From contig JAFKKG010000012.1 in the NCBI GenBank assembly GCA_017305715.1, positions 275,528 to 339,527 of the forward strand: 64,000 nucleotides of DNA. The letters are read 5' to 3'. The position numbers and the translations under genes are program-made. How positions within the stretch are numbered: the stretch's first letter is position 1; every line of letters begins with the position of its first letter. Shown piece after piece: positions 1 through 64,000 of the stretch. The notes below the pieces were generated by a model. That model did not search any database. It was given only the letters and a program-made list of their open reading frames with translations, and was not told the DNA's origin. Source of the DNA: Hyphomicrobiales bacterium (lineage in GTDB: Bacteria; Pseudomonadota; Alphaproteobacteria; Rhizobiales; Xanthobacteraceae).

Positions 1-52
1 TCGAGACATTGATCACGAGTGTTTACCGACGCTATTAGCACAGTGAGGACGG

Positions 53-205
53 ATGACCATCCAGATGGAAGACGAATGGTTGTGCGGCTTGCGCGACTGG
101 GCAGGCAAGAACGGCAATGTTCGCGAGTTGTAGTTATTCGGCAGTCGAGCCGATGGCACTGCGACGCAGGACAGCGATGTCGATCTCACCGAACGCAAAA
201 AGTGG
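53..205 (+). pseudogene. Nucleotidyltransferase (MNT/pol-beta superfamily) remnant with in-frame stop
   Basis: Read from the ATG at 53, preceded by GTGAGGACGG as a plausible ribosome site, the frame gives a peptide containing RDWAGKNGNVREL, then a TAG at 131-133, then LFGSRADGTATQDSDVDL. The GSRA-x-G-x5-SDVDL pattern is the nucleotide- and metal-binding signature of small DNA-polymerase-beta-like nucleotidyltransferases, which usually read EL-W-LFGSR. A single TGG-to-TAG change would explain the stop. Homology is lost after about position 200, where the rnpB terminator begins, so the C-terminal half is missing. This is a decayed gene; whether it was once a MNT/HEPN toxin-antitoxin partner cannot be seen. 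Confidence 0.65.
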
Positions 206-216
206 CGAAAACCTGC

Positions 217-258
217 ACAAAAATGGCGAGGGGTCCGGCGCGTTACGCCGAACCCCTC
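217..258 (-). terminator. Rho-independent terminator of rnpB
   Basis: On the minus strand, just after the rnpB 3' end, a 13-bp stem (plus-strand arms 228-240 and 246-258, one G-U pair) with a 5-nt loop is followed by GCCATTTTT. It lies immediately downstream of the RNA. Confidence 0.75.
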
Positions 259-265
259 ATTCACA

Positions 266-696
266 GATATCAGCCAGCCTGTAAGCCGGGTTCTGTAGGG
301 CACCGCCACTTGCGCGGACGGTACGTGACGGCCATTCCTCTGGGACCATGTTCGCACATGGCCTCGAGCAACCTACCCGGACGGCGAGCCTGACATCGCC
401 CTGCGGTGTTATCGCCTTGCGACGAACTTACCGCGTTGCCGTCCCTATTCGGTTTTGCTCCCGGTGTGGTTTGCCATGCCGGCTCCGTTGCCGGACCCGC
501 GGTGCGCTCTTACCGCACCTTTTCACCCTTGCTGCCCCCTCCCTTTCGGGTGGAGGAGCGGTTCGTTCTCTGTGGCACTTTCCCTGGGGTCGCCCCCGCC
601 GGACGTTATCCGGCACCGTATGTCGATGGAGCCCGGACTTTCCTCTCCCGCAGCCTTTCGGCCCTAGCGGGAGCGGCCGTCCGGCCGACTGACGCC
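266..696 (-). ncRNA. rnpB: RNase P RNA, bacterial type A
   Basis: RNase P RNA is the catalytic subunit that trims tRNA 5' leaders. On the minus strand the conserved blocks appear in order: GAGGAAAGTCCGGGCTCC near the 5' end (about 628-655), AAGGGTGAAAAGGTGCGGTAAGAG with the cruciform region (about 505-535), a CCGGGTAGG block (about 374-382), and AGAACCCGGCTTA at the 3' end (282-294). The P1 helix pairs TCAGTCGGCC (683-692) with GGCTGGCTGA (270-279), using only Watson-Crick and G-U pairs, which fixes both ends within a few bases. No protein gene overlaps it credibly. Confidence 0.95.
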
Positions 697-831
697 TTAC
701 GCATGGAGGCTGGGGGGCGTGGCGTCAAGTCACTAAACCTGCGCAAAATAAACTATCCTGAAGATGTCGTTTCGCGGCCGGCCCGTTCGACCGGGTGTCG
801 GCGATCCAGCCGATCAAGAGGGAGTAACGCG

Positions 832-1182
832 ATGCAATATCTGTTGTTGATCTATCGGAACGATGCCGAATACGCCAAAATGGATGCCGCCGAACGGAAG
901 CAGGTGAGCGCCGAATATGGCGCGTTCACGCAGGCCATCGTGCAGAGCGGCCATTTCAAGGCCGGCGACGGCTTGCAACCGACGAGCACGGCAACCACGG
1001 TGCGGGTCCGCGACGGCAAGATGCTGACCACGGACGGTCCGTTCGCGGAGACGCGCGAGCAACTCGCAGGCTATTATCTGGTCGAGGCCAAGGATCTCGA
1101 CACCGCGCTTTCGATCGCCGCGCGAATTCCGGGCGCCAAGACCGGCTCGATCGAGGTGCGGCCGGTCATGATTTATGACTGA
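832..1182 (+). CDS. YCII-related (DGPF domain) protein
   Basis: A 116-residue protein of the YCII/DGPF family, starting MQYLLLIYRND, with the family signature DGPF at about residues 68-71 (context TTDGPFAETREQLAGYY) and the expected GDGLQPTSTATTVR stretch before it. The ATG at 832 follows AAGAGGGAGTAACGCG, a good ribosome site. It lies 76 bp upstream of an ECF42-type sigma factor; DGPF genes beside this sigma group are a known conserved pairing, and DGPF genes are thought to be the sigma factor's targets or partners. The biochemical function of the family is not established. The family assignment is firm, the role is not. Confidence 0.88.
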   Translation: MQYLLLIYRNDAEYAKMDAAERKQVSAEYGAFTQAIVQSGHFKAGDGLQPTSTATTVRVRDGKMLTTDGPFAETREQLAGYYLVEAKDLDTALSIAARIPGAKTGSIEVRPVMIYD

Positions 1183-1192
1183 CGGCGAAGCC

Positions 1193-1243
1193 GTCATTCC
1201 CCGATGCGCAATTGCGCATCTGAGGGCGCGAAGCGAACCGGAT
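1193..1243. repeat. Short palindromic intergenic repeat
   Basis: The gap between the DGPF and sigma genes contains GTCATTCCCCGATGCGCAAT and TTGCGCATCTGAGG, with GATGCGCAATTGCGCATC forming a perfect palindrome. The same GATG-x-CATCTGAGG-CCGGAT layout recurs at 49250-49303. It belongs to the dispersed repeat family seen five times in this window. Confidence 0.55.
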
Positions 1244-1258
1244 AGGTAGCGCAGCCTT

Positions 1259-2503
1259 ATGACCCCTACCGAGGTCGAAAAAATATTCCGCGACGAGGCG
1301 GGCAGGGCGCTGGCAACCCTGATCCGCCTCGTCGGCGATTTCGATCTCGCCGAGGATGCGTTGCAGGATGCCTTCGCCGTGGCGCTGGAGCGCTGGTCCA
1401 GCGCGGACATGCCGTCCAATCCGCGCGCCTGGCTGGTCAATGTCGGGCGCAACAAGGCGATCGATCGCATTCGCCGCAGCATCACGCTTCGCGGCAAGCA
1501 GCAGGAACTGACGCGCGAAATCCTGCTGAATGCGTCGGCGCCTGACGAAGCTGCGGACCATGTGCTCGACGACGACATGTTGCGGCTGATCTTCATTTGC
1601 TGCCACCCGTCGTTTGCCGCGGAAGTGCAGGTGACGCTGACGCTGCGTACGGTGTGCGGACTCTCGACGGCGCAGGTGGCGCGGGCGTTTCTCGCCAGCG
1701 AAGACGCGATGGCGCAGCGGCTGGTGCGCGCCAAACAGAAAATCCGCCTCGCCGGCATCGCCTATGAAGTGCCGGAACGCGAAGCGCTGGAGCCGCGGCT
1801 GCGCGGCGTGCTCGCGGTGATCTATCTGGTCTTCACCGAAGGCTATGCCGCTACCTCGGGCGAGGACCTGATGCGGCCGGATCTGGCGCGCGAAGCGATC
1901 CGGCTGGCGCGGTTGCTGGATGGGCTGATGCCCGGCCGCGGCGAGATCAAGGGATTGCTAGCCCTGATGCTGCTGCACGATTCCCGCCGTGCCGGGCGCC
2001 AGACCGCCGGCGGCGACATCGTGCTCCTGGAAGAGCAGGACCGTTCGCTGTGGGATCAGGTCCAGATCGCGGAAGGATTGAAGCTGGTGGAAGAGGCGTT
2101 GCGGTTGCCGGGGCGACCGCAATCCTATGCCGTGCAGGCGGCCATCGCAGCGCTGCATGCGCGCGCGCCGAATTATGCGGACACCGACTGGCGGCAGATC
2201 GCCGGGCTTTATGAGGTGCTGCTGCGGATCAGCCCGTCGCCGGTGATCGAACTCAATCATGCCGCCGCGCTGTCGATGGTCGACGGGCCGGCGCGGGCGC
2301 TCGACCTGATCGATGCGCTGGAGGCGCGGGGCGGGCTGAAGGGATATGAATTGCTGCCGGCCGTCCGCGCCGATTTGCTGCGCCGGCTTGGGCGGCGCGA
2401 CGCCGCGCGTGCGGCCTATCTGGCGGCCGCGGCCGCCACCCAATTAGAGCCGTTGCGGCGGCTCTATGCGCGGAGGATCGCGGAACTGGGCCAGGGCTGC
2501 TAA
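1259..2503 (+). CDS. ECF42-type RNA polymerase sigma factor with C-terminal TPR-like extension
   Basis: A 414-residue sigma-70 family factor, about twice the size of an ordinary ECF factor. Residues ~10-85 form sigma region 2 ([18 protein letters not shown], then [20 protein letters not shown]); residues ~115-165 form region 4 ([20 protein letters not shown], then [11 protein letters not shown]). The remaining ~240 residues are the helical, TPR-like extension typical of ECF42, including VFTEGYAAT and [18 protein letters not shown]. Known members lack a classical membrane anti-sigma factor and sit beside DGPF genes, as here (832-1182). The extension is thought to be needed for activity. The inducing signal is unknown. 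Confidence 0.9.
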
Positions 2504-2539
2504 CTCCCGCGAAGGCGGGCCGACATCGATGCACCAGCG

Positions 2540-3661
2540 TCACGCGATTGCGATCGCCGCCTCCAGATTCTGGTGAAAGTGACGGATCGCGCCTTCGAAC
2601 AGGCCGAATGTGAATACGTGGTTGGCTTTGCTCGCCAGGCCGCGTTGCGCGGCGCAAGCCATGTCACGGTCTTCCGCGGCGCCAGCGGTGACAAAATCCC
2701 TGCCTTGCGAGATGGCAGCTCGGCCCTCGCGGTCTTCCGTAAGGTTTGACAGCGTGTAGGTGACGAGGCGGGTGCGGTCGACGGCGAGCGGCTCCAGAAC
2801 CGTCATGATCGTGTTGGTCGGAAAGGTCGCGATCATCACGTTCGGGAAAATGTGATAAACCTGCGTCAGCATGCCGGCGGTTCTTCGCTCGGCCGGCGCA
2901 ACGCTGCGAAGTTTCTCGATCCGCCGATACGGGAAACTGATGCGGCTGTTTCTACCGAATGCCTCGATGACATTGATGTTGTCGTACTGCAGCGGATAGA
3001 ACGTGTCCTGATGGGTTGAGCGGATATGATACCCCTCAAGGAATCCTTCAGCGACGATTTTCCAGTTGGCGGCGAACTCCTGTTCGACGGTCGTGAAGAG
3101 ACGCCATCCCGATCCGAACAGGTCCGGCATCGAAGCGATATCGGCGTCCGGCGCTTCCGGCCCATCCTGGGTCACGAAGATCATTCCATGCTTCTCGACC
3201 GTGGCGACCGGAATGAGGCCGTACGAGTTCTTGTCGATGCCGGGGAAGCCGTGCTCGTCGGGAATTCCGCGCAGTCTGCCGTCGAGGCCATAGGTCCACG
3301 CATGATAGCGGCAGGTCAGGGCTTTCTTGCAGCCTGAGCCCTCGACGAGTTGTACGCCGCGGTGGCGGCAGGCATTCCTGAATGCCCGAACGGTCCCATC
3401 GCTGTCGCGCATCGCCACGATGGGAACGAGTGCCGCGTCACGCGCCAGATAAGAGCCGGCATCCGGCAGTGCAGCGGACGGACAGAACGGTGTTGGAGTC
3501 CTGCGGAGCACCCGATTGATTTCCGCCGAGAAGCGCGCCTGCGAAACGTAGTGATCGACGGGCTCGTGCCAGACGCCGCTGCTGAGATCGGTCGACTTGT
3601 GGTCGATGTGATTCAGTATTCGTTCGACGATCGTGCGATCATCCGCCAACGTCGCGCTCAT
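2540..3661 (-). CDS. Rieske [2Fe-2S] aromatic-ring-hydroxylating oxygenase, alpha subunit
   Basis: A 373-residue mononuclear-iron Rieske oxygenase. The Rieske cluster ligands are visible as CRH (C98, H100) and CRYH (C117, H120). The catalytic domain carries EGFLEGYHIRSTH (H212, H217), the histidine pair of the non-haem iron, after the bridging NWKIVAEGFLEGYH motif typical of SRPBCC alpha subunits. The start at 3661 is chosen because MSATLADDRT is preceded by GGAGAATCGTC. It follows the crotonase gene by 31 bp on the same strand, so the two are probably co-transcribed. No beta subunit, ferredoxin or reductase gene is adjacent, so electrons must come from elsewhere. The substrate cannot be read from the sequence. 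Confidence 0.88.
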   Translation of the reverse strand: MSATLADDRTIVERILNHIDHKSTDLSSGVWHEPVDHYVSQARFSAEINRVLRRTPTPFCPSAALPDAGSYLARDAALVPIVAMRDSDGTVRAFRNACRHRGVQLVEGSGCKKALTCRYHAWTYGLDGRLRGIPDEHGFPGIDKNSYGLIPVATVEKHGMIFVTQDGPEAPDADIASMPDLFGSGWRLFTTVEQEFAANWKIVAEGFLEGYHIRSTHQDTFYPLQYDNINVIEAFGRNSRISFPYRRIEKLRSVAPAERRTAGMLTQVYHIFPNVMIATFPTNTIMTVLEPLAVDRTRLVTYTLSNLTEDREGRAAISQGRDFVTAGAAEDRDMACAAQRGLASKANHVFTFGLFEGAIRHFHQNLEAAIAIA

Positions 3662-3692
3662 GACGATTCTCCGTCTGTCTGCCTCGGCGATC

Positions 3693-4481
3693 CTAGGTGG
3701 CCGCGGCGCCATGCCGTCCGATGCCGGCGGCGAACCGGCGGGCACCGTGCTCGGTCTCCCCGGTTGCGACCGTCGCGAGACCGAGCCTGAATTCGTTGAG
3801 GGTAGCCTGCTCCCAGCCGAGTTCCCACTGCTCGATGGCGGATAGCCGGTCGCTGCGAAGCGCGGCCTGCGGAAGCAGCGCCAATTGCGCTGCGAGCGCG
3901 CGTGCGTCTGACAGTGCGGAGCCAGGCTCGCTCACCCGGTTGGCCAGACCGATTCTCTCGGCTTCCTCGCCGGAAACACCGCGGCCGGTCAGGATGAGAT
4001 CCATGGCGCGGCTGTGGCCGATCAGCCTCGGCAGCCGTACCGTGCCGAGGTCCATCAGCGGTACGCCGAAGCGACGGCAATAGACGCCGAACGTGGCGTC
4101 GCGGGCGGCCACGCGCAGGTCGCACCACAGCGCGAGTTCAAGGCCGCCGGCCACCGCGTGACCTTCGACCGCGGCGATCACCGGCTTGCCGAGCTTGAAC
4201 CGGCTCGGTCCCATCGGCGCGTCGCCGCGTTCGATGCGATGTCCCCGGCGTCCCGCCGCCGTTTCCTTGAGGTCAAACCCCGCGCAGAAGGTACCCTCGG
4301 CGCCGGTGAGAATGGCGACAGCCAGCGCGGCATCCGCGTCGAAGCTGCGAAAGGCCTGGGCCAGCGCCCGTGCGGTCGCCGGATTGACGGCATTGCGCGC
4401 AGCAGGCCGGTTGATGGTAACGATGGCGATCGGGCCATCGGTTTCATAGCGGACAAGGTCAGGTTGGTCAGGTTCGGTCAT
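3693..4481 (-). CDS. Enoyl-CoA hydratase/isomerase (crotonase) family protein
   Basis: A 262-residue crotonase-fold protein (GPIAIVTINRPAARNAVN at the N-terminus; oxyanion-hole segments FCAGFDLKE and HAVAGGLELALWCDLRVA). The first catalytic acid position, the Glu in GGLELALWCD, is kept. The second, normally in a QPEI-x-LG context, is replaced by GVYCRRFGVPLMDLG, so classical two-glutamate hydration is doubtful and an isomerase- or hydrolase-like reaction is possible. ATG at 4481 (MTEPDQPDLVRYET) sets the family-normal length. It is the first gene of a minus-strand pair with the Rieske oxygenase and is divergent from the LysR gene at 4607. Confidence 0.86.
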   Translation of the reverse strand: MTEPDQPDLVRYETDGPIAIVTINRPAARNAVNPATARALAQAFRSFDADAALAVAILTGAEGTFCAGFDLKETAAGRRGHRIERGDAPMGPSRFKLGKPVIAAVEGHAVAGGLELALWCDLRVAARDATFGVYCRRFGVPLMDLGTVRLPRLIGHSRAMDLILTGRGVSGEEAERIGLANRVSEPGSALSDARALAAQLALLPQAALRSDRLSAIEQWELGWEQATLNEFRLGLATVATGETEHGARRFAAGIGRHGAAAT

Positions 4482-4530
4482 GTCGGGATGGTCTCGCGCC
4501 AACCGCCACGGCGCAAGAGAAACCGCGGCC

Positions 4531-4559
4531 ATTACGGATGAGCTGAATTCATCCGTAAT
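4531..4559. promoter_or_regulatory. Palindromic LysR-type operator in divergent promoter
   Basis: Perfect 11-bp inverted repeat, ATTACGGATGA (4531-4541) and TCATCCGTAAT (4549-4559), with a 7-bp centre. It contains T-N11-A spacing and lies midway between the divergent crotonase (start 4481) and LysR (start 4607) genes. This is the expected position for the recognition site of the adjacent regulator. Binding is inferred. Confidence 0.6.
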
Positions 4560-4606
4560 CCAGATTCGGGGCGACAGGCGCAGCTTCGCTGCTGTAAAAC
4601 CGCCCG

Positions 4607-5584
4607 ATGAAACGCCCGCGTCAGCCCGGCAGATCCGCATCGGCAACGTCGCCCCGGCGCCTGTTGCAGGCGGTTGAGCCTGTCATCGCCGCTGCGACCC
4701 TCAAGCCCTCCCAGCTTCTGGCGCTGCAGGCGTTCGAGGTCGCGGTTCGGCTAGGAAGCTTCAAGGCTTCGGCGCAATCGCTCAATCTAAGTCCATCGGC
4801 TGTCAGCCACCGCATCCGCAAACTCGAGCAGGCGCTTGGCGTAGTGCTGTTTGCGCGCACGCATCGCGCGATCGAGCCGACTGCGGAGGGAAAGGCACTG
4901 GCGGCCGCAACCGGCCGGGCCTTTTCCGAACTCGCGCGGGTGGGATCGCCGGCCTTGGGCAGACCGGGCCGTCAAAGGCTCAGGCTCAAGGTGCTTCCGA
5001 TGTTCGGATCGGCGTGGCTCATTCCGCGGCTCGCCGGCTTCATGACGAAGCATCCGGACGTCGACCTTGCGATTGAAAGCTCCAGCCGCAATGTCGACTT
5101 CGACACCGAGGCGTTCGACGCCGGAATCAGTGTCGGAGACGGAAACTTTCAAGGCCTGACCGCTCACCACCTCGCCGAAATCAGAACCACGCCTGTTGCC
5201 GCGCCGGCGTTCGCGCGTCGTCTGAAGTTGCGTGAACCACGAGACCTCCGTCGCGCCGCGCTGATTCATGTGACGACGTTTCCGGCCGCCTGGCCGCTAT
5301 GGCTGAAGCATGCCGGCGTTCCCGAGCTCAAGCCGGTCAGGACGATCTCCGTCGATAGTTTTGTCGCGGCAATACAGGCAGCCGAGCAGGGGATCGGGGT
5401 TGCGCTCGGGCTGGAGCCGTTCATCATCGAGCGCGAACGTCTTGGTGCGATTTGCCGGCCGTTGCCCTTCGCGCATCCGACAGGGAGCTATTGGCTCGTC
5501 CATCCGCCGGGGGCGCAGCGCAATCGTGCGCTTCAGGTGTTCAAGCGCTGGCTGCTCAACGAACTGCCGGAGCAACGCGCTTGA
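4607..5584 (+). CDS. LysR-family transcriptional regulator (GcvA-like)
   Basis: A 325-residue regulator. The winged helix-turn-helix occupies about residues 35-95 (LLALQAFEVAVRLGSFKASA, then LSPSAVSHRIRKLEQALG and LFARTHRAIEPTAEGKAL). The effector-binding domain follows at about 115-320, with GcvA-type features such as WLIPRLAGF, FDAGISVGDG and ISVDSFVAAIQAAEQGIGVA. The N-terminus is about 30 residues longer than usual, so a start after 4607 is possible. It is divergent from the crotonase/Rieske operon and is its likely regulator through the palindrome at 4531-4559. Confidence 0.9.
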   Translation: MKRPRQPGRSASATSPRRLLQAVEPVIAAATLKPSQLLALQAFEVAVRLGSFKASAQSLNLSPSAVSHRIRKLEQALGVVLFARTHRAIEPTAEGKALAAATGRAFSELARVGSPALGRPGRQRLRLKVLPMFGSAWLIPRLAGFMTKHPDVDLAIESSSRNVDFDTEAFDAGISVGDGNFQGLTAHHLAEIRTTPVAAPAFARRLKLREPRDLRRAALIHVTTFPAAWPLWLKHAGVPELKPVRTISVDSFVAAIQAAEQGIGVALGLEPFIIERERLGAICRPLPFAHPTGSYWLVHPPGAQRNRALQVFKRWLLNELPEQRA

Positions 5585-5612
5585 TCGATGCGTTCCCGAT
5601 ATCCAGCGGCTG

Positions 5613-6392
5613 CTATCTCGCCGCCGGCGTCGCGTCGGCCGGCAGGCTCGCCAGCAGGGCGTGCAGCGTGCTCATGGTCGAATGATCGGCGACGCCGTCG
5701 ACGCGGGCCGGGCGGAAGTGGCGCTGGAAGGCGGTCACCACTTCCATGGTCGGGCCGTCGAACTTGCCGTGGGTCGGCACGCTGTAGCCGTAGCGGGAAA
5801 GCGCCGTCTGCAGGCCGGCGACGTCGTCACCGATGCTGCCGAGCTTCAGCGCTTCGCTGCGCACGATCGGCGCCGGCTGCACCCAATGGCCGACGCCGGA
5901 ATTGGCCAGCGAATGCCACGGGAATTTCTCGCCGGGATCCTTCTTGCGCCCCGGTGCCACGTCGGAATGCGCGAGTACGCGATGGGGGGCTACGTTGCGG
6001 CGGAGCATGATGCCGCGGCACAATGCGATCACGGCGGCGATCTGGCGCAGCGGGAACTCCGGATAGCCCCAATCGTGGCCACGATTGATGATCTCAACGC
6101 CGATCGAGCACGAATTGATGTCCTCTTCGCCGGCCCAGAACGACACGCCGGCATGCCAGGCGCGCTTGCTCTCGGGCACGCATTGCACGATGCGGCCGTC
6201 TTCCAGCACGATGTAGTGGGCCGATACGTCGGTTCCCGCGGTGCAGAGCTGGGCGATCGCGCCCTCCACATCCGGCATGCCGGTGTAGTGCAGCAGGATC
6301 ATGTCGGGCAAACGGCCCTTGTTGCGCTCGCCGAAATTCGCCGACGGGATCACGTCGGAAGCGATCGAGGAGTCCGGGGTAAAGGTCTGCAT
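5613..6392 (-). CDS. N-acetylmuramoyl-L-alanine amidase (amidase_2) with peptidoglycan-binding domain
   Basis: A 259-residue zinc amidase of the AmpD/AmiD type, which splits the bond between N-acetylmuramic acid and the stem peptide. Zinc ligands are H35 (MILLHYTG), H142 (VLAHSDVAPGRKKDPG) and D152 in the same stretch; E100 (SIGVEI) is the probable catalytic acid. A peptidoglycan_binding_1-like repeat follows at ~185-250 (LQTALSRYGY, FDGPTMEVVTAFQRHFRP). No signal peptide is evident with the start at 6392 (MQTFTPDSS); an earlier ATG at 6476 adds 28 residues without a better ribosome site. It converges with the LysR gene (28-bp gap) and lies directly upstream of the dcw cluster, on the opposite strand. 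Confidence 0.88.
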   Translation of the reverse strand: MQTFTPDSSIASDVIPSANFGERNKGRLPDMILLHYTGMPDVEGAIAQLCTAGTDVSAHYIVLEDGRIVQCVPESKRAWHAGVSFWAGEEDINSCSIGVEIINRGHDWGYPEFPLRQIAAVIALCRGIMLRRNVAPHRVLAHSDVAPGRKKDPGEKFPWHSLANSGVGHWVQPAPIVRSEALKLGSIGDDVAGLQTALSRYGYSVPTHGKFDGPTMEVVTAFQRHFRPARVDGVADHSTMSTLHALLASLPADATPAAR

Positions 6393-6995
6393 GTCCGCGT
6401 TGGCCCTGGGAACAGGAAGGGCGCGTTGACGCTTCGAATCAATACGAGCTGACGTGAACGAACCAGCAGCCATCATATAAGCTCAAACCGCGGAGGAGAA
6501 CGACTAACGCAAATTTTAGATAACAACGATCTTTACTATTCCTTTACCATGTCGTCCGCGCAATCCGGTAACCATGTCCGGTTTCGCATTTTGCCGGAGT
6601 GTGTGCGCCGGGCATCACCGCTTTGCAGCGAGCCGGGGCATCACGGCTGCGCAGCGAGCCGGGGCATCAATTGCTTCGCCAAGTGACGACAAAGCGCGCT
6701 AAAGCCGCATCAGATCATCAACGTTTTCTTAACGCTAAGTGCCGTTACTAAGTGATGAAAAGCCGAACCGGATTTGGGGGCGGCCGAGGCCCTCTTTCGC
6801 GTTCGAAATGCCATGGCAGCCCAGCAAATTCCGTCCGGAAAACAGCGGCTGCCGGCGCAGGCGGGGAGCGGCAGTCGCACCTCGCAGCGGTTTCTTGGCC
6901 GGAAAAGTCCGGCGAAGCGCAGAGATTTGAGGCGCAATGGGCCCGTTGGCGTCCAGTTTGTTTATCGTAGGTCGGGATACGCTGCAGGCCGGCGC
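6393..6995. other. Intergenic region upstream of the dcw cluster
   Basis: About 600 bp separate the amidase and rsmH starts. It must hold the divergent promoters, but no clear -35/-10 pair stands out. It contains an AT-rich stretch (about 6500-6560), the 26-bp tandem repeat at 6609-6669 and no mraZ gene. Open frames extending rsmH upstream into it lack family similarity. Confidence 0.6.
6609..6669. repeat. 26-bp tandem repeat, 2.3 copies
   Basis: Units 6609-6634 and 6635-6660 share GGGCATCAC and GCAGCGAGCC at matching positions, and a third partial copy begins GGGGCATCA at 6661. Only about four positions differ between the two full units. Confidence 0.7.
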
Positions 6996-7991
6996 ATGAC
7001 CCCGGCTGCGCCGCGTCATATCCCGGTTCTCGGCCGCGAGGCGGTCGAGATGCTCAACCCCCGCGACGGCGGCATCTATGTCGACGCCACGTTCGGGGCC
7101 GGCGGCTATAGCCGCATGATCCTCAAGACCGATGGAACCCGCGTCATCGGCATCGATCGCGACCGGTCGGCGATTTCAGGCGGCTTCGATCTGGTCGACC
7201 AGGCCGACGGCCGGCTGATCCTGGTCGAGGACCGCTTCTCCAACCTCGCCGAGGTCTGCGCCGCACAGGGTGTTGGAACCGTCGACGGCGTCGTGATGGA
7301 TGTCGGCGTCTCCTCGATGCAACTCGATCAAGCCGAGCGCGGCTTTTCGTTCCGGCTTGGCGGCCCGCTCGACATGCGGATGGGCCATGACGGCCCGACC
7401 GCGGCCGACGTGGTCGCGAAAGCCTCCGAGGCGGACCTCGCCAACATCATCTACATCTTCGGCGAAGAGCGCCACTCCCGCGCCGTCGCGCGCGCCATCG
7501 TCGCTGCGCGCAAGGAAGCGCCGATCACGACCACGCAAGGCCTGGCCGATATCGTCGGCCGGGTGGTTCGCTCCAAACCGAACGAGATTCATCCGGCGAC
7601 GCGGACGTTCCAGGGCCTGCGGATCTTCGTCAACGCGGAACTCGACGAATTGCATCTGGCGCTGTCGGCGGCCGAACGCGTGCTGAAGCCGGGCGGCCGG
7701 CTCGCGGTGGTCTCGTTCCATTCGCTGGAAGACCGCATCGTCAAGAATTTCCTGATCGAGCGCGGCAAGGCGGCAGGTGGCTCGCGGCATCTTCCCGAAA
7801 TCGCGCAGGCGGTGCCAAGCTTCCAGATCCTGACCAAGCGTCCCGTGACGCCCGGCGAAGCAGAGGTCTCGGCCAATCCGCGCGCGCGCTCGGCAAAACT
7901 GCGCGCCGCCGAACGCACGGCCGCGCCCGCGCATGCGGCGGGTGCGCTGCCGGCCTGGCCAACCATCGACAGCGTCATGAGGGGAGGCTGA
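6996..7991 (+). CDS. rsmH: 16S rRNA (cytosine-1402-N4)-methyltransferase RsmH (MraW)
   Basis: A 331-residue SAM-dependent methyltransferase that modifies C1402 of 16S rRNA in the ribosomal P site; it is the usual first or second gene of the dcw cluster. The start at 6996 ([20 protein letters not shown]) puts the conserved N-terminus at the right place. The SAM-binding motif [10 protein letters not shown] is at residues 30-39, followed by [25 protein letters not shown] and [11 protein letters not shown], all standard RsmH blocks; [13 protein letters not shown] is near the C-terminus. The ftsL start lies 2 bp after its stop, indicating an operon. Confidence 0.95.
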
Positions 7992-7993
7992 TC

Positions 7994-8386
7994 ATGCGGA
8001 TCATCCACCTCCTCGTGATCGGCATGCTGGTGTTCGCCGCCTCTTATGTCTACCGGATCAAGATGGAATCGACCTCGCGCACCGAACGCGTGCTGCGGCT
8101 CAATGCCGAAATCCGCGAACAGCGCGACGCCATCGCCAGCCTGCGGGCCGAATGGGCCAAGCTCGATGCGCCGCAGCGGCTGCAGGGCCTCGCCGACCGG
8201 CATTTGCCGCTGAAGCCGCTGGTCGCGATCCAATATGACCAGTTGAAGAACCTGCCCGAGCGCCCGCCGCGCCTGGTCAGGCCGGGCGAACCCGACCCGA
8301 TCGGCGCGATGATCAACACCATCGAGGCGGCGACCGACGCCCAGTCGGTGACGGGTTCGATACCTGCGTCTGGAGATCAGCAATGA
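7994..8386 (+). CDS. ftsL: Cell division protein FtsL
   Basis: A 130-residue bitopic membrane protein. Residues ~4-21 (HLLVIGMLVFAASYVYRIK) form the single transmembrane segment; residues ~25-60 form a charged helix suited to a coiled coil (RVLRLNAEIREQRDAIASLR), and LDAPQRLQGLADRHL matches the FtsL family end. A Pro-rich tail of ~60 residues follows, as in related Rhizobiales. FtsL pairs with FtsB-like and FtsQ proteins to activate septal synthesis by FtsI/FtsW. It lies between rsmH and ftsI and overlaps ftsI by 4 bp (ATGA). Confidence 0.9.
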   Translation: MRIIHLLVIGMLVFAASYVYRIKMESTSRTERVLRLNAEIREQRDAIASLRAEWAKLDAPQRLQGLADRHLPLKPLVAIQYDQLKNLPERPPRLVRPGEPDPIGAMINTIEAATDAQSVTGSIPASGDQQ

Positions 8387-10140
8387 CCGATCAGGCGCTC
8401 ATCACGGCCAAGCCTGCAAGGCCCGCGGAACCCTGGCGGCAGCGGCTGATCCGCAGCCTGCTCTACGGGCGCAATGTCGATCGCGCGGCGAAGGCGCGGG
8501 CGCGCGTCGGATTTGCGGTACTGGCGTTCGCCGTGGTGTACGCCATTCTCGCCGGACGTCTCGTGATGTTTGCGATCGGCGCCGACAACCACAGTGCCGG
8601 CCGTACCGGCTCGCGCGACGCGATCGCCACCGCGCGGCCCGACATCGTCGATCGCAACGGCGCGATCCTGGCGACCGACGTCAAGGCGCCGAGTCTGTTC
8701 GGCGAACCCCGGCGCATCATCGACAAGGACGAGGCGATCGAGCTCTTGACCGCGACCTTGCCCGATCTCGACACCGGCGAAGTGCGCGACCGGCTGTCGT
8801 CGCGCAAGGGCTTTGTGTGGCTGAAGCGCGAGATCACGCCGAAGCAGCAAGTGGCGATCCATCGCCTCGGCATTCCCGGCATCGGCTTCCTGCGCGAGAA
8901 CAAGCGGGTCTATCCCACCGGCGCCTCGGTCGCGCATCTGATCGGCCTGGTCAATATCGACAACCAGGGCATCGCCGGGATGGAGAAATGGCTCGACAAT
9001 AATGGCCTGGCCGATCTGCACCGCGCGGGCTTTGCCACCGACCGGCTGCAGAAGCCGGTGGAATTGTCGGTCGACCTGCGCGTCGAACATGCGCTGCGTG
9101 ACGAACTGATGAAGGCCAAGGAGAAGTTCAAGGCCAAGGCCGCCTCCGGCCTCGTCTCCAATGTCAGGACCGGCGAGATCGTGGCGCTGGTGTCGTTGCC
9201 GGACTTCGATCCGAACAATCCGAAAGAGGCGCACGACCCCGACCGCATCAACCGCCTGACCACCGGCGTGTTCGAAATGGGCTCGACCTTCAAGACGCTG
9301 ACGCTGGCGATGGCGCTGGATTCCGGCAAGGCCAACCTCAACACGCTGTATGATGCGCGCGGCGCGCTGCGTTACGGCAAGTTCGCGATCCACGACACCC
9401 ATCCGCTCGGGCGCTCGATCACGCTGTCGGAGGTGTTCACGTTCTCCTCCAACGTCGGCGCGGCGCGGGTTGCGCTGGCGCAGGGCGTCGAGGCGCACAA
9501 GGCGTTCCTGAAGAAGGTCGGGCAGCTCGACCGGCTGCGCACCGAACTGCCGGAAAGCGCCTCGCCGATCGTGCCGAAGCGCTGGGGCGAACTCAACACC
9601 ATCACTATCTCGTTCGGCCACGGCATCGCGGTGGCGCCGTTGCAGGCGGTGATGGGAATCAACGCGATGGTCAATGGCGGCCTGCTGATTCCGCCAACCT
9701 TGCTGAAGCGCTCGGAAGAGGAAGCCAAGGCCGTCGCCAAGCGGGTGATCAGGCCCGAGACGTCGGACAAGATCCGTTATCTGATGCGGCTCAACGCCGA
9801 GATCGGCACCGCCAAGAAGGCCGACGTGAAGGGCTACTATATCGGCGGCAAGACCGGCACCTCGGAAAAGGTCGTCAACGGGCGCTATTCCAAAAAGCAG
9901 GTGCTCAACTCGTTCACCGCCGTGATTCCAGCCGATAATCCGCAATATCAGCTCCTGGTCATGCTGGACGAGCCGAAGGCGCTGCCGGAGACGCATGGCT
10001 TCATCACGTCGGGCTGGAACGCGGTGCCGACCGGGGGCAAGGTGATTGCCCGCATCGGGCCGCTTTTGGGTATCGAACCGCGCTTCGATTTGCCGACGTC
10101 CGATCGCCTCATTCTTGCGGCATCGAAGACAACCCAGTAA
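8383..10140 (+). CDS. ftsI: Septal peptidoglycan transpeptidase FtsI (PBP3)
   Basis: A 585-residue class B penicillin-binding protein that cross-links septal peptidoglycan with FtsW. A transmembrane anchor lies at ~45-68 ([20 protein letters not shown]). The dimerization domain follows, then the transpeptidase domain with all three active-site motifs: STFK (~300), SSN (~355) and KTGT (~489). [15 protein letters not shown] is the conserved PBP N-terminal box. The start overlaps the ftsL stop by 4 bp, suggesting translational coupling. Confidence 0.95.
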
Positions 10141-10186
10141 GGCGTAGGATGACGCGCCTAGCTGCGCCGCGCCGGACCGGACGACC

Positions 10187-11647
10187 ATGAGACTTCGCGA
10201 CCTCTTCAGCAATGATGCCGCGATCGAGCCGCAGGCGGAAGCGGTCGAGATCAAGGGCCTCGCCGTGGACAGCCGCGCGGCAAAACCGGGCGATCTGTTC
10301 TTCGCGCTCGCCGGCAGCAAGACCGACGGCTCGCGCTTCATTGATGCGGCGATTGCCGCCGGCGCGGCCGCCATTGCCTGCGAGCACCCGCCGTCGGGCG
10401 AGCATCGCGTGCCGTTTGTATCGACCCCAAATCCGCGCCGCGCGCTGGCGCTGGCCGCGGCAAGGTTCTATCCGAAGCAACCACAGACGATCGCGGCCGT
10501 TACCGGCACGAGTGGAAAGACCTCGGTGGCCGCGTTTACGCGCCAGGTCTGGCAGCGGCTCGGCCATGTCTCCGCCAGCATCGGCACCATCGGTCTGGTG
10601 TCGCCGAAGCGCACCGTGTACGGCTCGCTGACGACGCCGGATCCGATCGCGCTGCATCGCCAGCTCGACGAAATCGCGAATGAAGGCGTCACGCATCTTG
10701 CCTTCGAGGCGTCGTCGCACGGCCTCGACCAGTACCGGCTCGACGGCGTGCGCATCGCGGCCGGCGGCTTTACCAATCTGACGCGCGATCACATGGATTA
10801 CCATCCCGATGTCGCGCATTACCTCGCCGCCAAGCTGCGGCTGTTCCGCGATCTCGTGGTGGCCGATGGCGCGGCGGTGATCTCGGCCGATCATGATTGT
10901 TCGCAACAGGTGATCGAGGCCGCGCGCGGGCGAAAGCTGCGGATCATCGCCGTCGGTCGCAACGCGGATGGTGCGGCCGAGGGCATTCGCCTCGTTGAAG
11001 CGGTGGTCGAGGGCTTTGCGCAACGGCTCACGCTGGAGCATCGCGGGCGCAAGCACCTGATCAAGCTGCCGCTGGTCGGCGAATTCCAGATCGAGAACGC
11101 GCTGGTGGCCGCGGGGCTCGCGATCGGCACCGGCAGCGACGCCGATGCGGTGCTGGCCAGCCTCGAACATCTCGAAGGCGCCAAAGGGCGTCTGGAACAA
11201 GTCGGCGAACATCAGGGCGCGCCGATCTTCGTCGACTACGCGCACAAGCCGGATGCGCTGGCGAAAGCGCTGCAGGCGTTGCGGCCATATGCGAAGCGCA
11301 AACTGGTGGTCGTGTTCGGCTGCGGGGGCGACCGCGATGCGGGCAAGCGCCCCCTGATGGGCGCGATTGCTGTCGAAAACGCCGATCATGTCATCATCAC
11401 CGACGACAATCCGCGCAGCGAGAATCCGGCAGCCATTCGTGCCGCTATCATGGCCGCCGCTGGCGGCGCGGAGGAGATCGGCGATCGCGCGAAGGCCATC
11501 AAGGCCGGCATTGCCGGGCTGCAACGCGGCGATGCGCTATTGATCGCCGGCAAGGGCCATGAGACCGGCCAGATCGTCGGCGACAAGACGTTGCCGTTCA
11601 GCGATCACGACGCGGTGGCGGCCGCACTCGCGGAGAGGACGACATGA
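10187..11647 (+). CDS. murE: UDP-MurNAc-tripeptide synthetase MurE
   Basis: A 486-residue Mur ligase that adds the third residue of the stem peptide in the cytoplasm. The ATP-binding loop TGTSGKTS is at ~106-113, TTPDPIALH precedes the central domain, and DYAHKPDAL and the diagnostic DNPRSE motif (~407) follow. DNPR is the motif that contacts meso-diaminopimelate, so meso-DAP is the added residue. It starts 46 bp after ftsI and its last 4 bp overlap the murF start. Confidence 0.95.
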   Translation: MRLRDLFSNDAAIEPQAEAVEIKGLAVDSRAAKPGDLFFALAGSKTDGSRFIDAAIAAGAAAIACEHPPSGEHRVPFVSTPNPRRALALAAARFYPKQPQTIAAVTGTSGKTSVAAFTRQVWQRLGHVSASIGTIGLVSPKRTVYGSLTTPDPIALHRQLDEIANEGVTHLAFEASSHGLDQYRLDGVRIAAGGFTNLTRDHMDYHPDVAHYLAAKLRLFRDLVVADGAAVISADHDCSQQVIEAARGRKLRIIAVGRNADGAAEGIRLVEAVVEGFAQRLTLEHRGRKHLIKLPLVGEFQIENALVAAGLAIGTGSDADAVLASLEHLEGAKGRLEQVGEHQGAPIFVDYAHKPDALAKALQALRPYAKRKLVVVFGCGGDRDAGKRPLMGAIAVENADHVIITDDNPRSENPAAIRAAIMAAAGGAEEIGDRAKAIKAGIAGLQRGDALLIAGKGHETGQIVGDKTLPFSDHDAVAAALAERTT

Positions 11648-13026
11648 GCGCTGCGCCGTTGTGGACGATAGCCGAAATCGCAAAGGCGCTGGGGCTCTCC
11701 GGAACATTTCCGGATACGGCGGTCGATTTCGTCACGCAGGACAGCCGCCTGGTCAAACCCGGATGTCTGTTCGTGGCATTGAGCGGCACGCCGAGCGGCG
11801 GTTTCATCTCCAGTTTCGCCAGCGCGCGTGACGGCTGGGAATTCGCCGACAAGGCGGAAGCCGCCGGTGCGGTGGCGATGATCGTCCCGCATAAAATTGA
11901 CGGCGTCAGCGTTCCCCAACTGATCGTCAAGGATACGCTGATCGATGGTCTGTGGGGCCTCGCGCGCGCCGCGCGGGCGCGGTTCAAGGGGCCGGTGATC
12001 GGTCTCACCGGCAGCGCCGGCAAGACCAGCACCAAGGAATTTCTCGCCGCGTATCCTGCCGCCTATGCCAGCCCGAGCAGCTTCAATAATTTCTGGGGCG
12101 TGCCGCTGACGCTGTGCAATGCCAGCCCAGGCGCGTCGTTGTGGGTGGTGGAAATGGGCATGAACCAGACCGGCGAGATCGCGCGGCTCAGCGAGTTGAC
12201 GCGACCGACCGTGGCGCTGGTGGTGAATGTCCAGCCGGTGCATCTGGAAAAACTCGGCAGCCTGGAAGCGATCCGGCGCGAGAAGGTGAGCATCGCGCAG
12301 GGGCTTCCCAGGGATGGCGTGCTGGTGCTGCCTGTTGATGTCGAGGCGCCGGAATGGAACGGCAAGCTCGTGCGTTTCGGTGGCACTTCCGAGGTGCGGG
12401 AATTGAATCATACATCGCATGGCGAAAGCTGGGAAGTATCGGCGCAGGTCGGCGGCAGGCAAGTCGCGTTCGACCTGACGCCGGGCGCCCCGCATCGCCT
12501 GCAGAACGCACTCGCCGCGCTGGCGTCGATCCATGCGGCTGATCTCGATGAATTGGCGCTGGCGCAACAGCTCGGCAAGGTCGGCATCATGACCGGCCGC
12601 GGCGTCGAGCAGACCGTTGGTGGCGTGACCGTGATCGACGACAGTTTCAACGGCAACCCGGCCAGCATGGTCGCCGCCATCGACAGCCTGAAGGCGCGGC
12701 CGGTCACATCGGGCCGGCGCATCGCCATCATGGGCGACATGCTGGAGCTCGGCGCCGATGCGCCGGCCTATCATGTCAGGCTTGCCGGGGACCTGCCCGG
12801 GATCGATGGCGTCTATTGCGTGGGCCCGCTGATGCGCCATCTCTACGACCTGCTGCCGGCCGATCGCGCGCTTGGCTGGCACGAAGACCCCGCCACGCTG
12901 GAGCCGCAGAAAGTCGCCGCATTGTTGCAAAGTGGTGACGTGGTGGTGGTCAAAGGCAGCAAAAAGATGTTCTGGATCAACAAGTTTGTGCCCAAGCTGC
13001 TGGCCGCCCTACAGGCAAAAGCGTAA
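11644..13026 (+). CDS. murF: UDP-MurNAc-pentapeptide synthetase MurF
   Basis: A 460-residue Mur ligase that joins D-Ala-D-Ala to the UDP-MurNAc tripeptide. The P-loop TGSAGKTSTKEF is at ~121-132; family motifs NNFWGVPLTL, VVEMGMNQTGEIARL and VIDDSFNGNPASM are present in order, with GDMLELG in the C-terminal domain. It overlaps murE by 4 bp. Its substrate partner, D-Ala-D-Ala, is made by the ddl product further down the same cluster. Confidence 0.95.
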   Translation: MSAAPLWTIAEIAKALGLSGTFPDTAVDFVTQDSRLVKPGCLFVALSGTPSGGFISSFASARDGWEFADKAEAAGAVAMIVPHKIDGVSVPQLIVKDTLIDGLWGLARAARARFKGPVIGLTGSAGKTSTKEFLAAYPAAYASPSSFNNFWGVPLTLCNASPGASLWVVEMGMNQTGEIARLSELTRPTVALVVNVQPVHLEKLGSLEAIRREKVSIAQGLPRDGVLVLPVDVEAPEWNGKLVRFGGTSEVRELNHTSHGESWEVSAQVGGRQVAFDLTPGAPHRLQNALAALASIHAADLDELALAQQLGKVGIMTGRGVEQTVGGVTVIDDSFNGNPASMVAAIDSLKARPVTSGRRIAIMGDMLELGADAPAYHVRLAGDLPGIDGVYCVGPLMRHLYDLLPADRALGWHEDPATLEPQKVAALLQSGDVVVVKGSKKMFWINKFVPKLLAALQAKA

Positions 13027-13193
13027 ACTGACCGGGTCGACCCCGCTCGTGATTGCCGCGGTGATTCGCCGACGCACCGCCGCGATCATGACCAGGATTT
13101 GCTTGGTTCGAGGATGAAAACGATTGTCAACGCACCGCCAATGCGCTTACCCGGCAAGACGGCGCAAGCAAGCCGCGCAATAGGGCATATTGA

Positions 13194-14300
13194 ATGTTTT
13201 ACTGGCTGATCGAGCTTTCCAATACCGTCCCCGGTTTCGCCTTTCTGCGTGGCCTGCTGAACGTCTTCCGCTACATCACTTTCCGCACCGGCGGCGCCAT
13301 GGTGACGGGCGCGCTGTTCGTGTTCCTGTTCGGGCCCTGGATCATCGATAATCTGCGGCTGCGGCAGGGCAAGGGCCAGCCGATCCGCACCGACGGCCCG
13401 GCGTCGCACATCGTCGCCAAGAAGGGCACGCCGACGATGGGCGGGCTGATGATCCTGTCCGGCCTCGTCGTCTCGACGCTGCTCTGGGCCAACCCGCTCA
13501 ACCCCTATGTCTGGATCGTGCTCGCGGTCACGCTCGGCTTCGGCTTCGTCGGGTTCTATGACGATTATCTGAAAGTGACGAAACAGACCCATAGCGGTTT
13601 TGCCGGCAAGTTTCGTCTCGCCATCGAAGGCTTGATCGCGCTGATCGCGTGTTACGCGCTGGTGCGGCTCGGGCGGGACGTGACCTCCACCTCGCTCGCC
13701 ATTCCCTTCGTCAAGGACATGGTGATCAATTTTGGCTGGTTCTTCGTGATCTTCGGCGCCTTTGTCATCGTCGGCGCCGGCAACGCGGTCAACCTCACCG
13801 ACGGTCTCGACGGCCTTGCGATCGTGCCGGTGATGATCGCGGCCGCAAGCTTTGGCATGATCGCCTACCTCACCGGCAACGCCGTGTTCTCCGACTACCT
13901 GCAGATCCGATACGTCGCCGGTACCGGTGAACTCGCGGTGCTGTGCGGCGCGGTGCTCGGCGCCGGATTGGGGTTCCTCTGGTTCAACGCGCCGCCGGCG
14001 TCGATCTTCATGGGCGACACCGGCTCGCTCGCGCTCGGCGGCATGCTCGGCGCCACGGCCGTCGCGGTCAAACACGAGATCGTGCTGGCCGTGATCGGCG
14101 GCCTGTTCGTGCTGGAGGCTGTGTCCGTCATCGTACAGGTGGTGTCGTTCAAGCTGACCGGCAAACGCGTATTCCGGATGGCGCCGCTGCATCATCATTT
14201 CGAACAGAAGGGCTGGACCGAACCGCAAATCGTGATCCGGTTCTGGATCATCTCGGTGATGCTGGCGCTGGCCGGCCTCTCCACGCTGAAGCTGCGGTGA
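13194..14300 (+). CDS. mraY: Phospho-MurNAc-pentapeptide translocase MraY
   Basis: A 368-residue polytopic inner-membrane enzyme that transfers phospho-MurNAc-pentapeptide to undecaprenyl phosphate, giving lipid I. Conserved blocks are [12 protein letters not shown], the magnesium-binding FYDDYLK (DDxxK), [22 protein letters not shown] and [13 protein letters not shown]. About ten hydrophobic segments fit the family topology. The start at 13194 ([10 protein letters not shown]) follows a 167-bp gap after murF in which no other gene is seen. Confidence 0.96.
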
Positions 14301-14321
14301 GTATGTTGATTTCCTATCATG

Positions 14322-14400
14322 GTCATTCCGGAAACCGCGCAGCGGTTATCCGGAATCTCGAGATTCCGGGTTCGATGCTGACGCATCGCCCCGGAATGAC
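14322..14400. repeat. Palindromic intergenic repeat (GTCATTCCGG family)
   Basis: A 79-bp element bounded by GTCATTCCGG and CCGGAATGAC, with the inner palindrome CCGGAATCTCGAGATTCCGG. Related copies are at 29969-30049, 43503-43580 and 49204-49303. It fills the mraY-murD gap and would fold into nested hairpins when transcribed. Confidence 0.8.
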
Positions 14401-14410
14401 GGGCTAAGTC

Positions 14411-15811
14411 ATGATCCCCGTCACTTCCTTCGCGGGCAAGACTGTCGCCGTCTTCGGGCTCGGTGGTTCCGGGCTCGCGAGCTGCCACGCGCTGAAGGCG
14501 GGCGGCGCCGAAGTCATTGCCGCTGACGACAGCGCCGACAACGTCGCCAAGGCGGCGGAAGCCGGCTTCATCACGGCTGATCTGCGCAACGTCTCCTGGG
14601 ATCATTTCGCGGCGCTGATCCTGACACCGGGCGCACCGTTGACCCATCCGGCGCCGCACTGGTCGGTGCTGATGGCGCGGCAGGCCGGCGTCGAGGTGAT
14701 CGGCGACATCGAACTGTTCTGCCGCGAGCGCCGCCGTCACGCTCCCGACGCGCCGTTCGTCGCCATCACCGGCACCAACGGCAAATCGACCACCACGGCA
14801 TTGATTGCGCATCTGACGAAGGTCGCCGGTTACGATACCCAGATGGGCGGCAATATCGGCACCGCGATCCTGTCGCTGGAGCCGCCGCGGATGGGGCGCG
14901 TGCATGTGATCGAGATGTCGTCCTACCAGATCGATCTGGCGCCGTCGCTCGATCCGTCGGTCGGCATCCTGCTCAATGTCAGCGAGGACCATATCGACCG
15001 GCACGGCACCATCGAGCACTACGCCGCGGTGAAGGCGCGGCTGGTCGCCGGCGTGCAGCCGCAGGGCACCTCCATCGTCGGCGTCGACGACGGCTGGTGC
15101 CGCAACATTGCCGACCGGCTCGATCAGGCCGGCAAGCGCGTGGTGCGCATCTCCGTGAAAAACCCGCTGCCCGACGGCGTCTATGTCGAGCGCGAAACCA
15201 TCGTCCGCGCCTCCGGCGGCGCGCGCAGCGAGATCGCACGGCTCGGCGGCATCGGCTCATTGCGCGGCCTGCACAATGCGCAGAATGCGGCGTGCGCCTC
15301 GGCCTGCGCGCTGGCGATGGGGATTTCAACCGACATCCTGCAGAACGGCCTGCGCAGTTTTCCAGGGCTCGCGCACCGCATGGAACAGGTCGGCCGCCGC
15401 GGCAATGTGCTGTTCGTCAACGATTCCAAGGGCACCAACGCGGATGCCGCGGCCCACGCGCTGTCGTCCTTCGGCGATATCTTCTGGATCGCCGGTGGAA
15501 AACCGAAACTCGGCGGCATCACCTCTCTCACCGAATATTTCCCGCGCATCCGCAAAGCCTATCTGATCGGCGAAGCCGCGCCGGAATTTGCCGGCACGCT
15601 GGGCGAGCGAGTGCCGCACGAGATATCGCAGACGCTCGATGTCGCCGTCGCCAATGCCGCGCGCGACGCGGAAGCTTCAGGCCTTGCCGACGCGATCGTG
15701 CTGCTGTCGCCGGCCTGTGCGTCGTTCGACCAGTACCGCAATTTCGAAATCCGCGGTACGAAGTTCCGCGATCTCGTCACCGCGATGCCGGGTGTGAAGC
15801 CGGTGGTGTGA
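14411..15811 (+). CDS. murD: UDP-MurNAc-L-alanine:D-glutamate ligase MurD
   Basis: A 466-residue Mur ligase that adds D-glutamate as the second residue of the stem peptide. The N-terminal nucleotide-sugar domain starts [17 protein letters not shown]; the P-loop [12 protein letters not shown] is at ~119-130; [11 protein letters not shown] and [11 protein letters not shown] are canonical, and [11 protein letters not shown] marks the MurD C-terminal domain. It starts 10 bp after the palindromic repeat. The next dcw gene, ftsW, is displaced 6.2 kb downstream. Confidence 0.95.
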
Positions 15812-16097
15812 GGGTAGCACGGACGGGCAGAGCCGCGCTCCACCCATCCCGGAGCAGACACCGCGTCTCTGTCCTCGCAGCAAGCGCGATCCATGCCGCA
15901 GCCCAGACCGGGCATTCCGGATATCGCTTTTCCACGCTCGATCCTTCATGTAGCTTGGCAAGAGAGAAGGGAGCGGCTGATGAAGTGCCCGGGAACCTTT
16001 GTGACACCTGACTGCGAACCACATTTCGGCGAGCGCGTGCGCGCGGCGGCGGTTCGCTCCGGCCAGAGGACACAATAACCCGGCAGGGAGCATAACA

Positions 16098-19000
16098 GTG
16101 ACGTTCCGTGTACCGCTGTTCTTCGTCAGTTTGTTTGGGATGTTGATGCGATCGGGCTGGTTGAGCGGACTGGCCGCCTTTCTGGTCGCCGCCGGCGTCG
16201 CCCTGGCGCCAGCCGCCGCGCAGAAGATCGATATCGCGGCTGCGCAGAAGCGTTTTCTGGAGCTCTATGCCGCCGGCAACTATTCCGGCGCCCTTGCCGA
16301 AGCGCAGTCAACCGAGGCCGCCGCCAGGCGCGCCGGCACGAACAACATCACTTACATTCTCGCACTCAACGACCTTGCCCGTGCCCATCAGGAGTTAGGC
16401 CATTACGCCGCCGCCGCCGCCATGTTCAAGCGGGTGGTCGATGCCCTGCAAAAGAATGTTCCGCCGTTCGACCCGCGCACCGGGCAGGCTCTCGCCAACC
16501 TTGCCACGGTTTATCTGCTGCAAGGCAACAGCGGCGAGGCCGAGAGGCTGTACCAACGGGCTCTCGATATCGCGACAAGATCGCTCGGATCGAATGACCC
16601 CGCCGTGGTCAAGTTGATCGGCAATCTTGGAGATGTCTACACGAGCCAGGCGCGTTATGCGGAGGCGGAGGCGCAGTACCACCGTGCGCTCGATATGGCG
16701 GAGAAGGTCAGTGGGCCCGATAGTCTGCAGGTTGCGCTGATCCTGAACAATCTGACCAAGATCTACGAGGACCAGAGCCGTTTCGCCGAGGTCGAGAAAG
16801 CCAGCAAGCGGGCGCTCGCGATTCGCGAGCAGGCGCTTGGTCCAAATCATCCCGATGTGGCCGCAAGTCTCAACAATTTGGCGCATGTCTACGAGCGGAT
16901 GGGCCGCTATGCCGAGGCGGACAGCCTGTTCCGGCGCGCCATCGAGATTTGGGAGAAATCCCTGGGCCCGAACCATCCGCGCCTTGCTACCTCGCTGCTC
17001 AACCTTGCCAGCGTGTATGCGGACGAAGGTCGGCTCGACGAGGCCGAAGCCCTGTACAAGCGCTCTCTCGTCATCCGGGAAGCGGCGTTCGGCTCCGACA
17101 ATATCCAGGTGGCCACCGTTCTCAACAATCTCGCTGCGATATATGAATCCCAGGAGCGCTATGAGGACGTGGAAAAATTCGCCAAGAAGGCGCTCGCCGT
17201 TGTCGAGAGGTCCCTCGGCAAGGAAAATCCCGACACCGCGAAAGTGCTGCGCAAGCTCGGCGTCGCCTACGACGGACAGCGCCGCTACGCCGAGGCGGAA
17301 ATGCAGTTCAATCGGGCGCTCGCCATCTTCACGAAGGCATTCGGACCGAGTCACCGTTTCGTTGCCACGGTTCTGATCAGCCAAGGCCACCTGTTCGAGC
17401 ACCAAGGCCGCTATGCGGAGGCTGAACAGGCCTACAAGCGCGCTCTCACGATCAACGAGGCAGCGCGCGGGGTGAACCATCCGGACGTTGCGAGGGGACT
17501 CAACGATCTCGCTCTGTTGAGCATCTCCCGCGACAACCCTGACGATGCGGTTGCCTATTCTCGCAAGGCAACCGCAGCCGTCCTGGCGCAAGCCGATGGC
17601 GATGTATCGGCGGGAAGGTTGTCGAGCGCCGGCGCGGACGGCTTGATCGAGCAGCGCAGCAGCATTTTTGTGACGCATGTGGCCGGCCTCGCGGCGGCTG
17701 CGCGTGCCGGAAGCGGTTCCGCGCGGGCGCTCGGCCAGGAGGCGTTCGAAGTGGCGCAGTGGGCCATTCAATCGTCGGTCGGCGCGGCCCTCCAGCAGCT
17801 TGGGCCCCGGTTTGCGGCGGGCAATGATGCGCTGGCCGCGCTCGTGCGTACGAACCAGGATCTCTCCGCCAATTTGCGTGATCGCAACAAGGCACTGGTC
17901 GGGGCGCTGTCGAACCCGGATGGGCAGTCAAACAGGAGCAAGGTCGACGAAATCCGCAAGCAAATCGTCGATACCGAAAGCAAGCTGGCGGCCAACTCGG
18001 CACAGTTGCAGGAGCAGTTTCCCGAATTCGCCAAGCTGGCCACCCCAAAGCCGTTGCAGATCGACGACGCACAGAAGTTGCTGGGGCCGGACGAGGCGCT
18101 GGTCCTCCTTCTGACCGCCGACAACAAGAGCTATGTTTTTGCCCTGACGGCCAATGATTTCGACTGGCATACGATTCCCGTCGGCGGAGGCGATCTTGCC
18201 ACTGAGATCGAGAAGTTCCGCAAGGGACTGGACGTCGACCGGCTTCAGCCGTTCGATCTCGACCTCGCGTACCGATTGTTTGAGCAACTGATCGGTCCGG
18301 TCGACGGGCTTGTCAAAAACAAGCGCCACCTGCTTGTCGTATCATCGGGGGTGTTGACGGCCCTGCCGTTTCACCTGCTGGTGACGGAAAAACCCGCCAA
18401 AGCGCCGCCACAGCCCGATAGCAAAGCACCCGAGCAGGATGCGGCCGCGTATCGCGACGCTGCATGGCTGATCAAGCGTCAAGCGCTCACCGTTCTGCCC
18501 TCGGTCGCAAGCTTGCGGACGCTGCGGTCGTTCGTTCGCAGAGACGTGAACCCGAAGCCGATGATCGGATTTGGCGACCCGGTATTCAGCCAGGACCCCG
18601 CGCCGGGAAACAACAAGGACGCCGCCCAGACGCGAGGAGGCGCCCGATCCTACACCGATTATTGGCGCGGCGCCGGTCTTGATCGCTCGATGCTTGCTTC
18701 TGCGCCACGTCTTCCAGACACCGCAGATGAACTCAAGGCGGTGGCATTGGACGTTGGCGCGGCCGCCTCTGACATTCATCTCCGGCGTGACGCGAGCGTG
18801 ACGACCGTGAAGCACGCGTCGCTCGAGAATTTTCGTATCGTCTATTTTGCGACGCACGGTCTTGTCGCCGGCGATGTCAAAGGGCTCGCCGAACCGGCCC
18901 TGCTGCTAACTCTGCCGGCTAACCCGACCCCGGACGATAACGGCCTGTTGACAGCGAGCGAGGCCGCACAACTCAAGCTCAATGCCGACTGGGTTGTGCT

Positions 19001-19304
19001 TTCGGCATGCAACACCGCGGCGGGCGAAAGGCCGGGCGCGCCGGCGCTTTCCGGCCTCGCCCGGGCATTCTTCTATGCGGGAGCGCGGGCCCTTCTGGTG
19101 TCGCACTGGCCCGTCGCCACCGAAGCGGCAACGCGTTTGGCCACCTCGACGTTTGCAACGCTCAGAGACGAGCCGACGCTTGGACGCGCTGAAGCCTTGC
19201 GGCGCGCCATGCTTGCCTACCTCGGCGATCCGTCGTCGCCGAAAAATGCCCACCCTGCGTATTGGGGGCCGTTCTCGCTGGTTGGGGAGGGCGCCAAGCG
19301 ATAG
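16098..19304 (+). CDS. Secreted TPR-CHAT domain protein (putative caspase-like protease)
   Basis: A 1068-residue protein starting at GTG 16098, seven bases after CAGGGAG. A signal peptide is likely (hydrophobic to about residue 41, cleavage after APAAA). Ten kinesin-light-chain-like TPR units of ~42 residues fill ~50-490 (for example LNNLAHVYERMGRYAEADSL). After a helical linker, the C-terminal CHAT domain (~650-1065) keeps both caspase-clan catalytic residues: His in YFATHG (~916) and Cys in LSACNT (~967), with SHWPVATEAA after them. CHAT proteins are predicted cysteine peptidases; the target here is unknown. It sits inside the dcw cluster between murD and ftsW. Export, if real, places it in the envelope. 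The domain call is firm, the activity inferred. Confidence 0.85.
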   Translation: MTFRVPLFFVSLFGMLMRSGWLSGLAAFLVAAGVALAPAAAQKIDIAAAQKRFLELYAAGNYSGALAEAQSTEAAARRAGTNNITYILALNDLARAHQELGHYAAAAAMFKRVVDALQKNVPPFDPRTGQALANLATVYLLQGNSGEAERLYQRALDIATRSLGSNDPAVVKLIGNLGDVYTSQARYAEAEAQYHRALDMAEKVSGPDSLQVALILNNLTKIYEDQSRFAEVEKASKRALAIREQALGPNHPDVAASLNNLAHVYERMGRYAEADSLFRRAIEIWEKSLGPNHPRLATSLLNLASVYADEGRLDEAEALYKRSLVIREAAFGSDNIQVATVLNNLAAIYESQERYEDVEKFAKKALAVVERSLGKENPDTAKVLRKLGVAYDGQRRYAEAEMQFNRALAIFTKAFGPSHRFVATVLISQGHLFEHQGRYAEAEQAYKRALTINEAARGVNHPDVARGLNDLALLSISRDNPDDAVAYSRKATAAVLAQADGDVSAGRLSSAGADGLIEQRSSIFVTHVAGLAAAARAGSGSARALGQEAFEVAQWAIQSSVGAALQQLGPRFAAGNDALAALVRTNQDLSANLRDRNKALVGALSNPDGQSNRSKVDEIRKQIVDTESKLAANSAQLQEQFPEFAKLATPKPLQIDDAQKLLGPDEALVLLLTADNKSYVFALTANDFDWHTIPVGGGDLATEIEKFRKGLDVDRLQPFDLDLAYRLFEQLIGPVDGLVKNKRHLLVVSSGVLTALPFHLLVTEKPAKAPPQPDSKAPEQDAAAYRDAAWLIKRQALTVLPSVASLRTLRSFVRRDVNPKPMIGFGDPVFSQDPAPGNNKDAAQTRGGARSYTDYWRGAGLDRSMLASAPRLPDTADELKAVALDVGAAASDIHLRRDASVTTVKHASLENFRIVYFATHGLVAGDVKGLAEPALLLTLPANPTPDDNGLLTASEAAQLKLNADWVVLSACNTAAGERPGAPALSGLARAFFYAGARALLVSHWPVATEAATRLATSTFATLRDEPTLGRAEALRRAMLAYLGDPSSPKNAHPAYWGPFSLVGEGAKR

Positions 19305-19338
19305 GACGAAGGCATGCCTGATACGCCACGCGCCGTGT

Positions 19339-20244
19339 TCAGAAGTCGAAGCCCAATCCCACCCGAACGGTATGGAAGGATTCGCGCAGGTCGATGGTCG
19401 CGCTGCTGGACGGTGCGCTACAGCCGGTCGGCGCGGCGCAAACGGTGTTCACCGCGACGGTCTTGGTATAGCTGCCATAGTCGGTATAGCGGTATTCCAG
19501 CCTTGCTTTCCATCGCCCCCAGAGAGCGGTTTCGACGCCCGCACCGACCGTTCCACCGACCCGTGTGTCGGACCAACTTGCCGAGGCCGTCGCTGTGCTG
19601 CCGGCGGTCAAGATCGGGATAGGGGTGCCGGCGAACGTGTAGAGTTGGCCCTGGAACGCAAACGAACCGCTTATTTGCCCGATCGCGACGCCGGCGGTGC
19701 CATAGACCAGTGTATCGGGAGTCACCAGCCATCCGTAACGAAGGCGAAGCGAACTGTCCCAGGTTTGCTTGACCGAGCCGTACTTGTTGTCAGTCCGATA
19801 GTTGGCGCAGCCGGCGTCGAAACAGACGAAAGGCATCGACACCAGGGCAGAGTTCTCGGCCCGCTTCCACGACCAATCGCCTTCAACGCCAAACACGGTG
19901 TTTCCGAATTGCCAGCGGTATCCCACGAAGGGGCCGACCGTGTAGCTCAGCGGATGGCCGCGAAACGCGAAGTCCGATTCGAAGCAGCTCACGCCAAACG
20001 GAAAAGCGGCAGGGCAAACATAGGCGCCCGGCTCGACGAAGTTATTGTTGACCGAGCTGGTGCCATTGGACCCGCCGACCTGCCCGCCGGACCAATTGCT
20101 CTTCGCGGTTTGCGGCTCCGCCCTTTTCGGCGCGGCTTCCTTCCTCGATTTCTGAGTGGAGACAGGCAGGTCCGCTGCAAAGGCCGGCGCCACTGCCGCA
20201 ATCGCCAATACGGAAATGATTGCTGATGAGAGGAATCCCCTCAT
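19339..20244 (-). CDS. Omp25/Omp31-type outer-membrane beta-barrel protein
   Basis: A 301-residue protein with a clear signal peptide (MRGFLSSAIISVLAIAAVAP, cleavage after AFA). The mature part has repeating amphipathic strands ending in aromatic residues, GPFVGYRWQFGNTVFGVEGD, LRYGWLVTPDTLVYGTAGVA, RLEYRYTDYGSY, and a C-terminal VRVGLGFDF ending in Phe as barrel proteins do. This is the Rhizobiales Omp25/31 surface-protein family. The start at 20244 follows GGGGTGAGACC. It converges on the TPR-CHAT gene (34-bp gap) and lies in the insertion between murD and ftsW. Confidence 0.85.
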   Translation of the reverse strand: MRGFLSSAIISVLAIAAVAPAFAADLPVSTQKSRKEAAPKRAEPQTAKSNWSGGQVGGSNGTSSVNNNFVEPGAYVCPAAFPFGVSCFESDFAFRGHPLSYTVGPFVGYRWQFGNTVFGVEGDWSWKRAENSALVSMPFVCFDAGCANYRTDNKYGSVKQTWDSSLRLRYGWLVTPDTLVYGTAGVAIGQISGSFAFQGQLYTFAGTPIPILTAGSTATASASWSDTRVGGTVGAGVETALWGRWKARLEYRYTDYGSYTKTVAVNTVCAAPTGCSAPSSSATIDLRESFHTVRVGLGFDF

Positions 20245-20547
20245 GGTCTCACCCCATCGATCGGTCATCGAGTATGGCATGAGTCTTAAGCCCGAACCTC
20301 GAGGACTCTCAAGCCCGAATCGCCAGAACCGCCACCCAAGAGATGGGAACCTCGTATTCCCAGACCTTTTTTCAAAGCAGTGTCTCCGCTGGGCCACACC
20401 CGGGGGCGAGCCACGCCGAAGCGCGATGCCGATGCCGCCTATTTCGGCGGCAAGCTGCCGGCCGACCGGACAGAGTGCTCGGTGCGCCTTCCCTGCGCGA
20501 GCCTCGACATCAGGATGCGTCGCGCGGAGCTCCACTCATCCGTGCGA
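20245..20547. other. Intergenic region upstream of the barrel gene
   Basis: This 303-bp gap between the GDSL esterase stop and the barrel start presumably carries the promoter of the barrel gene on the minus strand. No repeat, RNA or conserved frame was recognised. Confidence 0.5.
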
Positions 20548-21897
20548 TCATTCCTTGCGCTTCGCATTCCGGCTGGCGCGCACCGGCTTGAACAAATCCA
20601 GGTCGATCGCCTGGCCCATCGCCAGATAGCCGGTGCGGTTCGGATGCAGCTTGTCGCCGGCGCTTCCCGTCGTGCTGTCGGGAACGAATTCTGCCTTGAG
20701 GCTTCCCGTCTGCGGATCGAGCGTTGCCTGATCGAAATCGATCACGCCGTCGAACGTGCCCGAGGCGCGGATGAAATCGTTCAGCGCTTTCCGTTTGGCG
20801 TCCTGCTCGGGAAAACCATGCGCGGCGCTGGTACTTCCCAATGCCGTCGTCACGGTGGCGCCGATCACGCGAATCTGCGGCCATTTCGCGCGCAGCCGCG
20901 CGACGCCGTCCTTCATGGCCGCGATGACCTTGTCGGTTTCGGCGTTGCCGTTCTTGCTGAAATCGTTGATGCCTTCGAGCCAGATCACGCTGGAGATGCC
21001 GGAGAGCGACAGCACGTCGCGCTCGAGCCTCTGGCCTGAAGCGGGGCCGCCGGGAAACGGTTTGTCGGGGCCGTATTCGGCAGGGCCCGCGATCTGGTTG
21101 CCGCCGATGCCGCCGTTCACGACCGCGACCTTGTTGCCATGGATCGCTTTCAGGCGCCGCGACAGCACGTTGGGCCAGCGGTCGTCGCCGTTCATGGTCG
21201 ACGCCGTACCGTCGGTGATGGAATCGCCGAACGCCATGATGGCGAAGGCATCGCTGGGCGCGGTCATCTCGATCGCATCGAGGAAGAACCAAGAGGCAGT
21301 CGTGTACGGGAATGCGGCCTCGTCCTCCGACGTCCCCTTGGATCCCGCGCCGGGCGCGGTGACGTAAGATGTGGTCAGCGCCTTGGCGTGCCAGGTCATC
21401 GGGCCGCTTTCGCCGGCGATGTGAAAGCTCACCGCGAGGCGGCGGCCGGCGAGGCTGTCGGACTGCCCTGCGAACGGCAGCGTGACAGGGTCGCTCCAGA
21501 CTGAATCGCCGGGTGGGACGGTGACGGACATCTTGCCACCAAACGTCACCAGGCGATTGGAGCCGCGGAGCAGCGCCGCGCTGCCCAGTTGCAGGCCGGC
21601 ACAAACGCCGTCGAACGTCACGGGCCTGGTGCCGAAAGCATTGCTGAGCCTGATGCGGGCCTGGCGGCCCCACAGATCGGGCCGCACGATCAGGCGAAAG
21701 GTCTGGTCCCGCGCGCCCACTGCGGGGTCGGGAAAGGCAAATCTCTGGTCGGGCTGGGCGGAGGGGTTGCCGACGGGATAGGGGCCCTGGACCGAGCCGG
21801 TCCATGACACCACCCAGTTCTCATTATCCCTGGCGGATGCGTTCTGATGCGATGCGACCAACAGCGATGCCACGACGAGCCATTTGAAAGACCGCAT
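20548..21897 (-). CDS. Secreted SGNH/GDSL hydrolase
   Basis: A 449-residue exported esterase/lipase-like protein. The signal peptide is MRSFKWLVVASLLVASHQNA (cleavage near ASA-RD). An N-terminal beta-rich domain (~30-190) precedes the SGNH domain: block I FGDSITDGTAST with the nucleophilic Ser, block II Gly/block III Asn in GGIGGNQIAG and WLEGINDF, and block V DKLHPNRTGYLAMG with the catalytic Asp/His. The start at 21897 is preceded by GGGAGGAACC, a strong ribosome site. Substrate unknown; sugar-ester or lipid-ester hydrolysis is typical. It is divergent from ftsW. Confidence 0.87.
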   Translation of the reverse strand: MRSFKWLVVASLLVASHQNASARDNENWVVSWTGSVQGPYPVGNPSAQPDQRFAFPDPAVGARDQTFRLIVRPDLWGRQARIRLSNAFGTRPVTFDGVCAGLQLGSAALLRGSNRLVTFGGKMSVTVPPGDSVWSDPVTLPFAGQSDSLAGRRLAVSFHIAGESGPMTWHAKALTTSYVTAPGAGSKGTSEDEAAFPYTTASWFFLDAIEMTAPSDAFAIMAFGDSITDGTASTMNGDDRWPNVLSRRLKAIHGNKVAVVNGGIGGNQIAGPAEYGPDKPFPGGPASGQRLERDVLSLSGISSVIWLEGINDFSKNGNAETDKVIAAMKDGVARLRAKWPQIRVIGATVTTALGSTSAAHGFPEQDAKRKALNDFIRASGTFDGVIDFDQATLDPQTGSLKAEFVPDSTTGSAGDKLHPNRTGYLAMGQAIDLDLFKPVRASRNAKRKE

Positions 21898-22043
21898 GGT
21901 TCCTCCCAAGCCTTGTGATTTTGCAGCTTACCCTAGAGCCAACGGCGCAATTGGTGAAACCGAAAATTTGACCGAGCCCATTAACCCCTTGGAAACCATC
22001 CTCGGCCACCAATGAACGTTATCTCTGCCATTTGGGGACGCCC

Positions 22044-23195
22044 ATGCTTGCCCGTGACCAACGCACCCCGTTCTCCGAATGGTGGTGGACCGTGGATAAA
22101 TTGTTGCTCGCGGCGATCCTTGCGCTGGTGCTGGGCGGCGTCATCCTGTCGCTGGCGGCAAGTCCCCCGGTGGCAACGCGGATCGGGCTCGATCCCTTCC
22201 ACTTCTTCAACCGGCACGTGATGTTCCTGCTGCCGTCCTTCATCGTCTTGATCGGGGTATCCTTCATGTCCCCGAAAAATATCCGCCGCACCGCGCTGCT
22301 GGTGTTCGCGGTCTCGATCGTGCTGATCGTGGCGACGCTGATGTTCGGCGCCGAGGTCAAGGGATCGCGGCGCTGGATCACGCTGCTCGGCGTCAACATC
22401 CAGGCGTCCGAATCCGCAAAGCCCGCTTTCGTCGTCATCGCGGCGTGGCTGTTTGCGGAATCGACCAAGCGCCCGGAAATGCCGGCGACGTCGATGGCGA
22501 TGGTGCTGCTGTTGTTGCTGGTATCGCTGCTGGTGATGGAGCCGGATTTCGGCCAGACCATGCTGATCCTGATGGTGTGGGGCGCGCTGTTCTTCATCGC
22601 GGGCATGCGGATGATCTGGGTCGCCGGTCTCGCGGGGGCGGCTGCCGCCGGATTGTTCGGCGCGTATTTGCTGGTGCCGCACGTGGCGGGCCGCATCAAA
22701 CGCTTCATGAACCCCGGCTCGGGCGACACGTTCCAGGTCGACATGGCGATGGAGGCGTTCTGGAACGGCGGCTGGTTCGGGCTCGGGCCCGGCGAAGGCA
22801 TCGCCAAGCGCAGCCTGCCGGACAGCCATACCGATTTTGTGTTCGCGGTGGCGGCGGAGGAATTCGGCATCATCCTGTGCCTGGCGCTGGTGGCACTGTT
22901 CGCCTTTGTCGTGATCCGCACCTTGCTGCGTGCCTATGCCAGCGAAGACATGTTCTCGCGCTTTGCCGCGTCCGGCCTCGCCATCCTGTTCGGCGTGCAG
23001 GCCGCGATCAACATGGCGGTCAATCTGCAATTGATCCCCGCCAAGGGCATGACGCTGCCGTTCATTTCCTATGGCGGCTCCTCGATCATCTCGCTGGCCT
23101 ACGGCGTCGGCATGATGCTGGCGTTGACCCGGCAGCGACCGCGCACTGAAATCGAGTCCCAAAACAACGCCAACGCGGTACGCAGCTACGCGTGA
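22044..23195 (+). CDS. ftsW: Septal peptidoglycan glycosyltransferase FtsW
   Basis: A 383-residue SEDS-family polytopic membrane protein that polymerises lipid II with FtsI at the septum. Visible family blocks are PFHFFNRHVMFLLPSF, GSRRWITLLGVNIQASESAK, GPGEGIAKRSLPDSHTDFVF (with the catalytic-loop region) and TLPFISYGGSSIISLAYGVG. About ten transmembrane segments are evident. The start at 22044 (MLARDQRTPFSEWWW) follows GGGGACGCCC; an upstream TTG is less likely. It resumes the dcw order after the 6-kb accessory insertion. Confidence 0.95.
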   Translation: MLARDQRTPFSEWWWTVDKLLLAAILALVLGGVILSLAASPPVATRIGLDPFHFFNRHVMFLLPSFIVLIGVSFMSPKNIRRTALLVFAVSIVLIVATLMFGAEVKGSRRWITLLGVNIQASESAKPAFVVIAAWLFAESTKRPEMPATSMAMVLLLLLVSLLVMEPDFGQTMLILMVWGALFFIAGMRMIWVAGLAGAAAAGLFGAYLLVPHVAGRIKRFMNPGSGDTFQVDMAMEAFWNGGWFGLGPGEGIAKRSLPDSHTDFVFAVAAEEFGIILCLALVALFAFVVIRTLLRAYASEDMFSRFAASGLAILFGVQAAINMAVNLQLIPAKGMTLPFISYGGSSIISLAYGVGMMLALTRQRPRTEIESQNNANAVRSYA

Positions 23196-23234
23196 GACGT
23201 GACTGGGGCCGCGCCGTCGGCTATTTGAAAAGCC

Positions 23235-24341
23235 ATGAGTACTTCACCTCTCATTCTACTCGCGGCCGGCGGCACTGGCGGGCATTTGTTTCCGGCCGAA
23301 GCGCTCGGTGTCGAACTGATCAAGCGCGGTTTTCGCGTGCGGCTGGCGACCGACGCCCGCGCGGTGCGCTACAGCGGGCTGTTCTCCAAAGCCAATGACA
23401 ATATCGACGTGGTGCCGAGCGAGACCGTGCGCGGCCGCAACCCGATCTCGCTGGCCCGCACCGCCATCATGCTCGGCCATGGTGGCCTCGTCGCGCTCAA
23501 TCTGGTGCGACGGTTGAAGCCTGCCGCCGTGATCGGCTTCGGCGGCTATCCGACGCTGCCGCCGCTGCTGGCGGCGAGGTTGCTCGGCGTGCCCGGCCTC
23601 ATTCACGACGCCAATGCGGTGCTCGGCCGCGCCAACCGGTTTCTGGCAGGCGGCGTCAACGCGATCGCGACCTCGCTGCCGGGCGTGCTCGACCGCGATC
23701 CGGCACTGGCCGGCAAGGCCACCACCGTCGGCACGCCGATGCGCCCCGCGATCCTGGCCGCTGCCGCGATACCATTTGCTTCGCCCGAGGAGAACGGGCC
23801 GCTGCGCCTGCTGGTGGTCGGCGGCAGCCAGGGCGCGCGCGTGATGAGCGACATCGTGCCGCCGGCGATCGAGCGCCTCGCGCCTGCCTTGTGGAGCCGG
23901 CTGATCCTGACCCAGCAAGTGCGCGAAGAAGACATGCCACGGGTTCGCGCGGTCTATGACCGGCTCAAGATCAACGCCGAACTCGCGCCATTCTTCACCG
24001 ACTTGCCGGCGCGGCTGGCATCGAGTCATCTAGTGGTCTCGCGCTCCGGCGCCGGCACGGTGGCCGAACTCGCCGCGATCGGCCGGCCCTCGATCCTGGT
24101 GCCGCTGCCCGGTGCGATCGATCAGGACCAGTTCGCCAATGCCGGAGTGCTGGCCAATGTGGGCGGCGCGTTGCGCATCGCGCAGGCGGAGTTTACGCCG
24201 GATCGTCTGGCGGCCGAAATTTCCGCGTTGGCCGGCGCGCCTGAAAAACTGACGGCAATGGCGACCGCCGCGCGCGCGATGGGCAGGCTCGACGCTGCCG
24301 AGCGGCTCGCCGATCTGGTGGTGAAGGTCGCCGGAATCTGA
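23235..24341 (+). CDS. murG: UDP-GlcNAc:lipid I transferase MurG
   Basis: A 368-residue GT28 glycosyltransferase that converts lipid I to lipid II on the cytoplasmic face of the inner membrane. The N-terminal glycine loop GGTGGHLFPAEAL is at ~10-22; IGFGGYPTLPPLLAA, the second loop GGSQGARVMSD (~195), SRSGAGTVAELAAIGRPSIL and PLPGAIDQDQFANA are all standard MurG blocks. It starts 39 bp after ftsW and converges on the LysR gene with 9 bp between stops. Confidence 0.95.
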   Translation: MSTSPLILLAAGGTGGHLFPAEALGVELIKRGFRVRLATDARAVRYSGLFSKANDNIDVVPSETVRGRNPISLARTAIMLGHGGLVALNLVRRLKPAAVIGFGGYPTLPPLLAARLLGVPGLIHDANAVLGRANRFLAGGVNAIATSLPGVLDRDPALAGKATTVGTPMRPAILAAAAIPFASPEENGPLRLLVVGGSQGARVMSDIVPPAIERLAPALWSRLILTQQVREEDMPRVRAVYDRLKINAELAPFFTDLPARLASSHLVVSRSGAGTVAELAAIGRPSILVPLPGAIDQDQFANAGVLANVGGALRIAQAEFTPDRLAAEISALAGAPEKLTAMATAARAMGRLDAAERLADLVVKVAGI

Positions 24342-24350
24342 CGTCGCGCT

Positions 24351-25259
24351 TCAGTCCAACCGGACGTTCGCGACGAGGTAATCGAGGAACGCACGGACGC
24401 GCGCCGGGAGCTGGCCGCCGTGACCGACAAATACCGCGTGGATCGCCTCGAGGTCGCCGGGATTGAAGTTCTCCAATATCGGCATCAGTCGTCCGGCCTT
24501 GATCTCGTTCTCGACATGGAAACGCGTGAGCCGTGCGATGCCGGTTCCGGCGATGGCGAGTTGCTGCATGGCTTCGCCGTCGCTGATCAGCACGTTGCCG
24601 ATGGGGGGCACGGTCATCATGCCGCCCTTGCCATCGAGAAAAGGCCAACCATCAAATTGCTTGGAAAAGCAGAACCCCAGCAGATTGTGCCTGGCAAGAT
24701 CGGCCGGCGTTTGCGGCGTGCCGTTCTGCGCGAGATAGGCCGGCGATGCGAGCACCACCATGCGGCTTTCGCCGAGCTTGCGCGCCAGCAATCGCGATTC
24801 GCGCAGCGGCCCCACCCGGATCGCGACGTCGGCGCGCTCGTCCATCAGGTCGACGACGGTATCGGTGAGCGCGATATCGACGGAAATGCCAGGATGAGCC
24901 GCGAGAAATGCGGGGACCAGTGGCAACAGGCGATGCAGCCCGAATGGAACGCTGCTGTTGATCCGCAACCGACCTCGCGGGGCGGCGCCGATCGCGGCTT
25001 CGCGTTCCGCGCCATTGATGTCGTCGAGGATGCGGACCACGCGGTCGTAATAGGCGGCCCCCTCCGGCGTCAGTTGCAGCTTGCGGGTCGATCGATTGAT
25101 CAGGCGGACACCCAGCCGCGCTTCAAGTCGCGCCACCAGCTTGCTCACCGCCGACGGCGTCATCCGGAAGGTTTTTGCCGCGGCCGAGAATCCGCCCAGC
25201 TCCACCACCCGGGCGAAAACCTCCATTTCGCCGGACCGATTCACCTCCAACCGTGTCAT
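24351..25259 (-). CDS. LysR-family transcriptional regulator (next to an MFS gene)
   Basis: A 302-residue regulator. The winged helix is at ~10-70 (MEVFARVVELGGFSAAAKTF, MTPSAVSKLVARLEARLG, RSTRKLQLTPEG); the effector domain spans ~95-300 (GRLRINSSVPFGLHRLLPLV, DVAIRVGPLRESRLLARKLG). This is the CrgA/YhjC-like subgroup. It is divergent from an MFS exporter at 25372, with paired direct repeats in the shared promoter, so it probably controls that gene and itself. The pair is inserted between murG and murC. Confidence 0.9.
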   Translation of the reverse strand: MTRLEVNRSGEMEVFARVVELGGFSAAAKTFRMTPSAVSKLVARLEARLGVRLINRSTRKLQLTPEGAAYYDRVVRILDDINGAEREAAIGAAPRGRLRINSSVPFGLHRLLPLVPAFLAAHPGISVDIALTDTVVDLMDERADVAIRVGPLRESRLLARKLGESRMVVLASPAYLAQNGTPQTPADLARHNLLGFCFSKQFDGWPFLDGKGGMMTVPPIGNVLISDGEAMQQLAIAGTGIARLTRFHVENEIKAGRLMPILENFNPGDLEAIHAVFVGHGGQLPARVRAFLDYLVANVRLD

Positions 25260-25263
25260 TGTG

Positions 25264-25315
25264 AATTCAATTCATAAATGATGTGCCTATTGGCAGTCTA
25301 ATTCACGAATGTTGT
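25264..25315. promoter_or_regulatory. Direct-repeat operator in LysR/MFS divergent promoter
   Basis: Two near-identical 16-mers, AATTCATAAATGATGT (25269-25284) and AATTCACGAATGTTGT (25300-25315), lie exactly 31 bp apart, about three helical turns; a third AATTCA abuts the first copy at 25264. They sit between the divergent LysR and MFS starts. Regulator binding is inferred. Confidence 0.5.
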
Positions 25316-25371
25316 CACGTCCACCTTGGTGGGGCCCGGCGCCGTGCCGGGAATTCCACTGGGGATCCTCT

Positions 25372-26547
25372 ATGCCGCTCGCACTCTACGCGCTTACCGC
25401 CGGCGCTTTCGGAATTGGCGTCACTGAATTCGTGATCATGGGATTGCTGATCGAGGTCGGCGCCGATTTCGGTGTTTCGATCTCCGCCGCCGGACTGTTG
25501 ATTTCCGGTTACGCGCTCGGCGTCGTCGTCGGCGCGCCGATCATGACCATCGCCACCGGAAAATGGCCGCGCAAAACCGTGCTGCTGGTGCTGATGGCTG
25601 TCTTCACGCTGGGCAACGCGGCGTGCGCGATTGCGCCGGACTATTGGAGCCTGATGGCGGCGCGCGTGCTGACTGCCTTTGCCCACGGCACATTCTTCGG
25701 GGTCGGTTCGGTGGTAGCCACGACCCTTGTTGCGCCCAACAAGAAAGCTTCCGCCATCGCCGTCATGTTCACCGGTCTGACGGTTGCCAATATTCTCGGC
25801 GTGCCTTTCGGTACATGGCTTGGTCAGGGCTATGGCTGGCGGTCGACCTTCGCCGCGGTCACGCTGGTTGGGCTGGTCGCATTTGCCATCATCGCGTTTT
25901 TTGTTCCAAAGGATAAAGCGCCACCCGTGGCCTCTAACCTTCGCAACGACCTTGCGGTGCTGGCCCGGCCGCAGGTGTTGATGGGGTTGCTGACGACGGT
26001 GCTGGGATGGGTCGGCGTCTTCGCGGTGTTTACCTACATCGCGCCGATCCTGATCCGTATTTCCGGCTTTTCCGACTCCGCGGTGTCGCCGATCCTGCTG
26101 GTCTTTGGTGGCGGTCTGGTGGTGGGTAATCTGCTGGGCGGACGGTTGGCCGATCGATGGTTGATCCCCGCGCTGCTTGGCAGTTTGTTGACGCTGTCGG
26201 CCGTGCTGTTGCTGATGACCTTCGCCGCGCACAACCAGATCGCAATCGTCATGTTCGTGGCCTTGCTCGGTGCGGCCGCGTTCGCCACCGTGCCGCCGTT
26301 GCAGATGTGGGTGCTGGAAAAAGCCGACGGCGCCGGCCAAAGCCTGGCTTCCAGTTTCAACATCGCCGCATTCAACCTCGGCAATGCGATCGGCGCCTGG
26401 CTTGGCGGTTTCGTCATCGACCATGGTCCGGGTCTTGGTGCTGTGCCGTGGGTCGCGGCACTGGTGCCGTTCGCCGCGGCCGCCGTCGCCGCCGTCGCGA
26501 TCCATAGCGACCGGAGGCGCCGGCTCACGGTGGTCGCCGCGGAATAG
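25372..26547 (+). CDS. MFS efflux transporter (AraJ/Cmr-like, DHA1 family)
   Basis: A 391-residue transporter with twelve hydrophobic segments and DHA1 hallmarks: GIGVTEFVIMGLL in helix 1, SGYALGVVVGAPIM, and the ARVLTAFAHGTFFGVG stretch in helices 4-5. Related proteins export sugars, chloramphenicol or other small molecules by proton antiport; the substrate is not visible here. The start at 25372 (MPLALYALTAGAFG) follows GGGGATCCTC; an upstream ATG at 25309 lies inside the operator repeat and is rejected. Divergent from its likely LysR regulator. Confidence 0.88.
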   Translation: MPLALYALTAGAFGIGVTEFVIMGLLIEVGADFGVSISAAGLLISGYALGVVVGAPIMTIATGKWPRKTVLLVLMAVFTLGNAACAIAPDYWSLMAARVLTAFAHGTFFGVGSVVATTLVAPNKKASAIAVMFTGLTVANILGVPFGTWLGQGYGWRSTFAAVTLVGLVAFAIIAFFVPKDKAPPVASNLRNDLAVLARPQVLMGLLTTVLGWVGVFAVFTYIAPILIRISGFSDSAVSPILLVFGGGLVVGNLLGGRLADRWLIPALLGSLLTLSAVLLLMTFAAHNQIAIVMFVALLGAAAFATVPPLQMWVLEKADGAGQSLASSFNIAAFNLGNAIGAWLGGFVIDHGPGLGAVPWVAALVPFAAAAVAAVAIHSDRRRRLTVVAAE

Positions 26548-26693
26548 TCGCGACGCGGCGGTGGCCGACGGCTTGCATGGCTGTTCTGCCGAAAGCCGGA
26601 CGGAGCGATTGAACGGCAGGGCAGACTGGAGATACTCACGGTTTGACGGGCGACGGTCCAGCCTGACGTCTCGAGTCCTGCCGGTACGTTTTC

Positions 26694-27236
26694 ATGACGC
26701 AATTCCTGCTGCCGCCGCTGATGCTGTATGCCGCCTGTGGACTTGCGCTTAGTCTGGCGGTGCACATCCTGTCGTTCTTTGGAATCCAGGTTGGCGGCAA
26801 GAACCTGTTCTTCGGGCTTCACATCGGCATTTTTCCACTCTGGATTCCGGTCGTGCTGATCTCCCAAAGAATGATCGGCAGTTCGTCGCGGAAGGATTTC
26901 TGGAAGGTGGCGCTTGCCGGATGCCCGCCCTGGATGAAGTACATGACCTACGGCTTCTTCATCTATGCCTTCATCAATTTTGCGATCTTCTTTATTCTCA
27001 CGATGGTGCATCCGCCGGCCAAGGGCGGCGCGGAGCCGTCGGTGGAAGTGCTCCACGGTTTCTCCGGTCACTGGATGGCGTTCTATTCGGCCGGCCTGGC
27101 CATCCTGACCACGGCCTATTACCGCGGCCTCTCGAATTTGCAGCCCCGGTGCCGGTACGGTCATGAAATCGGCTGGAACGACAAGTTTTGTCCGAAATGC
27201 GGAACGGCCATCGATTCCGTGCTGGAGCGGCATTGA
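26694..27236 (+). CDS. Membrane protein with C-terminal zinc ribbon, function unknown
   Basis: A 180-residue protein that I do not recognise by name. It has four hydrophobic segments (about 5-27, 38-57, 85-102 and 125-142), then a short cytoplasmic-type tail CRYGHEIGWNDKFCPKCG, in which C-x3-H and C-x2-C could bind one zinc ion. It stands alone between the MFS gene and murC, with 146 bp upstream and 119 bp downstream, on the same strand. Length and motif suggest a real gene; no function is inferred. Confidence 0.7.
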   Translation: MTQFLLPPLMLYAACGLALSLAVHILSFFGIQVGGKNLFFGLHIGIFPLWIPVVLISQRMIGSSSRKDFWKVALAGCPPWMKYMTYGFFIYAFINFAIFFILTMVHPPAKGGAEPSVEVLHGFSGHWMAFYSAGLAILTTAYYRGLSNLQPRCRYGHEIGWNDKFCPKCGTAIDSVLERH

Positions 27237-27355
27237 GGCAAATTTGTCTTGTCATATCCGGCGAAAGCGGGGCATCCAGTATCCGGCGCGGCTGATGTGA
27301 GCCGCGGCTTTTGCCAGATGCCGCGGTTGCGGACGATGAGGTCAGGGAACGAAAA

Positions 27356-28759
27356 ATGAGACTGCCGCGCGAGATCGGGCCCATCCACTTCGTCGGGATC
27401 GGCGGCATCGGCATGAGCGGCATCGCCGAGGTGTTGTGCAATCTGGGTTATACCGTGCAGGGGTCGGACGCCTCCGAAAGCGGCAACGTCACGCGGCTGC
27501 GCGACAAGGGCGTCACCGTCTCGGTCGGTCACAAGGCCGAGAACGTCGCCGGCGCCGACGTGGTCGTGGTCTCGACCGCGATCAAGCGCGACAACCCCGA
27601 ATTGATGGCGGCGCGCGCCCAGCGCATCCCCGTGGTGCGCCGCGCCGAGATGCTGGCCGAACTGATGCGGCTGAAAAGCTGCGTCGCGATCGCCGGCACC
27701 CATGGCAAGACCACGACGACGACGATGGTCGCAACGCTGCTGGACGCCGGCGACCTCGATCCGACCGTGATCAATGGCGGCATCATCAATGCCTATGGCT
27801 CCAACGCCCGGCTCGGGGCCGGCGAGTGGATGGTGGTCGAAGCCGACGAGAGCGACGGCACGTTTTTGAAGCTGCCGACCGACGTTGCGATCGTGACCAA
27901 TGTCGATCCCGAACATCTCGATCATTTCAAGACGTTCGAAGCAGTGCAGGATGCATTCCGCAGTTTCGTCGAGAACGTGCCGTTCTATGGTTTTGCGGTC
28001 ATGTGCACCGATCATCCCGTGGTGCAGGCCATGGTCGGCAAGATCGAGGATCGCCGCATCATCACCTATGGTGAAAATCCGCAGGCCGATGTGAGGCTGG
28101 TCGACCTCACGCCGATGGGCGGCGGCTCGAAATTCAAAATCGTGTTCCGCAACCGCAAGACCGGCGCCACGCACGAGATTTCCGACATCATGCTGCCGAT
28201 GCCGGGACGCCACAATGCATCGAACGCGACGGCGGCGATCGCGGTGGCCCATGAGCTCGGCATTTCCGACGAGGCGATCCGCAAGGCGATGTCGGGCTTC
28301 GGCGGCGTGAAGCGCCGCTTCACCAAGACCGGCGAATGGAACGGCGTCACCATCATCGACGATTATGGCCATCACCCCGTCGAGATCGCGGCCGTCCTGA
28401 AGGCGGCGCGTGAATCCACCAACGGCAAGATCGTCGCCGTGGTGCAGCCGCATCGCTTCACCCGGCTGAGTCAGCTGTTCGAGGAATTTTGTACCTGCTT
28501 CAACGACGCCGACGCGGTGGTGGTCGCCGAAGTCTATCCGGCCGGCGAGGCGCCGATCGAAGGCATCGACCGCGATCATTTCGTGCTCGGCCTGCGCGCG
28601 CACGGCCATCGCGAGGTGATTCCGCTGCAAAACGCGTCCGAGCTTGCGAAGGTGGTGCACGGCATCGCCGGGAAGGGCGACTACGTCGTCTGCCTCGGCG
28701 CCGGCAACATCACGCAATGGGCCTACGCACTGCCCGGCGAATTGAAGGCGCTGGGATGA
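27356..28759 (+). CDS. murC: UDP-N-acetylmuramate:L-alanine ligase MurC
   Basis: A 467-residue Mur ligase adding L-alanine to UDP-MurNAc, the first stem-peptide step. Start ATG 27356 ([20 protein letters not shown]) follows AGGGAACGAAAA; a longer frame from 27311 is rejected. The dinucleotide-like loop GIGGIGMSG is at ~15-23, the P-loop GTHGKTTTT at ~114-122, then [37 protein letters not shown] and [10 protein letters not shown]. It resumes the dcw cluster after the LysR/MFS insertion. Confidence 0.96.
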
Positions 28760-28820
28760 GGATGATTACTCTCGCTGCTTTCAAGATCGTCCTCAGCCAC
28801 GTGCGCCGGCGTATGCCGCC

Positions 28821-28980
28821 ACCCCTCTCCCTAACCCTCCCCCGCAAGGGGGGAGGGAACCCGTGGGCCGGTGCCTCCCTAACTCGTGCCTCAAACTTCA
28901 GGTGCTGCTGTGAGCCGCGTGAGGCGGGCACACTCGTTAGACTCCCTCCCCCCTTGCGGGGGAGGGTTGGGGAGAGGGGT
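28821..28980. mobile_element. MITE-like element with ~39-bp terminal inverted repeats
   Basis: Left arm 28821-28860 (ACCCCTCTCCCTAACCCTCC, continuing CCCGCAAGGGGGGAGGGAA) matches the reverse complement of right arm 28942-28980 with about two differences. Each arm is itself a small hairpin (CCTCCCCC-GCAA-GGGGGGAGG). The ~80-bp centre has no coding potential. It lies in the 286-bp gap between murC and murB. No transposase or certain target duplication is visible, so it may be a large palindromic repeat rather than a transposon derivative. Confidence 0.6.
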
Positions 28981-29045
28981 AAGCCCCGGGCGCTGGCGCA
29001 AATCGTAGCGCGACGCGCTGTCAAACGCAGGTCGATTGGCGCGGC

Positions 29046-29966
29046 ATGACCTTCCCCGACATCACCTCGGACCTCAAGGCCGCGATGCCGGAGCTGCGCG
29101 GGCGGCTCTTGGCGAACCAGTCGCTGGCCGAACTGACCTGGTTTCGCGTCGGCGGTCCGGCGCAGGTATTGTTCACGCCGTCGGATGAAGACGATCTGGC
29201 TTACTTCCTGAAGAACCTGCCGAAGCAATGGCCGGTCTATGTGGTCGGCGTCGGCTCCAATCTGATCGTGCGCGATGGTGGCATGCCCGGCGTCGTGATC
29301 CGGCTGTCGCCGCGCGCGTTCGGCGAGACACGTGCCGAAGGCGACATCGTCAGCGCCGGCACCGCCGCGCTCGACAAGCGCGTGGCCGAAACCGCGGCAT
29401 CGGCCAATATCGGCGGCATGGAATTCTTCTTCGGTATTCCCGGCACGATCGGCGGCGCGCTGCGCATGAACGCCGGCGCCAATGGCAGCGAGACCAAGGA
29501 CGTGCTGGTCGAGGCCACCGGCATCGACCGCGACGGCACGAAGCATGTTTTCACCAATGCCGACATGAAGTTCGTCTACCGCAACAGCGGCGTCGATCCC
29601 TCGATCATCTTCACCTCGGCGCGTTTCCGCGGCGTCATGGCGACCCCCGAAGCAATTCGGGCGCGGATGGACGAAGTGCAGACCCATCGCGAGACCGCGC
29701 AGCCGATCCGCGAAAAGACGGGCGGATCGACCTTCAAGAATCCGCCCGGCAACAGCGCCTGGAAACTGGTCGACGCCGCCGGCTGCCGTGGCCTGCGCGT
29801 CGGCGGCGCGCAGGTGTCGGAAATGCACTGCAACTTCCTCATCAATACCGGCAATGCGACCGGGCATGATATTGAAACGCTGGGCGAAACCGTCCGCGCG
29901 CGGGTTAAGGAAAATTCCGGAATCGAGTTACACTGGGAAATCAAGCGGATCGGAATTCCGATTTAG
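29046..29966 (+). CDS. murB: UDP-N-acetylenolpyruvoylglucosamine reductase MurB
   Basis: A 306-residue FAD enzyme that reduces enolpyruvyl-UDP-GlcNAc to UDP-MurNAc with NADPH. Motifs: [37 protein letters not shown], then [20 protein letters not shown] for FAD binding, YRNSGV, and [20 protein letters not shown] with the catalytic Ser region. The short insert-lacking form corresponds to type IIb MurB, usual in alphaproteobacteria. ATG 29046 gives the family length. The stop is 2 bp before a palindromic repeat. Confidence 0.95.
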
Positions 29967-29968
29967 TT

Positions 29969-30049
29969 GTCATTCCGGGGTGGTGCGTTGGCACCAGAGC
30001 CGGAATCTCGAGATTCCGGGCTCGATGCTTCGCATCGCCCCGGAATGAC
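29969..30049. repeat. Palindromic intergenic repeat (GTCATTCCGG family)
   Basis: An 81-bp copy bounded by GTCATTCCGGGG and CCCCGGAATGAC with inner CCGGAATCTCGAGATTCCGG and a GATGCTTCGCATC hairpin. It fills almost the whole 103-bp murB-ddl gap, beginning 2 bp after the murB stop. Confidence 0.8.
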
Positions 30050-30069
30050 GAAGGAGCAGGGCAGGACTG

Positions 30070-31062
30070 ATGCGGATTACCATTCTCTTCGGCGGCACCA
30101 ACAAGGAGCGGCTGGTTTCGGTGGCGAGCGCGCAGGCGCTGCACCGCGCCTTGCCGGAGGCGGATCTGTGGTTCTGGCACGCCGCCGACACCGTGCATGA
30201 GGTGAAGTCGGAAGCCCTGCTCAATCACCAGCGGCCGTTCGAAGCCGAATTCGAGCCGGGCAATCGCGGCATCGCGCTGGCAGCCGCGCTCGACAAGGCC
30301 AAGGCGGAAGATCGCGTGCTGGTGCTCGGCCTGCACGGCGGCAGGGCGGAGAATGGCGAACTGCAGGCGATGTGCGAAATGCGCGGCGTTGCCTTCACCG
30401 GGTCCGGCTCGGCGTCCTCCAATCTTGCCTTCGACAAGACCGCGGCCAAGCGCTTTGTGGCGATCGCGGGCGTGACGACGCCGGAAGGCATCGCGCTGAA
30501 CGAGATCGACGCCGCGTTTGCCGAATACGGCAGGTTGATTGCGAAACCGGCGCGGGACGGATCGAGCTACGGCCTGATCTTCGTCAATGCCAAGCAGGAC
30601 CTCGTCGCGGTCCGCAACGCCGCCAGAGAGGAAGAATATCTGATCGAGCCGTTCGTCGCCGGCACCGAAGCGACCTGCGGCGTGCTGGAGCGCTCCGACG
30701 GCACCATCATGCCGCTGCCGCCGGTCGAGATCATTCCGGGCGAGGGTGCGTTCGACTACACGGCCAAGTACCTGCTCAAATCGACCCAGGAGATCTGCCC
30801 GGGCCGGTTTTCGCCCGAGATCACAGCCGCCTTGATGGACCAGGCGCACCGCGCGCACCGGGCGCTGTCGTGCAGCGGCTATTCCCGGACCGATTTCATC
30901 GTCTCGCCCAAGGGGCTGGTCTATCTCGAAACCAACACCCTGCCGGGCCTGACCGCGGCCTCGCTGTATCCGAAGGCACTCAAGGCCCAGGGAATCGATT
31001 TTGCGGACTTCCTGCGCGACCAGATCGTGCTGGCCGGGCAGCGCGCCGGGAGGCGGAACTGA
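30070..31062 (+). CDS. ddl: D-alanine--D-alanine ligase
   Basis: A 330-residue ATP-grasp enzyme making the D-Ala-D-Ala used by MurF. N-terminal FGGTNKERLVSVASAQAL carries the E-x-x-V-S substrate motif; GAFDYTAKY and YLETNTLPGLT (magnesium ligands, reactive loop) are at the C-terminal half. The loop that normally reads LHGRGGEDGTLQG is LHGGRAENGELQA here, one residue shorter and with altered acids, so it is a divergent member. Its position murB-ddl-ftsQ is the standard one for Ddl, which supports the call. AAGGAGCAGGGCAGG precedes the ATG. Confidence 0.88.
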   Translation: MRITILFGGTNKERLVSVASAQALHRALPEADLWFWHAADTVHEVKSEALLNHQRPFEAEFEPGNRGIALAAALDKAKAEDRVLVLGLHGGRAENGELQAMCEMRGVAFTGSGSASSNLAFDKTAAKRFVAIAGVTTPEGIALNEIDAAFAEYGRLIAKPARDGSSYGLIFVNAKQDLVAVRNAAREEEYLIEPFVAGTEATCGVLERSDGTIMPLPPVEIIPGEGAFDYTAKYLLKSTQEICPGRFSPEITAALMDQAHRAHRALSCSGYSRTDFIVSPKGLVYLETNTLPGLTAASLYPKALKAQGIDFADFLRDQIVLAGQRAGRRN

Positions 31063-31413
31063 TTCGCCGGGTTAACGCCGCAGGCGAGGGAACCCGGCCC
31101 GACCGGATGAAATCTTACTAAAATCCTAACCAATGCCCGGCAAACACCTCACAAGGCTGCGCAAAACACGTCCCTGACCGGCCAGATTTACCCTTTGTTT
31201 ACCAGGAAGTCCGAAGGTTAACGCTGGCGGCGCATGTGGCGTTTGGCTGCCGGGGCGTGAGCTGTTGCGGATTTCCGCTTCGACGACCGCATCGAGGGAA
31301 AAATGGCCTCCTCTCATTCGAGGTCTTGAGCCCCGCCCGGCATCACCGAGACATCACCTGCGTCAGAGCCCGCAAGCCTTTTTGCGGGAACAACTTTTTG
31401 ACGAGCTCGTGCA
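31063..31413. other. Intergenic region upstream of ftsQ (probable ftsQA promoter)
   Basis: A 351-bp gap in an otherwise tight cluster. It contains an AT-rich run at about 31108-31135 with a CtrA-like site, TTTACCCTTTGTTTACC at about 31188-31205 and AGGTTAACGC at about 31216. No conserved reading frame was seen. It is the best candidate in the cluster for an internal promoter. Confidence 0.5.
31115..31130 (+). promoter_or_regulatory. CtrA-like binding site upstream of ftsQ
   Basis: TTAC-N7-CTAAC (31115-31118, 31126-31130) matches the CtrA consensus TTAA-N7-TTAAC at 7 of 9 defined positions. CtrA control of ftsQA and ftsZ is known from Caulobacter. Binding here is inferred. Confidence 0.4.
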
Positions 31414-32403
31414 ATGGATGGTGCAGGACGCCTCGCCCGATCGCTGCGATCGCTGGGGCCCCAAGCTGACCTGAAAGCAGCCGCTATCGGAGCGGTCGTG
31501 CTGTTGCGCGAGCGGCTGGGCCTGCGGGCCCGCGTGCGGGCGAAGCGGGTGATCGACCGCGAACCGCCGAACCGCCTGATCCTTTGGCTCGAACGCTATC
31601 TTCCCAACCGCGCCGGCCTGGCGCTGACCGTCTTCATGCTGCTCGGCAGCGCCTCGCTCGGCATCGTCAAGGGCGGCCATGTCGACGAACTGGTGGGCGC
31701 GCTCAGCGATACCCGCAATGCGCTGGCGAATTCGGCCGGGTTCCGCATCACCACGGTGGCGATCAACGGCCGCAAGCAGCTCAGCCAGGACGAAGTGCTC
31801 GCGATCGGCGGCGTCAATGGCCGCTCCTCGCTGCTGTTCCTCGATGCCGCCACCGTGCGCGACAGGCTCAAGACCAATCCCTGGATCGCCGACGCCACCA
31901 TCCTGAAGCTGTATCCGGGCCGGCTGCAGATCGACATCGTCGAGCGCACGGCATTCGCGCTGTGGCAGCAGGACGGCCGGCTGGCCGTGATATCGGACGA
32001 CGGCGCGGTGCTGGAGCCTTATATGTCGCGGCGCTTCGCTTCGCTGCCGCTGGTGGTGGGCAAGGGCGCCGCCGAGAAGGCGCGCGACTTCCTCGCGCTG
32101 CTTGATCGCTATCCGCAGGTGCGCAGCGTGACCAAGGCTGCGATCTATGTCGGCGAACGGCGCTGGAACCTGCGCCTCAAGGACGGTCTCGATATCCGCC
32201 TGCCGGAAAACGACGTCGGCAACGCGCTGGCGCTGTTGAGCAAGCTCGACAAGGACGACCGGCTGTTTTCCCGCGACATCGTCTCGGTCGACCTGCGCCT
32301 GCCGGACCGGATGACGGTGCAACTGTCCGAAGACGCGGCGAAAGCCCGCGAGGAATTGTTCAAGGACAAGAAGCCCAAGAAAAAAGCCGGTGACGCAGCA
32401 TGA
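31414..32403 (+). CDS. ftsQ: Cell division protein FtsQ
   Basis: A 329-residue bitopic membrane protein with a long basic cytoplasmic N-terminus, one transmembrane helix at ~69-90 (GLALTVFMLLGSASLGIVKG) and a periplasmic POTRA domain (~108-180: FRITTVAINGRKQLSQDEVL, then NPWIADATILKLYPGRLQI and ERTAFALW). FtsQ links FtsK/FtsA to FtsL-FtsB. The lysine-rich end KDKKPKKKAGDAA is notable. Its stop overlaps the ftsA start by 4 bp. Confidence 0.93.
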   Translation: MDGAGRLARSLRSLGPQADLKAAAIGAVVLLRERLGLRARVRAKRVIDREPPNRLILWLERYLPNRAGLALTVFMLLGSASLGIVKGGHVDELVGALSDTRNALANSAGFRITTVAINGRKQLSQDEVLAIGGVNGRSSLLFLDAATVRDRLKTNPWIADATILKLYPGRLQIDIVERTAFALWQQDGRLAVISDDGAVLEPYMSRRFASLPLVVGKGAAEKARDFLALLDRYPQVRSVTKAAIYVGERRWNLRLKDGLDIRLPENDVGNALALLSKLDKDDRLFSRDIVSVDLRLPDRMTVQLSEDAAKAREELFKDKKPKKKAGDAA

Positions 32404-33719
32404 CCGGCCTCGATCGCAACCAGACCCCGAAGACGCGGCCGATGGCGCAGAAGCGCACGGCGCTGGTGGCTTCCCTCGACATCGGCACCAGCAAGATCGC
32501 CTGCATGATCGCGCGGCTGAAGCCGTCGCCGCCGAACGATGCCCTGCGCGGCCGCAGCCACGCGGTCGAGCTGATCGGCTACAGCCAGATCCAGTCGCGC
32601 GGCGTCAAGGCCGGTGCGGTGGTCGATCTCGCCGAATGCGAGAAGGCGGTGCGCCAGGCCGTGGCGCTGGCCGAACGCATGGCCAAGGTCCGCGTCGAAT
32701 CCGTTTTGCTGTCGGTCTCCGGCGGTCGGCTGCAGGGCCAGCTGGTGGAAGCCGCCGCGGACATCAGAGGCGGCTCGGTCACTTCCGAAGATGTCACCCG
32801 CGTGACATCCACCGGCATGCGCCACGCCACCGGCGAAGGCCGCACCGTGCTGCACGCGCTGCCGGTCGGCTACACGCTCGATGGCGTCAAGGGCATCCGT
32901 GATCCCCGCGGCATGGTGGCGCGGCAGTTCGGCGTCGACATGAACATCGTGACGGCGGATGCAACGGTGGCCAGGAACCTGATGCTGGTGGTCGAGCGCT
33001 GCCATCTCAACGTCGAAGCCATGGCGGCAAGCCCCTATGTGGCGGGCCTTTCGGTGCTCACCGACGACGAAGCCGATCTCGGCGCGGCCGTGGTCGAGAT
33101 GGGGGCCGGATCGACCACGATCGCGACCTATTCGGCCGGCCGCTTTGTCCATGCCTCGGGATTTGCGGTCGGCGGGCAACACATGACGATGGATCTTGCA
33201 CGCGGCGTCGGCGCATGCATTGCGGATGCCGAGCGAATCAAGACGTTATACGGCACCGTGCTGACCGGCGGGTCAGACGCGCGCGAGTTGATGTCCGTAC
33301 CCACCGCAGGCGATGAGCGCGATGCGCCCCAGATCGTCTCGCGCGCCACGATCGCGAACATCGTCCGGCATCGTGCCGAGGAGATCTTTGAAATGGTCCG
33401 GGACCGGCTCGCGGATTCCCCCTTTGCGGCAGAGCCGAGGGCGCGGGTTGTCTTGAGCGGCGGCGCCTCGCAGCTCACCGGGACCGTCGAGCTCGCCACC
33501 CGCATCCTTAACCGGCCGGTCCGGATCGGCCGTCCGCTCGGCTTCGGCCGGCTGCCGAGCGAGGCCAAGAGCGCCTCGTTCGCGGTGCCGGCGGGTCTCT
33601 TGGTCTATCCGCAATACGCACACCTCGAACACGTCGAACCGCGGCATACGCGGCAGCTCAGGACAGGGACTGACGGATATCTCGGAAAGGTCGGACGATG
33701 GCTGCGAGAGGGCTTCTGA
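32400..33719 (+). CDS. ftsA: Cell division protein FtsA
   Basis: A 439-residue actin-like ATPase that tethers FtsZ to the membrane. Phosphate-1 loop VASLDIGTSKIACMI at ~22-36; the 1C subdomain with VLLSVSGGRLQG; the phosphate-2 loop AAVVEMGAGSTTIATYS; the adenosine motif VVLSGGASQLTG. The C-terminus ends VGRWLREGF, an amphipathic helix of the membrane-targeting type. It overlaps ftsQ by 4 bp and precedes ftsZ by 114 bp. Confidence 0.95.
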   Translation: MTGLDRNQTPKTRPMAQKRTALVASLDIGTSKIACMIARLKPSPPNDALRGRSHAVELIGYSQIQSRGVKAGAVVDLAECEKAVRQAVALAERMAKVRVESVLLSVSGGRLQGQLVEAAADIRGGSVTSEDVTRVTSTGMRHATGEGRTVLHALPVGYTLDGVKGIRDPRGMVARQFGVDMNIVTADATVARNLMLVVERCHLNVEAMAASPYVAGLSVLTDDEADLGAAVVEMGAGSTTIATYSAGRFVHASGFAVGGQHMTMDLARGVGACIADAERIKTLYGTVLTGGSDARELMSVPTAGDERDAPQIVSRATIANIVRHRAEEIFEMVRDRLADSPFAAEPRARVVLSGGASQLTGTVELATRILNRPVRIGRPLGFGRLPSEAKSASFAVPAGLLVYPQYAHLEHVEPRHTRQLRTGTDGYLGKVGRWLREGF

Positions 33720-33833
33720 TGACCGGTCTTCAACCCAAACGACATTCAAGAACCTTTGCACCAACTCCTGCACCAACCCCCGCGGCCGCCGGCCGGGGCG
33801 AACCAACGCGCGCGTTATAATCGAGAGGCAACC

Positions 33834-35645
33834 ATGGCACTCAATCTGACACCTCCTGACATCAGCGAACTGAAACCGCGGATTACCGTCTTCGGCGTCG
33901 GTGGAGCAGGCGGCAATGCCGTCAACAACATGATCACTGCCGGGCTGCAGGGCGTCGATTTTGTCGTCGCCAATACTGACGCGCAGGCGCTGACCATGTC
34001 CAAGGCCCAGCGCATCGTGCAGATGGGCACGCAAGTGACGCTCGGCCTCGGCGCCGGATCGCAGCCCGATGTTGGCGCGGCCGCGGCGCAAGAGGTCATC
34101 GACGAGCTTCGCGATCATCTGACCGGCGCCAACATGGTGTTCGTCACCGCCGGCATGGGCGGCGGCACCGGCACCGGCGCAGCCCCGGTCATCGCCAGGA
34201 CCGCGCGCGAAATGGGCATCCTCACCGTCGGCGTGGTGACCAAGCCGTTCCACTTCGAAGGCCAGCGCCGCATGCGCACCGCCGAGTCCGGCATCGCCGA
34301 ACTGCACAAGGTGGTCGACACGCTCTTGATCATCCCGAACCAGAACCTGTTCCGGGTCGCCAATGAAAAGACCACCTTCGCCGACGCCTTCGCGATGGCC
34401 GACCAGGTGCTCTATTCGGGCGTCGCCTGCATCACCGATTTGATGGTCAAGGAAGGCCTGATCAACCTCGACTTCGCCGACGTCAGGGCGGTGATGAGGG
34501 AAATGGGCAAGGCGATGATGGGCACCGGCGAAGCTACCGGCGAGAAGCGCGCGCTGACCGCCGCGGAAGCTGCGATCGCCAATCCGCTGATCGACGACTC
34601 TTCGATGAAGGGGGCCCGCGGCCTGCTGATCTCGATCACCGGCGGCAAGGACCTGACCCTGTTCGAAGTCGATGAAGCCGCCACGCGCATTCGCGAGGAA
34701 GTCGACCAGGACGCCAACATCATCGTCGGCGCAACCTTCGACGAAACCCTCGACGGCGTCATCCGCGTCTCCGTCGTCGCCACCGGCATCGAGCAGGCGC
34801 TGATCGCGCGCAACGCGGCGGCGCCTGCCGCTGCCGCGACCGGCACGGCCACCGCGACGACCCCGGACAGCCGTCTGGCGGATCTCACCGCAAGGTTGCG
34901 CGCCGACAATGCGCGCCTGGCCGAGCGGGCCCAGAAGCTGGAGACGCCCGCGCAGCAAGGCGCGCCGATGGCCGCCGCTCCCGCCGGCGCGGCCCCGCAG
35001 CAGCGCGCGTCCAACACCGTCGAGCGTGCCGCGCTCGCCGCGATTGCCGCGGCGGTCTCCCCCGAAGCCCCGCAGCCCCAGGCGCCGCTACAGCCCGGCT
35101 CCTATGGCGATGTCACGGTTCGCCCCATCGCGCAGAAGCCGACGCTGTTCCCGGACCACAATGACGCGGCCCGCGCCGAGCCCGCAGAGCAGGCCGCGTT
35201 GCCGGAGACCTTCATCCCGCAGGCGGCGGAACGGGCGCCGGCCCGCAGCCCGCGGATGCCGAAGTTCGAGGACCTTCCGATGCCGGCCCAGGCCGAAATC
35301 CGGCAGGCCCGCGGCGAGGGCGAGGAAGATCATCCGCAGAAGACCCGGCTGTCGCTGCTGCAGCGCCTGGCCAATGTCGGCCTCGGCCGGCGCGACGAAG
35401 AGACCGAGCCGCCGATCGCGGCCCGCGCCTCGGGCCCGGCCATCGCGCCGCTGCCGCCGCTTCCCGAGCGCAAGCCGCAACGGTCCGTCGCCCAGCAGAT
35501 GGCGAATGATCCGGTATCCGAGTATGCGCGGCGTCCCGCACCGCAAGGTCTGGACGTCCATGGCCGCCCGGCACCTGTTGCCGCAGCGCCACAGGGCGAC
35601 GACCATCTTGATATCCCGGCCTTCCTCCGGCGGCAGTCGAACTGA
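33834..35645 (+). CDS. ftsZ: Cell division GTPase FtsZ
   Basis: A 603-residue tubulin homologue that forms the Z ring. Start 33834 ([20 protein letters not shown]) follows GAGAGGCAACC. The GTP-binding signature [10 protein letters not shown] is at ~108; [18 protein letters not shown] (T7-loop region) and [10 protein letters not shown] follow. The core ends near ~320; a Pro/Ala-rich unstructured linker of about 270 residues then leads to the C-terminal peptide [11 protein letters not shown], which binds FtsA and other partners. The long linker is usual for Bradyrhizobiaceae. A strong terminator follows. Confidence 0.96.
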
Positions 35646-35671
35646 GTTTTGTTACAATTCAGGCAACCGAA

Positions 35672-35705
35672 AAGGCCCCGGCAATTCCCGCCGGGGCCTT
35701 TTTCT
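35672..35705 (+). terminator. Rho-independent terminator after ftsZ
   Basis: A perfect 11-bp stem AAGGCCCCGGC / GCCGGGGCCTT (35672-35682 and 35690-35700) with a 7-nt loop, followed by TTTTTCTT. It lies 27 bp after the ftsZ stop and would end the ftsQAZ transcript before lpxC. Confidence 0.9.
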
Positions 35706-35992
35706 TGCGCGCTGCGAAGCGACCGAGCTCCGTAATCAAGTCGCTGATATTAAATGATTAATTATCCATTCCGTGGTTTGATGAGGTCCCCGGAACCGGG
35801 CGTGTCCGCGCCAGAGTTTGGTTAAGCCTTGGCGCGAATACGGCGGAGATGGGGTAACAATCGGTAAAGAAGCGTGAGTTGGCGCGCTTTAGGGCAGTGA
35901 CTATGGTCTGCCGTGACTTGGGGATACCTGAAGTGGGAATCAGCGCGTAAGCGGTGGTCTTTGGGTGAAGTCGGGTAGTGGGCAATTATCGA

Positions 35993-36946
35993 ATGAAATT
36001 CAGCCGTCAAACAACGCTTCGGTCGCAAGCCACCGTGACGGGCGTCGGCGTACATTCTGGTTTACCCGTTAATCTGACCTTGGGACCTGCGCCTGTCGAT
36101 GCAGGTTTTATTTTTGTCCGCACCGGTCTCGATCATGCCGATCGCGAAGTTCCCGCGATCGCGGAATCCGTGATCGCCACCGAGTTTGCAACCGTCCTCG
36201 GCGACCGCGAAGGTCCTCTCGTTTCCACCGCCGAGCATGTGCTTGCTGCGCTGCGGGGCATGGGTGTCGATAACGCCACCATCGAGGTCGACGGCCCGGA
36301 AGTGCCGATCATGGACGGCAGCGCCGCCGCTTTCGTCGCCGCGATCGATCAGGCCGGGATCGTGACCCAATCGGCCGCCCGCCGTTTCATTCAGGTGCTG
36401 AAGCCGGTGCAGGTCGCGCTCGGTGACAGTTTCGGCGAGCTGCGCCCCTATGCCAACGGCTTCCGTGCTGAGGTCGAGATCGACTTCGCCAATCCGGTGA
36501 TCGGCCGCCAGAGCTATTCGCTCGATCTGAGCCCCGAAAGCTTCCGCCGCGAAGTTTCTCGCGCCCGGACCTTCGGCTGCATGAACGACGTGGCGCGACT
36601 CTGGAGCGCCGGTTTCGCGCTCGGCGCCTCCTTTGAGAATTCGGTGGTGTTCGACGACACCCGCCTGCTCAACACCGAAGGCCTGCGCTACAGCGACGAA
36701 TGCGCCCGCCACAAGGTGCTCGACGTGATCGGCGATCTCGCTTTGGCCGGCCTGCCGCTGCTCGGCGCCTACCGGTCGTCGCGTGGCGGCCACAAGCTCA
36801 ACCACGCGGTGCTGACCACCCTGATAGCCGATCGCAGCGCCTGGCGGGTGGTCGAGGCCGAACCGGCACGCCGTCCCCGCGTCGAGGCCGGCGCCGGGAT
36901 GGTGGGCGGCATGGTGGCTCCGGCCTACAGCCCGGACGTGTCCTGA
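35993..36946 (+). CDS. lpxC: UDP-3-O-acyl-N-acetylglucosamine deacetylase LpxC
   Basis: A 317-residue zinc deacetylase performing the first committed step of lipid A synthesis. Start at ATG 35993 (MKFSRQTTLRSQATVTGVGV); a GTG at 35978 is possible. Zinc ligands are His in STAEHVLAAL (~82) and His/Asp in CARHKVLDVIGDL (~239, ~243); the catalytic His is in GGHKLNH (~266). It is separated from ftsZ by a terminator and ~290 bp, so it probably has its own promoter. Its stop codon lies inside the first unit of a tandem repeat. Confidence 0.95.
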   Translation: MKFSRQTTLRSQATVTGVGVHSGLPVNLTLGPAPVDAGFIFVRTGLDHADREVPAIAESVIATEFATVLGDREGPLVSTAEHVLAALRGMGVDNATIEVDGPEVPIMDGSAAAFVAAIDQAGIVTQSAARRFIQVLKPVQVALGDSFGELRPYANGFRAEVEIDFANPVIGRQSYSLDLSPESFRREVSRARTFGCMNDVARLWSAGFALGASFENSVVFDDTRLLNTEGLRYSDECARHKVLDVIGDLALAGLPLLGAYRSSRGGHKLNHAVLTTLIADRSAWRVVEAEPARRPRVEAGAGMVGGMVAPAYSPDVS

Positions 36947-37013
36947 CTTTCGTCTTCGAAATGTCCTGACTTTCGTTTTCCTGACTTTCGTTTTCGAAAT
37001 GTCCTGAGTTTCG
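36939..37013. repeat. Imperfect ~23-bp tandem repeat covering the lpxC stop codon
   Basis: Four copies of a unit like TGTCCTGACTTTCG plus TTTTCGAAA: 36939-36961 (full), 36962-36979 (cut short), 36980-36999 (lacks the first bases) and 37000-37013 (partial). The lpxC TGA at 36944-36946 is the TGA of the first unit. Downstream, 37014-37286 before bamD holds AT-rich patches and TGGTTAACGACCA at about 37110, but no gene. Confidence 0.8.
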
Positions 37014-37286
37014 GGCGACGCCGGTTTTCCCGGTCCCGATTTCCGTAGTAACCACAATTGGTAACGATGGCTTCCGGCCGCCTTAATCCGGGCGAAATGC
37101 CTGCGTATTCGGTTGGTTAACGACCATTTTTCGGCTACTCCATGGGTGGAAATCCATGGCGCGGGAAGATTGGGGCCAGAAAAATTAGGCACTTGGGATA
37201 TCCATGATGGCGGTTCATGGACGCGCGGGCTCGGCCACCAACCGCACAGCTACCAACTCGGTAAAAGGCGTCAGGTCTCACATTTC

Positions 37287-38195
37287 ATGTCGGCACAGCG
37301 TATGACGCTCGAACCACGCAAATCATCCGGCATTGCCAGGCTTTGTCGGGCTGGCCGGTCGCTCCGGCTGGCGGGGGGCCTGATCGCTCTGGCCATCCCC
37401 TTGAGCGGCTGCGGCACCGGTGCGCTGTGGGACAAATTCACCGCCAAGGACGATACCTTCAACGAGGAACCCGCGGACAAGCTCTACAATGAGGGCTTGT
37501 ACCTGATGAATCAGCGCAAGGATAACAAGGCGGCCTCCAAGAAATTCGAGGAAGTCGACCGCCAGCACCCTTATTCCGACTATGCGCGCAAATCGCTGCT
37601 GATGTCGGCCTACTCGTTCTACAACGCCGGCGATTATGACAGCTGCATTGGCGCGGCGACCCGTTACGTCACCCTGCATCCCGGCAGCCCCGATGCCGCC
37701 TATGCGCAATATCTGATCGCCGCCTCCCATTACGACCAGATCCCGGATATTTCTCGCGACCAGGGGCGCACCGAAAAGGCGATCGCGGCGCTGGAAGAGG
37801 TGATTCGCAAATATCCGACCTCGGAATACGCCAACAGCGCCAAGGCCAAGCTTGAAGGCGCACGCGACCAGCTCGCCGGCAAGGAAATGGATGTCGGCCG
37901 CTATTACATGCAAAAGCGCGACTACACCGCCGCCATCAACCGTTTCAAGACCGTGGTGACCCGCTATCAGACCACCCGCCATGTCGAGGAAGCGCTGTTC
38001 CGGCTCACCGAGGGTTATATGGCCATCGGCATCGTCGGGGAGGCGCAAACCGCCGCGGCCGTGCTCGGGCATAATTTTCCTGACAGCCGCTGGTACAAGG
38101 ACTCCTATAATCTAGTAAAGTCCGGCGGTCTCGAGCCGAGCGAGAATCAGGGCTCCTATATTTCCAGGGCCTTCAAGAAGATGGGTCTCGGCTAG
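37287..38195 (+). CDS. bamD: Outer-membrane assembly lipoprotein BamD
   Basis: A 302-residue TPR lipoprotein of the BAM complex, which inserts beta-barrel proteins into the outer membrane. The lipobox IPLSGC puts the lipidated Cys at residue 42 after a basic, hydrophobic leader. Conserved BamD blocks follow: PADKLYNEGLYLMNQRKDN, YPTSEYANSAKAKLEGARDQ and the GRYYMQKRDYTAAINRFKTV repeat. ATG 37287 (MSAQRMTLEPRK) gives a plausible leader. It follows lpxC and precedes recN by 13 bp, the usual order in the group. Confidence 0.94.
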   Translation: MSAQRMTLEPRKSSGIARLCRAGRSLRLAGGLIALAIPLSGCGTGALWDKFTAKDDTFNEEPADKLYNEGLYLMNQRKDNKAASKKFEEVDRQHPYSDYARKSLLMSAYSFYNAGDYDSCIGAATRYVTLHPGSPDAAYAQYLIAASHYDQIPDISRDQGRTEKAIAALEEVIRKYPTSEYANSAKAKLEGARDQLAGKEMDVGRYYMQKRDYTAAINRFKTVVTRYQTTRHVEEALFRLTEGYMAIGIVGEAQTAAAVLGHNFPDSRWYKDSYNLVKSGGLEPSENQGSYISRAFKKMGLG

Positions 38196-38208
38196 GAATT
38201 TAGTTCGC

Positions 38209-39882
38209 ATGCTGGCGCGTCTGTCGATCCGTGACATCGTCCTGATCGAACGGCTTGATATCGAATTTTCCCGTGGCCTTGCGGTGCTGACCGGCGAAAC
38301 CGGCGCGGGCAAATCCATCCTGCTCGATGCTTTTGCGCTGGCGCTCGGCGGCCGCGGTGACGCGGGTCTCGTGCGCCACGGCGCGGAGCAGGGGCAGGTC
38401 ACGGCCACGTTCGACGTGCCCAAGGGCCATCCGGCCGCAGGGATCCTGTCCGAGAACGGCCTCGACGATACCGGTGAGATGATCCTGCGCCGCGTGCAGC
38501 TTGCCGACGGCCGCACCCGCGCCTTCATCAACGACCAGTCGATCAGCGTGCAGACGCTGAAAGCCGTTGGCGCCGCGCTGGTCGAGATCCACGGCCAGCA
38601 CGACGAGCGCGCGCTGGTCGACACCTCCACGCACCGGCAGTTGCTCGATGCCTTTGCCGGGCTGGAAAAGGATGTCACGGCGCTGGAAGCGCTCTGGGAT
38701 GTGAGGCGTGCCGCCTATGGCGCGCTCGATGAACACCGCGCCGGCATGGAGCGCGCCGCCCGCGAGGCGGACTATCTGCGCCATTCGTCCGACGAGTTGA
38801 GAAAGCTCAAGCCCAGGGATGGCGAGGAGACCGAGCTGGCCGGGCGGCGCACGACGATGATGCAGGGCGAGAAGATCGCCGGCGACCTGCGCGAGGCGCA
38901 GGAGGCGGTCAGCGGCAATCACTCGCCGGTCGCAGCCCTTGCGGCGGCAGTGCGCCGGCTCGAGCGCCGCGCGGGTAATATGCCGGCCTTGGTCGAGCCC
39001 GCGGTGAAGGCGATCGACGTCGCGATCAATGCCCTGGAAGAAGCCGACCAGCATCTGACGGCGGCGCTGATCGCCGCCGATTTCGATCCGGCCGAACTGG
39101 AGCGGATCGAGGAGCGGCTGTTCGCGCTGCGCGCCGCCTCGCGCAAATATTCGACGCCGGTCGACGGCCTTGCGGCGTTGGCCGCGAAATACGCGTCCGA
39201 CGTGGCGCTGATCGATGCCGGCGCGGAGCGGTTGAAGAAACTGGAAGCCGCCGCCGCCGAGGCGGACAAACGTTTTGGCGCAGCGGCAAGCAAACTCTCC
39301 GCCGCCCGCACCAAGGCTTCGGAAAAGCTCAACAAGGCCGTCAATGCCGAACTGGCGCCGCTGAAGCTCGAACGCGCCAAGTTCATGGCGCAGGTCGAAA
39401 CCGACGCCAACTCGCCAGGCCCGCAGGGCATCGACCGCGTCGAGTTCTGGGTCCAGACCAATCCCGGCACCAAGCCGGGGCCGATGATGAAAGTCGCCTC
39501 CGGCGGCGAGCTGTCGCGCTTTTTGCTGGCGCTCAAGGTCGTGTTGTCCGACCGCGGCTCGGCGCCCACGCTGGTGTTCGACGAAATCGATACCGGCGTC
39601 GGCGGCGCGGTGGCGGACGCGATCGGCGCCCGGCTGGCGCGGCTGGCCGGCAAGGTGCAGGTGATGGCGGTGACGCATGCGCCGCAGGTCGCCGCCCGCG
39701 CCAACCATCACTTGCTGATTTCAAAGGATGCGCTCGACAAGGGCAAGCGCGTCGCCACCCGCGTCAACGCGCTCGCCGCCGACCACCGCCGCGAGGAAAT
39801 CGCCCGCATGCTGGCAGGCGCCGAGATCACCGCGGAAGCCCGCGCCGCCGCCGACCGGCTGCTGCGCGCGGCGACGGCCTGA
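38209..39882 (+). CDS. recN: DNA repair protein RecN
   Basis: A 557-residue SMC-like ATPase acting early in double-strand break repair. The Walker A motif [20 protein letters not shown] is at ~29-48 after [31 protein letters not shown] is RecN-typical; long helical segments between ~160 and ~390 form the coiled coil; the C-terminal half has the ABC signature [17 protein letters not shown], Walker [14 protein letters not shown] and the switch [12 protein letters not shown]. It lies 13 bp after bamD and 14 bp before ligA. Confidence 0.95.
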
Positions 39883-39887
39883 AGTGA

Positions 39888-42050
<2,163 letters not shown>

Positions 42051-42067
42051 GCGCTCCTTTTCGTGTT

Positions 42068-42083
42068 CCCGGCGTTCGCCGGG
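42068..42083. terminator. Short perfect hairpin between convergent ligA and MFS genes
   Basis: CCCGGCG-TT-CGCCGGG is a perfect 7-bp stem in the 67-bp gap between two convergent stops. It lacks a T-run, so it may be a short palindromic repeat rather than a true terminator. Confidence 0.35.
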
Positions 42084-42117
42084 ACGATGAGCGCGGAGGC
42101 GTCAATTAGCGCACCCC

Positions 42118-43401
42118 TCACAACATCCCCTGTTCTTCCTCCTCCACCTTCTCGATCATCTCCTCGCTCACGATCGTCTTCCGTCGCGGCACGATGAAGA
42201 GCATCGTCGAGGCGCAGAGAAGCGAGATGACGAAGATCGCCGATGTCAGCGGCAGCGTGGTGGTGGAATGGCCGCCGAGATAGGCGCCGAATTGCGATAC
42301 CAGCGCGCCGACGCCTTGCTGCAGGAAGCCCATCGCGCCGGCCGCGGTGCCGGCAGCTTCGGGGCGAACGCTGATCGCGCCGGCGACCGAGTTCGACATC
42401 ACGAAGGCATTGGCGAGCATCACGATCATCTGGGTGCCGAACAGGATGGATGGCGCCTGGTTGATCCCGGTGAGGCTCCAGATCAGGTTGAGCAGGCTGC
42501 CGCCGACCTGCAGCGCCAACCCGAACCAGATCAGTCTTTCCAGCGAATGCCGCGGCGCAAAGCGGACGCAGAAGAGATTGCCGACGAGGTAGGCAAAGCC
42601 GGTGGTCGCAAACCACGCGCCGTATTCGGCGCTGCTGCGGCCCATCTGGGTGACCACGATGTAGGGGCCGCCGCCGGCAAATGTAAAAATGATCTGCGAG
42701 GCCAGCACCTGGCACAGCGCGTAGCCGATGAACGCCCGCGATGTGACGAGATTTCCGACATCGCGACGAAAGCTGCTGCCGGCGGCGCGCTCGCGCCGGG
42801 TTTCCGGCAGCATGAAGGCGATGGCGACCGTGATCGTCAGGGATGCCGCGGTCATCAGATAGAAGATCGCACGCCAGCCGAAGGCGGTTTCCAGGAGACC
42901 GCCGGTCAGGGGACTCAGCATCTGCGCGATCATCATGACCGCGATCACGAGGCTGATCATGGAGCCGATGCGGTCGCGGCTGTAGAGGTCGCGAACGATG
43001 GCGCGGCTGATCACCATGCCGCTGGCGCCGCCGAGCGCCTGCAGGAAGCGCGCGGCGATCAGTTGCGGCAGGGTTTCGGCGAAGATGCAGGCCGCGCTGG
43101 CCGCCACCATCAGGCCGAGGCCGCCCAGCAGCACCGGGCGTCGCCCGAAGCGGTCGGACAGCGGTCCCATGATGATCTGCGAGCAGGCGATGCCGACCAT
43201 GTAGAGCGACACCGTCATCTGCGCGACCGAGATGTCGCGGTCGAACGTGGTCGCAAGGACCGGCAGCGCCGGCACCAGCATGTACAACGAGATCGGGGCG
43301 ACACCCGTCATCGCGACGAGCATCAACAGCATCATCTTCGGCGCCGCGATGCCGCTGGTGTCGCCAGCCGCACCGGGCGGCTTGCCCGTTACGCCATGCA
43401 T
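42118..43401 (-). CDS. Bcr/CflA-family drug resistance MFS transporter
   Basis: A 427-residue transporter with twelve hydrophobic segments and Bcr/CflA hallmarks: TSGIAAPKMMLLMLVAMTGV, then LYMLVPALPVLATTFDRDIS, GIACSQIIMGPLSDRFGRRP (motif A) and ARFLQALGGASGMVISRAIV (motif C-like). The family exports bicyclomycin, sulfonamides and other drugs by proton antiport; the true substrate is unknown. The C-terminus is acidic (EEMIEKVEEEEQGML). It has no adjacent regulator. Confidence 0.9.
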   Translation of the reverse strand: MHGVTGKPPGAAGDTSGIAAPKMMLLMLVAMTGVAPISLYMLVPALPVLATTFDRDISVAQMTVSLYMVGIACSQIIMGPLSDRFGRRPVLLGGLGLMVAASAACIFAETLPQLIAARFLQALGGASGMVISRAIVRDLYSRDRIGSMISLVIAVMMIAQMLSPLTGGLLETAFGWRAIFYLMTAASLTITVAIAFMLPETRRERAAGSSFRRDVGNLVTSRAFIGYALCQVLASQIIFTFAGGGPYIVVTQMGRSSAEYGAWFATTGFAYLVGNLFCVRFAPRHSLERLIWFGLALQVGGSLLNLIWSLTGINQAPSILFGTQMIVMLANAFVMSNSVAGAISVRPEAAGTAAGAMGFLQQGVGALVSQFGAYLGGHSTTTLPLTSAIFVISLLCASTMLFIVPRRKTIVSEEMIEKVEEEEQGML

Positions 43402-43502
43402 TCAGGTGCTTCCGTTTGTGGAAAAGACTGTAGCGGGATGGCGCAGGGCGAATACGGCCGTTTCGGCATGCGGCTATGCCGGGATCGGGAAGCGTTCATT
43501 CC

Positions 43503-43580
43503 GTCATTCCGGGGCGTGCGAAGCACGAACCCGGAATCTCGAGATTCCGGGTCTGGTCCTTCGGACCATCCCGGAATGAC
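43503..43580. repeat. Palindromic intergenic repeat (GTCATTCCGG family)
   Basis: A 78-bp copy: GTCATTCCGGGG, GTGCGAAGCAC hairpin, CCGGAATCTCGAGATTCCGG, GGTCCTTCGGACC hairpin, CCCGGAATGAC. It lies 13 bp after the stop of the Xaa-Pro aminopeptidase gene (minus strand). Confidence 0.8.
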
Positions 43581-43593
43581 GGTCACAATTGGC

Positions 43594-45429
43594 TTACAGC
43601 GGCAGCAGCGCCGCCGTCGCGTCGTCCAGCCACAGCTTGGTCGCGTTGTCATCGAGATGCGGGCGCACCTCGCGGTTGACGCGTTCGTGGTAGTCGTTGA
43701 GCCATTTCAGTTCCGTCGGGCTCAGCATGTTGACGTCGATCAGGCGGCGGTCGATCGGCGCCAGCGTCAAGGTCTCGAACGCGTTGACCGGCTTTTCGGC
43801 GCCCGCGATGTCGGCGCCGACCACCAGTTCGAGATTTTCGATCCGGATGCCATAGGCGTCGGTCTTGTAATAGCCGGGCTCGTTGGACAGAATCATGCCG
43901 CGCTTCAGCGGTGTGGTGCCGAGCTTGGAAATCCGCGCCGGGCCTTCATGCACCGAAAGGTAGCTGCCGACGCCGTGGCCGGTGCCGTGCTCGAAATCGA
44001 GGCCGGCCGCCCACAGATATTGCCGCGCCAGGCTGTCGAGCTGGGCGCCCGTGGTGCCGTCGGGGAATATCGCGCGCGCGATCGCGATATGTCCGCGCAG
44101 CACGCGGGTGAAGCGGTCGCGCATTTCCCCGGTCGGCTCGCCGATCGCGATGGTGCGGGTGACGTCGGTGGTGCCGTCTTCATACTGCGCGCCGGAATCG
44201 ATCAGCAGCAGATCGCCGGACGCGATCCGCCGGTTGCTCTTGCGGGTGACGCGGTAATGCACGATGGCGCCGTTCGGCCCGGTGCCGGCAATGGTCGGGA
44301 ACGATACGTCCTTCAGCGCGCAGGTCTGGCGGCGGAAGGTCTCCAGCGCTTCGACGGTGTCGATTTCGGTCAGCGCGCCCGACGGCGCCTCGCGGTCGAT
44401 CCAGGCCAGGAATCGCACCAGCGCCACGGCGTCGCGCTGATGCGCGGTGCGCGTGCCCTCGATCTCGGTGATGTTCTTCACGGCCTTGAGCAGCGCCACC
44501 GGATCGTTGCCGCGCACCGGCTTGCCGCCGGCGGCCGCGATCAGCCGGCTCAGCGCATCGGCGGCGGTGGCGCTGTCGAGTGCGATCGCGGCGCCAGTCC
44601 TGGCGAGTTCGGTCAGCGCCGGCTTCAGCGCGTCGGCCTCCCTGACGTCGGCGGATTGCTCGAGATGGTCACGCGAAAGATTCGAGAGCTTGCGGTGGTC
44701 GATGAACACAGTGGGACGGCCGTCCTTCGGCACCAGCGCATAGGACAATGGCAGCGGCGTGTGCGAGACGTCGGCGCCGCGGATGTTGAAGGTCCAGGCC
44801 ACCGCGTGCGAGTCCGACAGCACCAGCGCATCGACGCCGAGTTTGGCGATCTCCAGCCGGATCCGTTTCAGCTTCTCGGCCTCGATCTCGCCGGAGAATT
44901 GCGGGCCGTGAATGGCGACCGGGCCCAGCGGCGGAGCGGGGCGTTCGGCCCATACCTGGTCGAGCGGGTTGCTGTCCACCGCGACCAGTTCCGCGCCGGC
45001 CTTGGCGCAGGCCGCCGCCAGCCGCTCGGCTGCCGCCGAAGTGTGCAGCCACGGGTCAAAACCTAGGCGGTCGCCGGTGGCGAGGTGCCTGGCCAGCCAG
45101 TGTTCCGGCGGCGGGTCGGCTAGCGGCTCGATCTGCCAGGCCTTGCGGTCGACCTGTTTGGCGGCTTGCAGGGTGTAGCGACCGTCGACGAAAACAGCGG
45201 CTTCCCGGGTCAGTACGGCGGCCATGCCGGCCGAACCGGTGAAGCCGGTCAGCCAGGCCAGCCGCTCTTCCGACGGCGGCACATATTCATTTTGCTGCTG
45301 ATCGGCGCGGGGAATCACGAACCCCGTCAGCTTGCGCCGCGCCAGTTCCTCGCGGAAAGCGGCCAGCCGTGCGGTCAGCGCCACGCCGCTTTCGGGCTCT
45401 TCGAACGTCTGGAAATGGGCTTCGAACAT
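43594..45429 (-). CDS. Xaa-Pro aminopeptidase (M24B family)
   Basis: A 611-residue metallopeptidase removing N-terminal residues that precede proline. Two creatinase-like N-terminal domains (~10-310) precede the pita-bread catalytic domain. The five metal ligands are visible: the two Asp of LIDSGAQYEDGTTDVTRT (~408, ~419), His in GTGHGVGSYLSVHEGP (~483), Glu in SNEPGYYK (~512) and Glu in GIRIENLEL (~529). The three-domain length matches eukaryotic-type aminopeptidase P1 rather than the 440-residue E. coli PepP. The start at 45429 (MFEAHFQTFEEPESGVAL) is preferred to upstream starts lacking family similarity. Confidence 0.92.
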   Translation of the reverse strand: MFEAHFQTFEEPESGVALTARLAAFREELARRKLTGFVIPRADQQQNEYVPPSEERLAWLTGFTGSAGMAAVLTREAAVFVDGRYTLQAAKQVDRKAWQIEPLADPPPEHWLARHLATGDRLGFDPWLHTSAAAERLAAACAKAGAELVAVDSNPLDQVWAERPAPPLGPVAIHGPQFSGEIEAEKLKRIRLEIAKLGVDALVLSDSHAVAWTFNIRGADVSHTPLPLSYALVPKDGRPTVFIDHRKLSNLSRDHLEQSADVREADALKPALTELARTGAAIALDSATAADALSRLIAAAGGKPVRGNDPVALLKAVKNITEIEGTRTAHQRDAVALVRFLAWIDREAPSGALTEIDTVEALETFRRQTCALKDVSFPTIAGTGPNGAIVHYRVTRKSNRRIASGDLLLIDSGAQYEDGTTDVTRTIAIGEPTGEMRDRFTRVLRGHIAIARAIFPDGTTGAQLDSLARQYLWAAGLDFEHGTGHGVGSYLSVHEGPARISKLGTTPLKRGMILSNEPGYYKTDAYGIRIENLELVVGADIAGAEKPVNAFETLTLAPIDRRLIDVNMLSPTELKWLNDYHERVNREVRPHLDDNATKLWLDDATAALLPL

Positions 45430-45621
45430 CGCCGGGTCACTCAGGGTTGGGGACGGGTGGATCCGTAATACGGTCAACATAGCCACAATTTGGCATAATC
45501 TGTGCTTGAATATCCATGTCCGCGCCAGATCGGACGGAACGGTTTGCCCTGCCAGCCGTTCACGTGACGCTACAAGGGGAAATTCCAGGAGTGTCTCAAC
45601 TCAACGAAGAGGGGATACACA

Positions 45622-45807
45622 ATGCCTGCTTTCACGTTTGAGAAGATCTCGCCGCCCGAGCGCCGCGGCCCGGTGCCGCCCGTCGCCAACAAGAAGCAAC
45701 GCGGCGTGATCGTCCAGATGCTGGACCGGTTTGCCGAGGCGCGAATCAAACGCACCCGGCAGGAGCAGGAAGTCGGCGTCATCGCCCGCTACAAACCGCC
45801 CGAATGA
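45622..45807 (+). CDS. Small basic conserved-type protein, function unknown
   Basis: A 61-residue, charged and proline-rich product (MPAFTFEKISPPERRGPVPP at the start, RFAEARIKRTRQEQE near the end) with no signal peptide or membrane segment. A very good ribosome site, AGAGGGGATACACA, stands directly before the ATG, and the gene has its own ~190-bp upstream region. It converges on prmA with a 4-bp gap. I do not recognise the family. Tight packing and the ribosome site suggest it is real. Confidence 0.6.
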   Translation: MPAFTFEKISPPERRGPVPPVANKKQRGVIVQMLDRFAEARIKRTRQEQEVGVIARYKPPE

Positions 45808-45811
45808 GTTT

Positions 45812-46702
45812 CTAGCCCGCGTTGCGCAGCAACAGGCTGCTCCAGCCTTCAATGCGCAGATGACGCAGCGGGACCAGCCCCCGCGCACGATAGGCGGCGA
45901 TCACGGAAGCCGCCTGGGGCGTCAGCAGTCCCGATAGAATAACCAGCGCCGATGGTGCCAGATGCCGCGCCATCGGCGTTGCCAATTGCCGGAGCGGATT
46001 GGCGAGGATATTCGCCAGCACCAGATCGAACGGCCCCTGCTGCGCGAATTGCGGCGCCAAGAAGCCGGTGGCTGATATCGCCTGCACCAGATGTCCTGAG
46101 ACGTTGAGCCGGGCATTTTCCTGCGCAACCTTCACAGATACCGGATCGATGTCGCTGGCCAGCACGTTTTCCTGCAGCGCCCTGGCCGCGGCGATCGCCA
46201 GCACGCCGGTGCCGGTGCCGAGATCGAGCACGCGCCGCGGACGCCAGGCCTTCAGGACATGGTCGAGCAGCAGCAGGCAACCGCGCGTGGTGCCGTGATG
46301 GCCGGTGCCGAACGCCAGCGCGGCCTCGATCTCGATGCCGATCTTGTTGGGCGGCACCCGTGCGCGGTCGTGGTGGCCATGCACGACGAACCGGCCGGCC
46401 GGGACCGGGACGAGGTCCTCGAGCGTCGCCTTGACCCAGTCCTTGGCCTCGACCGTGTCGAAGACGATGGTCGCTGCGGCCTGCTCGCCGGCGGCCTCGG
46501 TTACGAGCCGGCGCACCAGCACCTGATCCGGCGCGTCGGCAAAATGCACGATGACGTCCCAGCGCCCATCCGGCCGCTCGAACGCGGCGACGGCCGCCGT
46601 GCCCTCGAAGAAGACTTCGGTAAGCATATCAACAACAAGCTTGGCGGCGGTTTCCTCGCCGACCGCAAAGCCGGCCCGGTAGGTAGAAGGGATGGAGGTC
46701 AT
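45812..46702 (-). CDS. prmA: Ribosomal protein L11 methyltransferase PrmA
   Basis: A 296-residue SAM-dependent methyltransferase that trimethylates ribosomal protein L11. The N-terminal substrate-binding domain (~1-110) precedes ALAFGTGHHGTTRGCLLLL (family hallmark, normally GTGxHxTT), the SAM motif VLDLGTGTGVLAIAAARAL, ASDIDPVSVKVAQENARLN and the active-site stretch LVLANILANPL. The start at 46702 (MTSIPSTYRAGF) gives the family length. It has its own promoter region shared with nothing obvious; the pilin gene diverges at 46876. Confidence 0.9.
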   Translation of the reverse strand: MTSIPSTYRAGFAVGEETAAKLVVDMLTEVFFEGTAAVAAFERPDGRWDVIVHFADAPDQVLVRRLVTEAAGEQAAATIVFDTVEAKDWVKATLEDLVPVPAGRFVVHGHHDRARVPPNKIGIEIEAALAFGTGHHGTTRGCLLLLDHVLKAWRPRRVLDLGTGTGVLAIAAARALQENVLASDIDPVSVKVAQENARLNVSGHLVQAISATGFLAPQFAQQGPFDLVLANILANPLRQLATPMARHLAPSALVILSGLLTPQAASVIAAYRARGLVPLRHLRIEGWSSLLLRNAG

Positions 46703-46875
46703 TGGGGAACCACGAGAAAAGGGAACAAAGCTCAAATTTGAGCAAACTTCATGTCGGACTATCGCGAAAAGTTACACCCGGCCGATTAGAACAACCTTAG
46801 ATTTTTGGCCGTAGTTCCACTGACAGGAACCGGGGGCCCGGTTCCACGCGCATCGAAAACCGAGGTTGAACCGCC

Positions 46876-47040
46876 ATGAAGTCTCTCATTTTATCGTTTT
46901 TCAAGGACGAATCCGGCGCCACTGCGATCGAGTATGGTCTGATCGCCGCCGGCATCGCGATTGCCATTATTACCGCCGTGAATGGTGTCGGCACCGCGCT
47001 CAGCGGCAAGTTCGACTCGATCAGCACCTCGCTGAAGTAA
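46876..47040 (+). CDS. Flp/Fap-type pilin subunit
   Basis: A 54-residue Flp-family type IVb prepilin, MKSLILSFFKDESGATAIEY, then a hydrophobic segment GLIAAGIAIAIITAV and a short C-terminus GTALSGKFDSISTSLK. The prepilin peptidase would cut after Gly14, leaving Ala at +1 and the diagnostic Glu-Tyr at +5/+6. It would be exported by a Tad machine, but no tad or cpa gene is within the window, so it is an orphan pilin locus. The coding sequence is short yet complete, with its own terminator at 47106. Confidence 0.93.
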   Translation: MKSLILSFFKDESGATAIEYGLIAAGIAIAIITAVNGVGTALSGKFDSISTSLK

Positions 47041-47105
47041 ACCGATCGTTGCGGAACTTGCCAGCCTTATTGGCCGGCACAAGAACAACTCTCTTGTCAA
47101 CTTTC

Positions 47106-47141
47106 GAGACCGGGCGCGGCGCGCGCCCGGTCTCTTTTTTT
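47106..47141 (+). terminator. Rho-independent terminator after the Flp pilin gene
   Basis: A perfect 13-bp stem GAGACCGGGCGCG / CGCGCCCGGTCTC (47106-47118, 47122-47134) with a 3-nt loop and seven T residues. Its strength fits a highly expressed single-gene transcript. Confidence 0.92.
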
Positions 47142-47387
47142 GATTCGATTGCATCGCGGCGCGAACGGGTCGCGGAAATTGCTGTACGGTGCCCGCTGCA
47201 TCAGCATCGGGGTTCGGCCGAAGCTGACATCGCCGTCACGGATGCTGGCGAGGAGCCGACAGGAAAGGCCCCCAATCGCGCCAAGGGCGGTCGTAAGGGC
47301 GCAAAGGTCCGCGCCAAGGTTCTGTCCCCTCAAGAGCGATCACGGAATCAATGTCGAGAAAATTTCAAACTGAGACACTACCGGCCG

Positions 47388-47539
47388 TTCACAGTTTATC
47401 GACGCTTGACGCAACGGCCGTCCACAGGCTCGTCCGCCGGAACATACAGGGTGTTTCCACAGGCCAGCCCCGCGATTTTCCACCGCGCATCTACCGGTTT
47501 CTCCACCCGCGGTCCCCTGATTTTCCACATCTTGTCCAC
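47388..47539. repeat. Array of DnaA-box-like TCCAC motifs in an 11-12 bp register
   Basis: Within a 439-bp non-coding gap (47142-47580), TCCAC occurs at 47421, 47456, 47479, 47502, 47524 and 47535, with variants TCGAC at 47399 and TTCAC at 47388. Spacings are 11, 22, 35, 23, 23, 22 and 11. Several extend to near DnaA boxes (consensus TTATCCACA): TTTTCCACA at 47521 (8/9), TTGTCCACC, TTCTCCACC, TTTTCCACC and TTATCGACG (each 7/9). A reading frame crossing the array has no family similarity, and the 11-12 bp period does not keep frame. Function is not known. Confidence 0.55.
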
Positions 47540-47580
47540 CGCTCGCGACGCCGCTATTGGCGTCGCGCCCTCTCAGCATT

Positions 47581-49182
47581 TCATCCGAACAGCGCACGGT
47601 GATCGCCCAGGATAGCCTTCGCCGCGTTGTGGCCGGGTGCGCCGGTGACGCCGCCGCCGGGATGGGCGCCGGAGCCGCAATGGTAGAGGCCCTTCAGCGG
47701 GCCGCGGTAATCGGCATGGCCCAGCATCGGCCGCGCCGAGAACAACTGGTTCAGCGTCAGCGCGCCATGAAAGATGTCGCCACCGAGCAGCCCGAACTGC
47801 CGCTCCAGATCGAGCGGCGACAGCACTTGCCGGCCGAGCACGCTTGTCGCAAAGCCCGGCGCATATTGGTCCACCGTCGCGATCATCAGATCGGCCACTT
47901 CCGCAGCGCAGTCGTCCCACGATTTTCCATCCGGCAATTGCGGCGCGACGTGCTGGCAGAACAGGCTCGCGACATGCTGGCCGGGGGGGCAAAGCGAATC
48001 ATCCAAAGTCGAGGGGATCAGGAGTTCGACCACCGGCTCGCGGCTCCAGCCCCGCGCGCGGGCGTCCTGCCAGGCGCGGTCCATGTAGCCAAGGCTCGGC
48101 GCGAGGATGATCCCGGCCGTGAGGTGATCGCCTTCGCCGGGCAGCGCCGTGAACGAGGGCAGGGCGCTCAGCGCCACATTCATCCGGAAGGTGCCGGAGC
48201 CGTTGCGCCAATGGCTGATGCGGTCGAGAAACTCCGGAGCCAGCGCTTGCTGCGGCACGAGCCGCGTATAGAGCAATTTCGGGTTGACGTTGGAGACAAC
48301 GTATTTCGCGCGGATCGTCTCGCCATTGTCGAGGATGATTCCGACCGCACGCTCGCGCTCCACGATCACCTCGCGCACGCCGGCGTCGAGCGCGATGTCG
48401 GCGCCATGGCCGCGGGCCGCGCGCGCCATCGCCTGCGTGATTGCGCCCATGCCGCCGATGGCGTGGCCCCAGACGCCCTTCTTGCCGTTCACCTCGCCGA
48501 ACGCATGGTGCAGCATCACATAGGCCGAACCGGCGGCGTAGGGGCTGGCGTAATTGCCGACGATGGCGTCGAACCCGAACAGCGCCTTCACCAGATCGCT
48601 CTCGAAGCGTTCGTCCAGCATCTCGCCTGCCGAGCGCGTGAACAGGTCGAGCAGATTGCGCTGCTGTTCCAGCGACAGTTTTTTCAGAATGCTGGCGGTG
48701 CCGAGCGCATTGAAGGTTTCGCGGATCGCGCCGAGGCCAAAGCCCTCGACGATGTTGGGCGGCGCGCGCAGCACCAATTGCCGCAAGACGTCGGCGATGC
48801 CTTCAAATTCGCGGCCGAACGCGTCGAAGCGATCCGCGTCGCGTGGGCTTAGCCTTGCCAGGGAATCCCGGGTGCGGCCTTCGCCGGTGAGCAGATAGCT
48901 GCCATCGGGCGCGGGCAGGAAATTCTGCGCCCGGCGTTCGACGATGCGCAGGCCGTGGTCGGCCAGTCTCAAATCCGCAATGATCTGCGGGTTGAGCAGG
49001 CTGACCGTGTAGGCCGCCACCGAATTGCGAAATCCCGGGTGGAATTCCTCGGTCACGGCGGCGCCGCCGACCACCCTGCGGCGTTCGACCACCTTCACGC
49101 GCAGGCCAGCCATCGCCAGATAGGCCGCGCAGGTGAGGCCGTTGTGCCCCGCTCCGATGATGACGACGTCTGTCTCGTTCAT
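47581..49182 (-). CDS. PYROXD2/phytoene-desaturase-like FAD-dependent oxidoreductase
   Basis: A 533-residue flavoprotein of the COG1233 group. The FAD-binding loop VVIIGAGHNGLTCAAYLAMA is at ~6-25, followed by the dinucleotide motif continuation ERRRVVGGAAVTEEFHPGF. The C-terminal part has LYHCGSGAHPGGGVTGAPGH, the conserved closing FAD block. The group includes animal PYROXD2 and differs from true carotenoid desaturases; its substrate is not known, and no carotenoid genes are near. Start 49182 (MNETDVVIIGAGHNG); a longer frame runs into the repeat at 49204 and is rejected. Confidence 0.85.
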   Translation of the reverse strand: MNETDVVIIGAGHNGLTCAAYLAMAGLRVKVVERRRVVGGAAVTEEFHPGFRNSVAAYTVSLLNPQIIADLRLADHGLRIVERRAQNFLPAPDGSYLLTGEGRTRDSLARLSPRDADRFDAFGREFEGIADVLRQLVLRAPPNIVEGFGLGAIRETFNALGTASILKKLSLEQQRNLLDLFTRSAGEMLDERFESDLVKALFGFDAIVGNYASPYAAGSAYVMLHHAFGEVNGKKGVWGHAIGGMGAITQAMARAARGHGADIALDAGVREVIVERERAVGIILDNGETIRAKYVVSNVNPKLLYTRLVPQQALAPEFLDRISHWRNGSGTFRMNVALSALPSFTALPGEGDHLTAGIILAPSLGYMDRAWQDARARGWSREPVVELLIPSTLDDSLCPPGQHVASLFCQHVAPQLPDGKSWDDCAAEVADLMIATVDQYAPGFATSVLGRQVLSPLDLERQFGLLGGDIFHGALTLNQLFSARPMLGHADYRGPLKGLYHCGSGAHPGGGVTGAPGHNAAKAILGDHRALFG

Positions 49183-49203
49183 GTCCGCTTCAAGATCGGT
49201 GTG

Positions 49204-49303
49204 GTCATTCCGGGATGGTCCGAAGGACCAGGCCCGGAATCTCGAGATTCCCCGATGTGCGATAGCACATCTGAGGTTGGCGCTTTCGCGCGCTCCGGAT
49301 GAC
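49204..49303. repeat. Composite palindromic intergenic repeat
   Basis: Begins GTCATTCCGGGATGGTCCGA, continues through GGAATCTCGAGATTCC, then switches to GATGTGCGATAGCACATCTG and ends CCGGATGAC. The left half matches the copies at 43503 and 29969; the right half matches the short copy at 1193, so two element types are joined. Confidence 0.75.
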
Positions 49304-49469
49304 GTTCCTCCATAGCGAAGATGTGAATGTCCGCACAGCATCAAATGACGGATTCGACCTCCAGCCCTACATTGCCGGGGCAGGTGCCTTATGCTCCATT
49401 GCGCGCTCGCGGCGCCCCGTCGCCAAGATTCCGCCCACCGGCTCCCGCCGGGTCCCTGCTGGAGCTGTC

Positions 49470-51755
49470 ATGAGCCCTTCCGAACCGTCCGCTGCCACGG
49501 ACTTGTCGCACGAGTCCCGGAACCGGCTGGTGCTGGTCGTCTATACCGCTGCGATCTTCGTCAGCGCGCTGCTGCTGTTCTCGGTGCAACCGCTGTTCAC
49601 CAAAATGGTGCTGCCGCGGCTCGGCGGCTCGCCGGCGGTGTGGTCGGTGGCGATGGTGTTCTTCCAGTCGCTGCTGCTCGGCGGCTACGCCTACGCGCAT
49701 TTCCTGATGCAGCTCCGCAACCGCGCGATCCCCGTCGTCGTGCATCTGGCGTTGCTGGTCGTTGCCGTCCTGACGCTGCCGCTGTCGATCGCGAGCGGCT
49801 GGGGCGATCCGCCGAATTCGGGCTATGCGATCTGGCTGTTGGGCCTGTTTGCGGTCTCGATCGGGCTGCCGTTCTTCGCGCTCGCCGCCAACAATCCGCT
49901 GCTGCAGGCGTGGTTCGTCCGATCAGGCCATCCCAGCGGGCCCGATCCGTATTTCCTCTATGCATCCTCGAATATCGGCAGCTTCCTGGCGTTGCTGTCC
50001 TATCCGGTGCTGCTGGAACCGATGTTCACGCTGCGCACGCAGAACCTGATCTGGACCGGGGGCTACGGCTTGCTGATCGTGCTGATCGCGAGCTGCGGCA
50101 TATTGCTGCTGCGTGCGCCGGCCAATGCCGCCGATCTCAATATGCCCGCCGACGATGCCGATGCGCCGGCGCCGTCCTGGATGATTCGCGCGCGCTGGAT
50201 CTTTCTCGCCGCCGTGCCGTCGGGCCTCCTGATCGCGGTCACCGCGCATATCTCCACCGACGTGGCCGCCGCGCCCCTGCTGTGGGTGCTGCCGCTGTCG
50301 CTGTATCTGTTGACCTGGGTGCTGGTGTTCCAGTCGCGGCCACTGCTGCCGCATAAGTGGATGCTGCTGGCGCAGCCGCTGGCGATCGCCGGCGTCATCG
50401 TGCTGCTTGCGTTCGGCGGCGAGCAGAATTTGCTGCTGACGCTCGGCGGCCATCAATTGTGTTTCTTCGTCGTCGCGATGGCCTGCCATGGCGAACTGGC
50501 GCGGACGCGCCCGGCCGCCAGATATCTCACCGGCTTCTATGTCGCGCTGTCGTTCGGCGGCATGGTCGGCGGCCTGTTCGCCGGCCTGATCGCGCCGTTC
50601 ACCTTCTCCTGGATCGCCGAATACCCGATCCTGCTGGCGCTGGCCGCCTTGTGCCGGCCGACCGGCAACGAACGGTTGCCGCGCTGGAGCCGTTGGTACT
50701 GGCCGTTCCTCGCCGCCCTGGCCGTGGCGCTGATCGGACCGTCCTGGTCCGCCGGCAAGGTTTTCCTGTGGCTCGACGTCCACCGGGTCTGGATGATCGG
50801 GGCGGTCGGCGTGCTCTCGGCCTTGCTGGCGCTCGGGCTCAACGCCAGCCGCTGGAAGATCTTTGCCACCGTCGTGGTGGCGCTGGTGCTGCTGCGCGCT
50901 TACCCATCGGACGACGGGCGGGTGGAAACCGTGCGCAGCTTCTTCGGCGTCCACAAGATCGTCGTGACCTCGAACGGCCAATACCATGTGCTGATGCACG
51001 GCACCACGATCCACGGCGCCGAAAAATTCAAGAACGATGACGGTACGCCGGTCACCGGCCGGCCCGAGCCGATCACCTATTATCATAAGGACGGCGGCAT
51101 CGGTCAGGCGATCACGGCAGTGCGTGAGCGCAAGGGCGCGCCGCTGCGGGTGGCGGTGATCGGGCTCGGCTCCGGCACGCTGACCTGCGCCTCGTTGCCG
51201 GGCGAGGACTGGAAGTTCTTCGAGATCGACCAGACCATGGTCGATACCGCGCGCGATCCGAAATATTTCACCTACATCCAGAACTGCGAGCCGGATTTGA
51301 AGCCCGTGATCGGCGATGCGCGGCTGACCTTCGCGCGCGAGCCGAACGGCGTTTACGACCTGATCATCGTCGATGCCTATTCGTCGGATGCGATCCCGAT
51401 TCATCTGGCGACCGAAGAGGCGATGGAGATCTACAAGGAAAAGCTGGCGCCACAGGGCGTGGTCGCGATGCACGTCTCCAACCGGCATCTGGAACTCTCC
51501 AGCGTCGTGGTCGGCATCGCCGATGCCAACGACATGAAGAGCTGGGTCTACAGCGAGGATTCCGGCCGCGACGCCGAATACATCTTCTCGACTTCCGTGG
51601 TCGTGTCGGCGCGCCAGGAGGCCGATGTCGGCGCGCTCGCATCGTCGGACAAATGGGCCGAGACCGAGGCTGAAGACCACCAGCGGGTCTGGACCGACGA
51701 TTATTCCAACGTGCTGGGCGCGGTCTGGCGAAGGTTGCGGGACGGCGAACAATAG
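49470..51755 (+). CDS. Polytopic membrane protein fused to a spermidine-synthase-like domain
   Basis: A 761-residue fusion. Residues ~20-480 form about twelve membrane segments (VYTAAIFVSALLLFSVQPLF, MVLPRLGGSPAVWSVAMVFF). The soluble C-terminal domain (~490-755) has a Rossmann methyltransferase/aminopropyltransferase fold: AVIGLGSGTLTC (~560), the acidic FFEIDQTMVDTARD and DLIIVDAYSSDAIPIHL (~633). Such fused spermidine-synthase-like proteins are widespread and their reaction is not established; true polyamine synthesis is doubtful. The start at 49470 follows GGAGCTGTC. Its last 45 bp recur at 52685-52729. Confidence 0.85.
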   Translation: MSPSEPSAATDLSHESRNRLVLVVYTAAIFVSALLLFSVQPLFTKMVLPRLGGSPAVWSVAMVFFQSLLLGGYAYAHFLMQLRNRAIPVVVHLALLVVAVLTLPLSIASGWGDPPNSGYAIWLLGLFAVSIGLPFFALAANNPLLQAWFVRSGHPSGPDPYFLYASSNIGSFLALLSYPVLLEPMFTLRTQNLIWTGGYGLLIVLIASCGILLLRAPANAADLNMPADDADAPAPSWMIRARWIFLAAVPSGLLIAVTAHISTDVAAAPLLWVLPLSLYLLTWVLVFQSRPLLPHKWMLLAQPLAIAGVIVLLAFGGEQNLLLTLGGHQLCFFVVAMACHGELARTRPAARYLTGFYVALSFGGMVGGLFAGLIAPFTFSWIAEYPILLALAALCRPTGNERLPRWSRWYWPFLAALAVALIGPSWSAGKVFLWLDVHRVWMIGAVGVLSALLALGLNASRWKIFATVVVALVLLRAYPSDDGRVETVRSFFGVHKIVVTSNGQYHVLMHGTTIHGAEKFKNDDGTPVTGRPEPITYYHKDGGIGQAITAVRERKGAPLRVAVIGLGSGTLTCASLPGEDWKFFEIDQTMVDTARDPKYFTYIQNCEPDLKPVIGDARLTFAREPNGVYDLIIVDAYSSDAIPIHLATEEAMEIYKEKLAPQGVVAMHVSNRHLELSSVVVGIADANDMKSWVYSEDSGRDAEYIFSTSVVVSARQEADVGALASSDKWAETEAEDHQRVWTDDYSNVLGAVWRRLRDGEQ

Positions 51756-51866
51756 TGACGGCCGTTCGGCCGGCGACGGGATGGGCGGAATTACGGCGAA
51801 TTAATTTGGTGCCGCATTGGGCTGCAACTACGGTTCGCGAATGGACCCGTGATTGAGGAGTCGCAA

Positions 51867-52667
51867 ATGCCGAAGACCCCTGTGATCTCGCGCCGTGCAG
51901 CGTTTGCTGCGCTTTCAGTGCCCGCGGTGGGCGTATTGACAAGCGGGGCGCGCGCGGCGCCGCTGGCGGCTCCCACCGCCTTTCGTGACGTCTGCTTCCT
52001 GACGCCGCAGTCCATCGAGGGACCTTATTATCTCGATCCTAAACTGGTCCGCAGGCAGATTGCCGAGGGCCGGGCGGGCGTCCCCTTGCGAGTCGATTTG
52101 CGCGTCATCGACGGTGCCACCTGCAGGCCGAGCGAACGCGCCCGCGTCGACATCTGGCACGCCGATGCGCAGGGTATCTATTCCGGCTACGAGGGGCAGG
52201 GCGACAAGCAGAACCTCTCGACCGTCGGACAAACATTTCTCCGCGGCACGCAATTCACCGACAGCAAGGGCGCTGTCAGTTTTGAGACGATCTACCCCGG
52301 CTGGTACACCGGCCGCGCTACCCATATCCACTTCAAGGTGCTGCTCGACGACCGCAATGTCCTCACCGGTCAGATGTATTTTCCCGACGCGGTGAACGAA
52401 TTCATCTACGCGAATATTCCGGCCTATTTGGAGCGCCTGAGTCCGCGCGTGGTCGTCAACGCCAACGACCGGTTCGCGAATTTCAATGACCCGGACCGGT
52501 TGAGCTTCTGCGCCATCAAGGAGGAGCGCGACTGCTATGCGGTGTCGCTCGTCCTGGGCGTGGATCGTCTTGCGGTTGCGCTAGCGGAGCGGCCGTCGCG
52601 CGCGGTGCCCGTGCCGGAGCAGTCGGCAGTAGAGCGGGTGCGGCTGCTGATACCCGGCTCCAAATGA
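51867..52667 (+). CDS. Tat-exported intradiol ring-cleavage dioxygenase
   Basis: A 266-residue non-haem Fe(III) dioxygenase of the catechol/protocatechuate 3,4-dioxygenase superfamily. Probable iron ligands are Tyr105 (GIYSGY), Tyr147 (YPGWYTGR), His153 and His155 (THIHFKV). The N-terminus SRRAAFAALSVPAVGVL with a cleavage site near ARA is a twin-arginine signal, so it should act outside the cytoplasm, unlike central-pathway enzymes. GAGGAG lies seven bases before ATG 51867. No beta-ketoadipate genes are near. It is flanked by a duplicated sequence. Confidence 0.85.
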   Translation: MPKTPVISRRAAFAALSVPAVGVLTSGARAAPLAAPTAFRDVCFLTPQSIEGPYYLDPKLVRRQIAEGRAGVPLRVDLRVIDGATCRPSERARVDIWHADAQGIYSGYEGQGDKQNLSTVGQTFLRGTQFTDSKGAVSFETIYPGWYTGRATHIHFKVLLDDRNVLTGQMYFPDAVNEFIYANIPAYLERLSPRVVVNANDRFANFNDPDRLSFCAIKEERDCYAVSLVLGVDRLAVALAERPSRAVPVPEQSAVERVRLLIPGSK

Positions 52668-52684
52668 GCACTCCGGCGGTGCGC

Positions 52685-52729
52685 GTGGCAGGCGTGGCCT
52701 GGCGCAGGTTGCCGGACGGCGAACAATAG
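52685..52729 (+). pseudogene. Duplicated 3' end of the spermidine-synthase-like gene
   Basis: This 45-bp segment matches 51711-51755, the end of the gene before the dioxygenase, at 38 of 45 positions. Read in the same frame it gives VAGVAWRRLPDGEQ-stop against VLGAVWRRLRDGEQ-stop. The copies bracket the dioxygenase as direct repeats 974 bp apart. It is a remnant of a second copy or of a tandem duplication. Confidence 0.75.
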
Positions 52730-52795
52730 GCCCATTGCGATAATTGGTTACGGGTTTATGGTTCGGCGCGCCCGCGAACCCGATGGAATTTCGTC

Positions 52796-53221
52796 ATGGC
52801 CAATTTCACTCCCGTTTCGGCTGCGATCGGCGGCGCGCTGATCGGTCTTTCCGCCGTGCTGTTGATGGTGTTGACCGGCCGGATCGCAGGCATCAGCGGC
52901 ATCTTCGCGGGGCTGCTGAACGTCCGGAGCGAAGACAAGGCCTGGCGTTTCGCCTTCCTTGCGGGGATGATGCTGGTTCCCGTCATCGCCGGATGGCTCG
53001 GTCATGGGATGGCGTCGCCCAGTCTGCCGGCGAGTTGGACGGTGATCGCTGTCGCGGGACTGCTGGTCGGATTTGGCACGCGGCTCGGCAGCGGCTGCAC
53101 TTCCGGTCATGGCATTTGCGGCATCGGCCGGCTCTCGATGCGCTCGATCGCGGCGACGGTCGTCTTCATGGTGACGGCGGTCGCAACCGTTGCGATCACC
53201 CGACACGTGGTGGGAGGGTGA
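52796..53221 (+). CDS. YeeE/YedE sulfur transporter, N-terminal half protein
   Basis: A 141-residue membrane protein with about four helices (GGALIGLSAVLLMVLTGRIA, AFLAGMMLVPVIAGWLG). The conserved Cys motif GSGCTSGHGICGIGRLS is that of the YeeE/YedE family, whose full-length members carry thiosulfate. Here the transporter is split into two genes, 3 bp apart, the arrangement sometimes called PmpA/PmpB. Substrates are expected to be reduced sulfur species. No sulfurtransferase or ArsR-type gene is adjacent. Confidence 0.87.
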   Translation: MANFTPVSAAIGGALIGLSAVLLMVLTGRIAGISGIFAGLLNVRSEDKAWRFAFLAGMMLVPVIAGWLGHGMASPSLPASWTVIAVAGLLVGFGTRLGSGCTSGHGICGIGRLSMRSIAATVVFMVTAVATVAITRHVVGG

Positions 53222-53224
53222 GCC

Positions 53225-53695
53225 ATGGAAATGGTCGCGCGGATCATCGCGCCGTTGCTGTGCGGTTTGGTCTTCGGAATGGGCCTGCTGATCTCCGGAA
53301 TGGTGCAGCCGACTAAGGTGCTCGGCTTCCTCGATGTCCTTGGCGCCTGGGATCCGAGCCTCGCCGTGGTGATGGCAGCGGCGCTCGCCGCCGCGGCACC
53401 CGGCTTCCTGCTGGCAAGGCGGCGCGCGGGGCCGGTGTTGGCCGGGCAGTATTTCTGGCCGGAAAAATCCGGGATCGATGCACCGCTGGTGCTGGGAGCA
53501 GGGCTGTTCGGAGTGGGGTGGGGGCTGGCCGGTCTATGCCCCGGGCCGGCGCTGGAGAGCCTGGCGACACTGTCGCCGGGCGTGATCGCCTTTGTCGCGG
53601 CGATGGCCGCCGGAATGGTTCTTCACGACAACTGGCGGGTGTCCCGACCGGTCGTCCGCCACGACGAGCCGATCGCGCGTGTGGCGGATGGGTAA
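53225..53695 (+). CDS. YeeE/YedE sulfur transporter, C-terminal half protein (DUF6691)
   Basis: A 156-residue membrane protein with four helices and the second conserved Cys motif GLAGLCPGPALESLA, preceded by GLVFGMGLLISGMVQPTKVL. Together with the upstream half (52796-53221) it would form the full YeeE-type pore with two cysteine sites. The genes are almost contiguous, so they must be co-translated. The tail is short and polar (RPVVRHDEPIARVADG). Confidence 0.87.
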   Translation: MEMVARIIAPLLCGLVFGMGLLISGMVQPTKVLGFLDVLGAWDPSLAVVMAAALAAAAPGFLLARRRAGPVLAGQYFWPEKSGIDAPLVLGAGLFGVGWGLAGLCPGPALESLATLSPGVIAFVAAMAAGMVLHDNWRVSRPVVRHDEPIARVADG

Positions 53696-53836
53696 CTGCT
53701 TGGGCCTAAATGATGGGCTGGAGGCCAATCGCTGTATCTTTGGACCAATGGCCGGCCCGGCAGACTTGGCGGGTACGGGTGCGCGGGCTATGTACGTCTG
53801 TCCAAGTCATGCTTTCAGATCATTGCCTGTGCGGAA

Positions 53837-54784
53837 ATGCGCGATATCAGGATAATCAAGAGCCGACATTTTCATAGACTGCAGCGCCGTCATTTCATCA
53901 TGTTCGATGTGCTGCCTTTTCTCGGCACGCTGGCCGCCCTCAGCCTGCTGTTCTACCGCCCGATCGGCTGGCTCGAGATCGGTCTGTTTTTCGGGATGTG
54001 GCTGCTCACTGGGCTTGGGCTCACCGTCGGTTATCATCGGCTGTTCACGCACCGCGCCTTCGCGACCTCCACGCCGATGAGCTGCCTGCTCATTGTCATG
54101 GGATCGATGGCAGGGCGCGGCCCGATGCTGTCGTGGGTCGCGATGCACCGGAGGCATCACGAGCTTGCCGATCACGAGGGCGATCTGCATTCACCCAATT
54201 TGCACGGCGATACCATGCTCGGCCGTCTGCGTGGTTTCCTGCACGCGCATTTGACCTGGATGATCGAGCACGATTATCCGAATGTCGCACACTACGTGCC
54301 TGATCTGCTGACGGAGCGGACGCTGGTTGCGGTGAACCGGTATTATTATGCGTGGGTGCTGCTGGGGCTGCTGATTCCCGCTGCTATCGGCGGTCTCGTG
54401 ACCGCAAGCCTGTGGGGCGCCATCGCCGGATTTCTCTGGGGCGGCGCCGTGCGCATGTTCGTGGTCGAGCAGTCGATGTCGGCGATCAACTCGTTGATGC
54501 ACATTTTCGGTGCGCGCCCGTATCGAACGCGCGACGACAACAGCCGCAATCTCGGCGTGATGGCGTGGCTCGCCTGGGGCGAGGGATGGCACAACAACCA
54601 CCACGCCTTTCCCTATTCGGCGGCATTCGGGTTGCGCTGGTTCGAGTTCGATCCCGGATATCTCTTCATCCGCCTGCTCGCAGCTTTGGGGCTGGCGTGG
54701 AACGTCAAGGTGCCCAGCCCCGAGAAGATCGCCCTGCGCAGGATGAATGGGCCCGCGCTTGCGGCGGCCGATCCACGTGGCTAG
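53837..54784 (+). CDS. Membrane fatty acid (acyl-CoA delta-9 type) desaturase
   Basis: A 315-residue integral-membrane di-iron desaturase. The three histidine boxes are intact: HRLFTHRAF (~70), HRRHHELAD with HSPNLHG (~105-120) and WHNNHHAFPYS (~255). Four hydrophobic spans fit the family, and no cytochrome b5 domain is present. It introduces a cis double bond into a long-chain acyl group. An alternative start exists at 53900 (MFDVLPFLG). It lies 54 bp upstream of the MBOAT gene on the same strand, which suggests a shared acyl-modification role. Confidence 0.9.
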   Translation: MRDIRIIKSRHFHRLQRRHFIMFDVLPFLGTLAALSLLFYRPIGWLEIGLFFGMWLLTGLGLTVGYHRLFTHRAFATSTPMSCLLIVMGSMAGRGPMLSWVAMHRRHHELADHEGDLHSPNLHGDTMLGRLRGFLHAHLTWMIEHDYPNVAHYVPDLLTERTLVAVNRYYYAWVLLGLLIPAAIGGLVTASLWGAIAGFLWGGAVRMFVVEQSMSAINSLMHIFGARPYRTRDDNSRNLGVMAWLAWGEGWHNNHHAFPYSAAFGLRWFEFDPGYLFIRLLAALGLAWNVKVPSPEKIALRRMNGPALAAADPRG

Positions 54785-54838
54785 TTTTCCGATCTCCGGG
54801 CTGCGGCGGAACTGGACCTTGCCCGGGCTCGCTGACTG

Positions 54839-56218
54839 ATGTTGTTCAACGCCTATCCGTTTCTGCTGGGCTTCCTGCCGGTCGCGATTTTGCTCTGCCG
54901 GCTTGCGGACCCTTATCCGCAGATGCGGATCTGGACGCTGGTGTTGCTGTCGCTGGCGTTCTATGCCTTCGGCAATCCGCCATTCATCCTGCTGCTGGTG
55001 CTGTCGATCCTGGTCAACTGGCTGGCGGCGCAGGCCTATGTCAGGACGAAGTGGTCCTTCATCGTCACGGCGGCGATCGTCGCCGATCTCGCCGTTCTCG
55101 CCTATTTCAAATACACGAACTTTCTCGGCTACAATCTCGGCCTGGTGCTGGGCCGGCCGATGCCGGTGCTCGACATCGTGTTGCCGCTCGGCATCTCGTT
55201 CTTCACGTTCCACCACATCATGTACCTGGTCGACCTGCGCAAGGGCAAAGCGCCGATCTATCCGCTCGGCCGCTACGCGCTCTACATCGCCTTCTTTCCA
55301 CAGGCGATCGCCGGGCCGCTGGCGCGGTGGTCGCAGGTCATGGAGCAGTTCGGCAGCAGGATCTATGCGCCGGGCTGGCAGCGCGAATTCTGCGTCGGCA
55401 TTTCCTTTATCGTGATGGGCCTGTTCGAGAAGGTGTTTCTGGCTGACCGGTTGGCGCGCATCGTCGATCCGATCTATGCCAGTGCCTTGCTCGGGCCGGT
55501 GGCAAACGGTGACGCCTGGCTGGCATTGAGCTTCAGCTTCCAGATATTGTTTGATTTTGCCGGTTATTCCGACATCGCCATCGGCCTCGGTTTCCTGTTC
55601 GGCGTCAAACTGCCGTTCAATTTCAACGCGCCGTTTCGCTCCACCAGCATTCAGGATTTCTGGCAGCGCTGGCACATCACCTTGATGCTGTTCCTGCGCG
55701 ATTACGTATTCTCCCGGATCGCCAACAGCCGGATTCTGCCGCGGCGTTTTCTTCCGCTGCAGTTTTTCATCGCGATGCTGGTGACGATGGCGCTGTGCGG
55801 CCTGTGGCACGGCGCAAGCTGGACTTTCGTGCTATGGGGTGTGCTGCATGGCTGTGCGCTCGTGGTCTGCGCGCTCTGGCGCCGCTATGGCCCGGCAATG
55901 CCCTCATTGCTCGGATGGGCATTGACGGTGGTGTTCGTATTGCTGACCGGTGTCATTTTCCGCGCCGGAAATCTGGACGCGGCCTGGCATATATTTCAGG
56001 GCCTTGCCGTTCCGCCCAATCCGGGGCGCGGGCACCTCGCGCCGGTCGTGATCGTGCCGCTGGTGGCTTTTCTGCTGCCGGCGAGCCAGGACATCATCGA
56101 GCGCCTGACGCGCCGGCCACGGCCCTGGCTCGCCGCCCTGGCCGGCATCGGGCTGCTGGCGCTATTGATCGAACTTGGAGAACGCAACGCCAATGGGTTT
56201 GCCTACTTCTACTTCTGA
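54839..56218 (+). CDS. MBOAT O-acyltransferase (AlgI/DltB-like)
   Basis: A 459-residue polytopic membrane acyltransferase. Family blocks: MLFNAYPFLLGFLPVAILLC at the N-terminus, KYTNFLGYN, LPLGISFFTFHHIMYLVDL, FPQAIAGPLARWSQ, FNAPFRSTSIQDFWQRWHIT and CGLWHGASWTFVLWGVLHG with the catalytic His (~323). AlgI moves acetyl groups to alginate and DltB moves D-alanyl groups from DltC to teichoic acid. The next gene overlaps by 26 bp and is a DltD/AlgJ-like partner; a carrier protein and AMP ligase are encoded opposite. Acyl export to a surface polymer is inferred. Confidence 0.92.
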   Translation: MLFNAYPFLLGFLPVAILLCRLADPYPQMRIWTLVLLSLAFYAFGNPPFILLLVLSILVNWLAAQAYVRTKWSFIVTAAIVADLAVLAYFKYTNFLGYNLGLVLGRPMPVLDIVLPLGISFFTFHHIMYLVDLRKGKAPIYPLGRYALYIAFFPQAIAGPLARWSQVMEQFGSRIYAPGWQREFCVGISFIVMGLFEKVFLADRLARIVDPIYASALLGPVANGDAWLALSFSFQILFDFAGYSDIAIGLGFLFGVKLPFNFNAPFRSTSIQDFWQRWHITLMLFLRDYVFSRIANSRILPRRFLPLQFFIAMLVTMALCGLWHGASWTFVLWGVLHGCALVVCALWRRYGPAMPSLLGWALTVVFVLLTGVIFRAGNLDAAWHIFQGLAVPPNPGRGHLAPVVIVPLVAFLLPASQDIIERLTRRPRPWLAALAGIGLLALLIELGERNANGFAYFYF

Positions 56219-57203
56219 TCGGCCGGATGAATGGGCCCGCAGCCTGGCGGCCTGCCTCGGCGCGCTCGGCATCGGCGCGTTGCTGTTGTTCATCGTGATG
56301 ATCGCGGTCGATCCCTACGATACCGGCAAGTTCGGCTGGCTCGGCATTGACGGCGTCGACGACCGCAACACGCATTTCGCGACGGCAAGCCGGGCCCGCG
56401 ATCCGCTGTTCGACTCGGCCGTGATCGGCAATTCGACGGCGCAAATGCTCGATCCGGCGCTGCTGTCGCGGGCGACCGGCCTGCGTTTTGTCCAACTCTA
56501 TCTGACCGGCGGATCTCCCCGCGAACAACTCGGCGCGCTCGGTGCCTTTCTGCGTTACCATCCACGGCCGGGCGCGCTGGTGTTCGTTGCGGATCCCTTC
56601 TGGTGCGTCCATCAGCGCGTGGAATACCCGGGAGACCGGTTCCCCCATTGGCTCTATGACGACAGCAAGCTTGCCTATGCGGCGCGGCTGTTGTCCTGGC
56701 CGGCGATCGAGCATGTGTCGCAGCGGATCGCGATCGGCCTGGGCTGGCGCAAGCGCAACGAACCGAATGGCTATTTCAGCTATGAGGATATCTGGCATCC
56801 GGGCGTGTTTCGGGCGACGAACGCGCCGAGGGATCCCGTGCTGGTGGAATCGGCCGCGGGCGGTGAAAATTTTCCCGAAATCGCGCTGCTCGACGCCACC
56901 ATCAAGCGGCTTCCGGCCAGCGTTTCAATTGTTCTGGTCGTGCCGCCGACTTTGTCCACGGTGATACCGAAGCCGGGCACGCCTGCGGGCGTGGTGCGCG
57001 AGGCCTGCAATGCCGCGCTGAAGCGCGTCGTGGCCGGTCGTCCGCGCAGCAACTTCATCAATTTTCGCATCGATAATGCGCTGACGCGCGATCCCGACAA
57101 TTTTGCGGACTTCATTCATTATCGCCCGCTCATCGCCGACAGGATGGCGGAAGGGATTGCCGACAGCATCAAGTTCGGCGAAGCCGCCAAGATCAATTTC
57201 TGA
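56193..57203 (+). CDS. Membrane-anchored SGNH-like partner of the MBOAT protein (AlgJ/DltD-like)
   Basis: A 336-residue protein with one N-terminal transmembrane segment (~24-45, LGALGIGALLLFIVMIAVDP) and a periplasmic SGNH-like domain. The nucleophile motif appears as AVIGNSTAQMLDP (GNS instead of GDS), and DNFADFIHYRPLIADRMAEG supplies a D-x2-H pair near the C-terminus. Such proteins finish the acyl transfer started by an MBOAT partner. The ATG at 56193 lies within the MBOAT 3' end (26-bp overlap), showing tight coupling; an upstream TTG at 56175 is less likely. Confidence 0.8.
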   Translation: MGLPTSTSDRPDEWARSLAACLGALGIGALLLFIVMIAVDPYDTGKFGWLGIDGVDDRNTHFATASRARDPLFDSAVIGNSTAQMLDPALLSRATGLRFVQLYLTGGSPREQLGALGAFLRYHPRPGALVFVADPFWCVHQRVEYPGDRFPHWLYDDSKLAYAARLLSWPAIEHVSQRIAIGLGWRKRNEPNGYFSYEDIWHPGVFRATNAPRDPVLVESAAGGENFPEIALLDATIKRLPASVSIVLVVPPTLSTVIPKPGTPAGVVREACNAALKRVVAGRPRSNFINFRIDNALTRDPDNFADFIHYRPLIADRMAEGIADSIKFGEAAKINF

Positions 57204-57215
57204 GATCATTTCTGA

Positions 57216-58934
57216 TCAGTCCGCGCCGGCGGCGAGATCCTCGAGGCGCCCTTCGAGCCACAATTTGCGCGCCAGGCTGCGCTGGATCTTGCCGCTGGTG
57301 GTCTTCGGCAATGTGCCGGGCCGGATCAGCACGATGTGCCGCGCGAACAACTCGTGCTGGTCGGTCACATTCTCGCGGATCAGCCCTTTCATTTCGACCG
57401 CATCGATCCGGTTGCGTTCGGTGCGTTCGATCTCCTGCACGATGACCAGCGTTTCCTCGCCGTGTTCGTCGACGGCGGCGAAGGCCGCACCGCCATTGGC
57501 GCGAAACGCCGGATGCGCCGCCTGCACGGTTCGTTCGATGTCCTGCGGATAGTGATTGATGCCCCTGACGATGATGAGGTCCTTGATCCGGCCGGTGACG
57601 TACAATTCACCTGTTGCGTCGAGGAAGCCGAGATCGCCGGTGCGCAGCCATCGTTCGCCGCCGTCTTCACCGATGATGCTGGCGTTGAGTGACGCCGCCG
57701 TGGCCTCCGGATTTTTCCAGTAGGTGCGGGCGACGTTCGGTCCGTTCACCCAGATTTCGCCGACCTGATGGGATGGCAGGCCCGTATGGTGATCAGGATC
57801 GACGATGGCAATCCGTTCATTGATCAGCGCGCGGCCGCAGCCAACGAGCGTTTGTGCGTCCGCTGCATCGCCGGGCGCGAGCGCCGAATGCGATTGAAGC
57901 CCGACGCTGCTGACGCTGCGCGTCACATGGCCTGCGCCACGGCTTCCGCCTGAGATCAGCAAGGTCGCCTCCGCCATGCCATAGGCGGGGAAGGCGGCAC
58001 CCGCATTGAAGCCGTGGCTCGCAAACGTCTCGATGAAGCGATCGATGGTTTCGGCGTGCACAGGTTCGGCGCCGTTCAGCGCGATCTTCCAGCAGGAGAG
58101 ATCGATGCCCTGCATCTGGTCGGCGCGATAGCGGCTGACGCAATGATCGTAGCCGAAATTCGGGCTGCAGCCGACCTCGGCGCGGTAATCATGGATCGCG
58201 CGCAGCCAGTTCAGCGGCCGCTGGGTGAAGGCGTTCGGCGCCATCAGCACGCACAGCGAACCGACATAGAGCGTCTGCAGCGCGTTCAGGATCAGGCCCA
58301 TGTCGTGGTAGAGCGGCACCCAGTTGACGTAGGTCGATTGTTTCGTGTTGCCGAGCGCGCAGCGGATCATTTCCAGATTGGCGAGCAGATTGGCGTGGCT
58401 GACGGCAACGCCCTTTGGCTCGGACGTGGAGCCCGAAGTGTATTGCAGGAACGCGATGTCCTGCGCCTGCGGCGCCGGCATGCCGGCGTGCGTTGCTTCG
58501 GCGGGCGAAAGGTCCACCGACAGCCATTGCAGGCCTTCGCGCAGGAAGCGCGCCTGCAAATCGCCGCGGACCGCGAACGCCGCACTGGTCAGTGCGACCG
58601 CCGGTTCGCAATTGGCGATGATCGCCGCACTGGAATCGCGCGAGCCTTGCCGGCGCGGCATCATCATGGGGACAGCGATGATTCCGGCGATCAGGCATCC
58701 GAAGAAAGCGACGATGAATTCGAGGCCGGGCGGGAACACGAGGAGGGCGCGCTCGCCGGGCCGGGCGATGCCGCTCAATTTTGCCGCGAGCGCGCCCGCG
58801 GCATCATGCAGTTGACGAAAGCTGAGGACCGCCTCCTCGGCGCCGCGATCGGACAGAAAGATGTAGGCGCGCTCATCGGGCTGGCTTTCAGCCCGCCTTG
58901 CGAGCAGTTCGACCAGCGAGGAGAACGGTTCCAT
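57216..58934 (-). CDS. Fatty acyl-AMP ligase (FAAL-type)
   Basis: A 572-residue adenylate-forming enzyme. Motif A3 LQYTSGSTSEPKGVAVSHAN is at ~162, VNWVPLYHDMGL, CSPNFGYDHCVSRY, AYGMAEATLLISGG and WLRTGDLGFL follow; the A10 lysine is in KTTSGKIQRS (~550). QYTSGST, the PNF-x-YD block and YGMAEATL-x-IS are typical of FAALs, which pass acyl-AMP to a carrier protein rather than to CoA. The gene follows the acyl carrier gene by 23 bp on the same strand, supporting this. Start 58934 (MEPFSSLVELLARRAE). It converges on the SGNH/MBOAT genes. Confidence 0.88.
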   Translation of the reverse strand: MEPFSSLVELLARRAESQPDERAYIFLSDRGAEEAVLSFRQLHDAAGALAAKLSGIARPGERALLVFPPGLEFIVAFFGCLIAGIIAVPMMMPRRQGSRDSSAAIIANCEPAVALTSAAFAVRGDLQARFLREGLQWLSVDLSPAEATHAGMPAPQAQDIAFLQYTSGSTSEPKGVAVSHANLLANLEMIRCALGNTKQSTYVNWVPLYHDMGLILNALQTLYVGSLCVLMAPNAFTQRPLNWLRAIHDYRAEVGCSPNFGYDHCVSRYRADQMQGIDLSCWKIALNGAEPVHAETIDRFIETFASHGFNAGAAFPAYGMAEATLLISGGSRGAGHVTRSVSSVGLQSHSALAPGDAADAQTLVGCGRALINERIAIVDPDHHTGLPSHQVGEIWVNGPNVARTYWKNPEATAASLNASIIGEDGGERWLRTGDLGFLDATGELYVTGRIKDLIIVRGINHYPQDIERTVQAAHPAFRANGGAAFAAVDEHGEETLVIVQEIERTERNRIDAVEMKGLIRENVTDQHELFARHIVLIRPGTLPKTTSGKIQRSLARKLWLEGRLEDLAAGAD

Positions 58935-58957
58935 ATCGGCCAACCAAGGCGCCGGCG

Positions 58958-59206
58958 TCAGGCCGCGGCCGCGCGCCGTTCGGCGAGGTGGCGGGACAAT
59001 TGGTCGATCGTTGGATAATCGTAGAAATCGTCGGTCGAGAGCTCGAGGCCGAGTTTTTCCTCCAGCTCCAGCATGACATAGACGACCATGGCGGAATCGA
59101 GCCCAAGGCGGCTGAACTTGGCGTCGGTCTTGACCTTGTCCGCTGCGATCCGCAGCACCTTGGCGAGTGAAGCCACGCAGAGTTCGGAAATTTCTTGTTG
59201 CGTCAT
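58958..59206 (-). CDS. Acyl carrier protein
   Basis: An 82-residue carrier protein. The phosphopantetheine attachment Ser is S38 in RLGLDSAMVVYVMLELEEKL; acidic helices and DDFYDYPTIDQLSRHLAERR fit the fold of polyketide/Dlt-type carriers rather than the fatty-acid AcpP. The start at 59206 (MTQQEISELC) follows GGGAAGATC. It is the first gene of a pair with the fatty acyl-AMP ligase, its probable loader. Confidence 0.92.
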   Translation of the reverse strand: MTQQEISELCVASLAKVLRIAADKVKTDAKFSRLGLDSAMVVYVMLELEEKLGLELSTDDFYDYPTIDQLSRHLAERRAAAA

Positions 59207-59323
59207 GATCTTCCCAGCCGAATGCAGGGCGACAATACGGGCGCATCGGCGGTTGTCAATTTGGCCGCTCGACCGGTGCATGGATGACCGCCATCGTCGG
59301 CGGATTGAGTGCCTGTTTGTGCG

Positions 59324-60109
59324 TCAATCCTGATAGGTGTACAGGCCGCGCGGCTGGTAATATTGCTGCTGCGGCTGGTAATAGCCCTGCGGCGCCGCCT
59401 GATAGCCGCGATAATATTGTTGCTGCGGCTGCGGATAGGCCTGGGCATCGTACAGGCGGCGGCCGCGCGGCGCCGGATAGCGCGCCTCGCTGGAACTGCC
59501 GTCGGCCGGATAGATATAGCCGTCATCGGCGCGAACCTGCGGCGCCAGGCGCGGCTGCGGCGCGAGCACGACGGGGTCGCCGGCGGCGGCATTGGTCTGC
59601 TGTTCGTATTGCTGCTGCGCCGGGGCGCGGCGCGCAACGGCCGTGTTGCCGCGCGGCCGCGGATTGCGCGCCAGCGCGACCCGGGACGAGCCGGTCAAGG
59701 TCACCGTGGTGTTGAGCACGCCTTCCTGCTGCACCAGCGCATAGAGCTTCGCGGCATTGTCGCGCGACAGCCGCACGCAGCCATGCGAAGCGGGCGAGCC
59801 GAGGCGGCCCACCGAATCGGTGCCGTGGATGGCATGGCCCTGCTTGGTGAAGAAAATCGAGTGCGGCATCGGCGCGTCGTCGAATTCCTTGGAGTAGTGG
59901 TCTTCCTCCATGCGGAAGGTGCGGAAGCTGCCATTCGGCGTCTCATAGGAGGGCAGGCCGCTCGATACCGGCCAGCGATAGCGCTCGACACCGTCGACGG
60001 CGACGGTCATCTGCTGGTTATCCTTGTCGACGGTGATGGCGACTTTGGCCTCTGCAGCGCCGGTGAAGGACAGCATCAGGCAGGTGGCGGCAACGAGGAA
60101 GGAACGCAT
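59324..60109 (-). CDS. L,D-transpeptidase (YkuD domain) with Gln/Tyr-rich tail
   Basis: A 261-residue exported enzyme forming 3-3 peptidoglycan cross-links or anchoring proteins. The signal peptide is MRSFLVAATCLMLSFTGAAE. The YkuD domain (~22-145) contains HAIHGTDSVGRLGSPASHGC; the catalytic HGC is at 109-111, followed by VRLS. The C-terminal third is low-complexity (QQQYEQQ, then YYQPQQQYYQPRG), unusual for the catalytic family and possibly a surface or interaction tail. Start 60109 gives a proper signal peptide. It lies 117 bp upstream of the acyl carrier gene. Confidence 0.9.
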   Translation of the reverse strand: MRSFLVAATCLMLSFTGAAEAKVAITVDKDNQQMTVAVDGVERYRWPVSSGLPSYETPNGSFRTFRMEEDHYSKEFDDAPMPHSIFFTKQGHAIHGTDSVGRLGSPASHGCVRLSRDNAAKLYALVQQEGVLNTTVTLTGSSRVALARNPRPRGNTAVARRAPAQQQYEQQTNAAAGDPVVLAPQPRLAPQVRADDGYIYPADGSSSEARYPAPRGRRLYDAQAYPQPQQQYYRGYQAAPQGYYQPQQQYYQPRGLYTYQD

Positions 60110-60407
60110 TTTACCTTTGGCCTCCGGGCCATGAATGCAGTACCGCGGCTCTCCGTCCCCCGACATCCAATATGCCCGGAATCCGGCCTCCGTTCCAGTG
60201 GCCTGCGGGTGCATCGTTAATGCGCGCCGCGGCACAAACAAGGCGGAGAAGGGGCCAAAGCCGGCTGCCGGCGCTGACTTTTTCGCGAGCGGCGAGGGCG
60301 GTGGGGCGCGGCGCGAAGCGGCCATGGCGACGCAACTTTTCCGCCGCGCCGGCGTTACACAATCCCGCTCCGACGGCGAAGTTGATGCCGAGTTTCAAGG
60401 AATCCAG

Positions 60408-60731
60408 ATGAACATCAGCAAGGTCAAGACGGCCGCGTTCCCGGCGGGTTTGCCGGCCAGGGCTATCCTCGCGGGCGCCGCCCTCCTGCTTGCGCTGCTG
60501 GCGATCCCGCAACCCGGGAACGCCCAGGGCATCGTGCGCGGCGCCCGTGAGGGGTCCTACGAGGGCAACCGGATCGCCGGCCCGGTGGGCGGCGTGGTCG
60601 GCGGCGCCGTGGGGGCCGGCGTCGGCGGCGCCATGGGCGCGGTGAAGGGCGTGTTCGGGATTCCGAATGGCGGCTACCGGCGCTGCCGCGGCTATTACAA
60701 CCGGCATGGGCATTTCAGGTGTTACCGCTAG
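60408..60731 (+). CDS. Small secreted glycine-zipper protein
   Basis: A 107-residue protein with a long signal peptide ending near GNAQ and a glycine-zipper segment GGVVGGAVGAGVGGAMGAV (~63-81) that could insert into membranes, then a basic Cys/Tyr-rich end GGYRRCRGYYNRHGHFRCYR. AAGGAATCCAG precedes ATG 60408. Function is unknown; similar rhizobial proteins are annotated as glycine-zipper or hypothetical. It is divergent from the L,D-transpeptidase, with a 298-bp shared promoter region. Confidence 0.75.
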   Translation: MNISKVKTAAFPAGLPARAILAGAALLLALLAIPQPGNAQGIVRGAREGSYEGNRIAGPVGGVVGGAVGAGVGGAMGAVKGVFGIPNGGYRRCRGYYNRHGHFRCYR

Positions 60732-60739
60732 TTTTGTAC

Positions 60740-60773
60740 GTAGCCCGGAGGTCGCTGCGCTTATCCGGGCTAC
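60740..60773. terminator. Hairpin between convergent genes (palindromic element)
   Basis: Perfect 10-bp inverted repeat GTAGCCCGGA (60740-60749) and TCCGGGCTAC (60764-60773) with a 14-nt loop, in the 51-bp gap between the glycine-zipper gene and the ABC permease. It could serve both strands as a terminator or be a dispersed repeat. Confidence 0.5.
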
Positions 60774-60782
60774 TTGTCTCGT

Positions 60783-61540
60783 TCAGTTCTTGAGCCGATA
60801 CCCCGTCCTGAATATCCACCACACCAGCACCATGCACACCGCCAGGAAGCCGAGCGTCATGCCGATGCTCAGGCTCACGCTGACGTCGGCGATTTCGTAA
60901 AAGCTCCAGCGGAAGCCCGAGATCAGATAGACCACCGGATTGAGCAGCGTGATGGTGCGCCAGCCCGACGGCAGCATGTTGACCGAGTAGAAGCTGCCGC
61001 CGAGGAAGGTCAGCGGCGTCACCACCAGCATCGGGATCATCTGCAGCTTCTCGAAACCGTCGGCCCAGATGCCGATGATGAAGCCGAACAGGCTGAAGGT
61101 CACCGCCGTCAGCACCAGGAAGGTCAGCATCCACCAGGGATGCATGATGTGCAGCGGCACGAACAGAGCGGCGGTGGCGAGGATGATCAGGCCGAGGATG
61201 ATCGATTTGGTGGCGGCGGCGCCGACATAGCCGAGCACGATCTCGAAATACGACACCGGCGCCGACAATATCTCGTAGATCGTGCCGACGAATTTCGGGA
61301 AGTAGATGCCGAACGAGGCGTTGGCGATGCTCTGCGTCAGCACCGACAGCATCACGAGGCCCGGCACGATGAAGGTGCCGTAGCTGACGCCGTCGACCTC
61401 GGTGATGCGCGATCCGATCGCGGCTCCGAACACCACGAAATACAGCGAGGTCGACACCACCGGCGAGACGATGCTCTGCAGCAGCGTGCGCCAGGTGCGC
61501 GCCATTTCGAACAGATAGATGGCCTGGACGGCGCGCCAGT

Positions 61541-61544
<4 letters not shown>
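60783..61544 (-). CDS. ABC-2 type transporter permease (YadH-like)
   Basis: A 253-residue membrane protein with six hydrophobic segments and ABC-2 hallmarks: [60 protein letters not shown] and the signature [18 protein letters not shown] with [16 protein letters not shown]. It closely resembles E. coli YadH. It overlaps the ATPase gene by 4 bp (ATGA). The exported substrate is unknown. Confidence 0.92.
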
Positions 61545-62473
<929 letters not shown>

Positions 62474-62617
62474 GGCGGTCTGATCTGGGATGGAGGCGAC
62501 GGCGGATGGTGGCAACGGACATGACGCGGCGCTGCGGCCGCGCAGGTTGCGGGCGAGGGCAGCGGGAACTCCCAGATAGGAATGCGTGGTCGGTTACGCA
62601 ATCGGCCGAGAGAATTA

Positions 62618-63607
62618 TTATCTCTTTTTCTTGGCCGGATTTTTCGCCGGCGCGCCCTTTGCCGCCGCCTTGGGCGCCTCGGCCTGCTCAGGCACTTTCG
62701 CCAGTGTCATGATCTGCGTCTGGGCATTGGCGGGCCCGTTGGGACGGGTCGGATCCAGCAATTGTTCCTCGCCGAGGCCAACCGTCTGCAGCCGCTTTGA
62801 GGATATCTTGAAGGTGTTGACCAGGATATCGCGGATCGCGTCGGCGCGGCGCTGGCTGAGGAAGACGTTGTGGTCGCGCCGGGCGCCGGACTCGACATGG
62901 CCGACGATCAGGAACGTGTAGTTGAGCAGCGCGGAATTGACCAGCGTATCGGCGAGCTGTCCCAGCGTAGAATAGGATTCCGGCCGCACGATCGGCGTGT
63001 CGGTGTCGAACTGCACGTCGATGTTGACGCTCGGCAGATTGTTCAGTTCGGGCGCGATCGGCGGCCTTTTGTTCGGCGGCGGTTCGTTCTTGCCCCTCGA
63101 TTTCGAGCGTTCGACGACTTTGGCGCGCAGCGCGGGGATATCCAGCTCCAGCGGTTTTTCCAGCCCGCTGAGCTTGGTGGCGGCCTCGTCCGTCGTGCGG
63201 TATCCGACGTCGGCGATCGATTTGGTACAGCGCGCGCTCACGGTGGGCAGCGCCAGCAGGCAATCCAGCGATTTGAAGACTTCCCGTCCCTTGCCGTGGC
63301 ACTTCTTGACGACTTCGTACTCGCACTCGCGCCCGACGGTGGCGCGGGCGGCGATGCGCTTCTGGATCGCGTCGAACGCCCGCGGATAATCGGCCTTGCA
63401 CGCCGCCGACATCACGTCCTGGTTGCGATAGAGACATTCCTTCAGGCGGGTGGAGTCGATATTGACGCCGCGGCAATTGGCGGTGATGTCGGGGGCGCAG
63501 CTCTTGCCGAGGATGGCGGCCCCTTCGGCAAATGGCATCGTCTGCGCCGCCGCCAGCGACGGCGCCGAGAGCGCAAGGATTAGCAGGATCGACCTTCCCC
63601 AGACCAT
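62618..63607 (-). CDS. OmpA-family protein with cysteine-rich N-terminal domain
   Basis: A 329-residue exported protein (signal peptide MVWGRSILLILALSAPSLAA, cleavage near AAA-QT). Residues ~35-135 form a domain with about eight Cys (KSCAPDITANCRG, CLYRNQDVMSAAC, CEYEVVKKCHGKG) resembling cysteine-rich repeat modules. The C-terminal OmpA peptidoglycan-binding domain (~195-310) shows VQFDTDTPIVRPESYSTLG and FLSQRRADAIRDILVNTFKI. The end is Lys/Ala-rich (KGAPAKNPAKKKR). It probably links the outer membrane or periplasm to peptidoglycan. Confidence 0.87.
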   Translation of the reverse strand: MVWGRSILLILALSAPSLAAAQTMPFAEGAAILGKSCAPDITANCRGVNIDSTRLKECLYRNQDVMSAACKADYPRAFDAIQKRIAARATVGRECEYEVVKKCHGKGREVFKSLDCLLALPTVSARCTKSIADVGYRTTDEAATKLSGLEKPLELDIPALRAKVVERSKSRGKNEPPPNKRPPIAPELNNLPSVNIDVQFDTDTPIVRPESYSTLGQLADTLVNSALLNYTFLIVGHVESGARRDHNVFLSQRRADAIRDILVNTFKISSKRLQTVGLGEEQLLDPTRPNGPANAQTQIMTLAKVPEQAEAPKAAAKGAPAKNPAKKKR

Positions 63608-63829
63608 ATTCGTATCTCAACCGTTGAATTGACCGGTGGTCAAGGGCTCAGGCGAACAGAAGGCGGTTCTGTCATATTGTTGATGGTCCATGGCATTTTG
63701 CATTCAGGACGCCGGCCCGCCACCGTCAACTGCCTTTGCGATTCGGAGCCCATTGTCAAACCGCGATGGGACATGAATGTGCGTTCTCGCGGCGTGATAC
63801 GCCGGAGGTCTGCGTCAGATTGCCCCTCC
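63608..63829. other. Intergenic region upstream of the OmpA-family gene
   Basis: No gene, RNA or clear repeat is recognised in these ~220 bp; short open frames have no family similarity. It presumably includes the minus-strand promoter of the OmpA-family gene. Confidence 0.4.
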
Positions 63830-64000
63830 CGGTAAGAAGAGGGCACAGGGGATGCCGGATGCGCGCTGCACCCGCGATCTCATGTGCGTCGTGCACAAAA
63901 CAAAATGCACATGAGCATACAGGGCAGCGGAGAACATCCGACATTCCCTGCGCGATGGCTTTACGGCTTATGGCGAGCTCTCCCCGGAGAACGGCTCTTT
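63830..64000 (+). repeat. Probable dispersed intergenic repeat (RHSLRDGFTAY type), cut by window end
   Basis: Translation around 63880-64000 gives MCVVHKTKCT, a TGA, then AYRAAENIRHSLRDGFTAYG and ELSPENGS. I recall strings of this type (VHK-x-KCT-x-AYRAAE-x-IRHSLR) from many short, doubtful hypothetical proteins in Bradyrhizobium genomes, which marks a repeated intergenic element rather than a gene. Recognition is from memory, not from a search. Confidence 0.4.

Follow-up and report, generated by a model that had tools for sequence, protein, structure and literature searches.

Does a Gram-negative bacterium use a dedicated ligase and carrier protein to supply fatty acyl groups to an acyltransferase of its envelope? 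The question is raised by five adjacent genes in a 64,000-nucleotide stretch of DNA from a Hyphomicrobiales bacterium (contig JAFKKG010000012.1, positions 275,528 to 339,527), hereafter the window, whose positions are counted from its first nucleotide. An earlier note on this DNA had grouped the genes as a Dlt-like export system. We put the probability at roughly 0.6 that they encode a carrier-fed, two-protein envelope acyltransferase; the length of the donor chain, the acyl carrier protein (ACP) as donor and the acceptor are parts of this reading that we infer.

Genes of the locus

The five open reading frames, their strands and their arrangement in two convergent sets with overlapping MBOAT and SGNH genes, all described in the earlier note, were confirmed in the sequence. 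The plus strand carries a membrane fatty acid desaturase of 315 aa (53837..54784; Pfam FA_desaturase, 72 bits), an MBOAT acyltransferase of PatA/AlgI type of 459 aa (54839..56218; Pfam MBOAT, 67 bits, and tree), and a putative membrane-anchored SGNH-fold acyltransferase partner of 336 aa (56193..57203). On the minus strand are a 572-aa ligase of fatty acyl-AMP ligase (FAAL) type (57216..58934) and a dedicated ACP of 82 aa (58958..59206; Pfam PP-binding, 59 bits) with the phosphopantetheine site LGLDSA, a motif that is also present in relatives. The MBOAT and SGNH genes overlap by 26 nt if the ATG at 56193 is taken as the SGNH start, the convergent SGNH and ligase genes end 12 nt apart, and 23 nt separate the ligase gene from that of the ACP, which starts with the ATG at 59206. 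The longest ORF of the ligase begins at 59246; the start that agrees with its relatives is the ATG at 58934. Across 15 comparisons (five genes, each against three relatives) pN/pS was 0.11–0.62, below 1 for all five genes, with the SGNH gene changing fastest (0.31–0.62) and the desaturase gene slowest (0.11–0.26).

The ligase consists in Pfam of an AMP-binding domain (208 bits) and a DIP2-like C-terminal domain (54 bits). Among its NCBIfam matches the first seven places go to FAAL models and an NRPS/PKS model (519 to 340 bits), and a model named for a CoA ligase comes eighth (312 bits). FAAL models score 418, 398 and 392 bits versus 159 for an amino-acid adenylation domain, every NCBIfam score lying below the model's own cut-off (418 versus 775, 398 versus 600). 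Its top matches in the PDB are either FAALs or FAAL domains within a polyketide synthase. By a crude pattern, the spacing after YGMAE is 41 residues versus 18–19 in two non-FAAL ligases, or about 22 extra residues. With FAAL models and FAAL structures as top matches, the proposal that the ligase is of the fatty-acyl type appears supported.

The SGNH protein matched no Pfam family, and a PDB sequence search with its profile returned nothing up to E 10. Residues S81, D306 and H309 are invariant in all 41 rows of an alignment from which L053 (with a stop in the stretch), L076, L186, L141, L142 and L144 were left out. The predicted model (mean pLDDT 88) matches SGNH enzymes; in Foldseek a single match, a platelet-activating-factor acetylhydrolase, reached E ≤0.001. 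The label of putative SGNH protein is based on this invariant triad and on the predicted fold. Comparison of its profile with a three-row DltD profile in hhalign yielded a probability of 0.6%.

The desaturase has the histidine boxes HRLFTH, HRRHH and HNNHH, and its nearest solved relative is acyl-CoA desaturase 1. All 29 loci (26 distinct places) with relatives of at least 42% identity have an ACP and a ligase within 6.5 kb, which suggests that this branch acts on FAAL-loaded ACP; an ACP and ligase are near none of the 16 genus loci with relatives of 40% identity or less. The cassettes of Thalassospira and Pseudonocardia have the order desaturase-ACP-methyltransferase-P450-hydrolase-FAAL. In the tree, the window desaturase groups with those of clusters carrying a cyclopropane-synthase-like methyltransferase (support 85/70, with several long branches), and the desaturases of a Streptomyces polyyne-like cluster are not firmly placed. 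At four linked loci outside the genus (G501, G544, G633 and L044) no desaturase was found in the DNA that was fetched, so this enzyme would tailor the chain rather than be required. It accompanies the other genes in all 15 genus loci, but it is not obligatory.

Occurrence within and beyond the genus

Among 98 sampled genomes of the genus, the window's own included, the MBOAT is present at 68–100% identity in 15, and elsewhere nothing exceeds 45%. The SGNH protein (46–100%), the desaturase (76–100%; 40% or less in the remainder) and the FAAL (70–100%; 42% or less in the remainder, with 14 of the ligase candidates per genome scored) occur in these same 15 genomes, and the other 83 lack all four at comparable identity. 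The ACP is present in all 14 fetched relative loci besides the window (62–92% identity), hence in 15 of 15, and the same 14 share the convergent layout. Matches of all five genes are intact in the 15 loci with the sole exception of the desaturase of L131; stops were flagged in some ligase matches and, where checked, in L131, represent the gene's natural end. A sixteenth unit-bearing genome, G682, came from a search of 248 genomes of the family. This all-or-none inheritance exceeds chance co-occurrence, and the view that the five genes form one unit with a dedicated carrier holds in the genus. A stop-ridden SGNH remnant (38%) in G096 and one weak match in G035 were also observed.

In one genus genome, G048, the five genes lie at another site, adjoining transporter genes and a phage-terminase-like gene, and 8 other window genes that we looked for are absent from the fetched 18 kb. 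An L,D-transpeptidase gene had been read as a hint that the target is peptidoglycan. Of the 15 genus loci that were fetched, 13 contain this gene, its distance varying, and G048 and L134 lack it; the DNA fetched for the four linked loci outside the genus did not contain it either. Since the five genes of G048 lie apart from their usual neighbours, the L,D-transpeptidase is probably chromosomal background rather than part of the unit, and we discarded its proximity as evidence for a peptidoglycan target.

Beyond the genus, an MBOAT scan of one genome per species produced 582 confirmed candidate loci. Among the best 79 of these, many with short flanks, FAAL and ACP genes stand beside the MBOAT in six: five in Bradyrhizobium and one on an Acetobacteraceae contig with the single-strand order MBOAT-SGNH-ACP-FAAL. 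The order in G633 is ACP-FAAL-MBOAT-ORF, where the last ORF has GDS and DGH motifs and a GDSL match that is only sub-threshold. The ligase/ACP pair is therefore joined to the MBOAT/SGNH pair in three gene orders, single-strand in two of them, and the two orders other than the convergent one are without a desaturase. Linkage of the two pairs, which the earlier note had made one of the points on which its proposal would stand or fall, is thus complete in the genus (15 of 15) but rare in the wider MBOAT-SGNH family (6 of the best 79 loci, within the fetched flanks).

The MBOAT relatives in Methylobacterium, Microvirga, Bosea and others have no ligase or carrier in the flanks, some of them short, of 31 loci (L045–L076 without L051). 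An SGNH match is present in 27 of these stand-alone loci, and 23 have a nearby protein of 139–180 aa, which we take to be DksA. In the class, the SGNH protein occurs in 19 of 385 genomes including that of the window; 17 of the other 18 also have an MBOAT match, in 16 of them no more than about 1 kb from the SGNH match by coordinates, and no FAAL is near the SGNH gene in any of the 18, the matches being on different contigs or, in the case of G123, at a distance of about 220 kb. A strong FAAL match was found in 14 of the 248 family genomes, with 5 ligase candidates per genome scored in that search and only 3 in each of two other genome searches. Six of the 14 (G000, G082, G682, G501, G544 and G633) have an MBOAT beside the FAAL, seven have none nearby, and in the last, G603, the contig of 3 kb is too short. 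One genus includes three genomes that lack this MBOAT and have FAAL and ACP genes adjoining a divergent gene; that of L213, the one scanned, encodes a WcbI polysaccharide domain. The locus pairs L040/L122, L043/L130, L175/L190 and L195/L212 are duplicate places. Because ligase and carrier are usually missing beside the MBOAT-SGNH pair, the pair is probably the older component, to which these were added later.

Neighbouring genes point weakly to glycans as acceptor. In G501 and G544, which belong to one genus, the ACP gene directly follows a gene for an NdvA/ChvA-type glucan exporter (904 and 909 bits; cut-off 733), which makes cyclic beta-glucan a candidate. Upstream of the unit in G633 are a gene for a glycosyltransferase and others that resemble GmhA and GmhB, proteins of heptose synthesis, at scores below the cut-offs.

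The MBOAT, its shuttle motif and putative docking segment

The MBOAT had been assigned the DltB role. The Dlt-like logic of this assignment stands, but DltB identity does not: the protein scores 183.5 bits against the curated DltB model TIGR04091 (cut-off 375), and its shuttle motif is fused to it. None of the MBOATs in 145 genomes of the phylum passes this cut-off, other AlgI-type MBOATs scoring similarly.

PatA, also an MBOAT, is described as auto-acetylating the tyrosine of a C-terminal FXYXXF motif and passing the acetyl on to PatB, an SGNH protein, and DltB as carrier-fed, with FXYXXF on the separate protein DltX (PMC12148441). The window MBOAT ends in the hexapeptide FAYFYF (56198..56215), which corresponds to this motif with Tyr456 as the candidate shuttle residue. 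F454, Y456 and F459, together with H279 and H324, are invariant in all 49 rows of an alignment that leaves out L017. FIYNEF is the C-terminal sequence of two DltX proteins, and the motif is absent from all five DltB proteins checked. A six-frame scan of 53640–59400 revealed no separate DltX, the sole terminal FXYXXF being that of the MBOAT.

DltC contacts helix HC of DltB at Met302, Val305, Ile306, Met309 and Lys312, and also Arg317 (PMC11035591). By alignment, the counterpart of the HC region in the window MBOAT is residues 280–323 (55676..55807), and the segment matching the docking helix starts FSRIANSRILPRRF (residues 291–304). The span from H279 to H324 is 45–46 residues in all 24 MBOATs linked to ligase and ACP, 41 in 123 of 136 unlinked MBOATs, and 48 in six of six DltB proteins. 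Linked MBOATs lack a Gly-Gly of the unlinked proteins, have Gln at position 276 where unlinked MBOATs have Arg and DltB has Asn, and differ from the unlinked at the tunnel-gate positions 283 and 320. Directly before the shuttle tyrosine, 21 of 24 linked rows have Ala or Val, and 129 of the 136 other rows have Ile or Leu; we speculate that the smaller residue may leave room for a longer chain. F291 is no DltB trait, as four of six DltB proteins have Tyr there.

In the tree, the linked MBOATs are all on one side of a branch (support 92/85), with L212 on a long branch. As they form one clade, their common residues count as one event, and the differences in the docking segment are consistent with ACP docking without being proof of it. 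A span of at least 44 residues is also found in 10 of the 136 unlinked MBOATs. Nine of these ten regions were scanned with our own profiles (that of L263 extends for only 4.1 kb) and gave no ligase or ACP match, which rules out a long docking segment alone as a mark of carrier use. Gln276 occurs in eight unlinked MBOATs, at least two of which (L272 and L281) adjoin a ligase; these two MBOATs lack a terminal FXYXXF and so are not close parallels.

Proposed route, alternatives and known systems

In the carrier-fed route, the FAAL would, as expected from its family, adenylate a free fatty acid and load it onto the phosphopantetheine of the dedicated ACP. The gene associations suggest that in Bradyrhizobium only, the desaturase may then introduce a double bond into the ACP-bound chain. 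The acyl-ACP would dock on the cytoplasmic face of the MBOAT, at the segment unlike that of stand-alone MBOATs, and catalysis by His324 would pass the acyl group to Tyr456. By analogy with PatAB, the acyl-tyrosine might be transferred to the SGNH protein to form an acyl-Ser81 ester, from which that protein would acylate a hydroxyl group in the periplasm, most likely on a glycan. The specific version, in which a PatA-type MBOAT switched from acyl-CoA to a dedicated fatty acyl-ACP and passes a long desaturated chain via acyl-tyrosine through the inner membrane and onto a periplasmic glycan, would be a new class of envelope lipidation; we consider it somewhat less likely than not.

The pair could instead be an ordinary acetyl-CoA-dependent O-acetyltransferase of the PatAB/AlgIJ kind, with ligase, ACP and desaturase making a separate, co-travelling lipid. 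The 31 stand-alone loci of nearest MBOAT relatives would fit, as would the desaturase-ACP-FAAL cassettes without this MBOAT in Thalassospira, Pseudonocardia, Tistrella and others. However, inheritance in 15 of 98 genomes is all-or-none, both pairs are joined in three gene orders, two of them on a single strand, and the docking-segment residues are unlike those of stand-alone relatives; we regard this alternative as unlikely.

Quite unlikely, too, is a small secreted molecule, in which an unusual chain of the jamABC kind would be esterified by the MBOAT-SGNH pair to a small glycan or metabolite. FAAL, desaturase and ACP have been published as the hallmark of the jamABC alkyne cassette and lie together here within the 30 kb of the corresponding rule, which also wants a JamB relative first (PMC8406139). 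In addition, a desaturase 41% identical to ours belongs to a Streptomyces plasmid cluster with three desaturases, a FAAL, an ACP, a hydrolase and a rubredoxin. Yet no PKS, NRPS, thioesterase or rubredoxin is present among the ten proteins scanned with Pfam between 49.3 and 60.3 kb, and the grouping of the desaturase with the methyltransferase clusters (85/70, long branches) fits an ordinary internal double bond.

That the ligase loads an amino acid or another short acid, making the system a Gram-negative relative of Dlt or Alm, would match the gene logic of DltABCD but is highly improbable given the FAAL scores, even below their cut-offs, and the FAAL structures that lead the PDB matches. It is hardly credible that the unit is the HoLA transferase, which links a hopanoid carboxylic acid with lipid A through the very long chain fatty acid of the latter: this step requires transfer of an activated carboxylate to a lipid A hydroxyl by an enzyme described as unidentified in Bradyrhizobium, but HoLA is reported from several strains of that genus (PMC5613085) and the unit is in just 15 of 98 genomes, core genes are also on the Acetobacteraceae contig, and the route offers no role for a desaturase.

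If the carrier-fed reading is true, it opens surface lipidation in plant-associated bacteria to genetic study. Known MBOAT-SGNH pairs transfer acetyl or D-alanyl groups; the acyl-tyrosine shuttle could then handle hydrophobic chains as well. The stand-alone and carrier-fed relatives offer a natural comparison of how MBOATs choose CoA or ACP donors.

DltABCDX is responsible for the D-alanylation of teichoic acids. In line with the Dlt-like logic noted earlier, the locus shares with it a dedicated AMP ligase and carrier, an MBOAT, a putative membrane-anchored SGNH partner and the FXYXXF acyl-tyrosine shuttle motif, which in that system resides in DltX. In contrast to DltABCDX, the ligase is of FAAL type, the host is Gram-negative, the motif is fused to the C terminus of an MBOAT well under the DltB cut-off, and the SGNH profile has a match probability of 0.6% with the three-row DltD profile. 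AlmEFG, which adds glycine to lipid A of Vibrio, likewise supplies envelope acyl transfer in a Gram-negative through a ligase and carrier; its donor, however, is an amino acid and its transferase is not known to be an MBOAT-SGNH pair.

With jamABC and other FAAL-desaturase-ACP cassettes the locus shares the three genes after which these are named, but there the acyl-ACP is described as feeding PKS/NRPS or polyyne synthesis, and here the genes stand beside an export acyltransferase pair. SGNH and MBOAT genes are also reported in operon association with another family, ClaspCone-1 (PMC12419801). We found no description of a FAAL-fed MBOAT-SGNH system in the open-licence PMC literature, and the main text of a FAAL review (PMC11837247) does not mention MBOATs. 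What appears to be new is PatA/AlgI-type machinery with a Dlt-like yet fatty-acyl supply. PatAB, AlgIJ and WssHI share with it the fused C-terminal FXYXXF, the invariant histidine of the MBOAT and an SGNH partner with a Ser-Asp-His triad; these and other MBOAT-SGNH systems are described as having no carrier protein and using acyl-CoA as donor (PMC12148441), whereas a dedicated ligase and ACP accompany the pair here. With FAYFYF fused to the MBOAT and a ligase and carrier alongside, the locus would thus combine the shuttle of PatA with the supply side of Dlt.

Overlap of the MBOAT and SGNH genes

The final codons of the MBOAT gene contain the start codon of the SGNH gene, such that the two genes overlap by 26 nucleotides (56193-56218). 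The codons of the shuttle motif, FAYFYF at the MBOAT C terminus (56198-56215), are therefore used twice, and in their second reading frame they encode the SGNH N terminus. As judged from match coordinates, the same 26-nucleotide overlap is present in seven fetched loci of other genomes (L121, L125, L041, L042, L044, L045 and L059).

Surroundings and apparent decay of the unit

Between the five-gene unit and a fused MFS/spermidine-synthase-like gene lies a sulfur transport pair (52796-53695), recognized by the Pfam families Sulf_transp and DUF6691 and presumably YeeE/YedE-like. The pair is present in the window and in L121, and was not detected in the remaining loci of the genus that were compared. 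In L125 (G048), where the unit occupies another place, it adjoins a phage-terminase-like gene and a second MBOAT (33% identical), which ends in FIYFQF and precedes a 299-amino-acid protein without a match in a Pfam scan (12662-15990).

L135 (G096) retains an SGNH relic riddled with stops (8480-9355) in a genome otherwise lacking the unit, which suggests that genomes not only acquire the unit but also lose it. In L131 (G078) the desaturase match is split into two overlapping pieces (5536-6470), as if frameshifted; the remaining four genes give uninterrupted matches.

Other ligase and MBOAT arrangements

In three genomes of one genus, a divergent gene adjoins the FAAL and ACP genes (L213, 10065-11801; L214; L215), and the MBOAT of the five-gene unit was not found near them. 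A domain scan, which covered L213, identified a WcbI polysaccharide domain in the divergent gene. This arrangement is perhaps a second FAAL-fed route of glycan acylation. Shorter MBOATs, without a terminal FXYXXF, adjoin AMP ligases in two proteobacterial loci, L281 (8937-15430) and L272 (5246-10440). L281 also holds an ACP match and genes that, from their sequences, we take to resemble a decarboxylase and a sulfotransferase. Both loci are possible additional carrier-fed MBOAT systems.
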